Source: Guyparkeria sp. (lineage in GTDB: Bacteria > Pseudomonadota > Gammaproteobacteria > Halothiobacillales > Halothiobacillaceae). Taken from it: a stretch of DNA of 41,676 nt. The stretch spans positions 1-41,676 of the forward strand of contig JAGXGL010000052.1 of assembly GCA_024636755.1 (NCBI GenBank). The letters are read 5' to 3'. The translations under genes were made by a program, and so were the position numbers. Below the pieces are notes generated by a model. That model made no database searches, was not told where the DNA came from, and saw nothing but the letters and a program-made list of their open reading frames with translations. Positions within the stretch are counted from its first letter, which is position 1, and the number at the start of each line of letters is the position of its first letter. This document shows positions 1 through 41,676 of this stretch, piece after piece.

Positions 1-290
1 AGCTCGATCGAGAGCACGTCGGTCTCGACACGCACCCGGTCGGTCGCCGCGGAGCTATTGCTTTCCCCGCCGCCGGCCGCGGAGGGCACATCACCACCCG
101 AACCGCCCGAGGACGGCCCGCCGGAGCTGGGCAGGTCGTCGGCTCGACGGTCGTTCCCGGCCGCCTGTTCGGTCGTCTGGGCGACGTTGCTGCGCTCGGC
201 CGGGGACGAGTTCTCTCCCAGCCAGGCCTGCCAGAGCAGGATCAGGACGAAGCCCAGGGCGATGATCAAGATCAGGCGGCGTTGTTCCAT
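1..290 (-). CDS. yidC: Membrane protein insertase YidC, N-terminal fragment (runs off the window)
   Basis: YidC inserts and folds inner-membrane proteins, alone or with SecYEG. Only about the first 96 residues are present; the rest lies beyond base 1. The N-terminus MEQRRLILIIALGFVLILLW is the usual YidC first membrane segment. A Ser/Gly/Asp-rich linker follows and leads into the start of the periplasmic domain (…VRVETDVLSIEL). The ATG is at 288-290, 9 bases after the yidD stop, so the gene is probably co-transcribed with rpmH, rnpA and yidD. The identification rests on the N-terminal motif plus the invariant gene order; the conserved insertase core cannot be seen here. Confidence 0.93.
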   Translation of the reverse strand, partial: MEQRRLILIIALGFVLILLWQAWLGENSSPAERSNVAQTTEQAAGNDRRADDLPSSGGPSSGGSGGDVPSAAGGGESNSSAATDRVRVETDVLSIE

Positions 291-299
291 GGGAGTCTT

Positions 300-620
300 T
301 CAGTCTCGCGATTGAACGGCGTGGGGCCCGTGACGGGCATCGGCTCGGGAAACGGTAGATTCGGCGTCGGAATCGGCGTCGCAGCGGGAGCAGCTGGGCT
401 CCGACGAGGTGCCAGGCACCGGATCGACGCCGCCGACGCAAAAAGGATGACAACGTCCCAGTCGACGCAAGGTCAACCAGCCACCCTTGAGTGCACCGTG
501 TTGTGACAGGGCCTCGACGGCATACTCGGAACAGGTCGGGTAGAAACGACAGGAAGGCGGCAGCATCGGGCTGATCAGCAGGCGATAGCCCTTGACCAGT
601 CCAATCAGGACGCGGCGCAT
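300..620 (-). CDS. yidD: YidD, membrane protein insertion efficiency factor
   Basis: Small membrane-associated protein that assists YidC-dependent insertion. The family core is clear: LVKGYRLLISPMLPPSCRFY, then PTCSEYAVEALSQHG and LRRLGRCHPFCVGGVDPVP. It has 106 residues, against about 85 in E. coli YidD. The extra length is a hydrophilic tail after the core that contains two more cysteines (SCSRC). The start overlaps the 3' end of rnpA by 16 bases, and yidC begins 9 bases after the stop, so translational coupling is likely. Confidence 0.93.
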   Translation of the reverse strand: MRRVLIGLVKGYRLLISPMLPPSCRFYPTCSEYAVEALSQHGALKGGWLTLRRLGRCHPFCVGGVDPVPGTSSEPSCSRCDADSDAESTVSRADARHGPHAVQSRD

Positions 621-1024
621 TTCCGGCTCGCCTTGTTCAGGGCCTGCCGCATCTGGCGGTGCAGATCGGGCATGGACAAACCGTCTACCCCCGACTTGGC
701 CAGCACGACGACGTCCATGCCGGGCAACTCGGCGCGACCCAGACGAAAATGTTCGCGGGCAACGCGTTTGACCCGATTACGCTCATGGGCAAGTCGCACC
801 CGCTTGCGGCTGATGGCCAATCCCAGGCGTGGCTCGCCTTCCGGATTGGCGCGCCAGGCCAGCATCAGGTTGGCCGTATGCACCCGGCTACCGTCGCGCA
901 GGGCGCTCTGGTAGTCCCGTCCGGAAAGCAGACGGGCCGAACGCGGAAACCGGCCGCCACGAATGGCGGCCGGTTCCGTGCTGTCGGCCCCGGAGGTCAG
1001 GGCCTCGGGCGGCGCAGAAGTCAT
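605..1024 (-). CDS. rnpA: Ribonuclease P protein component
   Basis: Protein subunit of RNase P, which removes the 5' leader from tRNA precursors together with the M1 RNA. The RNase P protein signature HERNRVKRVAREHFR is present in the second half, preceded by RLGLAISRKRVRLA. The N-terminal FPRSARLLSGRDYQSALRDG is also typical. At 139 residues it is slightly longer than the E. coli protein (119), with a non-conserved N-terminal extension of about 25 residues, so an internal start cannot be excluded. It lies 5 bases downstream of the rpmH stop and overlaps yidD. Confidence 0.95.
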   Translation of the reverse strand: MTSAPPEALTSGADSTEPAAIRGGRFPRSARLLSGRDYQSALRDGSRVHTANLMLAWRANPEGEPRLGLAISRKRVRLAHERNRVKRVAREHFRLGRAELPGMDVVVLAKSGVDGLSMPDLHRQMRQALNKASRKCAAS

Positions 1025-1029
1025 CTGCC

Positions 1030-1164
1030 TCAGGCAGACAGACGCTTGCGGCCCTTGGCACGACGGGCGTTGATGATGGCGCGACCACCACGGGTCTTCA
1101 TGCGGGCACGAAAGCCGTGGGTCCGCTTGCGGCGCAGGTTGCTCGGCTGAAAGGTTCTTTTCAT
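1030..1164 (-). CDS. rpmH: 50S ribosomal protein L34
   Basis: A 44-residue basic protein of the large ribosomal subunit. The sequence starts [20 protein letters not shown], continues with [20 protein letters not shown] and ends RLSA, which is essentially the universal bacterial L34 sequence at its usual length. It is the first gene of the leftward rpmH-rnpA-yidD-yidC operon. A promoter with a perfect TTGACA lies upstream at about 1275-1304. Confidence 0.98.
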
Positions 1165-1274
1165 GACGACGTCCCAGTATTGATTCAGGTCGGTGATAGG
1201 TAGTCGGAAAAACCGGTCTGGCCGGTCCGTTCGGGTCGAATTGATCGACCGTATCCGCTTGAAAAAGGGGCCGA

Positions 1275-1304
1275 ATACTCTGACAGACCGGGGGCTGCTG
1301 TCAA
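1275..1304 (-). promoter_or_regulatory. Candidate sigma-70 promoter for rpmH operon
   Basis: On the minus strand a perfect -35 TTGACA (complement of 1299-1304) is followed after 17-18 bases by AGAGTA/GAGTAT (complement of 1275-1281). It points toward rpmH and lies about 110 bases upstream of its ATG. The -35 is exact and the -10 is moderate. Confidence 0.55.
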
Positions 1305-1414
1305 GGGCGGCGTATCAAGAGGCCAGGATACAAGGCCTCGACGCCTCGAATCCCGGGCAGAAAGCACCCACCGGTCATCAGGTTTTCCCACTGATGCGCG
1401 ACCGTCTCGTATCT

Positions 1415-1423
1415 TGTGGATAA
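1415..1423 (-). promoter_or_regulatory. DnaA box (perfect consensus)
   Basis: TGTGGATAA on the plus strand is the complement of the consensus DnaA box TTATCCACA. It lies about 260 bases upstream of the chosen dnaA start, suited to autoregulation or to a part of the origin. Confidence 0.65.
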
Positions 1424-1680
1424 GATGTCGATCGATCGGGGTGGATGTTATCATCCGCGCCTTGTCCGAGGCATCGCGACACGAAATCATCAAGGCCACT
1501 GGCCTGCCGGCTTTTTGGCCAATACCGCCGCGATTCAACGGCGGGCTGATGGCCGGTCGAGAAGCGGAAAAACGGTGGCTAGCAAGCTGGAAAGCCCCGT
1601 CATCCCGTCCCTCTGCGGCAATCATGATTCGTGTCGCGATGCCTGAGCCGACCCCGAACCGGTGGAGAACGACCGTCGTC

Positions 1681-3090
1681 ATGCAGCATTTCCCGATGTG
1701 GCAACAATGCATCGATCGTCTGGCCCAAGAGCTGCCGAACGATCAGCTGACCATGTGGATATTCCCGTTACAGGCCGAACAGGCCAGTGACGAGCAATGG
1801 GTGCTGTGGGCGCCCAATCGCTTTGCCTTCGACTGGGTCAATCAGAAGTTGCTCGAGCGCATTCGCGTGCACGCCCGCGAGATTTCCGGGCAACCCGAGC
1901 TTGATGTCTCGTTGCGCATCGGCGAGGCAGGGCGCAGCCATCCCAAGCCATCGACGGCGCCCAGTACGCCCCCGACCAGTCGCCCGTCCCCCGCGCCCTC
2001 TCGGCCTGCCAGGCCAAGCCCGGTCGAACGCGAACCGGTCGAGCCGGGAGACAACGACGCCGGCGGTTTTTCGCACAATCTCAATCGCGGCTTTACCTTC
2101 GAAACCTTCGTCCAGGGCAAATCCAACCAACTCGCCTGTGCGGCCTCCCAGCAGGTCGCCGCCAATGCCGGGGCCAGCTACAACCCGTTGCTGATCTACG
2201 GCGGGGTTGGCCTGGGCAAGACCCACCTGATGCACGCAGTGGGTAATCAGATCATCGAACAGCAGGGCGACCGGCGCGTGATCTATCTGCACAGCGAGCG
2301 GTACGTGCAGGAAATGATTACCGCGATCCGCAATAACAACACCGAGCAATTCAAGAATTTCTACCGCGGCATCGACGCGCTGCTGATCGACGACATCCAG
2401 TTCTTCGCCACCAAGCCACGCAGCCAGGAGGAGTTCTTTCACACCTTCAATGCGCTGGTCGAGCAGGGCAAGCAGATCGTGATGACCTGCGATCGCTACC
2501 CGAAGGAGATCGAAGGACTCGAGGAACGACTCAAGTCACGCTTTGGCTGGGGGCTGACGGTCGCGGTCGAGCCACCGGACATGGAAACCCGGGTCGCCAT
2601 CCTGCACAGCAAGGCCGAGCAGTCAGGCATCGATCTGGATTCGGACGTCGCCTTTTTCATTGCACGCCGCATCCAGGCGAATATCCGGGAACTCGAGGGC
2701 GCCCTGCGACGCGTGATCGTGACCACGCAGTTTTCCAAACGGCCGATCACCATCGAGTCGACCAAGGATGCACTCAAAGACATGATCTCGGCCCATGCCA
2801 AGATGATCACGCTGGACAACATTCAGCGCACGGTCGCCAAGTACTACAACGTCAAGATCCAGGAACTCACCGGCGCTCGTCGCACTCGCTCGATCGCACG
2901 GCCACGCCAACTCGCGATGGCACTGGCCAAGGAGTTGACCAATCACTCCCTGCCCGAGATCGGTGAATCATTCGGCGGGCGCGATCACACCACCGTGCTG
3001 CACGCGGTGCGCAAGATCGAGGAGCTTCGGGAAAGCGACAGCAAGATCAATGACGACTACAACCTGCTGCGACACACGCTGAATGTGTGA
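1681..3090 (+). CDS. dnaA: Chromosomal replication initiator protein DnaA
   Basis: AAA+ initiator that binds DnaA boxes and opens oriC. Domain I begins [20 protein letters not shown], closely matching the N-termini of other gammaproteobacterial DnaA proteins. This is why the ATG at 1681 was chosen over the far-upstream 1414 start; the SD-like GGTGGAG lies rather far away. A Pro/Ser-rich linker follows. Walker [11 protein letters not shown] is near residues 174-183, Walker [10 protein letters not shown] near 233-241, and the C-terminal DnaA-box-binding signature ([20 protein letters not shown] … [15 protein letters not shown]) near 396-445. It has 469 residues, as in E. coli (467). dnaN, recF and gyrB follow. 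Confidence 0.97.
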
Positions 3091-3356
3091 TCGCCGCCGG
3101 GCCTGGGGACAAGCCGCGCACATCAGGGGGACAGGTGCTGGGAAACATGTGGATGAATTGACGAATCTGGAGTTATCCCCAAACCGTCCCAATCCGTACA
3201 CAGGCCGTCCCACGGCATTGAGCCAATCTGTTAGGTACGAAAAGCTACTGATTAAGATAGACTTTTTGCACTTATCCCAAGGAAAGTGGCTACATCACAT
3301 TCATCATCATCAACAGAATAAAAACATCTGTTATTGATTCAGAGGAACTGCCTGCC
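3091..3356. other. Candidate oriC region between dnaA and dnaN
   Basis: This 266-base gap has three near-consensus DnaA boxes: TGTGGATGA (3148-3156, minus orientation), TTATCCCCA (3173-3181) and TTATCCCAA (3273-3281). It also has a markedly AT-rich stretch at about 3225-3340, unusual in this GC-rich window, which could serve as a DNA-unwinding element. The dnaA-dnaN gap is a known origin position in pseudomonads and relatives. None of the three boxes is perfect, and the region also has to carry the dnaN promoter and RBS (GAGGAA just before 3357). Confidence 0.55.
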
Positions 3357-4466
3357 ATGCAATTGACCGTCAGTCGACCGGACCTGCTTGATGCCATCAA
3401 CCGGGTAATCGGAGGCGTCGAAAAGCGCCAGACAATGCCGATTTTGGGTAACCTGCTGCTCGAGGTAGATGACGATCGGCTCCAACTCACCGGCACCGAT
3501 CTCGAGATTCAACTGGAAAGCGAGTGTCCTGCCGACGCCACGCAGCCGGGTCGAACCACGGTCAACGCACGCAAGCTCCACGACATCATCCGAGCGATCC
3601 CCGCCGAATCACAGATCGTCATTCGCCGCGAGGAAGGCTTCGTGATCGTTCAGGCTGGCCACAGCGTGTTCCGACTCGGCTGCCTGCCCGCTGACGAATA
3701 CCCGCGCATGGAGGCAACCACCGAGGAATACCGACTCGTACTGGGACAGGATCGGCTTCGCGCCATGCTCGACAAGACCCAGTTCTCGATGGCCCAGCAG
3801 GATGTCCGTTACTTCCTCAACGGCCTGTTGTTCGAAGTCAGCCCGGAACGGATTCGTTGCGTAGCCACCGACGGACATCGCCTGGCACTCGCCGAGACCG
3901 ACAGCCAGCAATCGATCGAGGACACCCTGCGCATCATCGTGCCGCGCAAGATGGTGATGGAACTGATGCGCGCCCTCGATCGTGACGACAATTCGCCGGT
4001 CGAACTGCTGGTCAGCACCCAACAGATCGAACTCAAGCTCGCCCAGCAGCGCATGGTGAGCAAGCTGATTGACGGTCGATTCCCGGATTACGAACGGGTC
4101 ATCCCGAAGAACAACAGCAAGCAGGTTCACGTCGATCGGGAAAGCCTCAAGCAGGTGTTGCAACGCGCCTCAGTGCTCAACACCGACCGCTTCGCCGGTG
4201 CGCATTACCACCTGCAGTCCGACCGGCTGGCGATCGAGGCGATCAACAGCGACCAGGAATCCTCTCGCGAGGAAATCCCGGTGCACTACCAGGGCGATGA
4301 CCTGAAAATTGCGTTCAATATCAGTTACATGCTGGCTATTCTCTCGCATGTCGACGACATGCAGGTCCGCATGGATTTCGAGACTCCCGAATCCAGCGCC
4401 CTGATCCTGCCGACCGACGAAGACGCCATCCGGACCCGCTACGTCCTCATGCCGATGAAGATCTAA
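3357..4466 (+). CDS. dnaN: DNA polymerase III beta sliding clamp
   Basis: Ring-shaped processivity clamp for DNA polymerase III, also binding MutS, Hda and translesion polymerases. The start MQLTVSRPDLLDAINRVIGG and the following KRQTMPILGNLLLEV are canonical. The middle motif YFLNGLLFEV and the C-terminus YVLMPMKI (usual form YVIMPMRL) are also typical. It has 369 residues, against 366 in E. coli. It starts at an ATG preceded by GAGGAA and is followed after 10 bases by recF. Confidence 0.98.
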   Translation: MQLTVSRPDLLDAINRVIGGVEKRQTMPILGNLLLEVDDDRLQLTGTDLEIQLESECPADATQPGRTTVNARKLHDIIRAIPAESQIVIRREEGFVIVQAGHSVFRLGCLPADEYPRMEATTEEYRLVLGQDRLRAMLDKTQFSMAQQDVRYFLNGLLFEVSPERIRCVATDGHRLALAETDSQQSIEDTLRIIVPRKMVMELMRALDRDDNSPVELLVSTQQIELKLAQQRMVSKLIDGRFPDYERVIPKNNSKQVHVDRESLKQVLQRASVLNTDRFAGAHYHLQSDRLAIEAINSDQESSREEIPVHYQGDDLKIAFNISYMLAILSHVDDMQVRMDFETPESSALILPTDEDAIRTRYVLMPMKI

Positions 4467-4476
4467 GCGGCTTGAC

Positions 4477-5547
4477 GTGACCCGATTGGCAACACTGCAT
4501 GTCGAACGGTTCCGCAACCTCGAACCGCTCGATCTCGAACCGGCGGCCGGCATCAATCTGATCAGCGGGGCCAACGGTGCCGGCAAGACCAGCCTGCTCG
4601 AGGCCATTCACACCTTGAGCCTCGGTCGCTCCTTTCGCGGCAACAACGCCAGCGAACTGATTCGACACGGTGCCGACGATCTCCTGCTGCGTGCTGAGGT
4701 GAAGACCCAGACGGGCCACAACGCCCATCGGCTCGCCCTGCAACGCGATCGCCGCAGCATGACCCTGCGGGTCGACCAGGAAAACGTCTCCCGGTTGAGC
4801 GAACTGGCCCGGCTGTTGCCGGTGCTTGCCCTGCACCCGCAATCCGATGACCTCGTTCTCGGCTCGCCGGATCACCGCCGTCGCTTTCTCGACCGCGTTG
4901 GCTTCTACGCCCAGCCCGACTTCCACGCAATCCACCGCGATTTCCAGCGCGCGCTCAAGCAGCGCAATGCCCTGCTGCGCCGTGGGCGCCGCGAACCGGC
5001 CTGGGATCAGCTCTACCTCGAGACCGCTCGCCGGTTGGAGACGGCCCGACGAACCGTGCTCGAGGATCTCAACCAACGGATCGCCGGGCTCCTCGAACGG
5101 ATGCTACCGGGCAGCTCGCTTTCGCTACGCTACCTGCCCGGCTATCGCCAGGACCTGGAGCTCGAGGAGGCCCTGCGCCAGGGCGCCGATCGCGAACGTG
5201 ACCAGCAGGCGAGCCTGTTCGGCCCCCACCGGGCGGATATCAAGATTGCGCTCGATGATCACGAGGCCCGGCAGGTTGCCTCCCGTGGCCAGATCAAGAT
5301 GCTGGTGGTACTCCTGCACCTGGCGGTGCTGGATCTCTGGGCCGAGGTGCGCGGTGAGCCCGCGGTGGTGCTGTTCGACGACCTGGCCTCGGAGCTTGAT
5401 GCCGACAATCGCCGCCGGGTGCTGGATTATCTGGGCCAGAGTGGCCACCAGGCGTTCGTCAGCGTGATCGCTGCCGATGCCATCGATGGCGAGGGTGATA
5501 TCGACGCACGCTTTGCGGTTTCGGCAGGCCAGATCACGCCGCGGTGA
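4477..5547 (+). CDS. recF: DNA replication and repair protein RecF
   Basis: SMC-like ATPase that works with RecO and RecR to load RecA at single-strand gaps. Walker A GANGAGKTSLLE is at residues 31-42 after the typical HVERFRNLEPLDLEP start. The region HPQSDDLVLGSPDHRRRFLD is RecF-specific. The signature GPHRADIKIAL…ASRGQIKMLVVLLHLA and the Walker B-like VVLFDDLASELD follow. It has 356 residues (E. coli 357). Translation begins at a GTG 10 bases past the dnaN stop. Confidence 0.97.
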   Translation: MTRLATLHVERFRNLEPLDLEPAAGINLISGANGAGKTSLLEAIHTLSLGRSFRGNNASELIRHGADDLLLRAEVKTQTGHNAHRLALQRDRRSMTLRVDQENVSRLSELARLLPVLALHPQSDDLVLGSPDHRRRFLDRVGFYAQPDFHAIHRDFQRALKQRNALLRRGRREPAWDQLYLETARRLETARRTVLEDLNQRIAGLLERMLPGSSLSLRYLPGYRQDLELEEALRQGADRERDQQASLFGPHRADIKIALDDHEARQVASRGQIKMLVVLLHLAVLDLWAEVRGEPAVVLFDDLASELDADNRRRVLDYLGQSGHQAFVSVIAADAIDGEGDIDARFAVSAGQITPR

Positions 5548-5608
5548 GTGGTGACGAGCCCGAACAGGCAGTTCGATGACCAGTGCGGTCCGAGGTTGGG
5601 CCGGAAAA

Positions 5609-8157
<2,549 letters not shown>

Positions 8158-8219
8158 CCCGCCGTTATTGAAACAACTGAACCCCGTCGCGGCGGGGTAG
8201 CCACGGAGGCGTCCAAACC

Positions 8220-8792
8220 ATGGGTATCGCGCTGTCGATCATCGTTTTCCTGCTGGTGCTGGCCCTTATCTGGGGGATCATCATCTACAACGGCCTGGTG
8301 CGGCTGAAGCACAACGTTTCGCAGTCCTGGTCGAACATCGACGTGCTGCTCTGTCAGCGTCACGACGAGTTGCCCAAGCTGGTCGAGACCGCCCGTCAGT
8401 ACATGCACTACGAAAGCGATACGCTCGAACGGGTCATGGAGGCACGCGCGGCGGTAAATGACGCCCAGCAGCGCGGCGACGTCGGCGCGCTGGGCAGTGC
8501 CGAGCAGGGCCTGCGCCTCGGCCTGGGCAACCTGTTCGCGGTGGCCGAGGCCTACCCCGAGCTCAAGGCCAACGAGACCTTCCAGCACCTGCAGCAGCGC
8601 ATCAGCGGACTGGAGAACGAGATCGCCGACCGGCGCGAGTTCTACAACGCCGCCGTCAATACCAACAATATCCGCATCGAACAGTTCCCGGATGTCGTGA
8701 TCGCGCAGCTGTTCCGCTTCCGGGCCTTCCGCCTGCTGGAGTTCGACCGCAAGACCACCGAAGACGTCGACGTGAAGGCCCTGTTCAGCTGA
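8220..8792 (+). CDS. LemA family membrane protein
   Basis: The 190-residue protein has one N-terminal membrane segment (about residues 4-24, IALSIIVFLLVLALIWGIII), then a helical domain with LemA-family motifs: YNGLVRLKHNVSQSWSNIDV, LLCQRHDELPKLVETARQYM and NTNNIRIEQFPDVVIAQLF. A GGAGG lies about 12 bases ahead of the ATG. LemA proteins are widespread, with no firmly established molecular role. The next gene, 33 bases downstream, encodes a GIDE-domain membrane protein; the two are read here as one functional unit. Confidence 0.9.
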   Translation: MGIALSIIVFLLVLALIWGIIIYNGLVRLKHNVSQSWSNIDVLLCQRHDELPKLVETARQYMHYESDTLERVMEARAAVNDAQQRGDVGALGSAEQGLRLGLGNLFAVAEAYPELKANETFQHLQQRISGLENEIADRREFYNAAVNTNNIRIEQFPDVVIAQLFRFRAFRLLEFDRKTTEDVDVKALFS

Positions 8793-8825
8793 TCCCGGCC
8801 GTCACGCGCCGTCTGGTTCCACTTC

Positions 8826-9773
8826 ATGCAGGACAGCATTTCCGATTGGCTGATCGGGCTCGACCCGGGCTTTTACCTCGTGCTCTGGCTGGGGTTGCTG
8901 ATCCTGCTGCTGGTCTGCCTGTTCGTGGGTTTTCGTACCCTCGCCCGTGCGCGGATCATCGCGCATACCCCCACCGCCAAGCTCCGTTCAGCTGCCCAGG
9001 GCTTCAACGAGATCCAGGGCATCGGCCGAGTGATCGACGATCATCCCCTTTACTCACCGTTGAGTTTCACCCCGTGTCTGTGGTTCGACATGAAGATCGA
9101 ACGGCTCGAGTCCAGTGGCAAGAATCGCCACTGGGTGACCCTCGAGCAGCGGACGAGCGACGCCCTGTTTCGGGTGGACGACGGGACCGGCGAGGCGTTT
9201 GTCGATCCAGATCATGCCCGGGTGATTCCGCACTCGAGTCGACGCTGGCGCGAACGCGCCTCGCGGTCTGACTGGGCATCGTTCTCCTCGCTCGGTTTTG
9301 GCGGCAAGCCGTATCGCTACACCGAACGGCTGTTGCTCCCCGACCAGTCGATTTATGTGCTCGGCTGGCTTGAAACCCGCGGGCATCGAAACGAGGGTAT
9401 CTCCGACCGGGAGGCGATCGAACGGCGCCGGCGTGACCTGTTACAGGAATGGAAACACGACCAGGCGGCCCGTGATCGCTTCGATCTGGATGGCGATGGC
9501 GAGATTTCAACACGTGAGTGGGACTGGGCCATGCGCCTGGCCCAGTCCCAGGCGGAAAAGGAACTCAGCGAAGCCGATCGTCCCCGATTGAGCGCCAACA
9601 ACACCGTTCATCTTCTGTATCGACCACGCGGTGGTGAGCCGTTCATCCTTTCCGGGCTGCCGCAGGAAACGCTGATACGCCGCAAGACCCACAAGGCGGG
9701 CGCGTTCATCGCCGTCGCGTTGGTGTTGTTCGTGATCTGGCTGATCGCCCAAGGGATTCGCACGCCGTTCTGA
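8826..9773 (+). CDS. GIDE-domain two-pass membrane protein with an EF-hand
   Basis: The 315-residue protein has membrane segments at about residues 16-37 and 291-309. The large domain between them resembles the GIDE domain of eukaryotic MULAN/MAPL E3 ligases and their bacterial relatives: IIAHTPTAKLRSAAQGFNEI, SPLSFTPCLWFDMKIER and TERLLLPDQSIYVLGWLE. No RING finger is present, so ubiquitin ligase activity is not expected. Inserted near residues 220-231 is a perfect 12-residue EF-hand loop (D220, D222, D224, G225, I227, E231), predicting calcium binding. It follows the lemA gene by 33 bases. The family call is fairly sure and the function is unknown. Confidence 0.75.
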   Translation: MQDSISDWLIGLDPGFYLVLWLGLLILLLVCLFVGFRTLARARIIAHTPTAKLRSAAQGFNEIQGIGRVIDDHPLYSPLSFTPCLWFDMKIERLESSGKNRHWVTLEQRTSDALFRVDDGTGEAFVDPDHARVIPHSSRRWRERASRSDWASFSSLGFGGKPYRYTERLLLPDQSIYVLGWLETRGHRNEGISDREAIERRRRDLLQEWKHDQAARDRFDLDGDGEISTREWDWAMRLAQSQAEKELSEADRPRLSANNTVHLLYRPRGGEPFILSGLPQETLIRRKTHKAGAFIAVALVLFVIWLIAQGIRTPF

Positions 9774-9850
9774 CGACCCGCAGGTCGTCCGGATTCTGCG
9801 AGAATGGCCCCAGCAATTTGGCCCAGGGATTTCGCTCGAGGCAGACTCAC

Positions 9851-10648
9851 ATGAACATCGCCAGCTGGAACGTCAATTCGCTCAAGGTCCGTCAGCCGCA
9901 GGTGCTGGAGTGGTTGGCCGATCAGCCCGCCACCCTGCTCGGTTTGCAGGAGTTAAAGCAGCTCGATGAGGCGATCGATCGCGAGACGATCGTGGCGGCC
10001 GGCTATCAGGTGATTGCCAACGGCCAGAAGACCTACAACGGCGTCGCCTGGCTGTATCCATCCCACTGGCCGGCACCGACCGACGTCATCACCGACATTC
10101 CCGGCTTCGACGACCCCCAGCGGCGGGTGATTGCCGCGACCTTCGGTGACCTGCGGGTGATCAACCTCTACGTGGTCAACGGCGAGGCCGTCGGTTCGGA
10201 GAAGTACACCTACAAGCTTTCCTGGCTGGAAGCCCTGACCCGGTGGCTGGCCGAAGAGGCCGGCCGTTACGCCAAACGCGTGGTGATCGGGGATTTCAAT
10301 ATCGCGCCGACGGATGCCGATGTCCATGACCCCGAAGCCTGGCGGGACCGGATCCTCTGCAGCCGCCCCGAGCGCGACGCACTCGATCGCATCCTCGGGA
10401 CGGGCCTGATCGACGCCTTCCGCCTGTTCGATCAACCGGAGCAGGCGTTTTCGTGGTGGGATTACCGGCAGGCCAATTTCCGTCGCAATCGTGGCTTGCG
10501 GATCGATCTGATCCTGATCAGTGAGCCCCTGCGCGAGCACGTCCGTACCTGTCATATCGACGTGGAGCCGCGCCGCTGGGAGCGCCCGTCGGATCATGCG
10601 CCCGTGGTACTCGAACTCGAGCTCGAGCACGGCGCACCCGGCAGCTGA
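9851..10648 (+). CDS. xthA: Exodeoxyribonuclease III (AP endonuclease family), copy 1
   Basis: Mg-dependent endonuclease/exonuclease/phosphatase-fold enzyme that cleaves abasic sites and degrades 3' ends of duplex DNA. Motifs in order: MNIASWNVNSLKVRQPQVLE, LLGLQELKQ (metal-binding Glu), TYNGVAWL, VVIGDFNIAPTDADV (Asp/Asn), SWWDYR, GLRIDLILIS and the catalytic SDHAPVVLEL. The ATG at 9851 was chosen because homology begins there; the frame is open back to 9818. It has 265 residues (E. coli 268). A second family member lies at 26981-27748. It is convergent with glnE, only 18 bases away. Confidence 0.93.
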   Translation: MNIASWNVNSLKVRQPQVLEWLADQPATLLGLQELKQLDEAIDRETIVAAGYQVIANGQKTYNGVAWLYPSHWPAPTDVITDIPGFDDPQRRVIAATFGDLRVINLYVVNGEAVGSEKYTYKLSWLEALTRWLAEEAGRYAKRVVIGDFNIAPTDADVHDPEAWRDRILCSRPERDALDRILGTGLIDAFRLFDQPEQAFSWWDYRQANFRRNRGLRIDLILISEPLREHVRTCHIDVEPRRWERPSDHAPVVLELELEHGAPGS

Positions 10649-10666
10649 TGTCGAGCGTGTAGGGAC

Positions 10667-13540
10667 CTACTCCGAGCTATCGCTGTCGGTCCCCGGCGGC
10701 ACGCAGCCGATCAATGTTTTCCATTGATCGATCACGACCTGTCGTTCCGTTTCGTAGGCTTGCGCCTCGACCACGGGTCGACTGCCCATCAGAGCCTGAT
10801 GGTGGCCGGCGTCCCGCAGGGTCCGGTAGGTCTGGATCAGCGCCTCACTGGCCTCGGCGTCGATCAGGCCGGCATCCCTGAGCGAACCCAGTTGACGGAT
10901 GTTGTCCGTGAACTCGAGGATCTCCGGGTGGTCGGCGGCATGCCGCAGCAACAGGTACTGCACCAGGAATTCCATGTCGGTGATGCCACCGACATCGCGC
11001 TTGAGATGAAAGAGCCCGGCCGGCGTCTCGGCCTGGTTCGTGCGCATCTTGCGGCGCATGCCCACCACGGCCTCGCGTAGCTCAGCCGGGTCACGCCCCT
11101 GGGTCAGTGTCTGGCGCCGTATCCCGGCGAAGGTATCGCCGACCGAGTCGGTGCCGGCCACGAAGCGGGCACGGCACATCGCTTGCATCTCCCAGACCCA
11201 GGCGTGTTCCGCCTGGTACTGCGCGAAGGCGTTCACCGACGAGACCAGCAGACCGCCGACGCCGTCCGGACGCAGGCGGGTGTCGACCTCGTAGAGAACA
11301 CCGGCCGGCGTGCGGATGCTCAGGGTGTGGGTGATCTTCTGTGCCAGTCGGGCGAAGTACAGGCTGTTGTCGATTGATCGATCGCCGTCGGTGACCGCCT
11401 CACGATCGGTGGAATCGTGCAGGAAGACGACATCGAGGTCCGAGCCGTAACCGAGTTCGATCCCGCCGAGCTTGCCGTAGCCGATGATGGCCAGCCCCGG
11501 GGTGAATTCATCGCCTGCCTCGTTGAGTGCGCGCGGCTTGCCGTGGCGCGCCTCGATCTGCTGGCGCGCACGCTGGTGAACGGCCTCGAGGATCACCTCG
11601 GCGATCCAGGTGAGTTGATCGGAGACCCGCATGACGGGCAGCGCGCCGACCACGTCGGCGGCGGCCACCCGCAGGGTCGCCAATTGCTTGAAGCGACGCA
11701 ACTCGTCGAGGCTGCGTTCCTCGTCGTGCGGACACTTGCCCAGCAGTTCGCCGAGTTCCTGCGCCAGTTCGGTCTTGTTGGGTGGGGCGTACAGCGTTTC
11801 GGGATCGATCAACTCGTCGAGCAGGATCGGGTGCTGCGTCAGCAGCGAGGCAATCCACGGGCTGCCGTGGACCAGTCGGACCAGTTGGCGTCGCGCCTGG
11901 GGTTGTTCGATCAGCAGCGCGACGTAGACCGAGCGGCGCAGGATGGCCGTGAGCAAGTCGAGCATCCGATCGAGGATGGCGACCTGGCCCTGGTAGGTGC
12001 TGATGTCGTGCAGCAGATCGGGCATCAGCTGGTCGAGTCGCTGGGCCACCGTGCCGCTGATCGCCGGTCCCTGGGTGTCGCGCCACGACGAGAGATGCCG
12101 CTCGAGTACGGATGCCTGTTCGAAGCCATGGCGTTCGAGAACGGCCACGCGGTCGGCGACGTTGCCCAGTCCGTTCCAGACCCGTTCCAGCGGTTCCTCG
12201 CTTTCATCGTCGTCGTCGGGCAGACGCAGGACCTCGGAGAAATGCCCGTGAACGCGATCACGGTGCTGGTCGAGGGCGTACAGGAACGAGCCCCAGTCCT
12301 CGAATCCCATCGCGATCGCCAGACGCAGTTGATCGAACTTGTTGTCCGGCAGGGTCTGCGTCTGGTGGTCGTACAGCATTTGCAGGCGGTTCTCGGCCCG
12401 GCGCAGGAAGTCGTAGCCGACGGTCAGATCGGTGACGGTGTGCCCTTCCAGCTCGCCCATTTCCTCGAGTATCGCGAGTACCGGGATCAGGCGACGTGCC
12501 TGCAGGGCCGGCTCGCGCCCACCGCGCAGCAATTGGAACAGCTGGCCGATGAACTCGATCTCGCGGATGCCGCCGGGCCCCAACTTGATGTTGTTGTGCA
12601 TGGCGGCATCGGTCATCTCGCGCTCGATCATGCGCTTCATCTCGCGCAACTGGCTGAACGCGCCGAAGTCGAGATAACGACGGAAAACGAACGGCCGCAG
12701 CATGTCCATCAGCTCGCGGCCGGCCTCCGCGTCACCGGCGATCACGCGTGCCTTGATCCAGGCATAGCGTTCCCATTCGCGCCCGCGCGTGGCGTAGTAG
12801 AGCTCGAGTCCGTCGAAACTCATTGCCAGCGGGCCCTCGTCGCCGTTGGGGCGCAGGCGCATGTCGACCCGGAAGACAAAGCCATGGCCGGTCTTCTCGT
12901 CGAGCGAACGGATCAGCCGCTGGCCAAGCCGGATGAAGTACTCCGCGTTGCTGATGGTCTTGCGTCCGTCGGTCTCCCCTTCCTCGGCGTAGGCGAAGAT
13001 CAGGTCGATATCCGAGGAATAATTGAGCTCGTCGCCACCGAGTTTGCCCATGCCGATCACGACCAGACCGATCGGTTCGCCGTTCGGTCCACGTGGCTGA
13101 CCAAAGCGGGCCTGGAGGTGATGCTCGTGGTAGGCCAGCGCCTCGGCGACACAGAAGTCGGCCAGTTTCGACAGGGAGCGCAGGGTGGCGTCGGTGTCAT
13201 CGATGCCGTTGAGGTCGCGCCAGGCGATCAGGATCATCTCGCGGCGTCGCAGGCGTCGCAGTTCCCGCCCGAACGACGCGGTTTCCAGCGCCCGGCGTGC
13301 GTCGACCGCGCCGCTGAGTCGAGTGAAGCGCGCCTCGAGCCCATCGCCGAGAAAGTCGTCCGCACAGCCGTTGATCACGTAATCGAGAATGCCGGGTTCG
13401 GCGGCAAGGCTTTGCTGGATGAACGGGCTGCAACTGAGCACATGCTGGAGTTGTGCGCGTTGTGAGGGTTCCAGAGAGGAAGCCTGGTTCAGTTGGTCAA
13501 GCAGCGTCTGTTCGGGCGTGATTTCGTCGAGGTCGGACAC
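10667..13540 (-). CDS. glnE: Bifunctional glutamine synthetase adenylyltransferase/adenylyl-removing enzyme
   Basis: GlnE adenylylates and deadenylylates glutamine synthetase in response to PII and glutamine. It has the duplicated architecture: the N-terminal nucleotidyltransferase motif GMGKLGGDELNYSSDIDLIF lies near residues 158-177 (adenylyl-removing half). The C-terminal copy GYGKLGGIELGYGSDLDVVF lies near 684-703 (adenylylating half). Each is followed by a helical PII-uridylyltransferase-like domain. It has 957 residues (E. coli 946). It is separated from the upstream dsrE-like gene by an intrinsic terminator, so it has its own promoter in the short gap above 13540. The long frame on the opposite strand is a shadow. 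Confidence 0.96.
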   Translation of the reverse strand: MSDLDEITPEQTLLDQLNQASSLEPSQRAQLQHVLSCSPFIQQSLAAEPGILDYVINGCADDFLGDGLEARFTRLSGAVDARRALETASFGRELRRLRRREMILIAWRDLNGIDDTDATLRSLSKLADFCVAEALAYHEHHLQARFGQPRGPNGEPIGLVVIGMGKLGGDELNYSSDIDLIFAYAEEGETDGRKTISNAEYFIRLGQRLIRSLDEKTGHGFVFRVDMRLRPNGDEGPLAMSFDGLELYYATRGREWERYAWIKARVIAGDAEAGRELMDMLRPFVFRRYLDFGAFSQLREMKRMIEREMTDAAMHNNIKLGPGGIREIEFIGQLFQLLRGGREPALQARRLIPVLAILEEMGELEGHTVTDLTVGYDFLRRAENRLQMLYDHQTQTLPDNKFDQLRLAIAMGFEDWGSFLYALDQHRDRVHGHFSEVLRLPDDDDESEEPLERVWNGLGNVADRVAVLERHGFEQASVLERHLSSWRDTQGPAISGTVAQRLDQLMPDLLHDISTYQGQVAILDRMLDLLTAILRRSVYVALLIEQPQARRQLVRLVHGSPWIASLLTQHPILLDELIDPETLYAPPNKTELAQELGELLGKCPHDEERSLDELRRFKQLATLRVAAADVVGALPVMRVSDQLTWIAEVILEAVHQRARQQIEARHGKPRALNEAGDEFTPGLAIIGYGKLGGIELGYGSDLDVVFLHDSTDREAVTDGDRSIDNSLYFARLAQKITHTLSIRTPAGVLYEVDTRLRPDGVGGLLVSSVNAFAQYQAEHAWVWEMQAMCRARFVAGTDSVGDTFAGIRRQTLTQGRDPAELREAVVGMRRKMRTNQAETPAGLFHLKRDVGGITDMEFLVQYLLLRHAADHPEILEFTDNIRQLGSLRDAGLIDAEASEALIQTYRTLRDAGHHQALMGSRPVVEAQAYETERQVVIDQWKTLIGCVPPGTDSDSSE

Positions 13541-13642
13541 GGGGATCGGCCTGTCGATGAATGAGCGGTCCGTCGATCATACGCCTTGCGGATGGGTGCG
13601 TGCAGGATGGCGGCGCGCATCGGACACGGCCTGATCGGGCAC

Positions 13643-13677
13643 AAAAAAGCCCCGGACCCTCGAAAGGGAACCGGGGC
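13643..13677 (-). terminator. Rho-independent terminator after the DsrE-like gene
   Basis: The stem GCCCCGG/CCGGGGC (13649-13655 with 13671-13677), with an inner CCCT/AGGG stem around a CGAA tetraloop, is followed on the minus strand by six T (complement of 13643-13648). It ends the dsrE-like transcript 24 bases past its stop codon and isolates it from glnE. Confidence 0.88.
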
Positions 13678-13701
13678 GGCTTGCCTGCGGTGGTCGGTTC
13701 G

Positions 13702-14178
13702 TTACGGGCGAACCAGCACGTAACCGGCGTCGACCAGGTCGAGGATACGGGCAATGCCGGCGTCGACCGGTACGGCGGCCGAGTTCATCTCCGGCTCCTT
13801 GCCAAGCTTGCGCGTCGCGCCGGCAATCGAGTTCTTGCAGGCGGAAAAGCGCACGCCTTGATCGGCGAGTGACTGGATGCGCTCGGCGTGATGGTTGTTG
13901 GCAAACAGCATGCTGATGCCGGGACCGAAGGCAACGACTTCGACGTCGATCTGGTCGGGGCCACCACGTGCCTTGAGGACGTTGTTGGCAACGTTGAGCA
14001 CCAGGTTCTGGCGCTGCAAGTCACTTTCGGTGATCTGCAGCACGAGGTGTTCCTGGGCCAGGGTATTGCCGCCGACCTTCTCGATCTTGCTGGTATCCGC
14101 GGCATGCGCGGCACTGCCGAAGGAGAATGCGGCGAGTAGCATCAGCCAGGCGGCCGGGAACAGGGAACGGGTTTTCAT
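13702..14178 (-). CDS. Secreted DsrE/DsrF-like family protein
   Basis: The 158-residue protein has a clear Sec signal peptide (MKTRSLFPAAWLMLLAAFSF … cleavage near AHA-26). The mature part has a DsrE-type fold pattern: VLQITESDLQRQNLVLNVAN, then IDVEVVAFGPGISMLF, AERIQSLADQGVRFSACKNS and a C-terminal GIARILDLVDAGYVLVRP. A single conserved cysteine, C114, sits where the DsrE family carries its persulfide cysteine. The start at 14178 is preceded by a strong AAGGAGGA; the frame stays open further up to 14274, but without a better site. DsrE proteins carry sulfur in cytoplasmic sulfur oxidation, whereas exported relatives have poorly known roles. It is monocistronic with its own terminator. Confidence 0.8.
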   Translation of the reverse strand: MKTRSLFPAAWLMLLAAFSFGSAAHAADTSKIEKVGGNTLAQEHLVLQITESDLQRQNLVLNVANNVLKARGGPDQIDVEVVAFGPGISMLFANNHHAERIQSLADQGVRFSACKNSIAGATRKLGKEPEMNSAAVPVDAGIARILDLVDAGYVLVRP

Positions 14179-14589
14179 GAAAATCCTCCTTGAGTGGTTT
14201 TCGTCGGTTTTTATTGTCACGGGTGTGAATTGCATCCCGTCCAACAGCATACGCCCGGGCAAACCGAATCGCATCCCCTTACTCGGTTAATTATCCAATG
14301 GGGTATCAGCAAATCTTGGGGAAAATTGATCGTGAAAGTGGGTTGTTTGGCGGCGCCGCCCACAACCGGATCACGCGTTGGCCAAGCTGTTGACCTGACG
14401 CTATTTTTTAGCGAACATACCGATTATACGATCGGCGGGCTGCCTGCCCGCCCCGTCCCCGCGCGGCACCGATGTCTCCCAGCTCGTTGCCGATTTATGT
14501 CCCGGACGGAGCGTCGACCCAATCCAACCGTTGTTGGCATGCCAGACTGCCGTCGCATGCCGTGGCGCAGGCGTTGTTGCTTAGATTAC
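14179..14589. other. Divergent intergenic region (dsrE-like / phosphatase)
   Basis: About 410 bases with no convincing gene; the stretch at about 14285-14335 is comparatively AT-rich. For the leftward gene there is a -10-like GATAAT (complement of 14290-14295) without a good -35. For the rightward gene, TTGACC at 14390-14395 is a fair -35 but no good -10 follows at 17 bases. A small palindrome CGCTA-TTTTT-TAGCG is at about 14399-14413. The phosphatase frame is open throughout (from 14194), but the upstream translation shows no family similarity. Confidence 0.4.
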
Positions 14590-15447
14590 ATGACGTTATT
14601 CAAACAGCTTTTGAAGAATCCGCAGGGTCGGGATTTCATCGTTGGCGATCTGCACGGCAGTCGGTCGCTGTTGGAGAAGATCCTCGACAAGCACGATTTT
14701 TCCCCCGAGCGGGACCGTGTCATTGCCGTGGGGGATCTGATTGACTACGGCGAAGACTCGCTGGGCACCCTGCGCCTGCTGGGCGAGCCCTGGTTTTTTT
14801 CGGTGGCCGGCAACCACGAGCGAGTGATCGCCAATCATCGCGACGCGCTCGCCGAACGATGCTTGACCCCGAGTCAGCGCGCCGATCTCGAGGCGATGGG
14901 TTCGGCCTGGCTGCTGGAGCCCTACGACAAGCTCAATGACGACAAGTGGGACGACCTGATCACCGAGGTGATGAATCTCGTCAGCCAGATGCCGCTGATG
15001 ATCCAGGTCGGTAACGGACCGTCGGCCGTCGGGGTGGTGCACGCCGAGTTGCCACTGTGGGACTGGGATCAGAACATCGCCCGTCTCGAGCGGGTCAAGA
15101 AGCTGACTTACTGGGCCTCAAAAAAAGGCGACCCGCAGCTCGACACCATGCTCTGGGGACGCTCGCAGATCCACGAGGTGCTCGATGGTCGTCGCCCAGA
15201 ACGCAGCGTGCGCGGCATCGACTGGGTGATTGCCGGACACACCATTACCGGCCAGCCGGTGCGTGACGGCAATCGGCTCTGGATCGACTGCGGCGCCTGG
15301 GACGAGCGGCCCGGCAGTGGACTGGCGCTGGTCGAGGTGGGCAACACCCTCGCCGTGAGCGCGCACTACCATGATCCCAGCGTGCGGACCCACCGGTTCG
15401 TGCGTCGCGGGCATCACTTCCATTCCGTGATCGACGCAACCGGCTGA
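14590..15447 (+). CDS. PPP-family metallophosphoesterase (PrpA/ApaH-like)
   Basis: All phosphoprotein-phosphatase-type motifs are present: FIVGDLHGSRSLLEKIL (GDxHG), AVGDLIDYGEDSL (GDxxD, with Tyr in place of the usual Arg), SVAGNHERVI (GNHE) and VIAGHTITGQPV (GH). The fold serves as a serine/threonine phosphatase (PrpA/PrpB), as ApaH (Ap4A hydrolase) or as related hydrolases; the substrate cannot be told from motifs. It has 285 residues. The ATG at 14590 was chosen because homology begins just after it; no clear Shine-Dalgarno is present. A 61-residue gene starts 3 bases after its stop and is probably translated with it. Confidence 0.83.
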   Translation: MTLFKQLLKNPQGRDFIVGDLHGSRSLLEKILDKHDFSPERDRVIAVGDLIDYGEDSLGTLRLLGEPWFFSVAGNHERVIANHRDALAERCLTPSQRADLEAMGSAWLLEPYDKLNDDKWDDLITEVMNLVSQMPLMIQVGNGPSAVGVVHAELPLWDWDQNIARLERVKKLTYWASKKGDPQLDTMLWGRSQIHEVLDGRRPERSVRGIDWVIAGHTITGQPVRDGNRLWIDCGAWDERPGSGLALVEVGNTLAVSAHYHDPSVRTHRFVRRGHHFHSVIDATG

Positions 15448-15450
15448 CCC

Positions 15451-15636
15451 ATGTCCGATCTCAATCGTCTTTCCCTGTCGGAATTGCGCGGCCTGATCGA
15501 CGCGGCGCGTAGCGAGCTGGACCGTCGCGACAGCGAGCCGGTCGACGAACATACCTTGATCAAATCACTGGAACTGGATCTCAAGCGCCATCATCGGCGC
15601 AAGGATCAAGAAGCCCCCTTCGACCCGTTTGCCTGA
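15451..15636 (+). CDS. Small hypothetical protein (61 aa)
   Basis: A 61-residue charged protein that I do not recognise. The start [20 protein letters not shown] followed by DRRDSEP looks like a short amphipathic helix. It superficially resembles the N-terminal dimerisation helix of H-NS-like proteins, but no DNA-binding motif follows; the rest is basic ([11 protein letters not shown]). It lies 3 bases after the phosphatase stop without its own Shine-Dalgarno, which suggests coupling. A strong terminator follows 40 bases downstream. The tight placement between a gene and its terminator supports it as real. Confidence 0.6.
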
Positions 15637-15676
15637 TCCGGCGAGGAGCGCCGCCCCCGTGAAGTCGCCCCCATGA

Positions 15677-15704
15677 AACAGGCCCCTCATTCGAGGGGCC
15701 TGTT
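15677..15704. terminator. Bidirectional terminator hairpin
   Basis: A perfect 12-bp stem, AACAGGCCCCTC (15677-15688) with GAGGGGCCTGTT (15693-15704), around an ATTC tetraloop. It lies between the convergent 61-aa gene and purH. The flanks have only short A/T runs, so termination strength in each direction is less certain than the hairpin. Confidence 0.75.
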
Positions 15705-15728
15705 CGTGTCCGAACCGAAAAGTCTCGA

Positions 15729-17291
15729 TCAGTGGCGGAAGTGGCGCATCCCGGTGAACACCATGGCAATGCCGTGCTCGTCGGCCGCGTCGATCACCTC
15801 CTGATCGCGCATCGAGCCGCCCGGCTGGATTACCGCCTTGATACCCGCCTCGGCCGCGGCATCGATGCCGTCACGGAAGGGGAAGAAGGCATCGGATGCC
15901 ATCACCGACCCCTCGACCGGCAGGCCGGCGTCAGCGGCCTTGATGCCGGCGATCCGCGCGGAATACACCCGGCTCATCTGGCCGGCACCCACGCCGATGG
16001 TCTGCTGGCCGCTGGCGTAGACGATGGCGTTGGACTTGACGAACTTGGCCACCTGCCAGGCGAACAGCAGATCGCGGATCTCCGTGTCGTCGGGGGCACG
16101 CTTGCTGACGATCTTCAGATCGTCTGCGCCGACCACGCCGTGATCGAAGTCCTGCACCAGTAGCCCGCCGCCGATGCGCTTGAAGTCCTTGCCCGGGGCC
16201 GGTTTGACCGACCAGTCGTCGATGGCCAACGCGCGCACATTGGGCTTGGCGGCCAGCTCGGTGGCGGCATCAATGCCGATCTCGGGGGCGATGATTACCT
16301 CAACGAACTGCCGCTCGACGATACTGCGCGCCGTGTGGGCGTCCAGTGGCCGGTTGAAGGCGATGATGCCGCCGAAGGCGGAGGTCGGGTCGGTGGCGAA
16401 GGCGCGATCGTAGGCGGTGGTGATGTCGTCACCGGTGGCCACGCCGCAGGGGTTGGCATGCTTGACGATCACGCAGGCGGCACGGTCGAACTGCTTGACG
16501 CACTCGAGCGCCGCATCGGCATCGGCCAGATTGTTGAACGACAACGGCTTGCCCTGGACGATCCGGGCGCGGGCCAGCGTGCCCGGCGCGGCGTCCGGCT
16601 CGACGTAGAAGGCCGCGTTTTGGTGCGGGTTCTCGCCGTAGCGCAGGTCCATCGACTTGTTCAACGGCAGGTGCCAGGTGGGCGCGAAGGCGCTTTCCTC
16701 GAACTGTTGTCCCAGGTAGTCGGCGATCATGCCGTCGTACTGGGCGGTGTGGCTGAAGGCCGCCCCGGCCAGGCGCTGACGGGTGGCCATGGAGATGCCC
16801 TCGTCGTTGATCTCCTCGAGGACCACCTCGTAGTCGCTCGGGTTGACCACGATGGCGACGTCGTTGTGGTTCTTGGCCGCCGCGCGGACCATCGCTGGGC
16901 CGCCGATGTCGATGTTCTCGATCGCCGTAGGCAGGTCGCAGTCCGGATCGGCCACGGTGCGGGCGAACGGGTAGAGGTTGACCACCACCAGGTCGATCGG
17001 CGTGATGCCGTGGGTGGCCATCACCTCGTCGTCGGTGCCGCGGCGGCCGAGGATGCCGCCGTGGATCAGCGGATTGAGCGTCTTGACGCGCCCGGCCATG
17101 ATCTCCGGGAAGCCGGTGACGTCACTGACCTCGCGCACCGGCACGTCGTTCTCGCGCAGCAGGCGGGCCGTGCCGCCGGTGGAGAGCAACTCCACCCCGG
17201 CGGCATGCAGTCCCTGGGCAAGGCCCAGGATCCCGGTCTTGTCGGAAACGCTCAGCAGGGCGCGGCGTGGCGCGACGGCATGGTGGGTCAT
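15729..17291 (-). CDS. purH: Bifunctional AICAR formyltransferase/IMP cyclohydrolase
   Basis: Catalyses the last two steps of IMP synthesis. The N-terminal cyclohydrolase domain shows [32 protein letters not shown] and [20 protein letters not shown]. The C-terminal formyltransferase shows [15 protein letters not shown], the active-site [12 protein letters not shown] (Lys-His), [17 protein letters not shown] and [17 protein letters not shown]. It ends in [14 protein letters not shown] as usual. It has 520 residues (E. coli 529). It is convergent with the small gene to its right-hand terminator; the upstream neighbour on the same strand is 128 bases away. Confidence 0.98.
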
Positions 17292-17419
17292 GGGGGATAT
17301 CCGGTTTATCAGCGATGGAAGAGTGGCACCGGTCGCCCGGGGTGGACGACCTGGAAACCGCGCATTGTACCCGCTTGCCGGACCCTTGTTGAGTCGCGCC
17401 GGGTGCCCCTTGGCCGGGG

Positions 17420-18283
17420 TCAGTGCCGGGTCGTCGGCTCCTCGTGGACGATGCTCTCGAAGAGCGAGGAGTAGTCGTGGTTGCCATGCCCGGCGTAGAC
17501 GCCTTCCTCGAGGACGTGCTGCAGGCCGATCAGCAGGTGGGTGTCGATACCCTGGCCGCAGGCGCTCTGCGTGAACAGGCGGATGTCCTTGAGCAGATGC
17601 TTGAGTGGAAAGTTGGCGTTCTCGAACGAGTGGCCGACCATGTTGTCGAGCTTCTTGTCGAAGGTGGGCGCGTACAGGGCCGATTCGCGCAGGGTCTCCA
17701 TGAACTTGTCGACATCGACGCCCTCGCGCTGCACCAGCCCCAGGCTCATGGAGAAGGCGGCTGTCAGCGAGCCGATCAGCTGGTTGAAAGCGAGCTTGGC
17801 CGCGGCGCCACTGCGCACCGCGCCGAAGTGGGTCGGCGTGCCCAAGGAGCGCAGCAGCGGATCGAGGCGTTCGATCAGCGCTTTGGAACCACCGAGCAGC
17901 AATTGCAGCGTGCCGCTTTGTGCCTGCGGGATGGAGCCCAGCACAGGCGCCTCGAGGTATTCGCCGCCCAGCGACTCGACCCGCTGCGCGATCTCGGCGG
18001 ACTCCGACGGGGCGATGGTCGAGCTGTTGATCACCACGTGGTCGCGGATGCCGGTCTCGCCCAGTTGGTCGATCACCTCGCGGCAGGCCGGGTAGTCGCT
18101 GACCATCAACCAGAGGGTTTCGTTACCTTTGGCGAGATCGGCCAGGCTCGCGGCGGTGGGGATGTCTTCGAGTTTGCGTGGGTGGCGGTTGAAGCCGGTC
18201 ACCGTCCAGCCGGATTGTGCGAGTTGGCGGGCCATGGCGGTTCCCATCAGCCCCAGGCCGATCACTCCGATTGTGGTGTTCAT
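17420..18283 (-). CDS. NAD(P)-dependent beta-hydroxyacid dehydrogenase family oxidoreductase
   Basis: The 287-residue protein belongs to the 3-hydroxyisobutyrate/tartronate semialdehyde/glyoxylate-succinic semialdehyde reductase group. The Rossmann motif [16 protein letters not shown] is at the N-terminus. The substrate loop [20 protein letters not shown], the catalytic-lysine motif [13 protein letters not shown] and the C-terminal [12 protein letters not shown] all fit the family. The ATG at 18283 was chosen because it is followed at once by the Rossmann strand and preceded by GAGGG; the frame is open well upstream. The substrate cannot be decided; a glyoxylate/succinic semialdehyde reductase-like role is one possibility. 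It is divergent from dgt. Confidence 0.85.
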
Positions 18284-18582
18284 GGCGGTGCCCTCTTCGA
18301 TGTTCTGTTCTGCGGACGTTCTGTCGCCGCAACGTCCGGGCACGGTCCGTCGTCTGCTGGATTGCGGCAGGTATGGGGTTATGCTTGCGCCAGCGGTCGT
18401 TCTTTTCCCTTTTGCTCCTGGTGGAAAAGCGAGCCTGCGGTCGGTTTCCGGGTCCTTGCGTGGCCGTGGCGTGGCCATGGCTTGAACCCGTTTTCGGGCC
18501 TAAGGAGGCTAGCAGAAGCCGGTGGTGATTGCCCGGCCCGACGGCCCCGCATTTCGTACAGGCCACCCCTCGAGGAATCGTG
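18284..18582. other. Divergent intergenic region before dgt
   Basis: About 300 bases separate the divergent dehydrogenase and dgt starts. Both neighbouring frames extend into it but without family similarity. I see no clear promoter pair, repeat or structured RNA. Confidence 0.4.
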
Positions 18583-20025
18583 ATGAGGCAGGATCTCGAC
18601 AGCCACTGGCGCCGCTGGCTCAACCCCGGCCGACGCCGTCCCCGCAGTGGGCAGGGGAGCCTGTTGGCGACCACGCCGACGCAAACACGCACGGCCATCG
18701 AACGCGACTACGACCGGGTGCTGTTCTCCACCCCGGTCCGCCGGATGGCCGACAAGACACAGGTCTTCCCGCTGGATCGATCCGACAGCGTGCGTACCCG
18801 GCTGACCCATTCGCACGAGGTGGCCAACCTCGCCCGCTCGGTGGGGATCGACCTGGTCTTCCATCACGAGATCGCCGCGGGGTTGCCCGAGGCGCTGCGC
18901 GATGTCCCCGCCCTGCTCGCCACCATCGGTCTGGCCCACGATCTGGGCAATCCGCCGTTCGGTCACCAAGGCGAGGATGCGATCGCGCGCTGGTTCGAGA
19001 TCAATCGCGCCGAGGTGTTGGATGCCGAACCGGCCTTGAGCCCCGCGATGAAGCGGGACTTCCTGCGTTTCGAGGGCAACGCCCAGACGCTGCGCCTGCT
19101 GACCAAGCTGCAACTGATCAACGACGACTACGGGTTGAACCTGACGTTGGCGAGCCTGGCCGCGCTGGTGAAATACCCGACGGCCAGTGACGAGATCGAC
19201 CGCACACGCGTCACCCACAAGAAGCATGGCTACTTCCAGTCCGAGCGGGGGCTGATGGACGAGGTATGGGCCGGCACGGGCCTGTCCTCCGGGCAGCGCC
19301 ACCCGCTGACCTGGATCATGGAGGCCTGTGACGACATCGCCTACTCGGTGCTGGATGCCGAAGACGCGGTCAAGAAGGGGCTGCTTTCGTTTTCCGATAC
19401 CATCGCCTTCCTGCGCCACGAGGCGCCGGACGATCCGGTGGTCACGGCCGTTTGCGACGCGGCCGCCGCCGAGCACAAGGCCTATCGCCAGGAGCGCCTC
19501 TCGCCGGACGAGCTCAACGACATCTCCATGCAGACCTTCCGCATTCGAGCGATCGGTGCGTTGATGGAGGCGATCGGCGAGGTCTTCATCGACGCCTTGC
19601 CGGCCATGGCCGAGGGGCGCTTCGAGCGCGAGCTGGTGGATGCCTCGCGCGGCGGGCGCCTGTTGGCGGCCCTGAAGGCCTGCAACTGGCAGCACGCCTA
19701 TCGGCACAAGTCGGTGCTGCGGGTGGAGCTGACCGGCCTGGCGGTGATCCACGGCCTGATGGATGCCTTCTGGTACGCCATCACCCGGCGGGAGGATCCG
19801 GATGATCCGGCCAGCCCGCGGTCGACACCGCTGGCCGGGTACATCTACCAGCGCATCTCGGAAAACTACCGGCGCGTGTTCGAGTCAGCCGACAACCCGA
19901 TGCCGATCCGCTACCGCGAGGCGCAGTTGTTGACCGACATGATCTCGGGGATGACCGACAGCTTTGCCGTCAGCCTGTTCGAGGAAATCCGCGAGGTCGG
20001 TTTTCGCCCGACCACGCGGGCCTGA
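18583..20025 (+). CDS. dgt: Deoxyguanosinetriphosphate triphosphohydrolase (dGTPase-like)
   Basis: An HD-domain enzyme releasing triphosphate from dGTP or other dNTPs. HD metal ligands are visible in RLTHSHEVANLARSVG and GLAHDLGNPPFGHQGEDAI, and a later ACDDIAYSVLDAEDAVKKG completes the site. FLRFEGNAQTLRLLTKLQ is typical of the family. It has 480 residues (E. coli Dgt 505). The start at 18583 has GAGGA 7 bases upstream; the frame is open from 18529. It precedes yfbR by 74 bases; the pair would together degrade deoxynucleotides to deoxynucleosides. Confidence 0.93.
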   Translation: MRQDLDSHWRRWLNPGRRRPRSGQGSLLATTPTQTRTAIERDYDRVLFSTPVRRMADKTQVFPLDRSDSVRTRLTHSHEVANLARSVGIDLVFHHEIAAGLPEALRDVPALLATIGLAHDLGNPPFGHQGEDAIARWFEINRAEVLDAEPALSPAMKRDFLRFEGNAQTLRLLTKLQLINDDYGLNLTLASLAALVKYPTASDEIDRTRVTHKKHGYFQSERGLMDEVWAGTGLSSGQRHPLTWIMEACDDIAYSVLDAEDAVKKGLLSFSDTIAFLRHEAPDDPVVTAVCDAAAAEHKAYRQERLSPDELNDISMQTFRIRAIGALMEAIGEVFIDALPAMAEGRFERELVDASRGGRLLAALKACNWQHAYRHKSVLRVELTGLAVIHGLMDAFWYAITRREDPDDPASPRSTPLAGYIYQRISENYRRVFESADNPMPIRYREAQLLTDMISGMTDSFAVSLFEEIREVGFRPTTRA

Positions 20026-20099
20026 GCGCGCCGACCACCCCATTCAGACGACCCAGTGCTAGGACCGAGTTGTTGTCCAAGCCGATTCCAGGAAGCCCG

Positions 20100-20714
20100 A
20101 TGAGCGATTCCGACCAAAGCCCCGACAAAAGCCACTTCTTCGCCTATCTCTCGCGGATGAAGTACATCTACCGCTGGGGACTGATGCGCAATACACGCAG
20201 CGAGAACGTCCAGGAACACAGCCTGCAGGTGGCGATGATCGCCCACGCACTGGCGGTGATCGGCAACCAGGAATTCAGTGAGGACAACGACGTCGGTCGG
20301 GTGGTGAGCGTAGCGCTCTACCACGATGCCTCCGAGATCATCACCGGCGATCTGCCCACCCCGGTGAAGTACTTCCGCGAGGATATTCGGGATTCCTACA
20401 AGGCGCTCGAGGCGCATGCCGAGCGCAAGATCATCGGCCTGTTGCCCGACTCGTTGCAGGACTCGTTTGCCGAGGTGATCGAGAGCGCACGCATCGAGCC
20501 GGAGGTGCTGCGGCTGGTCAAGGCGGCCGACTCGCTATCCGCCTACCTCAAGTGCATCGAGGAGCGGGCCGCCGGCAACCAGGAATTCCGCCGCGCCGAG
20601 GAGTTCCTGTACGGCAAGCTCGACGAGATGACCGATCTGCCGGCGGTGGCCTTCTTCCGCCAGCGGTTCGTCGATGCCTTCGAGCTGACCCTCGACGACC
20701 TGAGCCACGACTGA
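20100..20714 (+). CDS. yfbR: 5'-deoxynucleotidase YfbR
   Basis: HD-domain phosphatase converting deoxynucleoside 5'-monophosphates to deoxynucleosides. Motifs match YfbR: FFAYLSRMKYIYRWGLMRNT, ENVQEHSLQVAMIAHAL (His), ALYHDASEIITGDLPTPVKY (His-Asp) and LVKAADSLSAYLKCIEE (Asp). It has 204 residues (E. coli 199). The start at 20100 follows AGGAAG; an in-frame start lies at 20070. It is downstream of dgt, so both act on the dNTP pool. It is convergent with the transhydrogenase-like pair, and its 3' flank holds a short 12-bp tandem repeat. Confidence 0.93.
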   Translation: MSDSDQSPDKSHFFAYLSRMKYIYRWGLMRNTRSENVQEHSLQVAMIAHALAVIGNQEFSEDNDVGRVVSVALYHDASEIITGDLPTPVKYFREDIRDSYKALEAHAERKIIGLLPDSLQDSFAEVIESARIEPEVLRLVKAADSLSAYLKCIEERAAGNQEFRRAEEFLYGKLDEMTDLPAVAFFRQRFVDAFELTLDDLSHD

Positions 20715-20733
20715 CGCGCCGCGGCATGGCCAG

Positions 20734-20779
20734 GGTCATTGCCGAGGTCATTGTCGAGGTCATTGTCGGGGTCATTTGG
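20734..20779. repeat. 12-bp tandem repeat, four copies
   Basis: GGTCATTG(C/T)CGA-type units begin at 20734, 20746, 20758 and 20770, an exact 12-base period with small changes in the last bases. The array lies between the convergent yfbR and PntB-like genes and overlaps the stop codon of the latter (20772-20774). Confidence 0.8.
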
Positions 20780-21674
20780 CCGACGTGGTCGACTCGCTCT
20801 CATCCCGTTCGTCGGTGGTGTCCTGTGTCTCGTCGGCGTAGAAGGGGCGCCGCGAGATCTGGCAGAAGGCGCCCTGGCCCTTGACGAAGTGGATCGAGCC
20901 GGCAACGACCAGCCCGCCGACCACCAGCAGCAACAGGCTGCTCTGCACGTAGCCGAGCGTGATGATGGCCACGCCCACCAGGCCGACGTGGCGAGCCTGG
21001 ATATGCAACAGGTCCTCGTGCCGTTGGGACAGGGCAGCAAGAGCGGCCCATTCGATCGCCAGCACGATCAAGAGAACCAGTGGCGCGATGGCCGCCTTCG
21101 GGTAGATCACCGCGATCACGCCGAGCACCCCGATGATCGCCAGCACGGCCCACTGGGCGATCCGCTGATTGCGCGAGGCGCGGTTCGAGGCGCGCAATGT
21201 ACCCTTCAGGCGCATCCAGTGGATCAGCCCGGTAATGCCGGTCCAGACACCGATGAAGATACCCACGACTGCGGCCAGCCGCAGATCCCAGGCGCCCAGG
21301 TAGAGGGTGGTCTGCTCCCAGCCGATCACGCCCAGCAAGGTGATGGTGATGCCGCTGCCGATCAGGACGATCGCCGCGCCACGCACCAGGTCGATCAGGC
21401 GGGTGTCCTGATCGCGGCTGGCCCGATACCACGGGGCCGCGGCCACGCCGAAGGCCAACGCGGCGATCGCGAGCCAGGCCTTCCAGCCCATGCCGGGCAG
21501 ATCGCCGGCTGCACCGGGAAAGAGCGCACCGGCGAGCACGATCAGTATCGCCAGGGGCAGCGCCCACATCCAGACCCGGCGGCGCCCCGGGTGGGTCAGT
21601 GCCGACAATGTGATTAGCACTAGCCCTAAGGCGAACCAGCCGGCGTTGTCGATCATCAGTCCGATGCCCATCAC
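20772..21674 (-). CDS. PntB-like membrane protein lacking the NADP-binding domain
   Basis: About 300 residues, roughly 9 predicted membrane segments, and a charged tail. Aligned from memory with E. coli PntB, the order of segments and loops agrees along the membrane part. DLRLAAVVGIFIGVWTGITG plus LIHWMRLKG corresponds to the PntB stretch [20 protein letters not shown] plus GKLCG, and GLVGVAIITL…SSLLLLVVGGLVVAGS corresponds to the last PntB helices. The NADP-binding domain III is absent, and the PntB proton-channel histidine (His91 in E. coli) has no counterpart. The start overlaps the PntA-like stop (GTGA at 21671-21674; an ATG follows at 21671). Function unknown; it could be a proton- or redox-linked membrane module. 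The family assignment is by eye. Confidence 0.62.
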   Translation of the reverse strand: MMGIGLMIDNAGWFALGLVLITLSALTHPGRRRVWMWALPLAILIVLAGALFPGAAGDLPGMGWKAWLAIAALAFGVAAAPWYRASRDQDTRLIDLVRGAAIVLIGSGITITLLGVIGWEQTTLYLGAWDLRLAAVVGIFIGVWTGITGLIHWMRLKGTLRASNRASRNQRIAQWAVLAIIGVLGVIAVIYPKAAIAPLVLLIVLAIEWAALAALSQRHEDLLHIQARHVGLVGVAIITLGYVQSSLLLLVVGGLVVAGSIHFVKGQGAFCQISRRPFYADETQDTTDERDESESTTSAK

Positions 21675-22027
21675 GACACCTCCTTGTTGGGACGTTCACG
21701 GGCGAACTGCTGTTCGCGCTCCTCGTCGTCGAGTAGCTCCTGCTCGTCCGGCTCGTCCGTCGGTTCGGTATGCACCTCTTGGCGCAGCAACAGAAAGGCC
21801 GTGGCGGCCGACTGGGCGCCGAAGAACACCGCGATGGTCGAGAGCACCAGCTCGAGCGCGCTCTGCGAGGTCAGCAGGGCGCTGACCGCGGCGACCACCA
21901 GAAAGCCGGCCAGGGTGGTCACGATCAGCAAGCCCCGTCCGCAGTGTTCCCGTTCGGCACGCAGGGCGCCGGTCAGGCCGAGCGTCAGTGCCAATAGCAC
22001 CACGTAGGCGGCGATGGTTGGATCCAT
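21671..22027 (-). CDS. PntA C-terminal (alpha-2) -like small membrane protein
   Basis: 118 residues with three predicted membrane helices (about 5-22, 32-52 and 58-81) and an acidic cytoplasmic tail (…EQELLDDEEREQQF). The last two helices, LLIVTTLAGFLVVAAVSALL and LVLSTIAVFFGAQSAATAFL, resemble the PntA C-terminus (NAISGIIVVGALL … [20 protein letters not shown]). Three helices is the count of split alpha-2 transhydrogenase subunits. A GAAGGAACA precedes the ATG. It starts 69 bases after trxB on the same strand and overlaps the PntB-like gene, so the three genes probably form an operon. Confidence 0.58.
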   Translation of the reverse strand: MDPTIAAYVVLLALTLGLTGALRAEREHCGRGLLIVTTLAGFLVVAAVSALLTSQSALELVLSTIAVFFGAQSAATAFLLLRQEVHTEPTDEPDEQELLDDEEREQQFARERPNKEVS

Positions 22028-22096
22028 GTCGGTGTTCCTTCAGTCTCGTGAGGGCCGATCATTCGACCGGCCGGATGAAGCGATGGTCAGTCGGGA

Positions 22097-23077
<981 letters not shown>

Positions 23078-23274
23078 TTATTCGGTGTGATTGTCGCCGA
23101 GGGGTGACGGCGACCGCCGGGCCGGCGTGAGTCCACTCGGTCCGGCAACGTGTGACGGGTTTGCCTAGAATGACCCGGGGTTGACCCGGTCTCGGGGTCG
23201 GCGACGCGTGTTGGCGCGTCGGCCGGGCACGTCCAGACTGTAGGATACTCGTCGAAAAATGTTGAGGCCATCGA

Positions 23275-24387
23275 ATGAATTACCAAGGTGAACCGGACTA
23301 CAAGCACGGCAGTGCGGAACGACTGGGGGTGCTGCTGCTGAACCTGGGTACGCCGGACGCGCCGGAGGCGCCGGCACTACGCCGCTACCTGGCGCAGTTC
23401 CTCTCCGATCCGCGCGTGATCGAGATCCCGAAGTGGAAGTGGTGGCCGATCCTGCACGGTATCGTGCTGCGCACCCGCCCGGCCAAATCGGCCGAGGCCT
23501 ATCGCTCGGTCTGGGATCACCACGGCGAGGGCTCGCCGCTGCTGACCATCGCGCGCCAGCAGCAGAAGGGCCTGCAGACTCGACTGTCCGAGCAGATGGC
23601 AGGCCCGGTCACCGTGGCGCTCGGGATGCGTTACGGCAACCCGTCGGTGCCCTCGGCCCTGCACGAGCTGCGCGAGGCCGGTGCCCGCCGCGTGGTCGTG
23701 CTACCGCTCTATCCGCAGTATGCCGGGGCGACCACCGCCTCGACGCTGGATGCCGTCTTCGACGAATTCATGCAGTGGCGCTGGGTGCCGGAGTTGCGCA
23801 CCATCAACCAGTACCACCGGGACCCCGGTTATCTCGATGCCCTGGCGGCGAGCATCCAGGAGCACATCGACGAGCACGGCAAGCCCGACAAGCTGATCAT
23901 GAGCTATCACGGCGAGCCCAAGCGCTACCTGCTCAATGGCGACCCGTACCACTGCCACTGCTACGTCACCTCGCGGCTGGTCGCCGAGCGCCTCGGCCTG
24001 TCCGAGGACGACTACATGGTCACCTTCCAGTCGCGCTTCGGGCCCGAGGAATGGCTCAAGCCCTACACCGACGAGACCTTGAAGGCCCTGCCCGGCCAGG
24101 GCGTCAAGCACATCGCCGTGATCTGCCCGGGCTTTTCGGCCGACTGCCTGGAGACCATCGAGGAGATCGGCGACGAGAACCGCGAGGACTTCGAGGAGGC
24201 CGGTGGCGAGACCTACCACTACATCCCGGCGCTCAACGACCGGGGCGACCACCTCGACGCCCTGGCGCGCCTGGTCCGTCAGCACACCCAGGGCTGGGTC
24301 GAACACAGCGAGTTCGACTCGGTCGAGGACCAGCGCGAGCGCGAGCGGGTGCGCCAAAACGCCGTCAAGATCGGCGCCAAGCAGTGA
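23275..24387 (+). CDS. hemH: Ferrochelatase
   Basis: Inserts ferrous iron into protoporphyrin IX, the last step of haem synthesis. Motifs: VLLLNLGTPDAPEAPALRRY, FLSDPRVIEIPKWKWWPILH, GSPLLTIARQQ, the active-site LIMSYHGEPKRYLLNGDPYH (His near residue 212) and CPGFSADCLETIEEIGDENR (Glu near 293). It has 370 residues. The ATG follows GAGG. Its stop is one base before the next start, so it is probably co-transcribed with the CinA-N-like gene. Confidence 0.97.
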   Translation: MNYQGEPDYKHGSAERLGVLLLNLGTPDAPEAPALRRYLAQFLSDPRVIEIPKWKWWPILHGIVLRTRPAKSAEAYRSVWDHHGEGSPLLTIARQQQKGLQTRLSEQMAGPVTVALGMRYGNPSVPSALHELREAGARRVVVLPLYPQYAGATTASTLDAVFDEFMQWRWVPELRTINQYHRDPGYLDALAASIQEHIDEHGKPDKLIMSYHGEPKRYLLNGDPYHCHCYVTSRLVAERLGLSEDDYMVTFQSRFGPEEWLKPYTDETLKALPGQGVKHIAVICPGFSADCLETIEEIGDENREDFEEAGGETYHYIPALNDRGDHLDALARLVRQHTQGWVEHSEFDSVEDQRERERVRQNAVKIGAKQ

Positions 24388-24388
24388 C

Positions 24389-25165
24389 ATGACCATGGTA
24401 GAAGCGGGCGGCCCGCTCGCCGGTATCGGCGTGCTGGTGATCGGCGACGAGATCCTCTCCGGTCGTCGGCAAGATCGTCACCTCGCGGCGGTCACCGAGC
24501 GCCTGGCGGCGCGTGGGCTGGTGGTCGACTGGGCGCAGTTTCTGCCCGACCGCGAGGTCACTATCGTCGACCTGCTGCGCCGCAGCCGCGCGGACGGCGC
24601 GACCGTGTTCTGCTTTGGTGGCATCGGCGCGACGCCCGACGATCTGACCCGGGTCTGTGCGGCAAGTGCCTTCGGGCGGCCGTTGGTGCGCCACCCGGAG
24701 GCGGCCGCGCTGATCGAGGCGCAGTTCGGCGAAAGCGCCTATCCCAAGCGCATCCTGATGGCCGATCTGCCGGAGGGTGCGGAGCTGGTGCCCAACCCGG
24801 TCAACCGGGTGCCGGGCTTTGCCCTCGATCGGCATTTTTTCCTGCCCGGTTTTCCCGAGATGGCGCACGCGATGCTCGATCACATCCTCGCCGGCCCGCT
24901 GGCCGGTCTGGGGGATGCGAGCTACGTGGAGCAATCCCTGTGGCTGGTGGACACCCCGGAGAGTGAACTGATCGATCTGATGGAGGCCTTCTGCGCGGCC
25001 CACCCGACCTTGCGGCTGTTCAGCCTGCCGGTGCTGTCGACCGAACGGCGGCTGCTGGAGCTGGGCTTCAAGGGTGAGCGTTCGGAGGTCGGTCGGGCGA
25101 TGATCGCGTTGGTCGCCGCCCTGAATGCCCGCGAGATCACGGTGCATTCGCAGCGCCCTGCATGA
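24389..25165 (+). CDS. CinA N-terminal/MoaB-MogA-like molybdopterin-binding domain protein
   Basis: A 258-residue protein built on the MoCF-biosynthesis fold, as in the N-terminal half of CinA. The opening GIGVLVIGDEILSGRRQDRH corresponds to the CinA start. FCFGGIGATPDDLTRVCAAS is the canonical GGxGPTPDD-type motif (Ala replaces Pro). The ending NREITVHSQRP-like part lacks the CinA deamidase domain. The chosen ATG is one base past the hemH stop; a second ATG follows at 24395. Stand-alone versions are widespread, with an unclear substrate. Confidence 0.82.
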   Translation: MTMVEAGGPLAGIGVLVIGDEILSGRRQDRHLAAVTERLAARGLVVDWAQFLPDREVTIVDLLRRSRADGATVFCFGGIGATPDDLTRVCAASAFGRPLVRHPEAAALIEAQFGESAYPKRILMADLPEGAELVPNPVNRVPGFALDRHFFLPGFPEMAHAMLDHILAGPLAGLGDASYVEQSLWLVDTPESELIDLMEAFCAAHPTLRLFSLPVLSTERRLLELGFKGERSEVGRAMIALVAALNAREITVHSQRPA

Positions 25166-25190
25166 GGGCCGTGCTCTCCGCCAAGGGGAT

Positions 25191-25218
25191 TGAACTTCAT
25201 GTGGCCAGCCCCATCTCA
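25191..25218 (+). promoter_or_regulatory. Candidate sigma-E-type promoter for degP/mucD
   Basis: TGAACTT (25191-25197), 16 spacer bases, then TCTCA (25214-25218) resembles the envelope-stress sigma factor consensus (GGAACTT N16 TCTGA/TCAAA). It lies about 95 bases before the protease start. One mismatch in each box; the protein it precedes is a typical member of that regulon. Confidence 0.42.
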
Positions 25219-25312
25219 TCCGTCTGGCCCCTTCTCGTTTGGTCCCTTTGATTTGGGCGGGGGCTCACCTGTTACCTTCCGCATGATTCCAAACCGGAAT
25301 AGGAGTTGGTCG

Positions 25313-26722
25313 ATGATGGCATTCGTGACAACCCGTCGAGCCGCGGTGTTTCTCGCGGTCGCATTCGCCGCGGCGATGTGGCTGCTGGGGTCGCCGGCCC
25401 AAGCGCAGTACCCGGATTTCGCCAAGCTGGCGAAGGACAACGCGCCCGCGGTGGTCAATATCAATACCGTCACCAAGGGGCAGCAGTCGGGCCGTTCGGG
25501 GCAGCCGCCGCAGATGCCGAATCTGCCGCCGGGCCCGATGGGCGACATGCTCCGCGATTTCTTCGAGCAGATGCCGCAGGGACCGATGCCGCGCGCACGG
25601 CCGGCGCAGTCGCTGGGGTCGGGCTTCATCATCAGCGAGGACGGTTACGTCATCACCAACGCCCACGTGGTCGGTGGCGCGGACGAGATCAGCGTTCGTC
25701 TGAGCAACCAAAAGGAGTATCGCGCCGAATTGATCGGCGAGGATCGGCGTACCGACGTCGCGTTGCTGAAGATCGACGCCGAGGACCTGCCCACGGTCAC
25801 CATCGGCGATTCCGACGAGGTCGCCGTAGGCGAATGGGTGCTGGCCATCGGCGCGCCGTTCGGGCTGGATCACTCCGCCACGCACGGCATTGTCTCGGCC
25901 ATCGGTCGTGACCTGCCCAACGAGACCTACGTGCCCTTCATTCAGACGGACGCGCCGGTGAATCCGGGCAATTCCGGCGGGCCGCTGATCAACGCCGCCG
26001 GCGAGGTGATCGGCGTGAACTCGCAGATCTACACCAGCTCGGGCGGCTACATGGGCATCTCGTTCGCGATCCCCGTGAACGTGGCGATGAACGTCGCCGA
26101 TCAACTCAAGGACACCGGCGAGGTGAGCCGCGGTTATCTCGGCGTGCTCATCCAGCCGGTCACCGACGAGCTGGCCCGCTCGTTTGGTCTGGACGACACC
26201 CAGGGGGCCTTGGTCGCGCAGGTCCAGCCGGATACCCCGGCCGCCGAGGCGGGGCTCGAGTCCGGCGACATCATCACCGAGTTCAATGGCAAACCGGTCA
26301 AGCGTTCCGGCCAGCTGCCGCGCCTGGTGGGCGCCGCGCCGGTGGGAGAGCCGGCCGAGGTGACGGTGATCCGCAATGGTGAGGAAATGCAGTTCGAGGT
26401 GGTGCTTTCCGAGCTGGATGACGCGGCGGTCGCCGGGGGCAGTGCCCTGTCATCGTACGGTTTGTCCGTCGCGCCATTGGAAAAGGCCGATCGTGGCAGC
26501 CTCGGGGTGCGTTACGGCATCGAGGTCCAATCGGTTGATCGTGACTCGCCGTTCGCCGGGTCGCTCGAGCCGGGCGACGTGTTGCTGGAGGTCAATCGGG
26601 CCCCGATGCGCAGCGAGTCGGATCTCATCGAGGCGCTGTCCGCGGCACCGGAAAAGCGCCCGGTAGCCATTCGCTTGCTGCGCCGTGGTCAGCCGTTGTT
26701 CCTGGCGGTCGATCTGGACTGA
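25313..26722 (+). CDS. degP: Periplasmic serine endoprotease DegP/MucD
   Basis: HtrA-family envelope protease/chaperone of the periplasm. Sec signal peptide with cleavage near AQA-31. Trypsin-like triad: His118 in VITNAHVVGG, Asp148 in RRTDVALLKID and Ser221 in PVNPGNSGGPLIN. Two PDZ domains follow (first around SRGYLGVLIQPV…, second around GIEVQSVDRDSPFAGSLEPG). A Gly/Pro/Gln/Met-rich loop after the signal region corresponds to the LA-loop area. It has 469 residues (E. coli DegP 474). The ATG at 25313 (a second at 25316) has AGGAG 7 bases ahead; the frame is open from 25190. A strong terminator follows about 75 bases downstream. Confidence 0.93.
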   Translation: MMAFVTTRRAAVFLAVAFAAAMWLLGSPAQAQYPDFAKLAKDNAPAVVNINTVTKGQQSGRSGQPPQMPNLPPGPMGDMLRDFFEQMPQGPMPRARPAQSLGSGFIISEDGYVITNAHVVGGADEISVRLSNQKEYRAELIGEDRRTDVALLKIDAEDLPTVTIGDSDEVAVGEWVLAIGAPFGLDHSATHGIVSAIGRDLPNETYVPFIQTDAPVNPGNSGGPLINAAGEVIGVNSQIYTSSGGYMGISFAIPVNVAMNVADQLKDTGEVSRGYLGVLIQPVTDELARSFGLDDTQGALVAQVQPDTPAAEAGLESGDIITEFNGKPVKRSGQLPRLVGAAPVGEPAEVTVIRNGEEMQFEVVLSELDDAAVAGGSALSSYGLSVAPLEKADRGSLGVRYGIEVQSVDRDSPFAGSLEPGDVLLEVNRAPMRSESDLIEALSAAPEKRPVAIRLLRRGQPLFLAVDLD

Positions 26723-26797
26723 AAAACGACTGCCGCCGGAGGAACTTCCAACCGGCCCATCCATCCCACTCCGTGGCTCCTCATGGATGAACCACTC

Positions 26798-26825
26798 CCC
26801 CGACCCGATGGTCGGGGTTTTTTTT
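26798..26825 (+). terminator. Rho-independent terminator after degP
   Basis: An 8-bp perfect stem, CCCCGACC (26798-26805) and GGTCGGGG (26810-26817), around CGAT, followed by eight T (26818-26825). It is one of the clearest terminators in the window. Confidence 0.95.
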
Positions 26826-26980
26826 GTGTGGCCTCCCGGAAAGAACAGCTACCCGATGCGCTCAGCGTGCCGGGGCAGGTTGTCGTCGAGGCCGTTCTGG
26901 CGCGGCGTCCTGCGCGCCCGGTTCAACCTGCTGCGGCCTTGGGAGGGCCCTTGTTAGACTCCACCCATTTGGACGAACAG

Positions 26981-27748
26981 ATGCGGGTAATCAGTTTCAA
27001 CGCCAACGGCATTCGTGCCGCGGCGCGCAAGGGGTTTTTCGACTGGCTGGCGACCACGGGCGCCGATCTCGTCTGCATCCAGGAGACCAAGGCCCAAGCC
27101 TGGCAGCTGGAAAAGGACCCGACCTTCTGGCCCGAGGGCTATCACTGCCGTTACGTCGATGCCGAGCGCAAGGGCTACAGCGGCGTGGCCATCTACAGCC
27201 GCATCCAGCCGGAGACCGAGACCGCCGAGATGGGGCTGGCGGAGTTCGATGCCGAGGGCCGCTACTGCGCCTTCGATCTGGGCGATCTCACCGTCGCCTC
27301 GCTGTACCTGCCGTCGGGGTCGGCTGGCGACCACCGGCAGGCCTCCAAGGACCGCTTCCTCGAGGCGTTCCTGCCCATGCTGAAACAGTACCGAGAGCAG
27401 GGGCGTTCGCTGATCCTCTGCGGCGACTGGAATATCGCCCACCGCGAGATCGACCTGAAGAACTGGCGCGCCAATCGCAACAAGTCGGGGTTCCTGCCCT
27501 ATGAGCGGGCCTGGCTCGACCGGGTGTTCGACGATCTGGGGTTCGTCGACGCCCACCGGACCCTCAAGCCCGACGTGGCGGAATACACCTGGTGGTCGAA
27601 CCGGGCGAATGCCTGGAACAACAACGTCGGCTGGCGGATCGACTACCAGATCGTCACGCCGGATCTGCGCGATCAGCTGGTCGAGGTGCAGGTCTATCGC
27701 GACGAGAAGTTCTCCGACCACGCGCCCCTGATCATCGACTATCGCTGA
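26981..27748 (+). CDS. xth: Exodeoxyribonuclease III (AP endonuclease family), copy 2
   Basis: A second endonuclease/exonuclease/phosphatase-fold AP endonuclease in the window. Motifs: MRVISFNANGIRAAARKGFF, LVCIQETKAQ, RKGYSGVAIYSR, LILCGDWNIAHREIDLKNW, YTWWSNRANAWNNNVGWRID and the catalytic KFSDHAPLIIDYR. It has 255 residues. The N- and C-terminal signatures (FNANGIRAA, NNVGWRIDYQ) differ from the 9851 copy and resemble the ExoA/Nape branch, so this is an old paralog, not a recent duplication. The ATG at 26981 was chosen because homology starts there; the frame opens at 26783, over the terminator. Confidence 0.93.
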   Translation: MRVISFNANGIRAAARKGFFDWLATTGADLVCIQETKAQAWQLEKDPTFWPEGYHCRYVDAERKGYSGVAIYSRIQPETETAEMGLAEFDAEGRYCAFDLGDLTVASLYLPSGSAGDHRQASKDRFLEAFLPMLKQYREQGRSLILCGDWNIAHREIDLKNWRANRNKSGFLPYERAWLDRVFDDLGFVDAHRTLKPDVAEYTWWSNRANAWNNNVGWRIDYQIVTPDLRDQLVEVQVYRDEKFSDHAPLIIDYR

Positions 27749-27819
27749 CCGCGCCGAGGTGGTTGGTACATCGCGCCGATTGTCCCGTGGGAACCCTGCG
27801 GCATTGCGGGCATCTGACT

Positions 27820-27825
27820 TATACT
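27820..27825 (+). promoter_or_regulatory. Candidate -10 box for the glycine-zipper lipoprotein gene
   Basis: TATACT (27820-27825) lies 35 bases before the lipoprotein ATG. No convincing -35 at 16-18 bases is seen, so this is weak. Confidence 0.3.
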
Positions 27826-27860
27826 TTTCAAAGACTCGTTAGCTCGTGCGGAGGTTCCAC

Positions 27861-28319
27861 ATGAAACACTGGATCACCATGGTGCTGGCCCTTGCCGGCC
27901 TGGCTTTTCTTTCCGGCTGTGCCAGCAGCCTCTCGAGTGATGCCTATTCGCGCGATTCGGCCCGCCAGATGCAGACCGTCTACTACGGCACGGTCGAGAG
28001 CATCCGCACGGTGCGGATCGAGGGCACCAAGACCCCCATCGGCACCGGCGCGGGCGCGATTGGCGGCGGCATCCTGGGCAACCAGGTCGGTGGTGGCTCC
28101 GGTCGCGCGCTGGCCACGGTCGGCGGTGTGCTGCTGGGCGGAATGGCCGGCTCGGCTGCCGAGGAAGGCATCACTCGGCAGACGGGTTACGAGATCAGCG
28201 TCCGACTCGACAATGGTCGGAGCGTCAGCATCGTGCAGGCCGCCGATGTATCCTTCCAGCCCGGCGAGCGTGTGCGGGTAATCGAGGCGCGTGACGGCAC
28301 CACCCGCGTGACTCGCTGA
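27861..28319 (+). CDS. SlyB/Pcp-like outer-membrane lipoprotein with glycine zipper
   Basis: The 152-residue lipoprotein has a signal peptide ending in the lipobox LSGC (Cys near residue 20). A glycine-zipper 2TM segment follows, with pieces GTGAGAIGGGILGNQVGGGS and VGGVLLGGMAGSAAEEG. A C-terminal SH3-like beta region reads ISVRLDNGRSVSIVQAADVS and QPGERVRVIEARDGTTRVTR. This order is that of SlyB/Pcp lipoproteins, which stabilise the outer membrane. GGAGG lies 6 bases before the ATG. The stop codon is two bases before the inverted-repeat element at 28321. Confidence 0.87.
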   Translation: MKHWITMVLALAGLAFLSGCASSLSSDAYSRDSARQMQTVYYGTVESIRTVRIEGTKTPIGTGAGAIGGGILGNQVGGGSGRALATVGGVLLGGMAGSAAEEGITRQTGYEISVRLDNGRSVSIVQAADVSFQPGERVRVIEARDGTTRVTR

Positions 28320-28320
28320 G

Positions 28321-28595
28321 CCAGGGAGCCTCTGCACGAATGCCATACCGCTCTGCGCGTCTTGAGCCGGGTAGATGCAAGGCGTTCGTCCGCTGCGGAA
28401 GGGTTCGTTCCCTTTCCAAGGACGACAACACAGCAGATGCCCGGCTCAAGATGCGCCCTGCGGGGCCTGTCGAGCCGCCCGTGCTCGGTGTTGCGTCGTC
28501 TTGACGTGACCGCCGGCACGCCGGCGACGACGCGCCTTGATCACGAACGGCTCGACAGGCCAGAGTGGCATGGCATTCGTGCAGAGGTTCCCCAG
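28321..28595. repeat. Nested inverted-repeat (MITE-like) element, three-way junction
   Basis: A non-coding ~270-base block between the lipoprotein gene and gmk. Outer arms 28324-28355 and 28561-28592 (32 bp) are complementary with three differences, two of them G:T wobbles on the plus strand. Inside are two stem-loops. Stem I is 28355-28371 with 28440-28456 (17 bp, one wobble), capped by a smaller GGAAGGG/CCCTTTCC hairpin. Stem II is 28464-28477 with 28548-28561 (14 bp perfect), with an inner GCGTCGTC/GACGACGC stem (28493-28500 with 28526-28533). CCAG occurs on both outer edges (28321-28324 and 28592-28595), possibly a 4-bp target duplication. No transposase is nearby. It could instead be a structured RNA. 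Confidence 0.82.
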
Positions 28596-28619
28596 AGGAA
28601 CGGATAACCAGACGGAGAG

Positions 28620-29255
28620 ATGATGACGGCAATGCCGCGAGGACAATTATTCGTGATTTCGGCGCCCTCCGGCGCGGGCAAGACCAGTCTGATCAAGGCC
28701 CTGCGTGAGCGCCGGCCGGAGCTGGCGCTGTCGGTATCGCATACCACCCGCCCGCGGCGGGACGGCGAGATCAACGGCGAGCACTACCACTTCGTCGACA
28801 TCTCGCAGTTCGAGGTGATGCTGGCGCAGGAGGCGTTCGTCGAGCACGCCCAAGTCTTCGAGAACTACTACGGCACCAGCAAGGCGGCGATCAGCGAGGA
28901 GCTCGAGCGTGGCCGCGACCTGATCCTCGAGATCGACTGGCAGGGCGCGGCGCAGGTCAAGAAGTTGTTCCCCGAGGCGATCTTCATCTTCATCCTGCCG
29001 CCGAGCAGCGCGGAGCTGGAAAAGCGCCTGCGCAATCGCGCCTCGGACGACGACGAGGTGATCGCGCGGCGGCTGGCGGAGGCCCGTCGCGAGATGCGCG
29101 AGTGCCATTGGTACGACTATCTCGTGATCAATGATGTCTTCGAGCAGGCGCTCGATCAGCTGGACGCGCTGTTCATCGCCGCCACCCTGGAGACCGACCG
29201 ACAGTACGAACGGAACCCCGAACTGATTGCCGATTTGCTGGGCGAGGCCGACTGA
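28620..29255 (+). CDS. gmk: Guanylate kinase
   Basis: Phosphorylates GMP/dGMP to the diphosphates. P-loop ISAPSGAGKTSLIKAL is at about residues 13-28. SVSHTTRPRRDGEINGEHYH binds GMP, and the later LILEIDWQGAAQVKKLFPEA and IFIFILPPSSAELEKRLRNR are diagnostic. It has 211 residues (E. coli 207). Two consecutive ATGs (28620 and 28623) follow GGAG; the second has the better spacing. It is the first gene of the gmk-rpoZ-spoT-ridA cluster. The inverted-repeat element sits just upstream, so the gmk promoter may lie within it or further back. Confidence 0.97.
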   Translation: MMTAMPRGQLFVISAPSGAGKTSLIKALRERRPELALSVSHTTRPRRDGEINGEHYHFVDISQFEVMLAQEAFVEHAQVFENYYGTSKAAISEELERGRDLILEIDWQGAAQVKKLFPEAIFIFILPPSSAELEKRLRNRASDDDEVIARRLAEARREMRECHWYDYLVINDVFEQALDQLDALFIAATLETDRQYERNPELIADLLGEAD

Positions 29256-29277
29256 CCGTAAACTAGTGCCCCAAAAC

Positions 29278-29310
29278 GTCTTTTCTCCCGATCCGTTCTC
29301 GTGAAAAGAC
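29278..29310. other. Hairpin in the gmk-rpoZ gap
   Basis: GTCTTTTC (29278-29285) and GAAAAGAC (29303-29310) form a perfect 8-bp stem with a 17-base loop. No T-tract follows directly, so I do not call it a terminator. Confidence 0.5.
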
Positions 29311-29324
29311 ACCGAATCGAGACG

Positions 29325-29355
29325 CGGCCCGGTCGTCCCCAGGACGGCCGGGCCG
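29325..29355. other. GC-rich hairpin in the rpoZ leader
   Basis: CGGCCCGG-T-CGTCC (29325-29338) pairs with GGACG-G-CCGGGCCG (29342-29355): 13 pairs with one T-G wobble and a 3-base loop. It lies 31 bases before the rpoZ ATG and is not followed by a T-tract. It could act as an attenuating or processing structure. Confidence 0.6.
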
Positions 29356-29386
29356 TCCAACCTGTATACCGAGGCTAAGACACCAA

Positions 29387-29713
29387 ATGGCACGCGTAAC
29401 CGTAGAAGACTGCCTGGAAAGAATTCCCAACCGTTTCGAGCTGGTGCTGACCGCCGCTAAGCGCGCCCGCCAGATCGAGCACGGCGCCGAGCCGCTGGTG
29501 CCCATGGGCAAGGAAAAGCCGGTGGTGATTGCCCTGCGTGAGTTGGGCGAGGGCAAGATCGATCGCGCGCGGATCGACGAGATCGAGAAGCAGGTCACCC
29601 TGTCTCGCTCCGAGATCACCGAGCAGGAGATCCGCGCCGAGTTGGCTCAGTTTGCCGACGAAAGCGCCGAACCGGCCCGCCCGGCCACGCCGGCGACCAG
29701 CGACGAGGCCTGA
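29387..29713 (+). CDS. rpoZ: RNA polymerase omega subunit
   Basis: Small subunit helping assembly of the beta' subunit and binding ppGpp in proteobacteria. [40 protein letters not shown] and [16 protein letters not shown] match the omega family (E. coli [20 protein letters not shown]). It has 108 residues (E. coli 91); the extra length is a C-terminal Ala/Pro-rich tail. The two hairpins upstream are described separately. It precedes spoT by 24 bases, the usual arrangement. Confidence 0.97.
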
Positions 29714-29737
29714 CCCGCGGGTCGGGTTGAGGCAGCG

Positions 29738-31921
29738 ATGCAGAGCGGACAGACAGGGACGGCGGTCGTTGCCGGGACGGCCGAGTCGCATCTGACCGAC
29801 GTCTTTTTCGCCCCGCTGGCCCAGCATCTAGCCGAGTATCTCGACCAGGCGAACATCGCGCGCATCCGCACCGCGTTCGAGTTCGGTGCCCAGGCGCATG
29901 CCGGCCAGACCCGCAAAAGCGGCGAACCCTACATCAGCCACCCGATCGCGGTGGCGCACATCCTCGCGGACCTGCGCATGGACGAGGCCACCGTGGTCGC
30001 GGCCATCCTGCATGACGTCATCGAGGACACCGACATCGTCCACGACGAAATCGTCGCCCAGTTCGGCGAGGAAGTCGCCCACCTGGTCGATGGCGTTTCC
30101 AAGCTCGCCCAGATCCGCTTCAAGTCGAGGGCCGAGGCGCAGGCGGCGAACTTTCGCAAGATGATGATGGCGATGGTCGAGGATGTGCGCGTCATCCTGA
30201 TCAAGCTCGCCGACCGGTTGCACAACATGCGCACGCTCGGCGTGATGCGTCCGGACAAGCGCCGGCGCATCGCCCGCGAGACGCTCGACATCTACACCCC
30301 GATCGCCAACCGGCTGGGCCTCAACGCGATTCGGCACGAACTCGAGGACCTCGGCTTTGCCTCGCTCTATCCGGCGCGCCACCGCGTTTTGAGCGAGGCG
30401 GTGCGCCGCGCGCGCGGCAACCGCAAGGAGATCGTCGCCGGCATCCAGGAGCGTTTCGAGCAGCGCTTCTCCCACGAGGGCTTGACCGCCGACAGTCTGG
30501 CGCGCGAGAAGCGTCCCTATTCCATCTACCGCAAGATGCAATCCAAGCACCTGTCCTTCAAGGAGGTGTTCGACGTCTTCGCGGTGCGCGTGCTGGTGGA
30601 CACGGTCGACGACTCCTACCGGGCGCTCGGCATCGTGCACAACCTCTACAAGCCGCTGCCGGGCCGCTTCAAGGACTACATCGCCATCCCCAAGGCCAAC
30701 GGCTACCAGTCGCTGCACACCATCCTGTTCGGCCCGCACGGCATCCCGCTGGAGGTGCAGATCCGCACCCACGAGATGCACCAGTTCGCCGAGTCCGGCA
30801 TCGCCGCCCACTGGCTCTACAAGACCCAGGGTGATCGCGGCTCGGTCACCCAGACCCGGGCACGCGAATGGCTGCGCGATCTGATGGAGATCCAGCAGAA
30901 GGCCGGCAACCCGCAGGAATTCCTCGAATCGGTCAAGGTCGACCTGTTCCCCGACGAGGTCTACGTCTTCACGCCCATGGGCGAGATCATCGAACTGCCG
31001 CGGCGCGCCACCGCGGTGGATTTCGCCTACGCGATCCACACCGACGTGGGCAACACCTGCGTGGCCTGCAAGATCGATCGGCGCTTCGCCCCGCTGTCGA
31101 CGCCGCTCGAGTCCGGTCAGACCGTCGAGGTGATCACCGCGCCGGGGGCGGTGCCCAACCCCAGCTGGCTGTCGTTCGTGGTCACGGCGCGGGCGCGGGC
31201 CAACATCCGCGCCTACCTCAAGCACCTGCAAGATTCCGAGGCCATTCGCCTGGGCCACCGCTTGCTCTCCAAGGCCATGACGGCCGAGGATTGCGACATC
31301 GAGGAGCTCGATGAGGCGCGCATCGACAAGATCCTGCGTGAGTACCACCAGGAGAGCTTCAACGACCTGTTGCGGGAGATCGGGCTGGGCAATCGGATGG
31401 CACCGCTGGTGGTGCGGCTGCTCAAGGCGGAGGCCGGCAAGCTCGGTCCCGACGACAGCCCGCGCGAGGGCGGCAGCAGGCAGGCGCCGGTGATCATCAG
31501 TGGCACCGAGGGGCTGGTGGTCAGCTTCGCCGGTTGTTGTCACCCGGTGCCCGGCGATGCGGTGGTCGGTTTCCTGTCGACCGGGCGGGGGATCGTCGTC
31601 CATCGTCAGGGCTGCCCCAATGCCAGCGATGCCGGCGAACACCCCGAGCGCTGGCTGGCGGTGGACTGGGAAACGGAGCCCAGCGGGGAGTACCAGTCGC
31701 AGATCAGTATCCAGGCGAACAACGTGCGTGGCGGGCTGGCGCGGATTGCGGCCGCGGTGTCGGATGCCGGCTCCGACATCGACGACGTGCGCTTCGATGA
31801 TCGCGACGTGAACCTCACCATCATCGACATCACCGTGCGCGTCACCAACCGGACCCACCTGGCCCGCGTGATGCGCTCGATCAAGCAATTGCGTGACGTG
31901 GTGCGCGTCTCGCGCCACTGA
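29738..31921 (+). CDS. spoT: Bifunctional (p)ppGpp synthetase/hydrolase SpoT
   Basis: Makes and degrades the stringent-response alarmone. The HD hydrolase site is intact ([11 protein letters not shown]92-D93 and E96-D97). The synthetase domain has [20 protein letters not shown] and [19 protein letters not shown], with the RFKD motif (R310-D313) that marks bifunctional Rel/SpoT enzymes. TGS follows from about residue 400 ([20 protein letters not shown]), then a zinc-finger-like [13 protein letters not shown] region and a C-terminal ACT domain. It has 727 residues (E. coli SpoT 702). GAGG precedes the ATG. Both activities are predicted. Confidence 0.96.
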
Positions 31922-31940
31922 CCTTTCTCGGAGAGACCCC

Positions 31941-32330
31941 ATGAGCCGACGCGAAATCATCCATACCGACGACGCCCCGGCCGCCATCGGCCCCTATTCC
32001 CAGGCCGTGCGCGCCGGCGATACCGTTTACCTGTCGGGACAAATCGCGCTCGACCCGGCGACCATGACGCTGGTCGCGGGTGGTGTCGAGGCGCAGACCC
32101 GGCGCGTATTCGACAACCTGACTGCCGTCTGTCGCGCCGCCGGTGGTGAGCTCGCCGATGTCGTCAAGCTGCAGATCTACCTGCCGGACTTGTCGCACTT
32201 CGAGACCGTCAACGCGATCATGAAGGAATACCTCAGTGAACCGTTCCCGGCGCGGGCCGCGCTGGGTGTACGCGCCCTGCCCAAGGGCGCCGAGGTGGAA
32301 ATCGACGGGGTGATGGTCCTGCCCGACTGA
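31941..32330 (+). CDS. ridA: RidA family reactive enamine/imine deaminase
   Basis: Hydrolyses reactive enamines/imines made by PLP enzymes such as threonine dehydratase. [71 protein letters not shown] and the catalytic-Arg motif [20 protein letters not shown] match RidA. It has 129 residues (E. coli 128). The ATG at 31941 has GGAGAG 6 bases upstream; it starts 19 bases after spoT. A strong hairpin terminator follows, closing the gmk-rpoZ-spoT-ridA cluster. Confidence 0.96.
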
Positions 32331-32370
32331 TCGGCCCGTTTCCGGCCCCCGGACGAGCACTCCGGATGAG

Positions 32371-32410
32371 AAAAGGCCCGGTTGGCGTGTGATGCGCCAC
32401 CGGGCCTTTT
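32371..32410. terminator. Bidirectional intrinsic terminator
   Basis: AAAAGGCCCGGT (32371-32382) pairs with ACCGGGCCTTTT (32399-32410), extended by GGCG/CGCC inside with one bulge. Flanking A and T runs allow termination of both ridA (rightward) and the DUF481 gene (leftward). Confidence 0.92.
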
Positions 32411-32457
32411 GCTTGTCGTCAGCGCTGATCGGGCTCGCCGAGCGGCGAGGGCCTTGC

Positions 32458-33210
32458 TCAGTCGAAGTTGTAGACCAGGTTGACCGAGGTGTAGGTATCG
32501 GTCTTTTCCGTCCCGGCCGGCACGTCGGTGTTGTGCGCCACGGTGTAGGAAAGCTTCATCGCCAGGGTCTCGGTCAGCGAGGTCGACAGGCCGGTGACCG
32601 ACTCGATCTCGGTGTTGTCCTGGCCGGCGAGCACGGTCACGTCCTGGTTGAACTTGGCGTAATCGGAAAGGCGGTATTCGAAACCGCTGGACAGACGAAC
32701 GATGGCGTTGGTGCCGCGCTCGCCGTCCTCGGTTTCGGCGATGCGGACACCCGGGCCGATCTCGGCATCCCAGTAGCCACGTTCGGACAGCCAGATCTTG
32801 CGCCCGTAACCGGCGGCGAGGCTGGACTGGTACTTGTAGCCGGAAAACTCGTCGTGGGTGGCACGCAGCACACCGAACAGGTAGTCGCGCTCGGTCAGGG
32901 CGTAGTTGCTTTCGAATTCGCCCAGCGCCCGGTTGGCCGTGTCGTCGCCATCCTCGCTTGCCTGCATGGCCTCGAGGCGGAACCGGTGGGTCCAGGGGCC
33001 GGTCACGTAGCCCACGGCGAACTTGCCGTTGACCGTCGAGGATTCGGTGTTGCCGGTGGTGATGGAGGCGCCGAGCTCGGCCGAGCCGCTCCATGTGTCA
33101 TCGGTCGGGGCGTCTTGCTCGATTTGTTGGGCGAGCGCCGGGCTGATTGCCAGTGGTGGGGTCAGAGCAAGGGCCAGGGGGGTGGCCAGCAGCAGGTGAC
33201 GGGGCTTCAT
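32458..33210 (-). CDS. DUF481 family outer-membrane beta-barrel protein (YdiY-like)
   Basis: 250 residues with a Sec signal peptide (cleavage near ALA-27) followed by amphipathic beta-strands ending in an aromatic-rich C-terminus (VNLVYNFD), as expected for a small outer-membrane barrel. WSGSAELGASITTGNTESST matches the DUF481/YdiY start (GxxxxGNT). YdiY-type proteins are described as salt- or acid-inducible in E. coli, but the function is not established. It has its own terminator on each side (32371-32410 downstream, 33273-33292 upstream), so it is probably monocistronic. Confidence 0.85.
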   Translation of the reverse strand: MKPRHLLLATPLALALTPPLAISPALAQQIEQDAPTDDTWSGSAELGASITTGNTESSTVNGKFAVGYVTGPWTHRFRLEAMQASEDGDDTANRALGEFESNYALTERDYLFGVLRATHDEFSGYKYQSSLAAGYGRKIWLSERGYWDAEIGPGVRIAETEDGERGTNAIVRLSSGFEYRLSDYAKFNQDVTVLAGQDNTEIESVTGLSTSLTETLAMKLSYTVAHNTDVPAGTEKTDTYTSVNLVYNFD

Positions 33211-33272
33211 GAGGAACTCCTAACGGATGGGAACGGATGCAATCAGGTCGTCAATTTCGTTCACCAGACACG

Positions 33273-33292
33273 AAAATGCCCCAACAGGGGCA
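33273..33292 (-). terminator. Rho-independent terminator downstream of bolA
   Basis: On the minus strand, a TGCCCC/GGGGCA stem (33277-33282 with 33287-33292) around a 4-base loop is followed by four T (complement of 33273-33276). It lies about 130 bases past the bolA stop, between bolA and the DUF481 gene. Confidence 0.65.
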
Positions 33293-33421
33293 ATTCGAAA
33301 GCGAGCGATCGGCGCGGAGCCTAGTCGGTCGATTCGGCGTTGTAAACAAAGCCGACGATTTTCATCGGGATATGACCGCGACGTCTTCGGGCATCCATTC
33401 CTGCAGCAAGACTCCTTTGGT

Positions 33422-33730
33422 TTAGTGCCCCCCACCTTGGCAGGGCGGCGAGGCCGGCGCGTCCTGACGCTCTTTCCACTCGGCGGGGCTGTAGGTGTGT
33501 AGGGCCAGCGCGTGGAGACCCTGTTCGAAGGCGGGTTTGAGCGGGTCCTGCGTCAGTCGATGGCGGCGGATCAGGGGCAGGCCGTCGAACCGCTCGCTTA
33601 CCACCACCACCCGGAAATGGCTCTCGACGCGGTCGCCGGCATGCTGCGTCGACTCGTCGGTGATTTCGAGATAACTCGGTTCGAGCGCGTCCCGCAGGGT
33701 CTGCTCGATCCATTGTGCGCGTGTGGTCAT
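33422..33730 (-). CDS. bolA: BolA family protein
   Basis: Small KH-like-fold protein of the BolA/IbaG group, partners of monothiol glutaredoxins in Fe-S handling and, in E. coli, linked to morphology and c-di-GMP control. Motifs: LRDALEPSYLEITDESTQHA, ESHFRVVVVSERFDGLPLIR, RHRLTQDPLKPAFEQGLHAL and ALHTYSPAEWKER, a canonical BolA pattern. It has 102 residues. A His/Gly/Cys-containing tail (CQGGGH) follows the core. It lies 41 bases downstream of the GGDEF-EAL gene on the same strand. Confidence 0.93.
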   Translation of the reverse strand: MTTRAQWIEQTLRDALEPSYLEITDESTQHAGDRVESHFRVVVVSERFDGLPLIRRHRLTQDPLKPAFEQGLHALALHTYSPAEWKERQDAPASPPCQGGGH

Positions 33731-33771
33731 GGGTTCTGGTCTCCTGGCGGATGGGGGGCGTGCCGCCGTTG

Positions 33772-35790
33772 TCAGAGCAGTCGTACGCCCAGCAACGGGC
33801 GGATGGCCTCGGCCTGTGTCGGACGACCGATCAGGTAGCCCTGGAAAGAGTGGCAGCCGAGCGCGTCCAGCAGGTCACGCTGTTCGGTGGTCTCCACCCC
33901 TTCGGCGATGATCTCCAGCGACAGGGCGTTGCCCATGGCGATGATCGCCCGGACGATCTCGAGGTCGTTGCGGTCGCCGAGGATATCGCGCACGAAGCCC
34001 TGATCGATCTTCAGCCGATCGAACGAGAATCGCTTGAGGTAGCTCAGCGAGGAATAGCCGGTGCCGAAGTCGTCCAGCGCCAGCCGCACCCCCAGTTCGC
34101 GCACGGCATCCAGCATGGTTGCCGCCTGCTCCGGGTCATGGACCAGCGCGGTCTCGGTGAGTTCCAGTTCGAGGCGCTCGGGGGGCAGCCCCGAGATTTC
34201 CAGGGCGCGGGCGACACGCTCGGCGAAGCAGGGGGCGTGCAGCTGCACGCTGGAGACATTCACCGAGACAGTGATCGGCTCGCCCGTCTCGCGACCCCAC
34301 TCGATGGCCTGGCAGGCCGCCTCGATCATCACCCAGGCACCGACCTCGACAATCAGCCCCGATTGCTCGAGGAAGGGAATGAAATCCTGTGGGCCGCACT
34401 GCAATTGCGGGTCGGGGGCCTCCCAGCGCAGCAGGGCCTCCACTCCCGTGACGGCCAGGCCGAGGGCGTCCTGCTGGATCTGGTAGACGAGATGGAAGCG
34501 GTCGTTTTCCAGGCTGTCGCGCAGGGCGCCCAGCATTTCGGAACGCCAGATCTGTCGCGCCGAGAGCTGCGGGCTGAAGACCGCCACCGGCTCGCGCTCG
34601 TTCTTCTTTGCCTCGAACATGGCCGCGTCCGCCTGGGTAAGCAGTTGGGCGATGTGGCGACTGTGGGTCGGCCAATAAGCGATGCCGGTACTGGCGGTCA
34701 GGGTCAGGTTGGTGGTCTCGAGCTCGAAGGTATGACGCACCAGCTCGCGTAGCGCCGCGCCCAGCACCTCCGGGCCGTCGTTAGGTTCGACATCGGCGGC
34801 GAGGATGGCGAACTCGTCACCGGCGAGCCGGGCGACCAGCCAGTCCTGCTTTGCGCCCAGGTCGCGCAGCCGGTCGGCCATCTGGCAAATCACGCGATCG
34901 CCTTCTTCATGCCCGTGGCAGTCGTTGATGCTGCGAAAGCGGTCGAGGTCCAGCACGGCCACGGCCGCGTGCCGGTTCTCGCGGCCCAGTTCGTCGAGGC
35001 GACGTTGGGCCTCGATCTGGAAGAAGCGACGGTTGTAGAGATGGGTCAGTTCGTCGTGGATGGCTAGGTCTTCGTATTCGGCCTGGGCGCGCAGCTGGGC
35101 GGTGATGTTGCGCGCAATCACGATCATGGCGTGACGCCGGCCATCGGCGTCGAAGACCGGCTGCTTGATCGTCTCGAAGACCAGTTCCTCGCCTTCCGGT
35201 GACTTGATCACCTCACTCTCGCGATGAAGTTCCTCGGCCTTCCAGGCGCGCTCGTCGGACTGTCGACAGAAGTAGAAGGCATCTCGAAAGGCCGGCTCGG
35301 TCAATTCGGCCATTGCATCGTCGTCCCGGCCCCACCAGGGCAGGCCCTCGAGGCGGAACAGGTCGAGCGCCGCCTGGTTGGCCAGCAGCCAGTGGCCCTG
35401 CCCGTCTTTGACCTGGATCACGTCCGGACTGGAATCGATCAGCAGGCGCACCAGGCGTTCGGTTTCGGCCAGCGCCGTTTCCGCGCGCTTTTCGCCGGTG
35501 ACGTCCTGCAACAGGTGCAACTCGCGGGGAGTGGCATCCGGGTCGGGATGCGAGCCGAGATGAAGGTGGCGGTAGACCCGACGTTCCGTGGTGTCATTGG
35601 GCAATTGGTTGACCAGTCGTGGGGACGTGCTCCCATCACGGTCGTTCAGCATGCCCTCGAGTCTGCTGCTCGCCGGCATGGAGCGCGCCGCCCGGTTGAT
35701 CGGGTGCAGTCGGCCTTCGGCGTCCCGTCCGACCAGCGGGTCGGGCAGGGCCTCGAGCCAATGCGAGATGTCATGTTGGCGATCCATCAT
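33772..35790 (-). CDS. GGDEF-EAL protein with PAS domain (c-di-GMP metabolism)
   Basis: 672 residues: a short variable N-terminus, a PAS/PAC sensor region (about 105-230; DSSPDVIQVKDGQGHWLLAN), GGDEF (about 240-405) and EAL (about 415-670). The GGDEF motif reads RLAGDEFAIL (323-327), so the first Gly is Ala. The EAL part keeps GVEALLRW (E451), ELTETALV, LALDDFGTGYSSLSYLK and IIAEGVETTEQ, so a phosphodiesterase is expected. The start MMDRQHD at 35790 (or 35787) lies 11 bases after the kinase-Rieske stop; the frame also stays open upstream, over that gene. No membrane segment is visible. Confidence 0.9.
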   Translation of the reverse strand: MMDRQHDISHWLEALPDPLVGRDAEGRLHPINRAARSMPASSRLEGMLNDRDGSTSPRLVNQLPNDTTERRVYRHLHLGSHPDPDATPRELHLLQDVTGEKRAETALAETERLVRLLIDSSPDVIQVKDGQGHWLLANQAALDLFRLEGLPWWGRDDDAMAELTEPAFRDAFYFCRQSDERAWKAEELHRESEVIKSPEGEELVFETIKQPVFDADGRRHAMIVIARNITAQLRAQAEYEDLAIHDELTHLYNRRFFQIEAQRRLDELGRENRHAAVAVLDLDRFRSINDCHGHEEGDRVICQMADRLRDLGAKQDWLVARLAGDEFAILAADVEPNDGPEVLGAALRELVRHTFELETTNLTLTASTGIAYWPTHSRHIAQLLTQADAAMFEAKKNEREPVAVFSPQLSARQIWRSEMLGALRDSLENDRFHLVYQIQQDALGLAVTGVEALLRWEAPDPQLQCGPQDFIPFLEQSGLIVEVGAWVMIEAACQAIEWGRETGEPITVSVNVSSVQLHAPCFAERVARALEISGLPPERLELELTETALVHDPEQAATMLDAVRELGVRLALDDFGTGYSSLSYLKRFSFDRLKIDQGFVRDILGDRNDLEIVRAIIAMGNALSLEIIAEGVETTEQRDLLDALGCHSFQGYLIGRPTQAEAIRPLLGVRLL

Positions 35791-35800
35791 CCCTGTTCCT

Positions 35801-37096
35801 TCATCCCCGCGGGCTTCCCGGCGAGTGTGCCTGGGGGCTGTTCGGTTCATCTCGCCGGCTTGCTCGATCGGCCAGGTAGACGCGATTGCCGACCCGTTCG
35901 AGGTCGACGGCTTCGAGTCGCTGGCCTTCACAAGGGCCGGCGGTACACAGGCCATCGTCCAAGCGGAAGTAGGCCTGGTGCACGTTGCAGCGTAGCTGGC
36001 GCTCGCCGTCGCGGGTCTCGAGAAAATCGTGGTGGTCACGCGACAACGGCGAGCCGTTGTGCGGACAGACATTGCGCCAGGCACAGACCCGCTCGCCATC
36101 ACGGACCACGATCAGCGGTGCGGGTCCGGGGCCGGATTGCTCTTGGCCCCGCGGCCAGACGCCCAGGGCGTCCACCGGCTCGAGATCGTCGAGCCGGCAA
36201 AGCAGGTCCGGGTCGGCGGCCGGATCGTCCGGTCCCAGCCCGCCCAGCCCGGCCTGGCCCAGCTTGCGCTCGGCCAGGCGCACGGCAAATTCCAGCGATT
36301 CCAGCGACCCCATTCCTCCTCCACGCGCGTGGATGAATCCGGCGATCAGCGTGTCGCCGGCGGCGATGCTGTCAATGATCGTATCGACCGGTTGCGCCGG
36401 AACATGAGCGGGTTCGGCATCGGTGGGCCGGGACAGCCACGCACCGCCACTGCCCCAGCCGAGCACCAGGATGGCCTGCGGCGCCCAGCCACGTGCCTCG
36501 CGCAGGAAGGCCGCCGGCTCCTCGAAGCCACGGCCGCGGGCGAAGGCGGCGGAGAAGAAAATGATGTCCGGGAAGGACCAGAGCTGGTCGAGATCGGGGC
36601 GATCCTTTTCCACTTCCAGCGAGATGGGCTGGTCGGTGATCCGCGCCCGGACCAGCGCGAGCATGGCGGCGGTCTCGTCACAGGCGCGTGCCTCGAAATG
36701 CAGCCAGTCGTAGCGGCATGGGTCGATCGCCATGAACGAACCCAGATCGAATTCCGGCAGGTCGCGGTAGTGCACGATGGTGCGGCTACCGGTGGCGCGA
36801 TTGAGCGTGATGTAGGACGTGGGCGCGTGCCCCTCGACCCGGCGGGCATGGCGGGTGTCCACGCCGTAGCGATCCATCAGGTCGGCGATGCGCCGGCCGT
36901 CGGCATCCTCGGCCAGCACGCCGGCAAACTCGGCGGGATGGCCGAACTGGCGCAGGATGCGCAGGCTGTTGGCGACATTGCCACCCAACTCGACCCGCTG
37001 GGCCAGCGCGCGCTGCTCGCTGTCCTCGGTCGGGTAGTGGTCGAGTTCGTTGATGATGTCCAGCGTGGCAATCCCCACGCCCAGCACGTTCGCCAT
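35801..37096 (-). CDS. Ketohexokinase-like PfkB kinase fused to a Rieske [2Fe-2S] domain
   Basis: 431 residues. The N-terminal ~280 residues are a PfkB/ribokinase-fold sugar kinase whose start (NVLGVGIATLDIINELDHYP, TEDSEQRALAQRVELGGNVA) resembles animal ketohexokinase. The catalytic motif is DSIAAGDTLIAGF (AAGD, base Asp248). A Pro/Asp/Gly linker (about 280-297) joins a Rieske domain with C344-P-H346 (RNVCPHNGSPLS) and C370-N-V-H373 (RCNVHQAYFRLDDGLC), both ligand pairs intact. The fusion is a single open frame with no break in base or codon style. The Rieske part resembles the small NirD-like or assimilatory Rieske proteins. The GGDEF-EAL gene follows after 11 bases. The role is unknown; substrate and redox partner are not evident. 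Confidence 0.87.
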   Translation of the reverse strand: MANVLGVGIATLDIINELDHYPTEDSEQRALAQRVELGGNVANSLRILRQFGHPAEFAGVLAEDADGRRIADLMDRYGVDTRHARRVEGHAPTSYITLNRATGSRTIVHYRDLPEFDLGSFMAIDPCRYDWLHFEARACDETAAMLALVRARITDQPISLEVEKDRPDLDQLWSFPDIIFFSAAFARGRGFEEPAAFLREARGWAPQAILVLGWGSGGAWLSRPTDAEPAHVPAQPVDTIIDSIAAGDTLIAGFIHARGGGMGSLESLEFAVRLAERKLGQAGLGGLGPDDPAADPDLLCRLDDLEPVDALGVWPRGQEQSGPGPAPLIVVRDGERVCAWRNVCPHNGSPLSRDHHDFLETRDGERQLRCNVHQAYFRLDDGLCTAGPCEGQRLEAVDLERVGNRVYLADRASRRDEPNSPQAHSPGSPRG

Positions 37097-37130
37097 GGAT
37101 CGAGTCTATCCGTTTGAGTCCTGCGGGAGT

Positions 37131-37697
37131 CTACTTGTCCCGGCCGCGCTTGGGGAGGGTCACGATGTCGACCTGCCACTCCTCTGCGGTAGCGATCAGG
37201 CGCAGAAAGCCGATGCCGCCAAAGGCGCGCTGGCGTCCGGCCGCGCCCGGATTGAGCACCCAGGGAGTGGTTTCGGTGTCGATCACGCGCCGATGCGTGT
37301 GACCGTAGACGATCGCGCGCGCCTCGGGATGACGGCGACGCAGGCGCTCGTGGCGGCTGCTGGCCGGGTTGACCTGGTGACCGTGCTCGACGACGAGCAG
37401 GCCACCGGGCAGGTTCAGGTACGCCTGTTCGGGCAGGGTCTCGAGTAGTGCCTCGGTATCCTCCGGCCACTGACCGACGGTGTCGTTGTTGCCACGCACC
37501 ACCACGACATGGCCGCTGGTCGGTGCAAGCTGGCGCAGTTCGCCGGGGTCGAGCAGGTCACCGGCATGGACGATCACGTCCACCTCGGCAAGCAGCGGCA
37601 ACAGGGCGCGCTCGAGCGTGCCGTGCGTGTCGCTGATCAGGCCGACCACGACCCGCTCGAGGTCACCGAGATCCATCCCGGTCTGGTGAACGGTCAC
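37131..37697 (-). CDS. YfcE-like metallophosphoesterase
   Basis: 188 residues with calcineurin-like motifs in order: VVVGLISDTHGTLERALLPL (DxH), VIVHAGDLLDPGEL (GD), VVRGNNDTVGQWPED (GNND), LVVEHGHQVNPASS (GH) and VYGHTHRRVIDTETTPWVLN (GHTH). It is the YfcE/MJ0936 type of metal-dependent phosphodiesterase, active on small phosphodiesters in family members. A GTG start at 37697 is favoured by a good GGAGGGAG; an ATG at 37676 is the alternative. The start overlaps the 3' end of the permease gene by 35 bases, indicating translational coupling. Confidence 0.88.
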   Translation of the reverse strand: MTVHQTGMDLGDLERVVVGLISDTHGTLERALLPLLAEVDVIVHAGDLLDPGELRQLAPTSGHVVVVRGNNDTVGQWPEDTEALLETLPEQAYLNLPGGLLVVEHGHQVNPASSRHERLRRRHPEARAIVYGHTHRRVIDTETTPWVLNPGAAGRQRAFGGIGFLRLIATAEEWQVDIVTLPKRGRDK

Positions 37698-38844
37698 AGG
37701 CTCCCTCCCCTGGCACCTGGCGAGCCTGCCGGCGGCGCCAGTAGGCGTGAATGGTGACGGCGGCGAGCACCGCGATCGAGGCGATGCCCAGCCAGTTTGC
37801 CCCCATGTCGTGGCCGGCCGCGCTGGTGGGCAGGCTCCAGTCGAACACGCGCCACAACAGATCCAGGCCGATCCCGGCGACCAGCGCGCAGGCAATCACG
37901 GCGGCGAGATACACCCCGATCAGTCGGTTGCCGAAATGCTTGCGGAGGATGCCGAGCGTGCCGATGTTGGTCGCCGGGCCGGCGAGCAGGAACACCAGCG
38001 CCGCCCCCGGCGACATGCCCGCCACCAGCAGCCCCGCCGCGATCGGGGTCGACGCGGTCGCGCAGACGTACATCGGGATGCCGATCACCGCCATCAGCAG
38101 GTAGCTGCCTACCAGCCCCCAGGCGTTGTCGAAAAAGCCCACCGGGATCAGCACCACCGCCGTGGCGGCGATCGCCAGGCCGAAGAGCATCCACGGCATG
38201 ATGTCGATCAGCACCTGGCCAAAGGCATAGGCAAAGCCGCCGGAGAGGCGCTCCCGGGCAGTCGGGCCCGTCGGCGTGTCGTCCCCGCAGCAGGAGGCGG
38301 AGGTGTCGCTTTCCGGGGCGCAGCAGCTCGACGTCGCGGCGGGCGTCGGCGTGCTGTCACAGCAAGCGCTGTCCTTCTCCTCGCCGTAACAACCGTCGGC
38401 GGCCGCCGATTCGCATGTCTTGGCCGCGCTGGCCGGGATCGGGCCGGCCAGTCGTCCGCTGATCAGGCCGGTGACGATCGCGCTGATGATCGCCGCCAGC
38501 GGGCGGGCGATGGCATAGACCGGCCCCAGCAGGCCGTAGCTGACGCTGATCGAATCCGGCCCGGTCTCGGGCGTGGCGACCAGGAAGGCCATCGACGGCC
38601 CGCGCCCGGCGCCGGCATCTTTCAGTCCCAGCACCGCCGGCACCACCCCGCAGGAACAGAGCGGCAGAGGCGCCCCGATGAACGCGGCGCGGACGATTGC
38701 GCCGGTCGACTCACCCGAGAGGTACTTGGCGATGGCGAGTCGGTCGGAAAACGCCTTGATCAGGGCGGCGATCACCAGCCCCAGCAGCAGCCAGGGGGCG
38801 GCCTCCAGGGTCAGGAACCACAGCTCGTTGAACCATTGCGTCAT
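37663..38844 (-). CDS. SO_0444-type permease with Cys-rich metal-binding loop
   Basis: 393 residues in two membrane halves joined by a cytoplasmic-looking loop. The first half contains GAPLPLCSCGVVPAVLGLKD (CSCG, residues 63-66) and the second AVIGIPMYVCATASTPIAAG and AGPATNIGTLGILRKHFGNR, as in DUF318/SO_0444 Cu/Zn efflux permeases and ArsP relatives. The loop holds eight cysteines (C144, C152 and pairs 161-162, 174-175, 185-186), a probable thiophilic metal site. The start at 38844 has GAGGAG; the frame is open further upstream. It overlaps the phosphoesterase by 35 bases. No ArsR/MerR regulator is next to it. Confidence 0.85.
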   Translation of the reverse strand: MTQWFNELWFLTLEAAPWLLLGLVIAALIKAFSDRLAIAKYLSGESTGAIVRAAFIGAPLPLCSCGVVPAVLGLKDAGAGRGPSMAFLVATPETGPDSISVSYGLLGPVYAIARPLAAIISAIVTGLISGRLAGPIPASAAKTCESAAADGCYGEEKDSACCDSTPTPAATSSCCAPESDTSASCCGDDTPTGPTARERLSGGFAYAFGQVLIDIMPWMLFGLAIAATAVVLIPVGFFDNAWGLVGSYLLMAVIGIPMYVCATASTPIAAGLLVAGMSPGAALVFLLAGPATNIGTLGILRKHFGNRLIGVYLAAVIACALVAGIGLDLLWRVFDWSLPTSAAGHDMGANWLGIASIAVLAAVTIHAYWRRRQARQVPGEGACDRSPDRDGSR

Positions 38845-38967
38845 CGCAGATCTCCTCGTGGGCCTTTCGGGGTTGGCGTGATCTCCCCGGCAAGTGATCC
38901 CCAAGTGTCGCACAAACGCGACAGGGTTCAGTCGCTTAGGCCCGGTCGACCAGGTTATTCGCCTGGG

Positions 38968-39684
38968 CTATTGGCCGAGCGCGTCGCGTACCGAGCGCCA
39001 GGCGCGCCGGCTGATGACCAGTGGCTCATCGATGTGATGGACGTGGCAACGGTGTTGGCCGTCGTGATGGCTCACCGAGTGGATCTGCGCGGCATTGACC
39101 AGGCTGTTGCGGTGCAGGCGCAGCAACTGGCCGTCGAAGCGCTCCTCGAGCTCGTTGAGACTCGGCTCGATCCACGCCTCACGGCGCCGGCCATCGGCCG
39201 GGTCGAGCAGGTAGAGGTGGGTCGCCTTGTCCTCGGCGATCGCTGCGACCAGGTGTTCGGGCCCCAGCCGCAGCTCCTCGCGACCCAGTCGCACGGTCAA
39301 CGTCGGGCGGTCGGCCTGGTGGCAGCGATTGGGCCGGCCGGCGCGCTCGATCGCCGCACACAGGGCCGCCGGTTCGATCGGCTTGAGCAGGTACCCCGCC
39401 GGGGCGGTCTCGCTGGCGGGCAGGGCGTGATCGGCATGGGCCGTGGTGAAGACGATGGCTGGCGGCAGGTCGGCCTTGCGCAGATCGTGGGCGAGCTGGA
39501 TGCCGTCCTCGCCGGGCATCTCGATATCGAGGAACACCAGGTCCGGCACCTGGCGCATGGCCGCACGCGCCTCGTCGGCGTTGCCGGCCTCGCCGATCAC
39601 CTCGATGCCGCCCAACCGGCCGAGCAGGCGGCGCAGGCGGTCGCGGGCCAGCGGTTCGTCGTCGACGATCAGGGCGCGCATCAT
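38968..39684 (-). CDS. LytTR response regulator (AlgR-type)
   Basis: 238 residues: receiver domain with phospho-acceptor D53 in LVFLDIEMPGEDG, K101 in GYLLKPIE, and a LytTR DNA-binding domain ending LLRLHRNSLVNAAQIHSV…PLVISRRAWRSVRDALGQ. This is the AlgR/AgrA type. The start overlaps the sensor kinase end by 4 bases (ATGA). The position beside argH matches the algR-algZ-argH synteny of pseudomonads, where AlgR controls alginate and twitching; the regulon here is unknown. Confidence 0.92.
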   Translation of the reverse strand: MMRALIVDDEPLARDRLRRLLGRLGGIEVIGEAGNADEARAAMRQVPDLVFLDIEMPGEDGIQLAHDLRKADLPPAIVFTTAHADHALPASETAPAGYLLKPIEPAALCAAIERAGRPNRCHQADRPTLTVRLGREELRLGPEHLVAAIAEDKATHLYLLDPADGRRREAWIEPSLNELEERFDGQLLRLHRNSLVNAAQIHSVSHHDGQHRCHVHHIDEPLVISRRAWRSVRDALGQ

Positions 39685-40778
39685 GCCGTTGTCTCCTCAC
39701 GTACTCGTGGGATTACCAGCTTGACCCGGAACCGCCCGTCGACCGGCCCGGCGCGCAGCGAGGCCTCCTCGCCGAACATCAGGGCGAGTCGGTCGCGGAT
39801 ATTCGCCAGCGCCATGCCATTGCCCGGATTGCTGTGGCGTTTGTCGGGGCCGATCACCCGATCGTTCTCGATCACCACGCTGATCGACTGGCTTCCTGCC
39901 TGGCATTCGACCCGAATCGGGCCGGGCTCGGCCTGGCGCTCGACACTGTGGCGCACGGCGTTCTCCACCAGTGGCTGCAGGGTGAGTACCGGCAGCCGGG
40001 CCTCCGGCAGCGGTTCGGGCAGTTGCCAGTCGACCCGCAGGCGCTCGCCCAGCCGCCAGTGCTCTAGCTCGAGATAGCGGCGCGCCAGTTCGATTTCTTC
40101 TGCCAGCGTGCGGTTCGAGTCGGTGGCCAGCGCCGCGCGAAAGACATGCGAGAGATCCAGCACCGCCTGCTCGGCCGCCTCGGGCCGGTCGTGGACCAGC
40201 TCGGCGACGGTGTTGAGGCTGTTGAACAGGAAGTGCGGCCGGATACGCGCGTGCAGCGCCGACAGCCGCGCCTCGGCGGCGGCATTGATCTGGCGGGCAT
40301 TTTCCAGGTGCAGCGAGAACATCCAGATGCCGATCAGCCCCACCAGCAGGGCGATGGCGAGGTTGTGCAGCAGGAATTCGCCGGCGCTCTCGTGCGGTCG
40401 CCAGCCGATCGAGTGCAGCGCCCCGAAGGCGGCCACGCTGGTCACGGCGGTGACGGTCAGCAACAGCACCACGACGATACCCAACAGCACCGCCAATGGC
40501 GCGCGATCCAGCCAGCGCCTTGTGGCGCAGAGCAGCGCCACGGTCACCAGCGCGATCCAGGTCACCAGCCACAACGTCGTGCCGAAGCGCGTCCAGCGTT
40601 CCGGTCCCACTCCCGGCACCAGGGTCAGCAATAGCGAGAGTGCTGCGCCCATCGCCAGCGTGATCAGGATTACCCGCGCGGTGCAGAACGCCGGCAGGGC
40701 GGCCGGCAGCAGCGCGCGGTCGTCGGCGCTGTCCCGGCGGGTCGGCCCCTGGTCTGGATTGGACGGTGATGGCTGCAA
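39681..40778 (-). CDS. LytS/AlgZ-type membrane sensor histidine kinase
   Basis: 365 residues with four predicted membrane segments (about 35-56, 68-86, 95-121 and 137-157) and a PF06580-type kinase domain: H182 in [34 protein letters not shown] (N box) and [20 protein letters not shown] (G box). It is the FimS/AlgZ class that pairs with LytTR regulators, here the overlapping downstream gene. The N box is intact (LVENAVRHS). argH is divergent. Confidence 0.92.
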
Positions 40779-40874
40779 GCGGCGACTCCTTTCGCGTCGA
40801 TGCGCGTGTCCTGCTCATCTTGCCTTAACCCGAATCGATCCGGCCAACCTTCCGATGGCAAGCGGTGGCTGCGA

Positions 40875-40880
40875 TATACT
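40875..40880 (+). promoter_or_regulatory. Candidate -10 box for argH
   Basis: TATACT (40875-40880) lies 66 bases before the argH ATG. The best -35, TTCCGA at about 40850, is weak and spaced 19 bases, so this is tentative. Confidence 0.38.
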
Positions 40881-40946
40881 CACGCCATTCCGAAACCGGC
40901 CCGGTGTGGCCGATTCGACGCGAAACCGCATTCCCCGAGGACAACC

Positions 40947-41676
40947 ATGACCGATCGCGACGACAAGCCAGCCGCCAAGCTCTGGGGCGGCCGTTTCTCC
41001 GAGCCCACCGACGCCTTCGTCGAGGCCTTCACCGCCTCGATCGGCTTCGACCAGCGCCTCTACGACGAGGACATCACCGGTTCGATCGCCCATGCCCGCA
41101 TGCTCGCCCGCGTTGGCGTGATCACCGAGGACGAGGCCAAGAAGATCGTCCGGGGGCTCGAGGACATCCGCGGCGAAATCGAGCGCGGCGACTTCGCCTG
41201 GTCGGTCGAGCTCGAGGACGTGCACATGAACATCGAGGCGCGCCTGATCGACCGCATCGGCGACGTCGGCAAGAAGCTGCACACCGGCCGTTCGCGCAAC
41301 GATCAGGTCGCCACCGACATCCGGTTGTTCATGCGCCGCGCCGTCGACGCGATCATCAGCGAGGCCAACCGGCTGCGCCTCGGGCTGATCGATCTCGCCG
41401 AGGCCGAGGCCGAGACCGTCATGCCCGGTTTTACCCATCTGCAGGTCGCCCAGCCGGTGAGCTTCGGTCATCACATGCTCGCCTGGCACGCCATGCTCGA
41501 GCGCGACGTCGAGCGCCTGATCGACACCCGCAAGCGCATCAACATCTTGCCGCTGGGTTCGGCCGCGCTCGCCGGCACCTCCTACCCGCTCGACCGCGAC
41601 TGGGTGGCCACCCAGCTGGGTTTCGACGGCATCAGCGAGAACTCGCTCGACGCGGTCTCCGATCGCGACTTCCAGA
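40947..41676 (+). CDS. argH: Argininosuccinate lyase, N-terminal part (runs off the window)
   Basis: Splits argininosuccinate to arginine and fumarate. The first 243 residues are present. [56 protein letters not shown] and [20 protein letters not shown] are all canonical, as is the next conserved stretch ([20 protein letters not shown]). The signature GSSxMPxKxNP loop lies beyond base 41676. GAGGAC lies about 6 bases before the ATG. It is divergent from the algZ-type kinase. Confidence 0.97.

Follow-up and report, generated by a model that had tools for sequence, protein, structure and literature searches.

The window, by which we mean the whole 41,676-nt stretch of Guyparkeria sp. DNA analysed here, carries on its minus strand a single open reading frame in which a predicted PfkB-type sugar kinase is followed by a predicted Rieske [2Fe-2S] domain. 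The frame, its parts and its neighbors are as follows.

35801..37096, minus strand: whole fusion frame, 431 amino acids plus stop, ATG start, zero internal stops
36230..37096, minus strand: predicted ketohexokinase (PfkB) domain, residues 1-289, from Pfam, profile scores and Foldseek
36353..36355, minus strand: catalytic Asp248, aligned with human KHK Asp258 as numbered in the accessible part of PMC11332825
35873..36205, minus strand: predicted Rieske [2Fe-2S] domain, residues 298-408, from Pfam, structure model and fold search
36059..36067, minus strand: first ligand pair, C344-P-H346, from sequence and alignment
35978..35989, minus strand: second ligand pair, C370-x-x-H373, from sequence and alignment
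35930..35947, minus strand: extra conserved cysteine pair, C384-x-x-G-P-C389, from alignment
33772..35790, minus strand: PAS-GGDEF-EAL protein of 672 amino acids, its ATG 10 nt past the fusion stop
33425-33730: BolA gene (PF01722), beyond the PAS-GGDEF-EAL gene
37131..37718, minus strand: metallophosphoesterase open reading frame upstream of the fusion, presumably of the YfcE type

A Pfam search of the fusion protein placed PfkB at residues 7-283 (5.7e-22) and Rieske at residues 326-392 (2.3e-8), both above the gathering cut-off, and in a single AlphaFold2 model each half is folded at high confidence (pLDDT 92.8, pTM 0.83). A first-pass annotation of this DNA had described one open frame running from PfkB into Rieske, with an AAGD motif containing Asp248 and ligand pairs at C344/H346 and C370/H373. 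The frame and both Pfam domains bear this out, and each of these residues was found at the position it had given.

The source assembly is a draft of 98 contigs, 79% complete, and a fusion found in a single strain of this kind could be an artefact of assembly or a frameshift. However, when related genomes were searched, as the first-pass annotation had proposed, a scan of a species-genome collection returned 13 loci, including six close relatives (L002-L007, with record titles of Guyparkeria, Halothiobacillus or Halothiobacillaceae) in which the same frame is open throughout at 76-89% protein identity. In the order of the window (NCBI taxonomy assigns Guyparkeria, which is related to sulfur-oxidizing bacteria, to Chromatiales), a profile of the whole fusion matched in 26 of 27 genomes, one of them partially. 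In 25 genomes the match is stop-free and spans 399-410 of the 410 profile positions; G650 is matched over positions 1-319 only, with two stops within that stretch, and G651, whose assembly is 85% complete, is the sole genome with no match. The artefact is thereby refuted and we regard it as hardly conceivable: the fusion of a PfkB kinase and a Rieske domain in one frame is real. Of the remaining loci of the collection scan, L008-L010 are fusions as well, though more distant, and at the other four (L011-L014) kinase and Rieske are separate genes with 19-23 nt between them. The first-pass annotation had counted two separate genes in relatives as evidence against the fusion. Such genes do occur, but in distant relatives only and side by side, while the close relatives are fused. 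Because the separate genes adjoin, they are a sign of a link and not a refutation of the fusion.

The kinase half is a predicted ketohexokinase. A ketohexokinase-like start had been recognized at first pass, and sequence, profile, fold and pocket residues all agree with it. The PfkB fold and motifs are present according to Pfam, the AlphaFold2 model and Foldseek. Its nearest solved proteins in a single-sequence search were ketohexokinases (9e-47); with the kinase family profile, ketohexokinases reached 275-290 bits and sulfofructose kinase 102, the other listed kinases staying at 84 or below; and the best Foldseek matches were again ketohexokinases, the top ones with TM values of 0.92-0.93 over the target. 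The likeness to animal KHK-A/C thus covers fold, sequence (~34% identity), the experimentally tested pocket residues and the catalytic motif. In contrast to the fusion, which adds a Rieske domain, the animal KHK chains matched (~298 residues without tags) stop after the kinase domain.

According to the accessible part of PMC11332825, KHK-A is inactivated by alanine at D15, N42 or N45, its activity is lowered by R141A and K174A, and D258 is the proposed catalytic base of KHK. In our family alignment (n=110, the 109 loci described below plus the window), D15, N42, R141 and K174 are kept in all 110 members, N45 in 109 (T in L106) and D258 in 109 (a gap in the truncated row L113). Two more positions, R108 and E173, are each conserved in 110 of 110. 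The structure alignment (A4) comprised 92 of the 181 collected rows, that is, the window and 180 relatives. Comparison with E. coli YihV, RbsK and a PfkB kinase beside sucrose genes (L200) showed D15 and D258 to be common to all of them and N45 and R141 to some, and N42, E173 and K174 to be replaced in all three. After the ketohexokinases, the named PfkB kinase closest in both sequence and fold is the sulfofructose kinase YihV, which is set apart by different residues at N42, N45, E173 and K174.

These residues bear on whether the true substrate is instead a different ketose, such as tagatose, sulfofructose or a ketopentose, so that the match to a fructose pocket would be misleading. Substrate shifts come easily to PfkB enzymes, and ribokinase, 1-phosphofructokinase and the other listed NCBIfam kinase models all gave equivalog scores far below cut-off. 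Nevertheless, the five pocket residues tested in the accessible part of PMC11332825 are kept in 109-110 of the 110 sequences, and the three other PfkB kinases compared lack both N42 and K174. We therefore consider a ketose other than fructose unlikely.

Since the 50 top matches listed for the whole model were all kinases, the Rieske half was submitted to a fold search by itself. It adopts the fold of NirD and of soluble Rieske ferredoxins, with TM values of 0.50-0.77 over the listed targets of ferredoxin or NirD size. It shares with carbazole dioxygenase ferredoxin, toluene 4-monooxygenase ferredoxin and NirD both this fold and the C-x-H plus C-x-x-H ligands; against the NCBIfam NirD model TIGR02378 it scored 19.4 bits, the cut-off being 74.65. 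Unlike these soluble proteins, it carries the extra C-x-x-G-P-C motif and is fused to, or encoded beside, a kinase. The nearest PDB Rieske sequence has the second cysteine only of this motif in the printed alignment. All four ligands and both extra cysteines were present in 14 of 14 fused copies, 32 of 34 adjacent copies (gaps fall in the short copies L099 and L105), 20 of 20 non-adjacent copies from kinase-positive genomes (of 21 such genomes) and 20 of 20 copies from kinase-negative genomes (of 80), and the exact C-x-x-G-P-C motif is held by 85 of 88 Rieske copies. The two ligand pairs noted at first pass are intact in the window.

How widely the two families travel together was assessed in 369 sampled gammaproteobacterial genomes, with thresholds of E ≤ 1e-40 for the kinase and E ≤ 1e-12 for the Rieske family. 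The kinase was found in 102 genomes and the Rieske protein in 139: both in 59, kinase only in 43, Rieske only in 80 and neither in 187. A kinase family close to animal ketohexokinase is thus present in 102 of the 369 genomes, which, at least for this class, is at odds with the earlier remark that ketohexokinase is uncommon in bacteria. With shared descent ignored, co-occurrence has an odds ratio of 3.2 (p 1e-6), and, again with shared descent ignored, the Rieske family occurs in 43 of 55 taxonomic families that have the kinase versus 41 of 127 others, the total of 182 being the highest family code seen. A phylum-wide sample of 299, of unspecified make-up, yielded two matches, one being the genome of the window itself and the other a further member of its class. 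Because the Rieske family is missing from 43 of the 102 kinase genomes and the kinase from 80 of the 139 Rieske genomes, neither half depends on the other, and strict dependence in either direction was rejected.

Among the 102 kinase-positive genomes, nine have the fusion, 30 have a Rieske gene or fragment directly downstream of the kinase and one has it directly upstream, which answers the first-pass suggestion to look for genomes with the domains as separate neighbors; 60 have no adjacent Rieske and two are undecided at a contig end. The linkage counts cover 109 loci, nine of them from named records that are not part of the 102, together with the window and G158; L015-L017 and L117 had been removed beforehand as duplicates. 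The 60 loci scored as lacking an adjacent Rieske include three with less than 1000 nt of downstream sequence (L062, L113, L124). Of the downstream copies, L099 reaches a contig end, and L105, a short fragment, comes from a genome (G159) outside the 139 Rieske-positive ones. In 33 of 33 downstream copies (30 sampled and three from named records) the Rieske match starts 11-80 nt past the kinase stop, and this gene order accounts for the order of domains in the fusion. Long upstream extensions of the kinase frame in L056, L064, L085, L098 and L114 were considered as other fusions and dismissed by eye as spurious frame.

In a quickly built tree of the 110 kinase domains, where change counts are blind to gain versus loss, the fused state requires at least three changes, two of them forced by starred branches, and the linked/unlinked state 22. 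Single placements on this tree are unsure, as it includes one long row (L116) and 20 rows of uneven letter make-up and leaves 38 of 107 forks open. The fusion was most likely made by in-frame joining of operon genes, and this joining probably happened more than once. In our reading, an old two-gene unit was frequently split and was fused more than once.

Taken at the level of sequence and model, the data establish two intact domains in one chain, a recurrent linkage of their genes and fusions in separate lineages. The reading we favor, and think fairly probable, is that of an ATP-dependent fructose-1-kinase that is tethered to a soluble Rieske electron carrier serving one process, and that came from a joined two-gene unit. 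The kinase half would be active on fructose, converting it with ATP to fructose 1-phosphate, which would then be cleaved by an aldolase. The Rieske half would be a soluble ferredoxin that binds a [2Fe-2S] cluster, and both halves would take part in the same process, with the Rieske domain either setting kinase activity by redox state or passing electrons to a partner other than a Rieske oxygenase.

The commonest partner of Rieske ferredoxins is a ring-hydroxylating (Rieske) oxygenase. The other Rieske matches in the window's own genome lie in frames of 120 and 211 amino acids. In four of five single-contig fusion genomes (G269, G363, G656 and G053), the other Rieske matches are all in frames of at most 258 amino acids, NirD- or PetA-sized by length alone; the fifth, G655, has one in a frame of 380 amino acids. 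With no frame of oxygenase size, the partner in the first four is unlikely to be a Rieske oxygenase. The Rieske half as donor to such an oxygenase was accordingly set aside for them and for the window's own genome, where the frames are likewise too short, G655 being excepted.

Redox control of the kinase by the Rieske half is a plausible proposal. In its specific form, the state of the [2Fe-2S] cluster or a Cys384-Cys389 disulfide would switch fructose phosphorylation with the respiratory state. The tethering of the halves and their recurrent linkage, the conservation of the extra cysteine pair and the missing oxygenase-sized frame in four of the five single-contig fusion genomes are all consistent with such gating. 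On the other hand, 43 of the 102 genomes with the kinase lack the Rieske family, and the same cysteine pair is found in 20 of 20 Rieske copies from genomes lacking the kinase, which means that the pair did not evolve for the kinase. We advance this switch tentatively.

A different possibility is that the two activities are independent and merely share a transcript: operon neighbors needed simultaneously would have been fused and the fusion tolerated, with the Rieske half a general electron carrier. Each half is also found alone, the linkage shifts often (the 22 changes on the tree), and elsewhere the slot behind the kinase is occupied in 10 loci by a pentapeptide-repeat protein and in eight by a ThiO-like oxidase. 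However, the fusion has persisted in 26 of the order's 27 genomes and is present in separate branches, which suggests more than tolerance. We find it doubtful that the halves are functionally independent.

Returning to the tethered kinase and carrier serving one process, a fuller version is that an animal-type fructose kinase was bound to a Rieske domain, probably more than once, such that the redox state of cluster or cysteines switches the ATP-costly entry of fructose; this we offer as speculation. To our knowledge, regulation of a small-molecule kinase by a Rieske domain is without demonstrated precedent. Among the papers listed in searches of openly licensed literature, none dealt with a kinase-Rieske pairing or with a Rieske-regulated small-molecule kinase. 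The pairing gives the kinase family a recurrent genetic partner with a predicted iron-sulfur center. The recurrence of the pairing, fused or neighboring, hints that fructose use may follow the redox state of the cell, and redox control of fructose phosphorylation becomes testable with one protein.

The physiological setting may involve free fructose. The fusion is the one PfkB match in its own genome (79% complete), and of seven relatives tested G269, G363, G158, G655 and G656 each have a single PfkB gene, while G666 and G053 have three. As the only PfkB kinase found in the genome, the fusion would be where free fructose, for instance from sucrose, is handled. The genome is apparently able to make sucrose, judging from a sucrose-phosphate synthase over cut-off beside a sucrose-phosphatase-like gene that falls under the specific cut-offs. 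PF05116, a broad phosphatase family that also matches E. coli and other controls, was found in 19 of the order's 27 genomes, and the eight without a sucrose-phosphatase match all have the fusion (399-408 of 410 positions). Sucrose synthase was absent from all four same-genus genomes sampled, and a strict sucrose-synthase partner in the window's lineage was discarded on this ground. Sucrose is thus not the whole story. In the class, with shared descent ignored, sucrose synthase occurs in 57 genomes (55 over cut-off), 38 of which have the kinase, and the two co-occur in 26 of 33 families. In the main text of the Guyparkeria pangenome paper, as far as it was accessible, the words sucrose and fructokinase are absent. 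In one relative (G666), consecutive genes (L200:4042-9955) encode a sucrose-phosphate synthase, a phosphatase-like protein, a PfkB kinase and a GH13-like protein; the synthase is over cut-off and the other three are below their equivalog cut-offs, and a sucrose cluster can therefore carry a PfkB kinase of its own.

No genome of the order (0 of 27) had a 1-phosphofructokinase over cut-off, G664 being a near miss at 275 versus 292 bits, and for this reason aldolase cleavage of fructose 1-phosphate would be the next step. The accessible part of PMC11519228 provides a prokaryotic precedent, a haloarchaeal ketohexokinase with the reaction proposed here, fructose to fructose 1-phosphate. The haloarchaeal enzymes are described there as only distantly related to eukaryal KHKs and as working with 1-phosphofructokinase (PMC11519228). 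Set against that published description, the window's family differs in lying near animal KHK and in the order's lack of a 1-phosphofructokinase over cut-off.

Turning to the neighbors, the PAS-GGDEF-EAL gene probably shares the transcript of the fusion. It comes after the fusion in all eight loci of the group to which the window belongs and in none of eight other fused loci, and as a lineage-specific gene it was rejected as functional context. The first-pass annotation had pointed to GGDEF-EAL and bolA as a suggestive but unproven setting; both genes are indeed there, but that the former is informative is not borne out. The window also holds an ArsP_1-type permease with a cysteine-rich stretch (37666-38913); next to it lie a LytTR response regulator and what looks by eye like a sensor kinase.

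Several other neighbors of the kinase recur, with counts that share ancestry; upstream counts exclude the five of 109 loci with less than 600 nt upstream. A protein of ~100 amino acids with two CxxC pairs, no Pfam match and, by eye, membrane helices immediately precedes the kinase in 21 loci (e.g., L139:5014-5307): 20 of 58 loci without an adjacent Rieske, one of two at a contig end and none of 43 fused or downstream-linked ones. Upstream of one kinase-Rieske pair is a 1740-amino-acid protein with cyclic-nucleotide-binding, rhodanese and FGE-sulfatase domains (L013:696-5918); this protein or its cluster mates (a loose cluster with coiled-coil rows) occupy the position immediately upstream in 13 of the 32 adjacent loci. 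The pentapeptide-repeat protein right behind the kinase is exemplified by L127:6259-6624 and the ThiO-like FAD oxidase by L129:6265-7867, the latter being followed in six of its eight loci by a regulator named by eye as Fur-like. In several genomes lacking the kinase, an ABC-transporter ATPase gene is directly behind the Rieske gene (e.g., L160:4312-5067).
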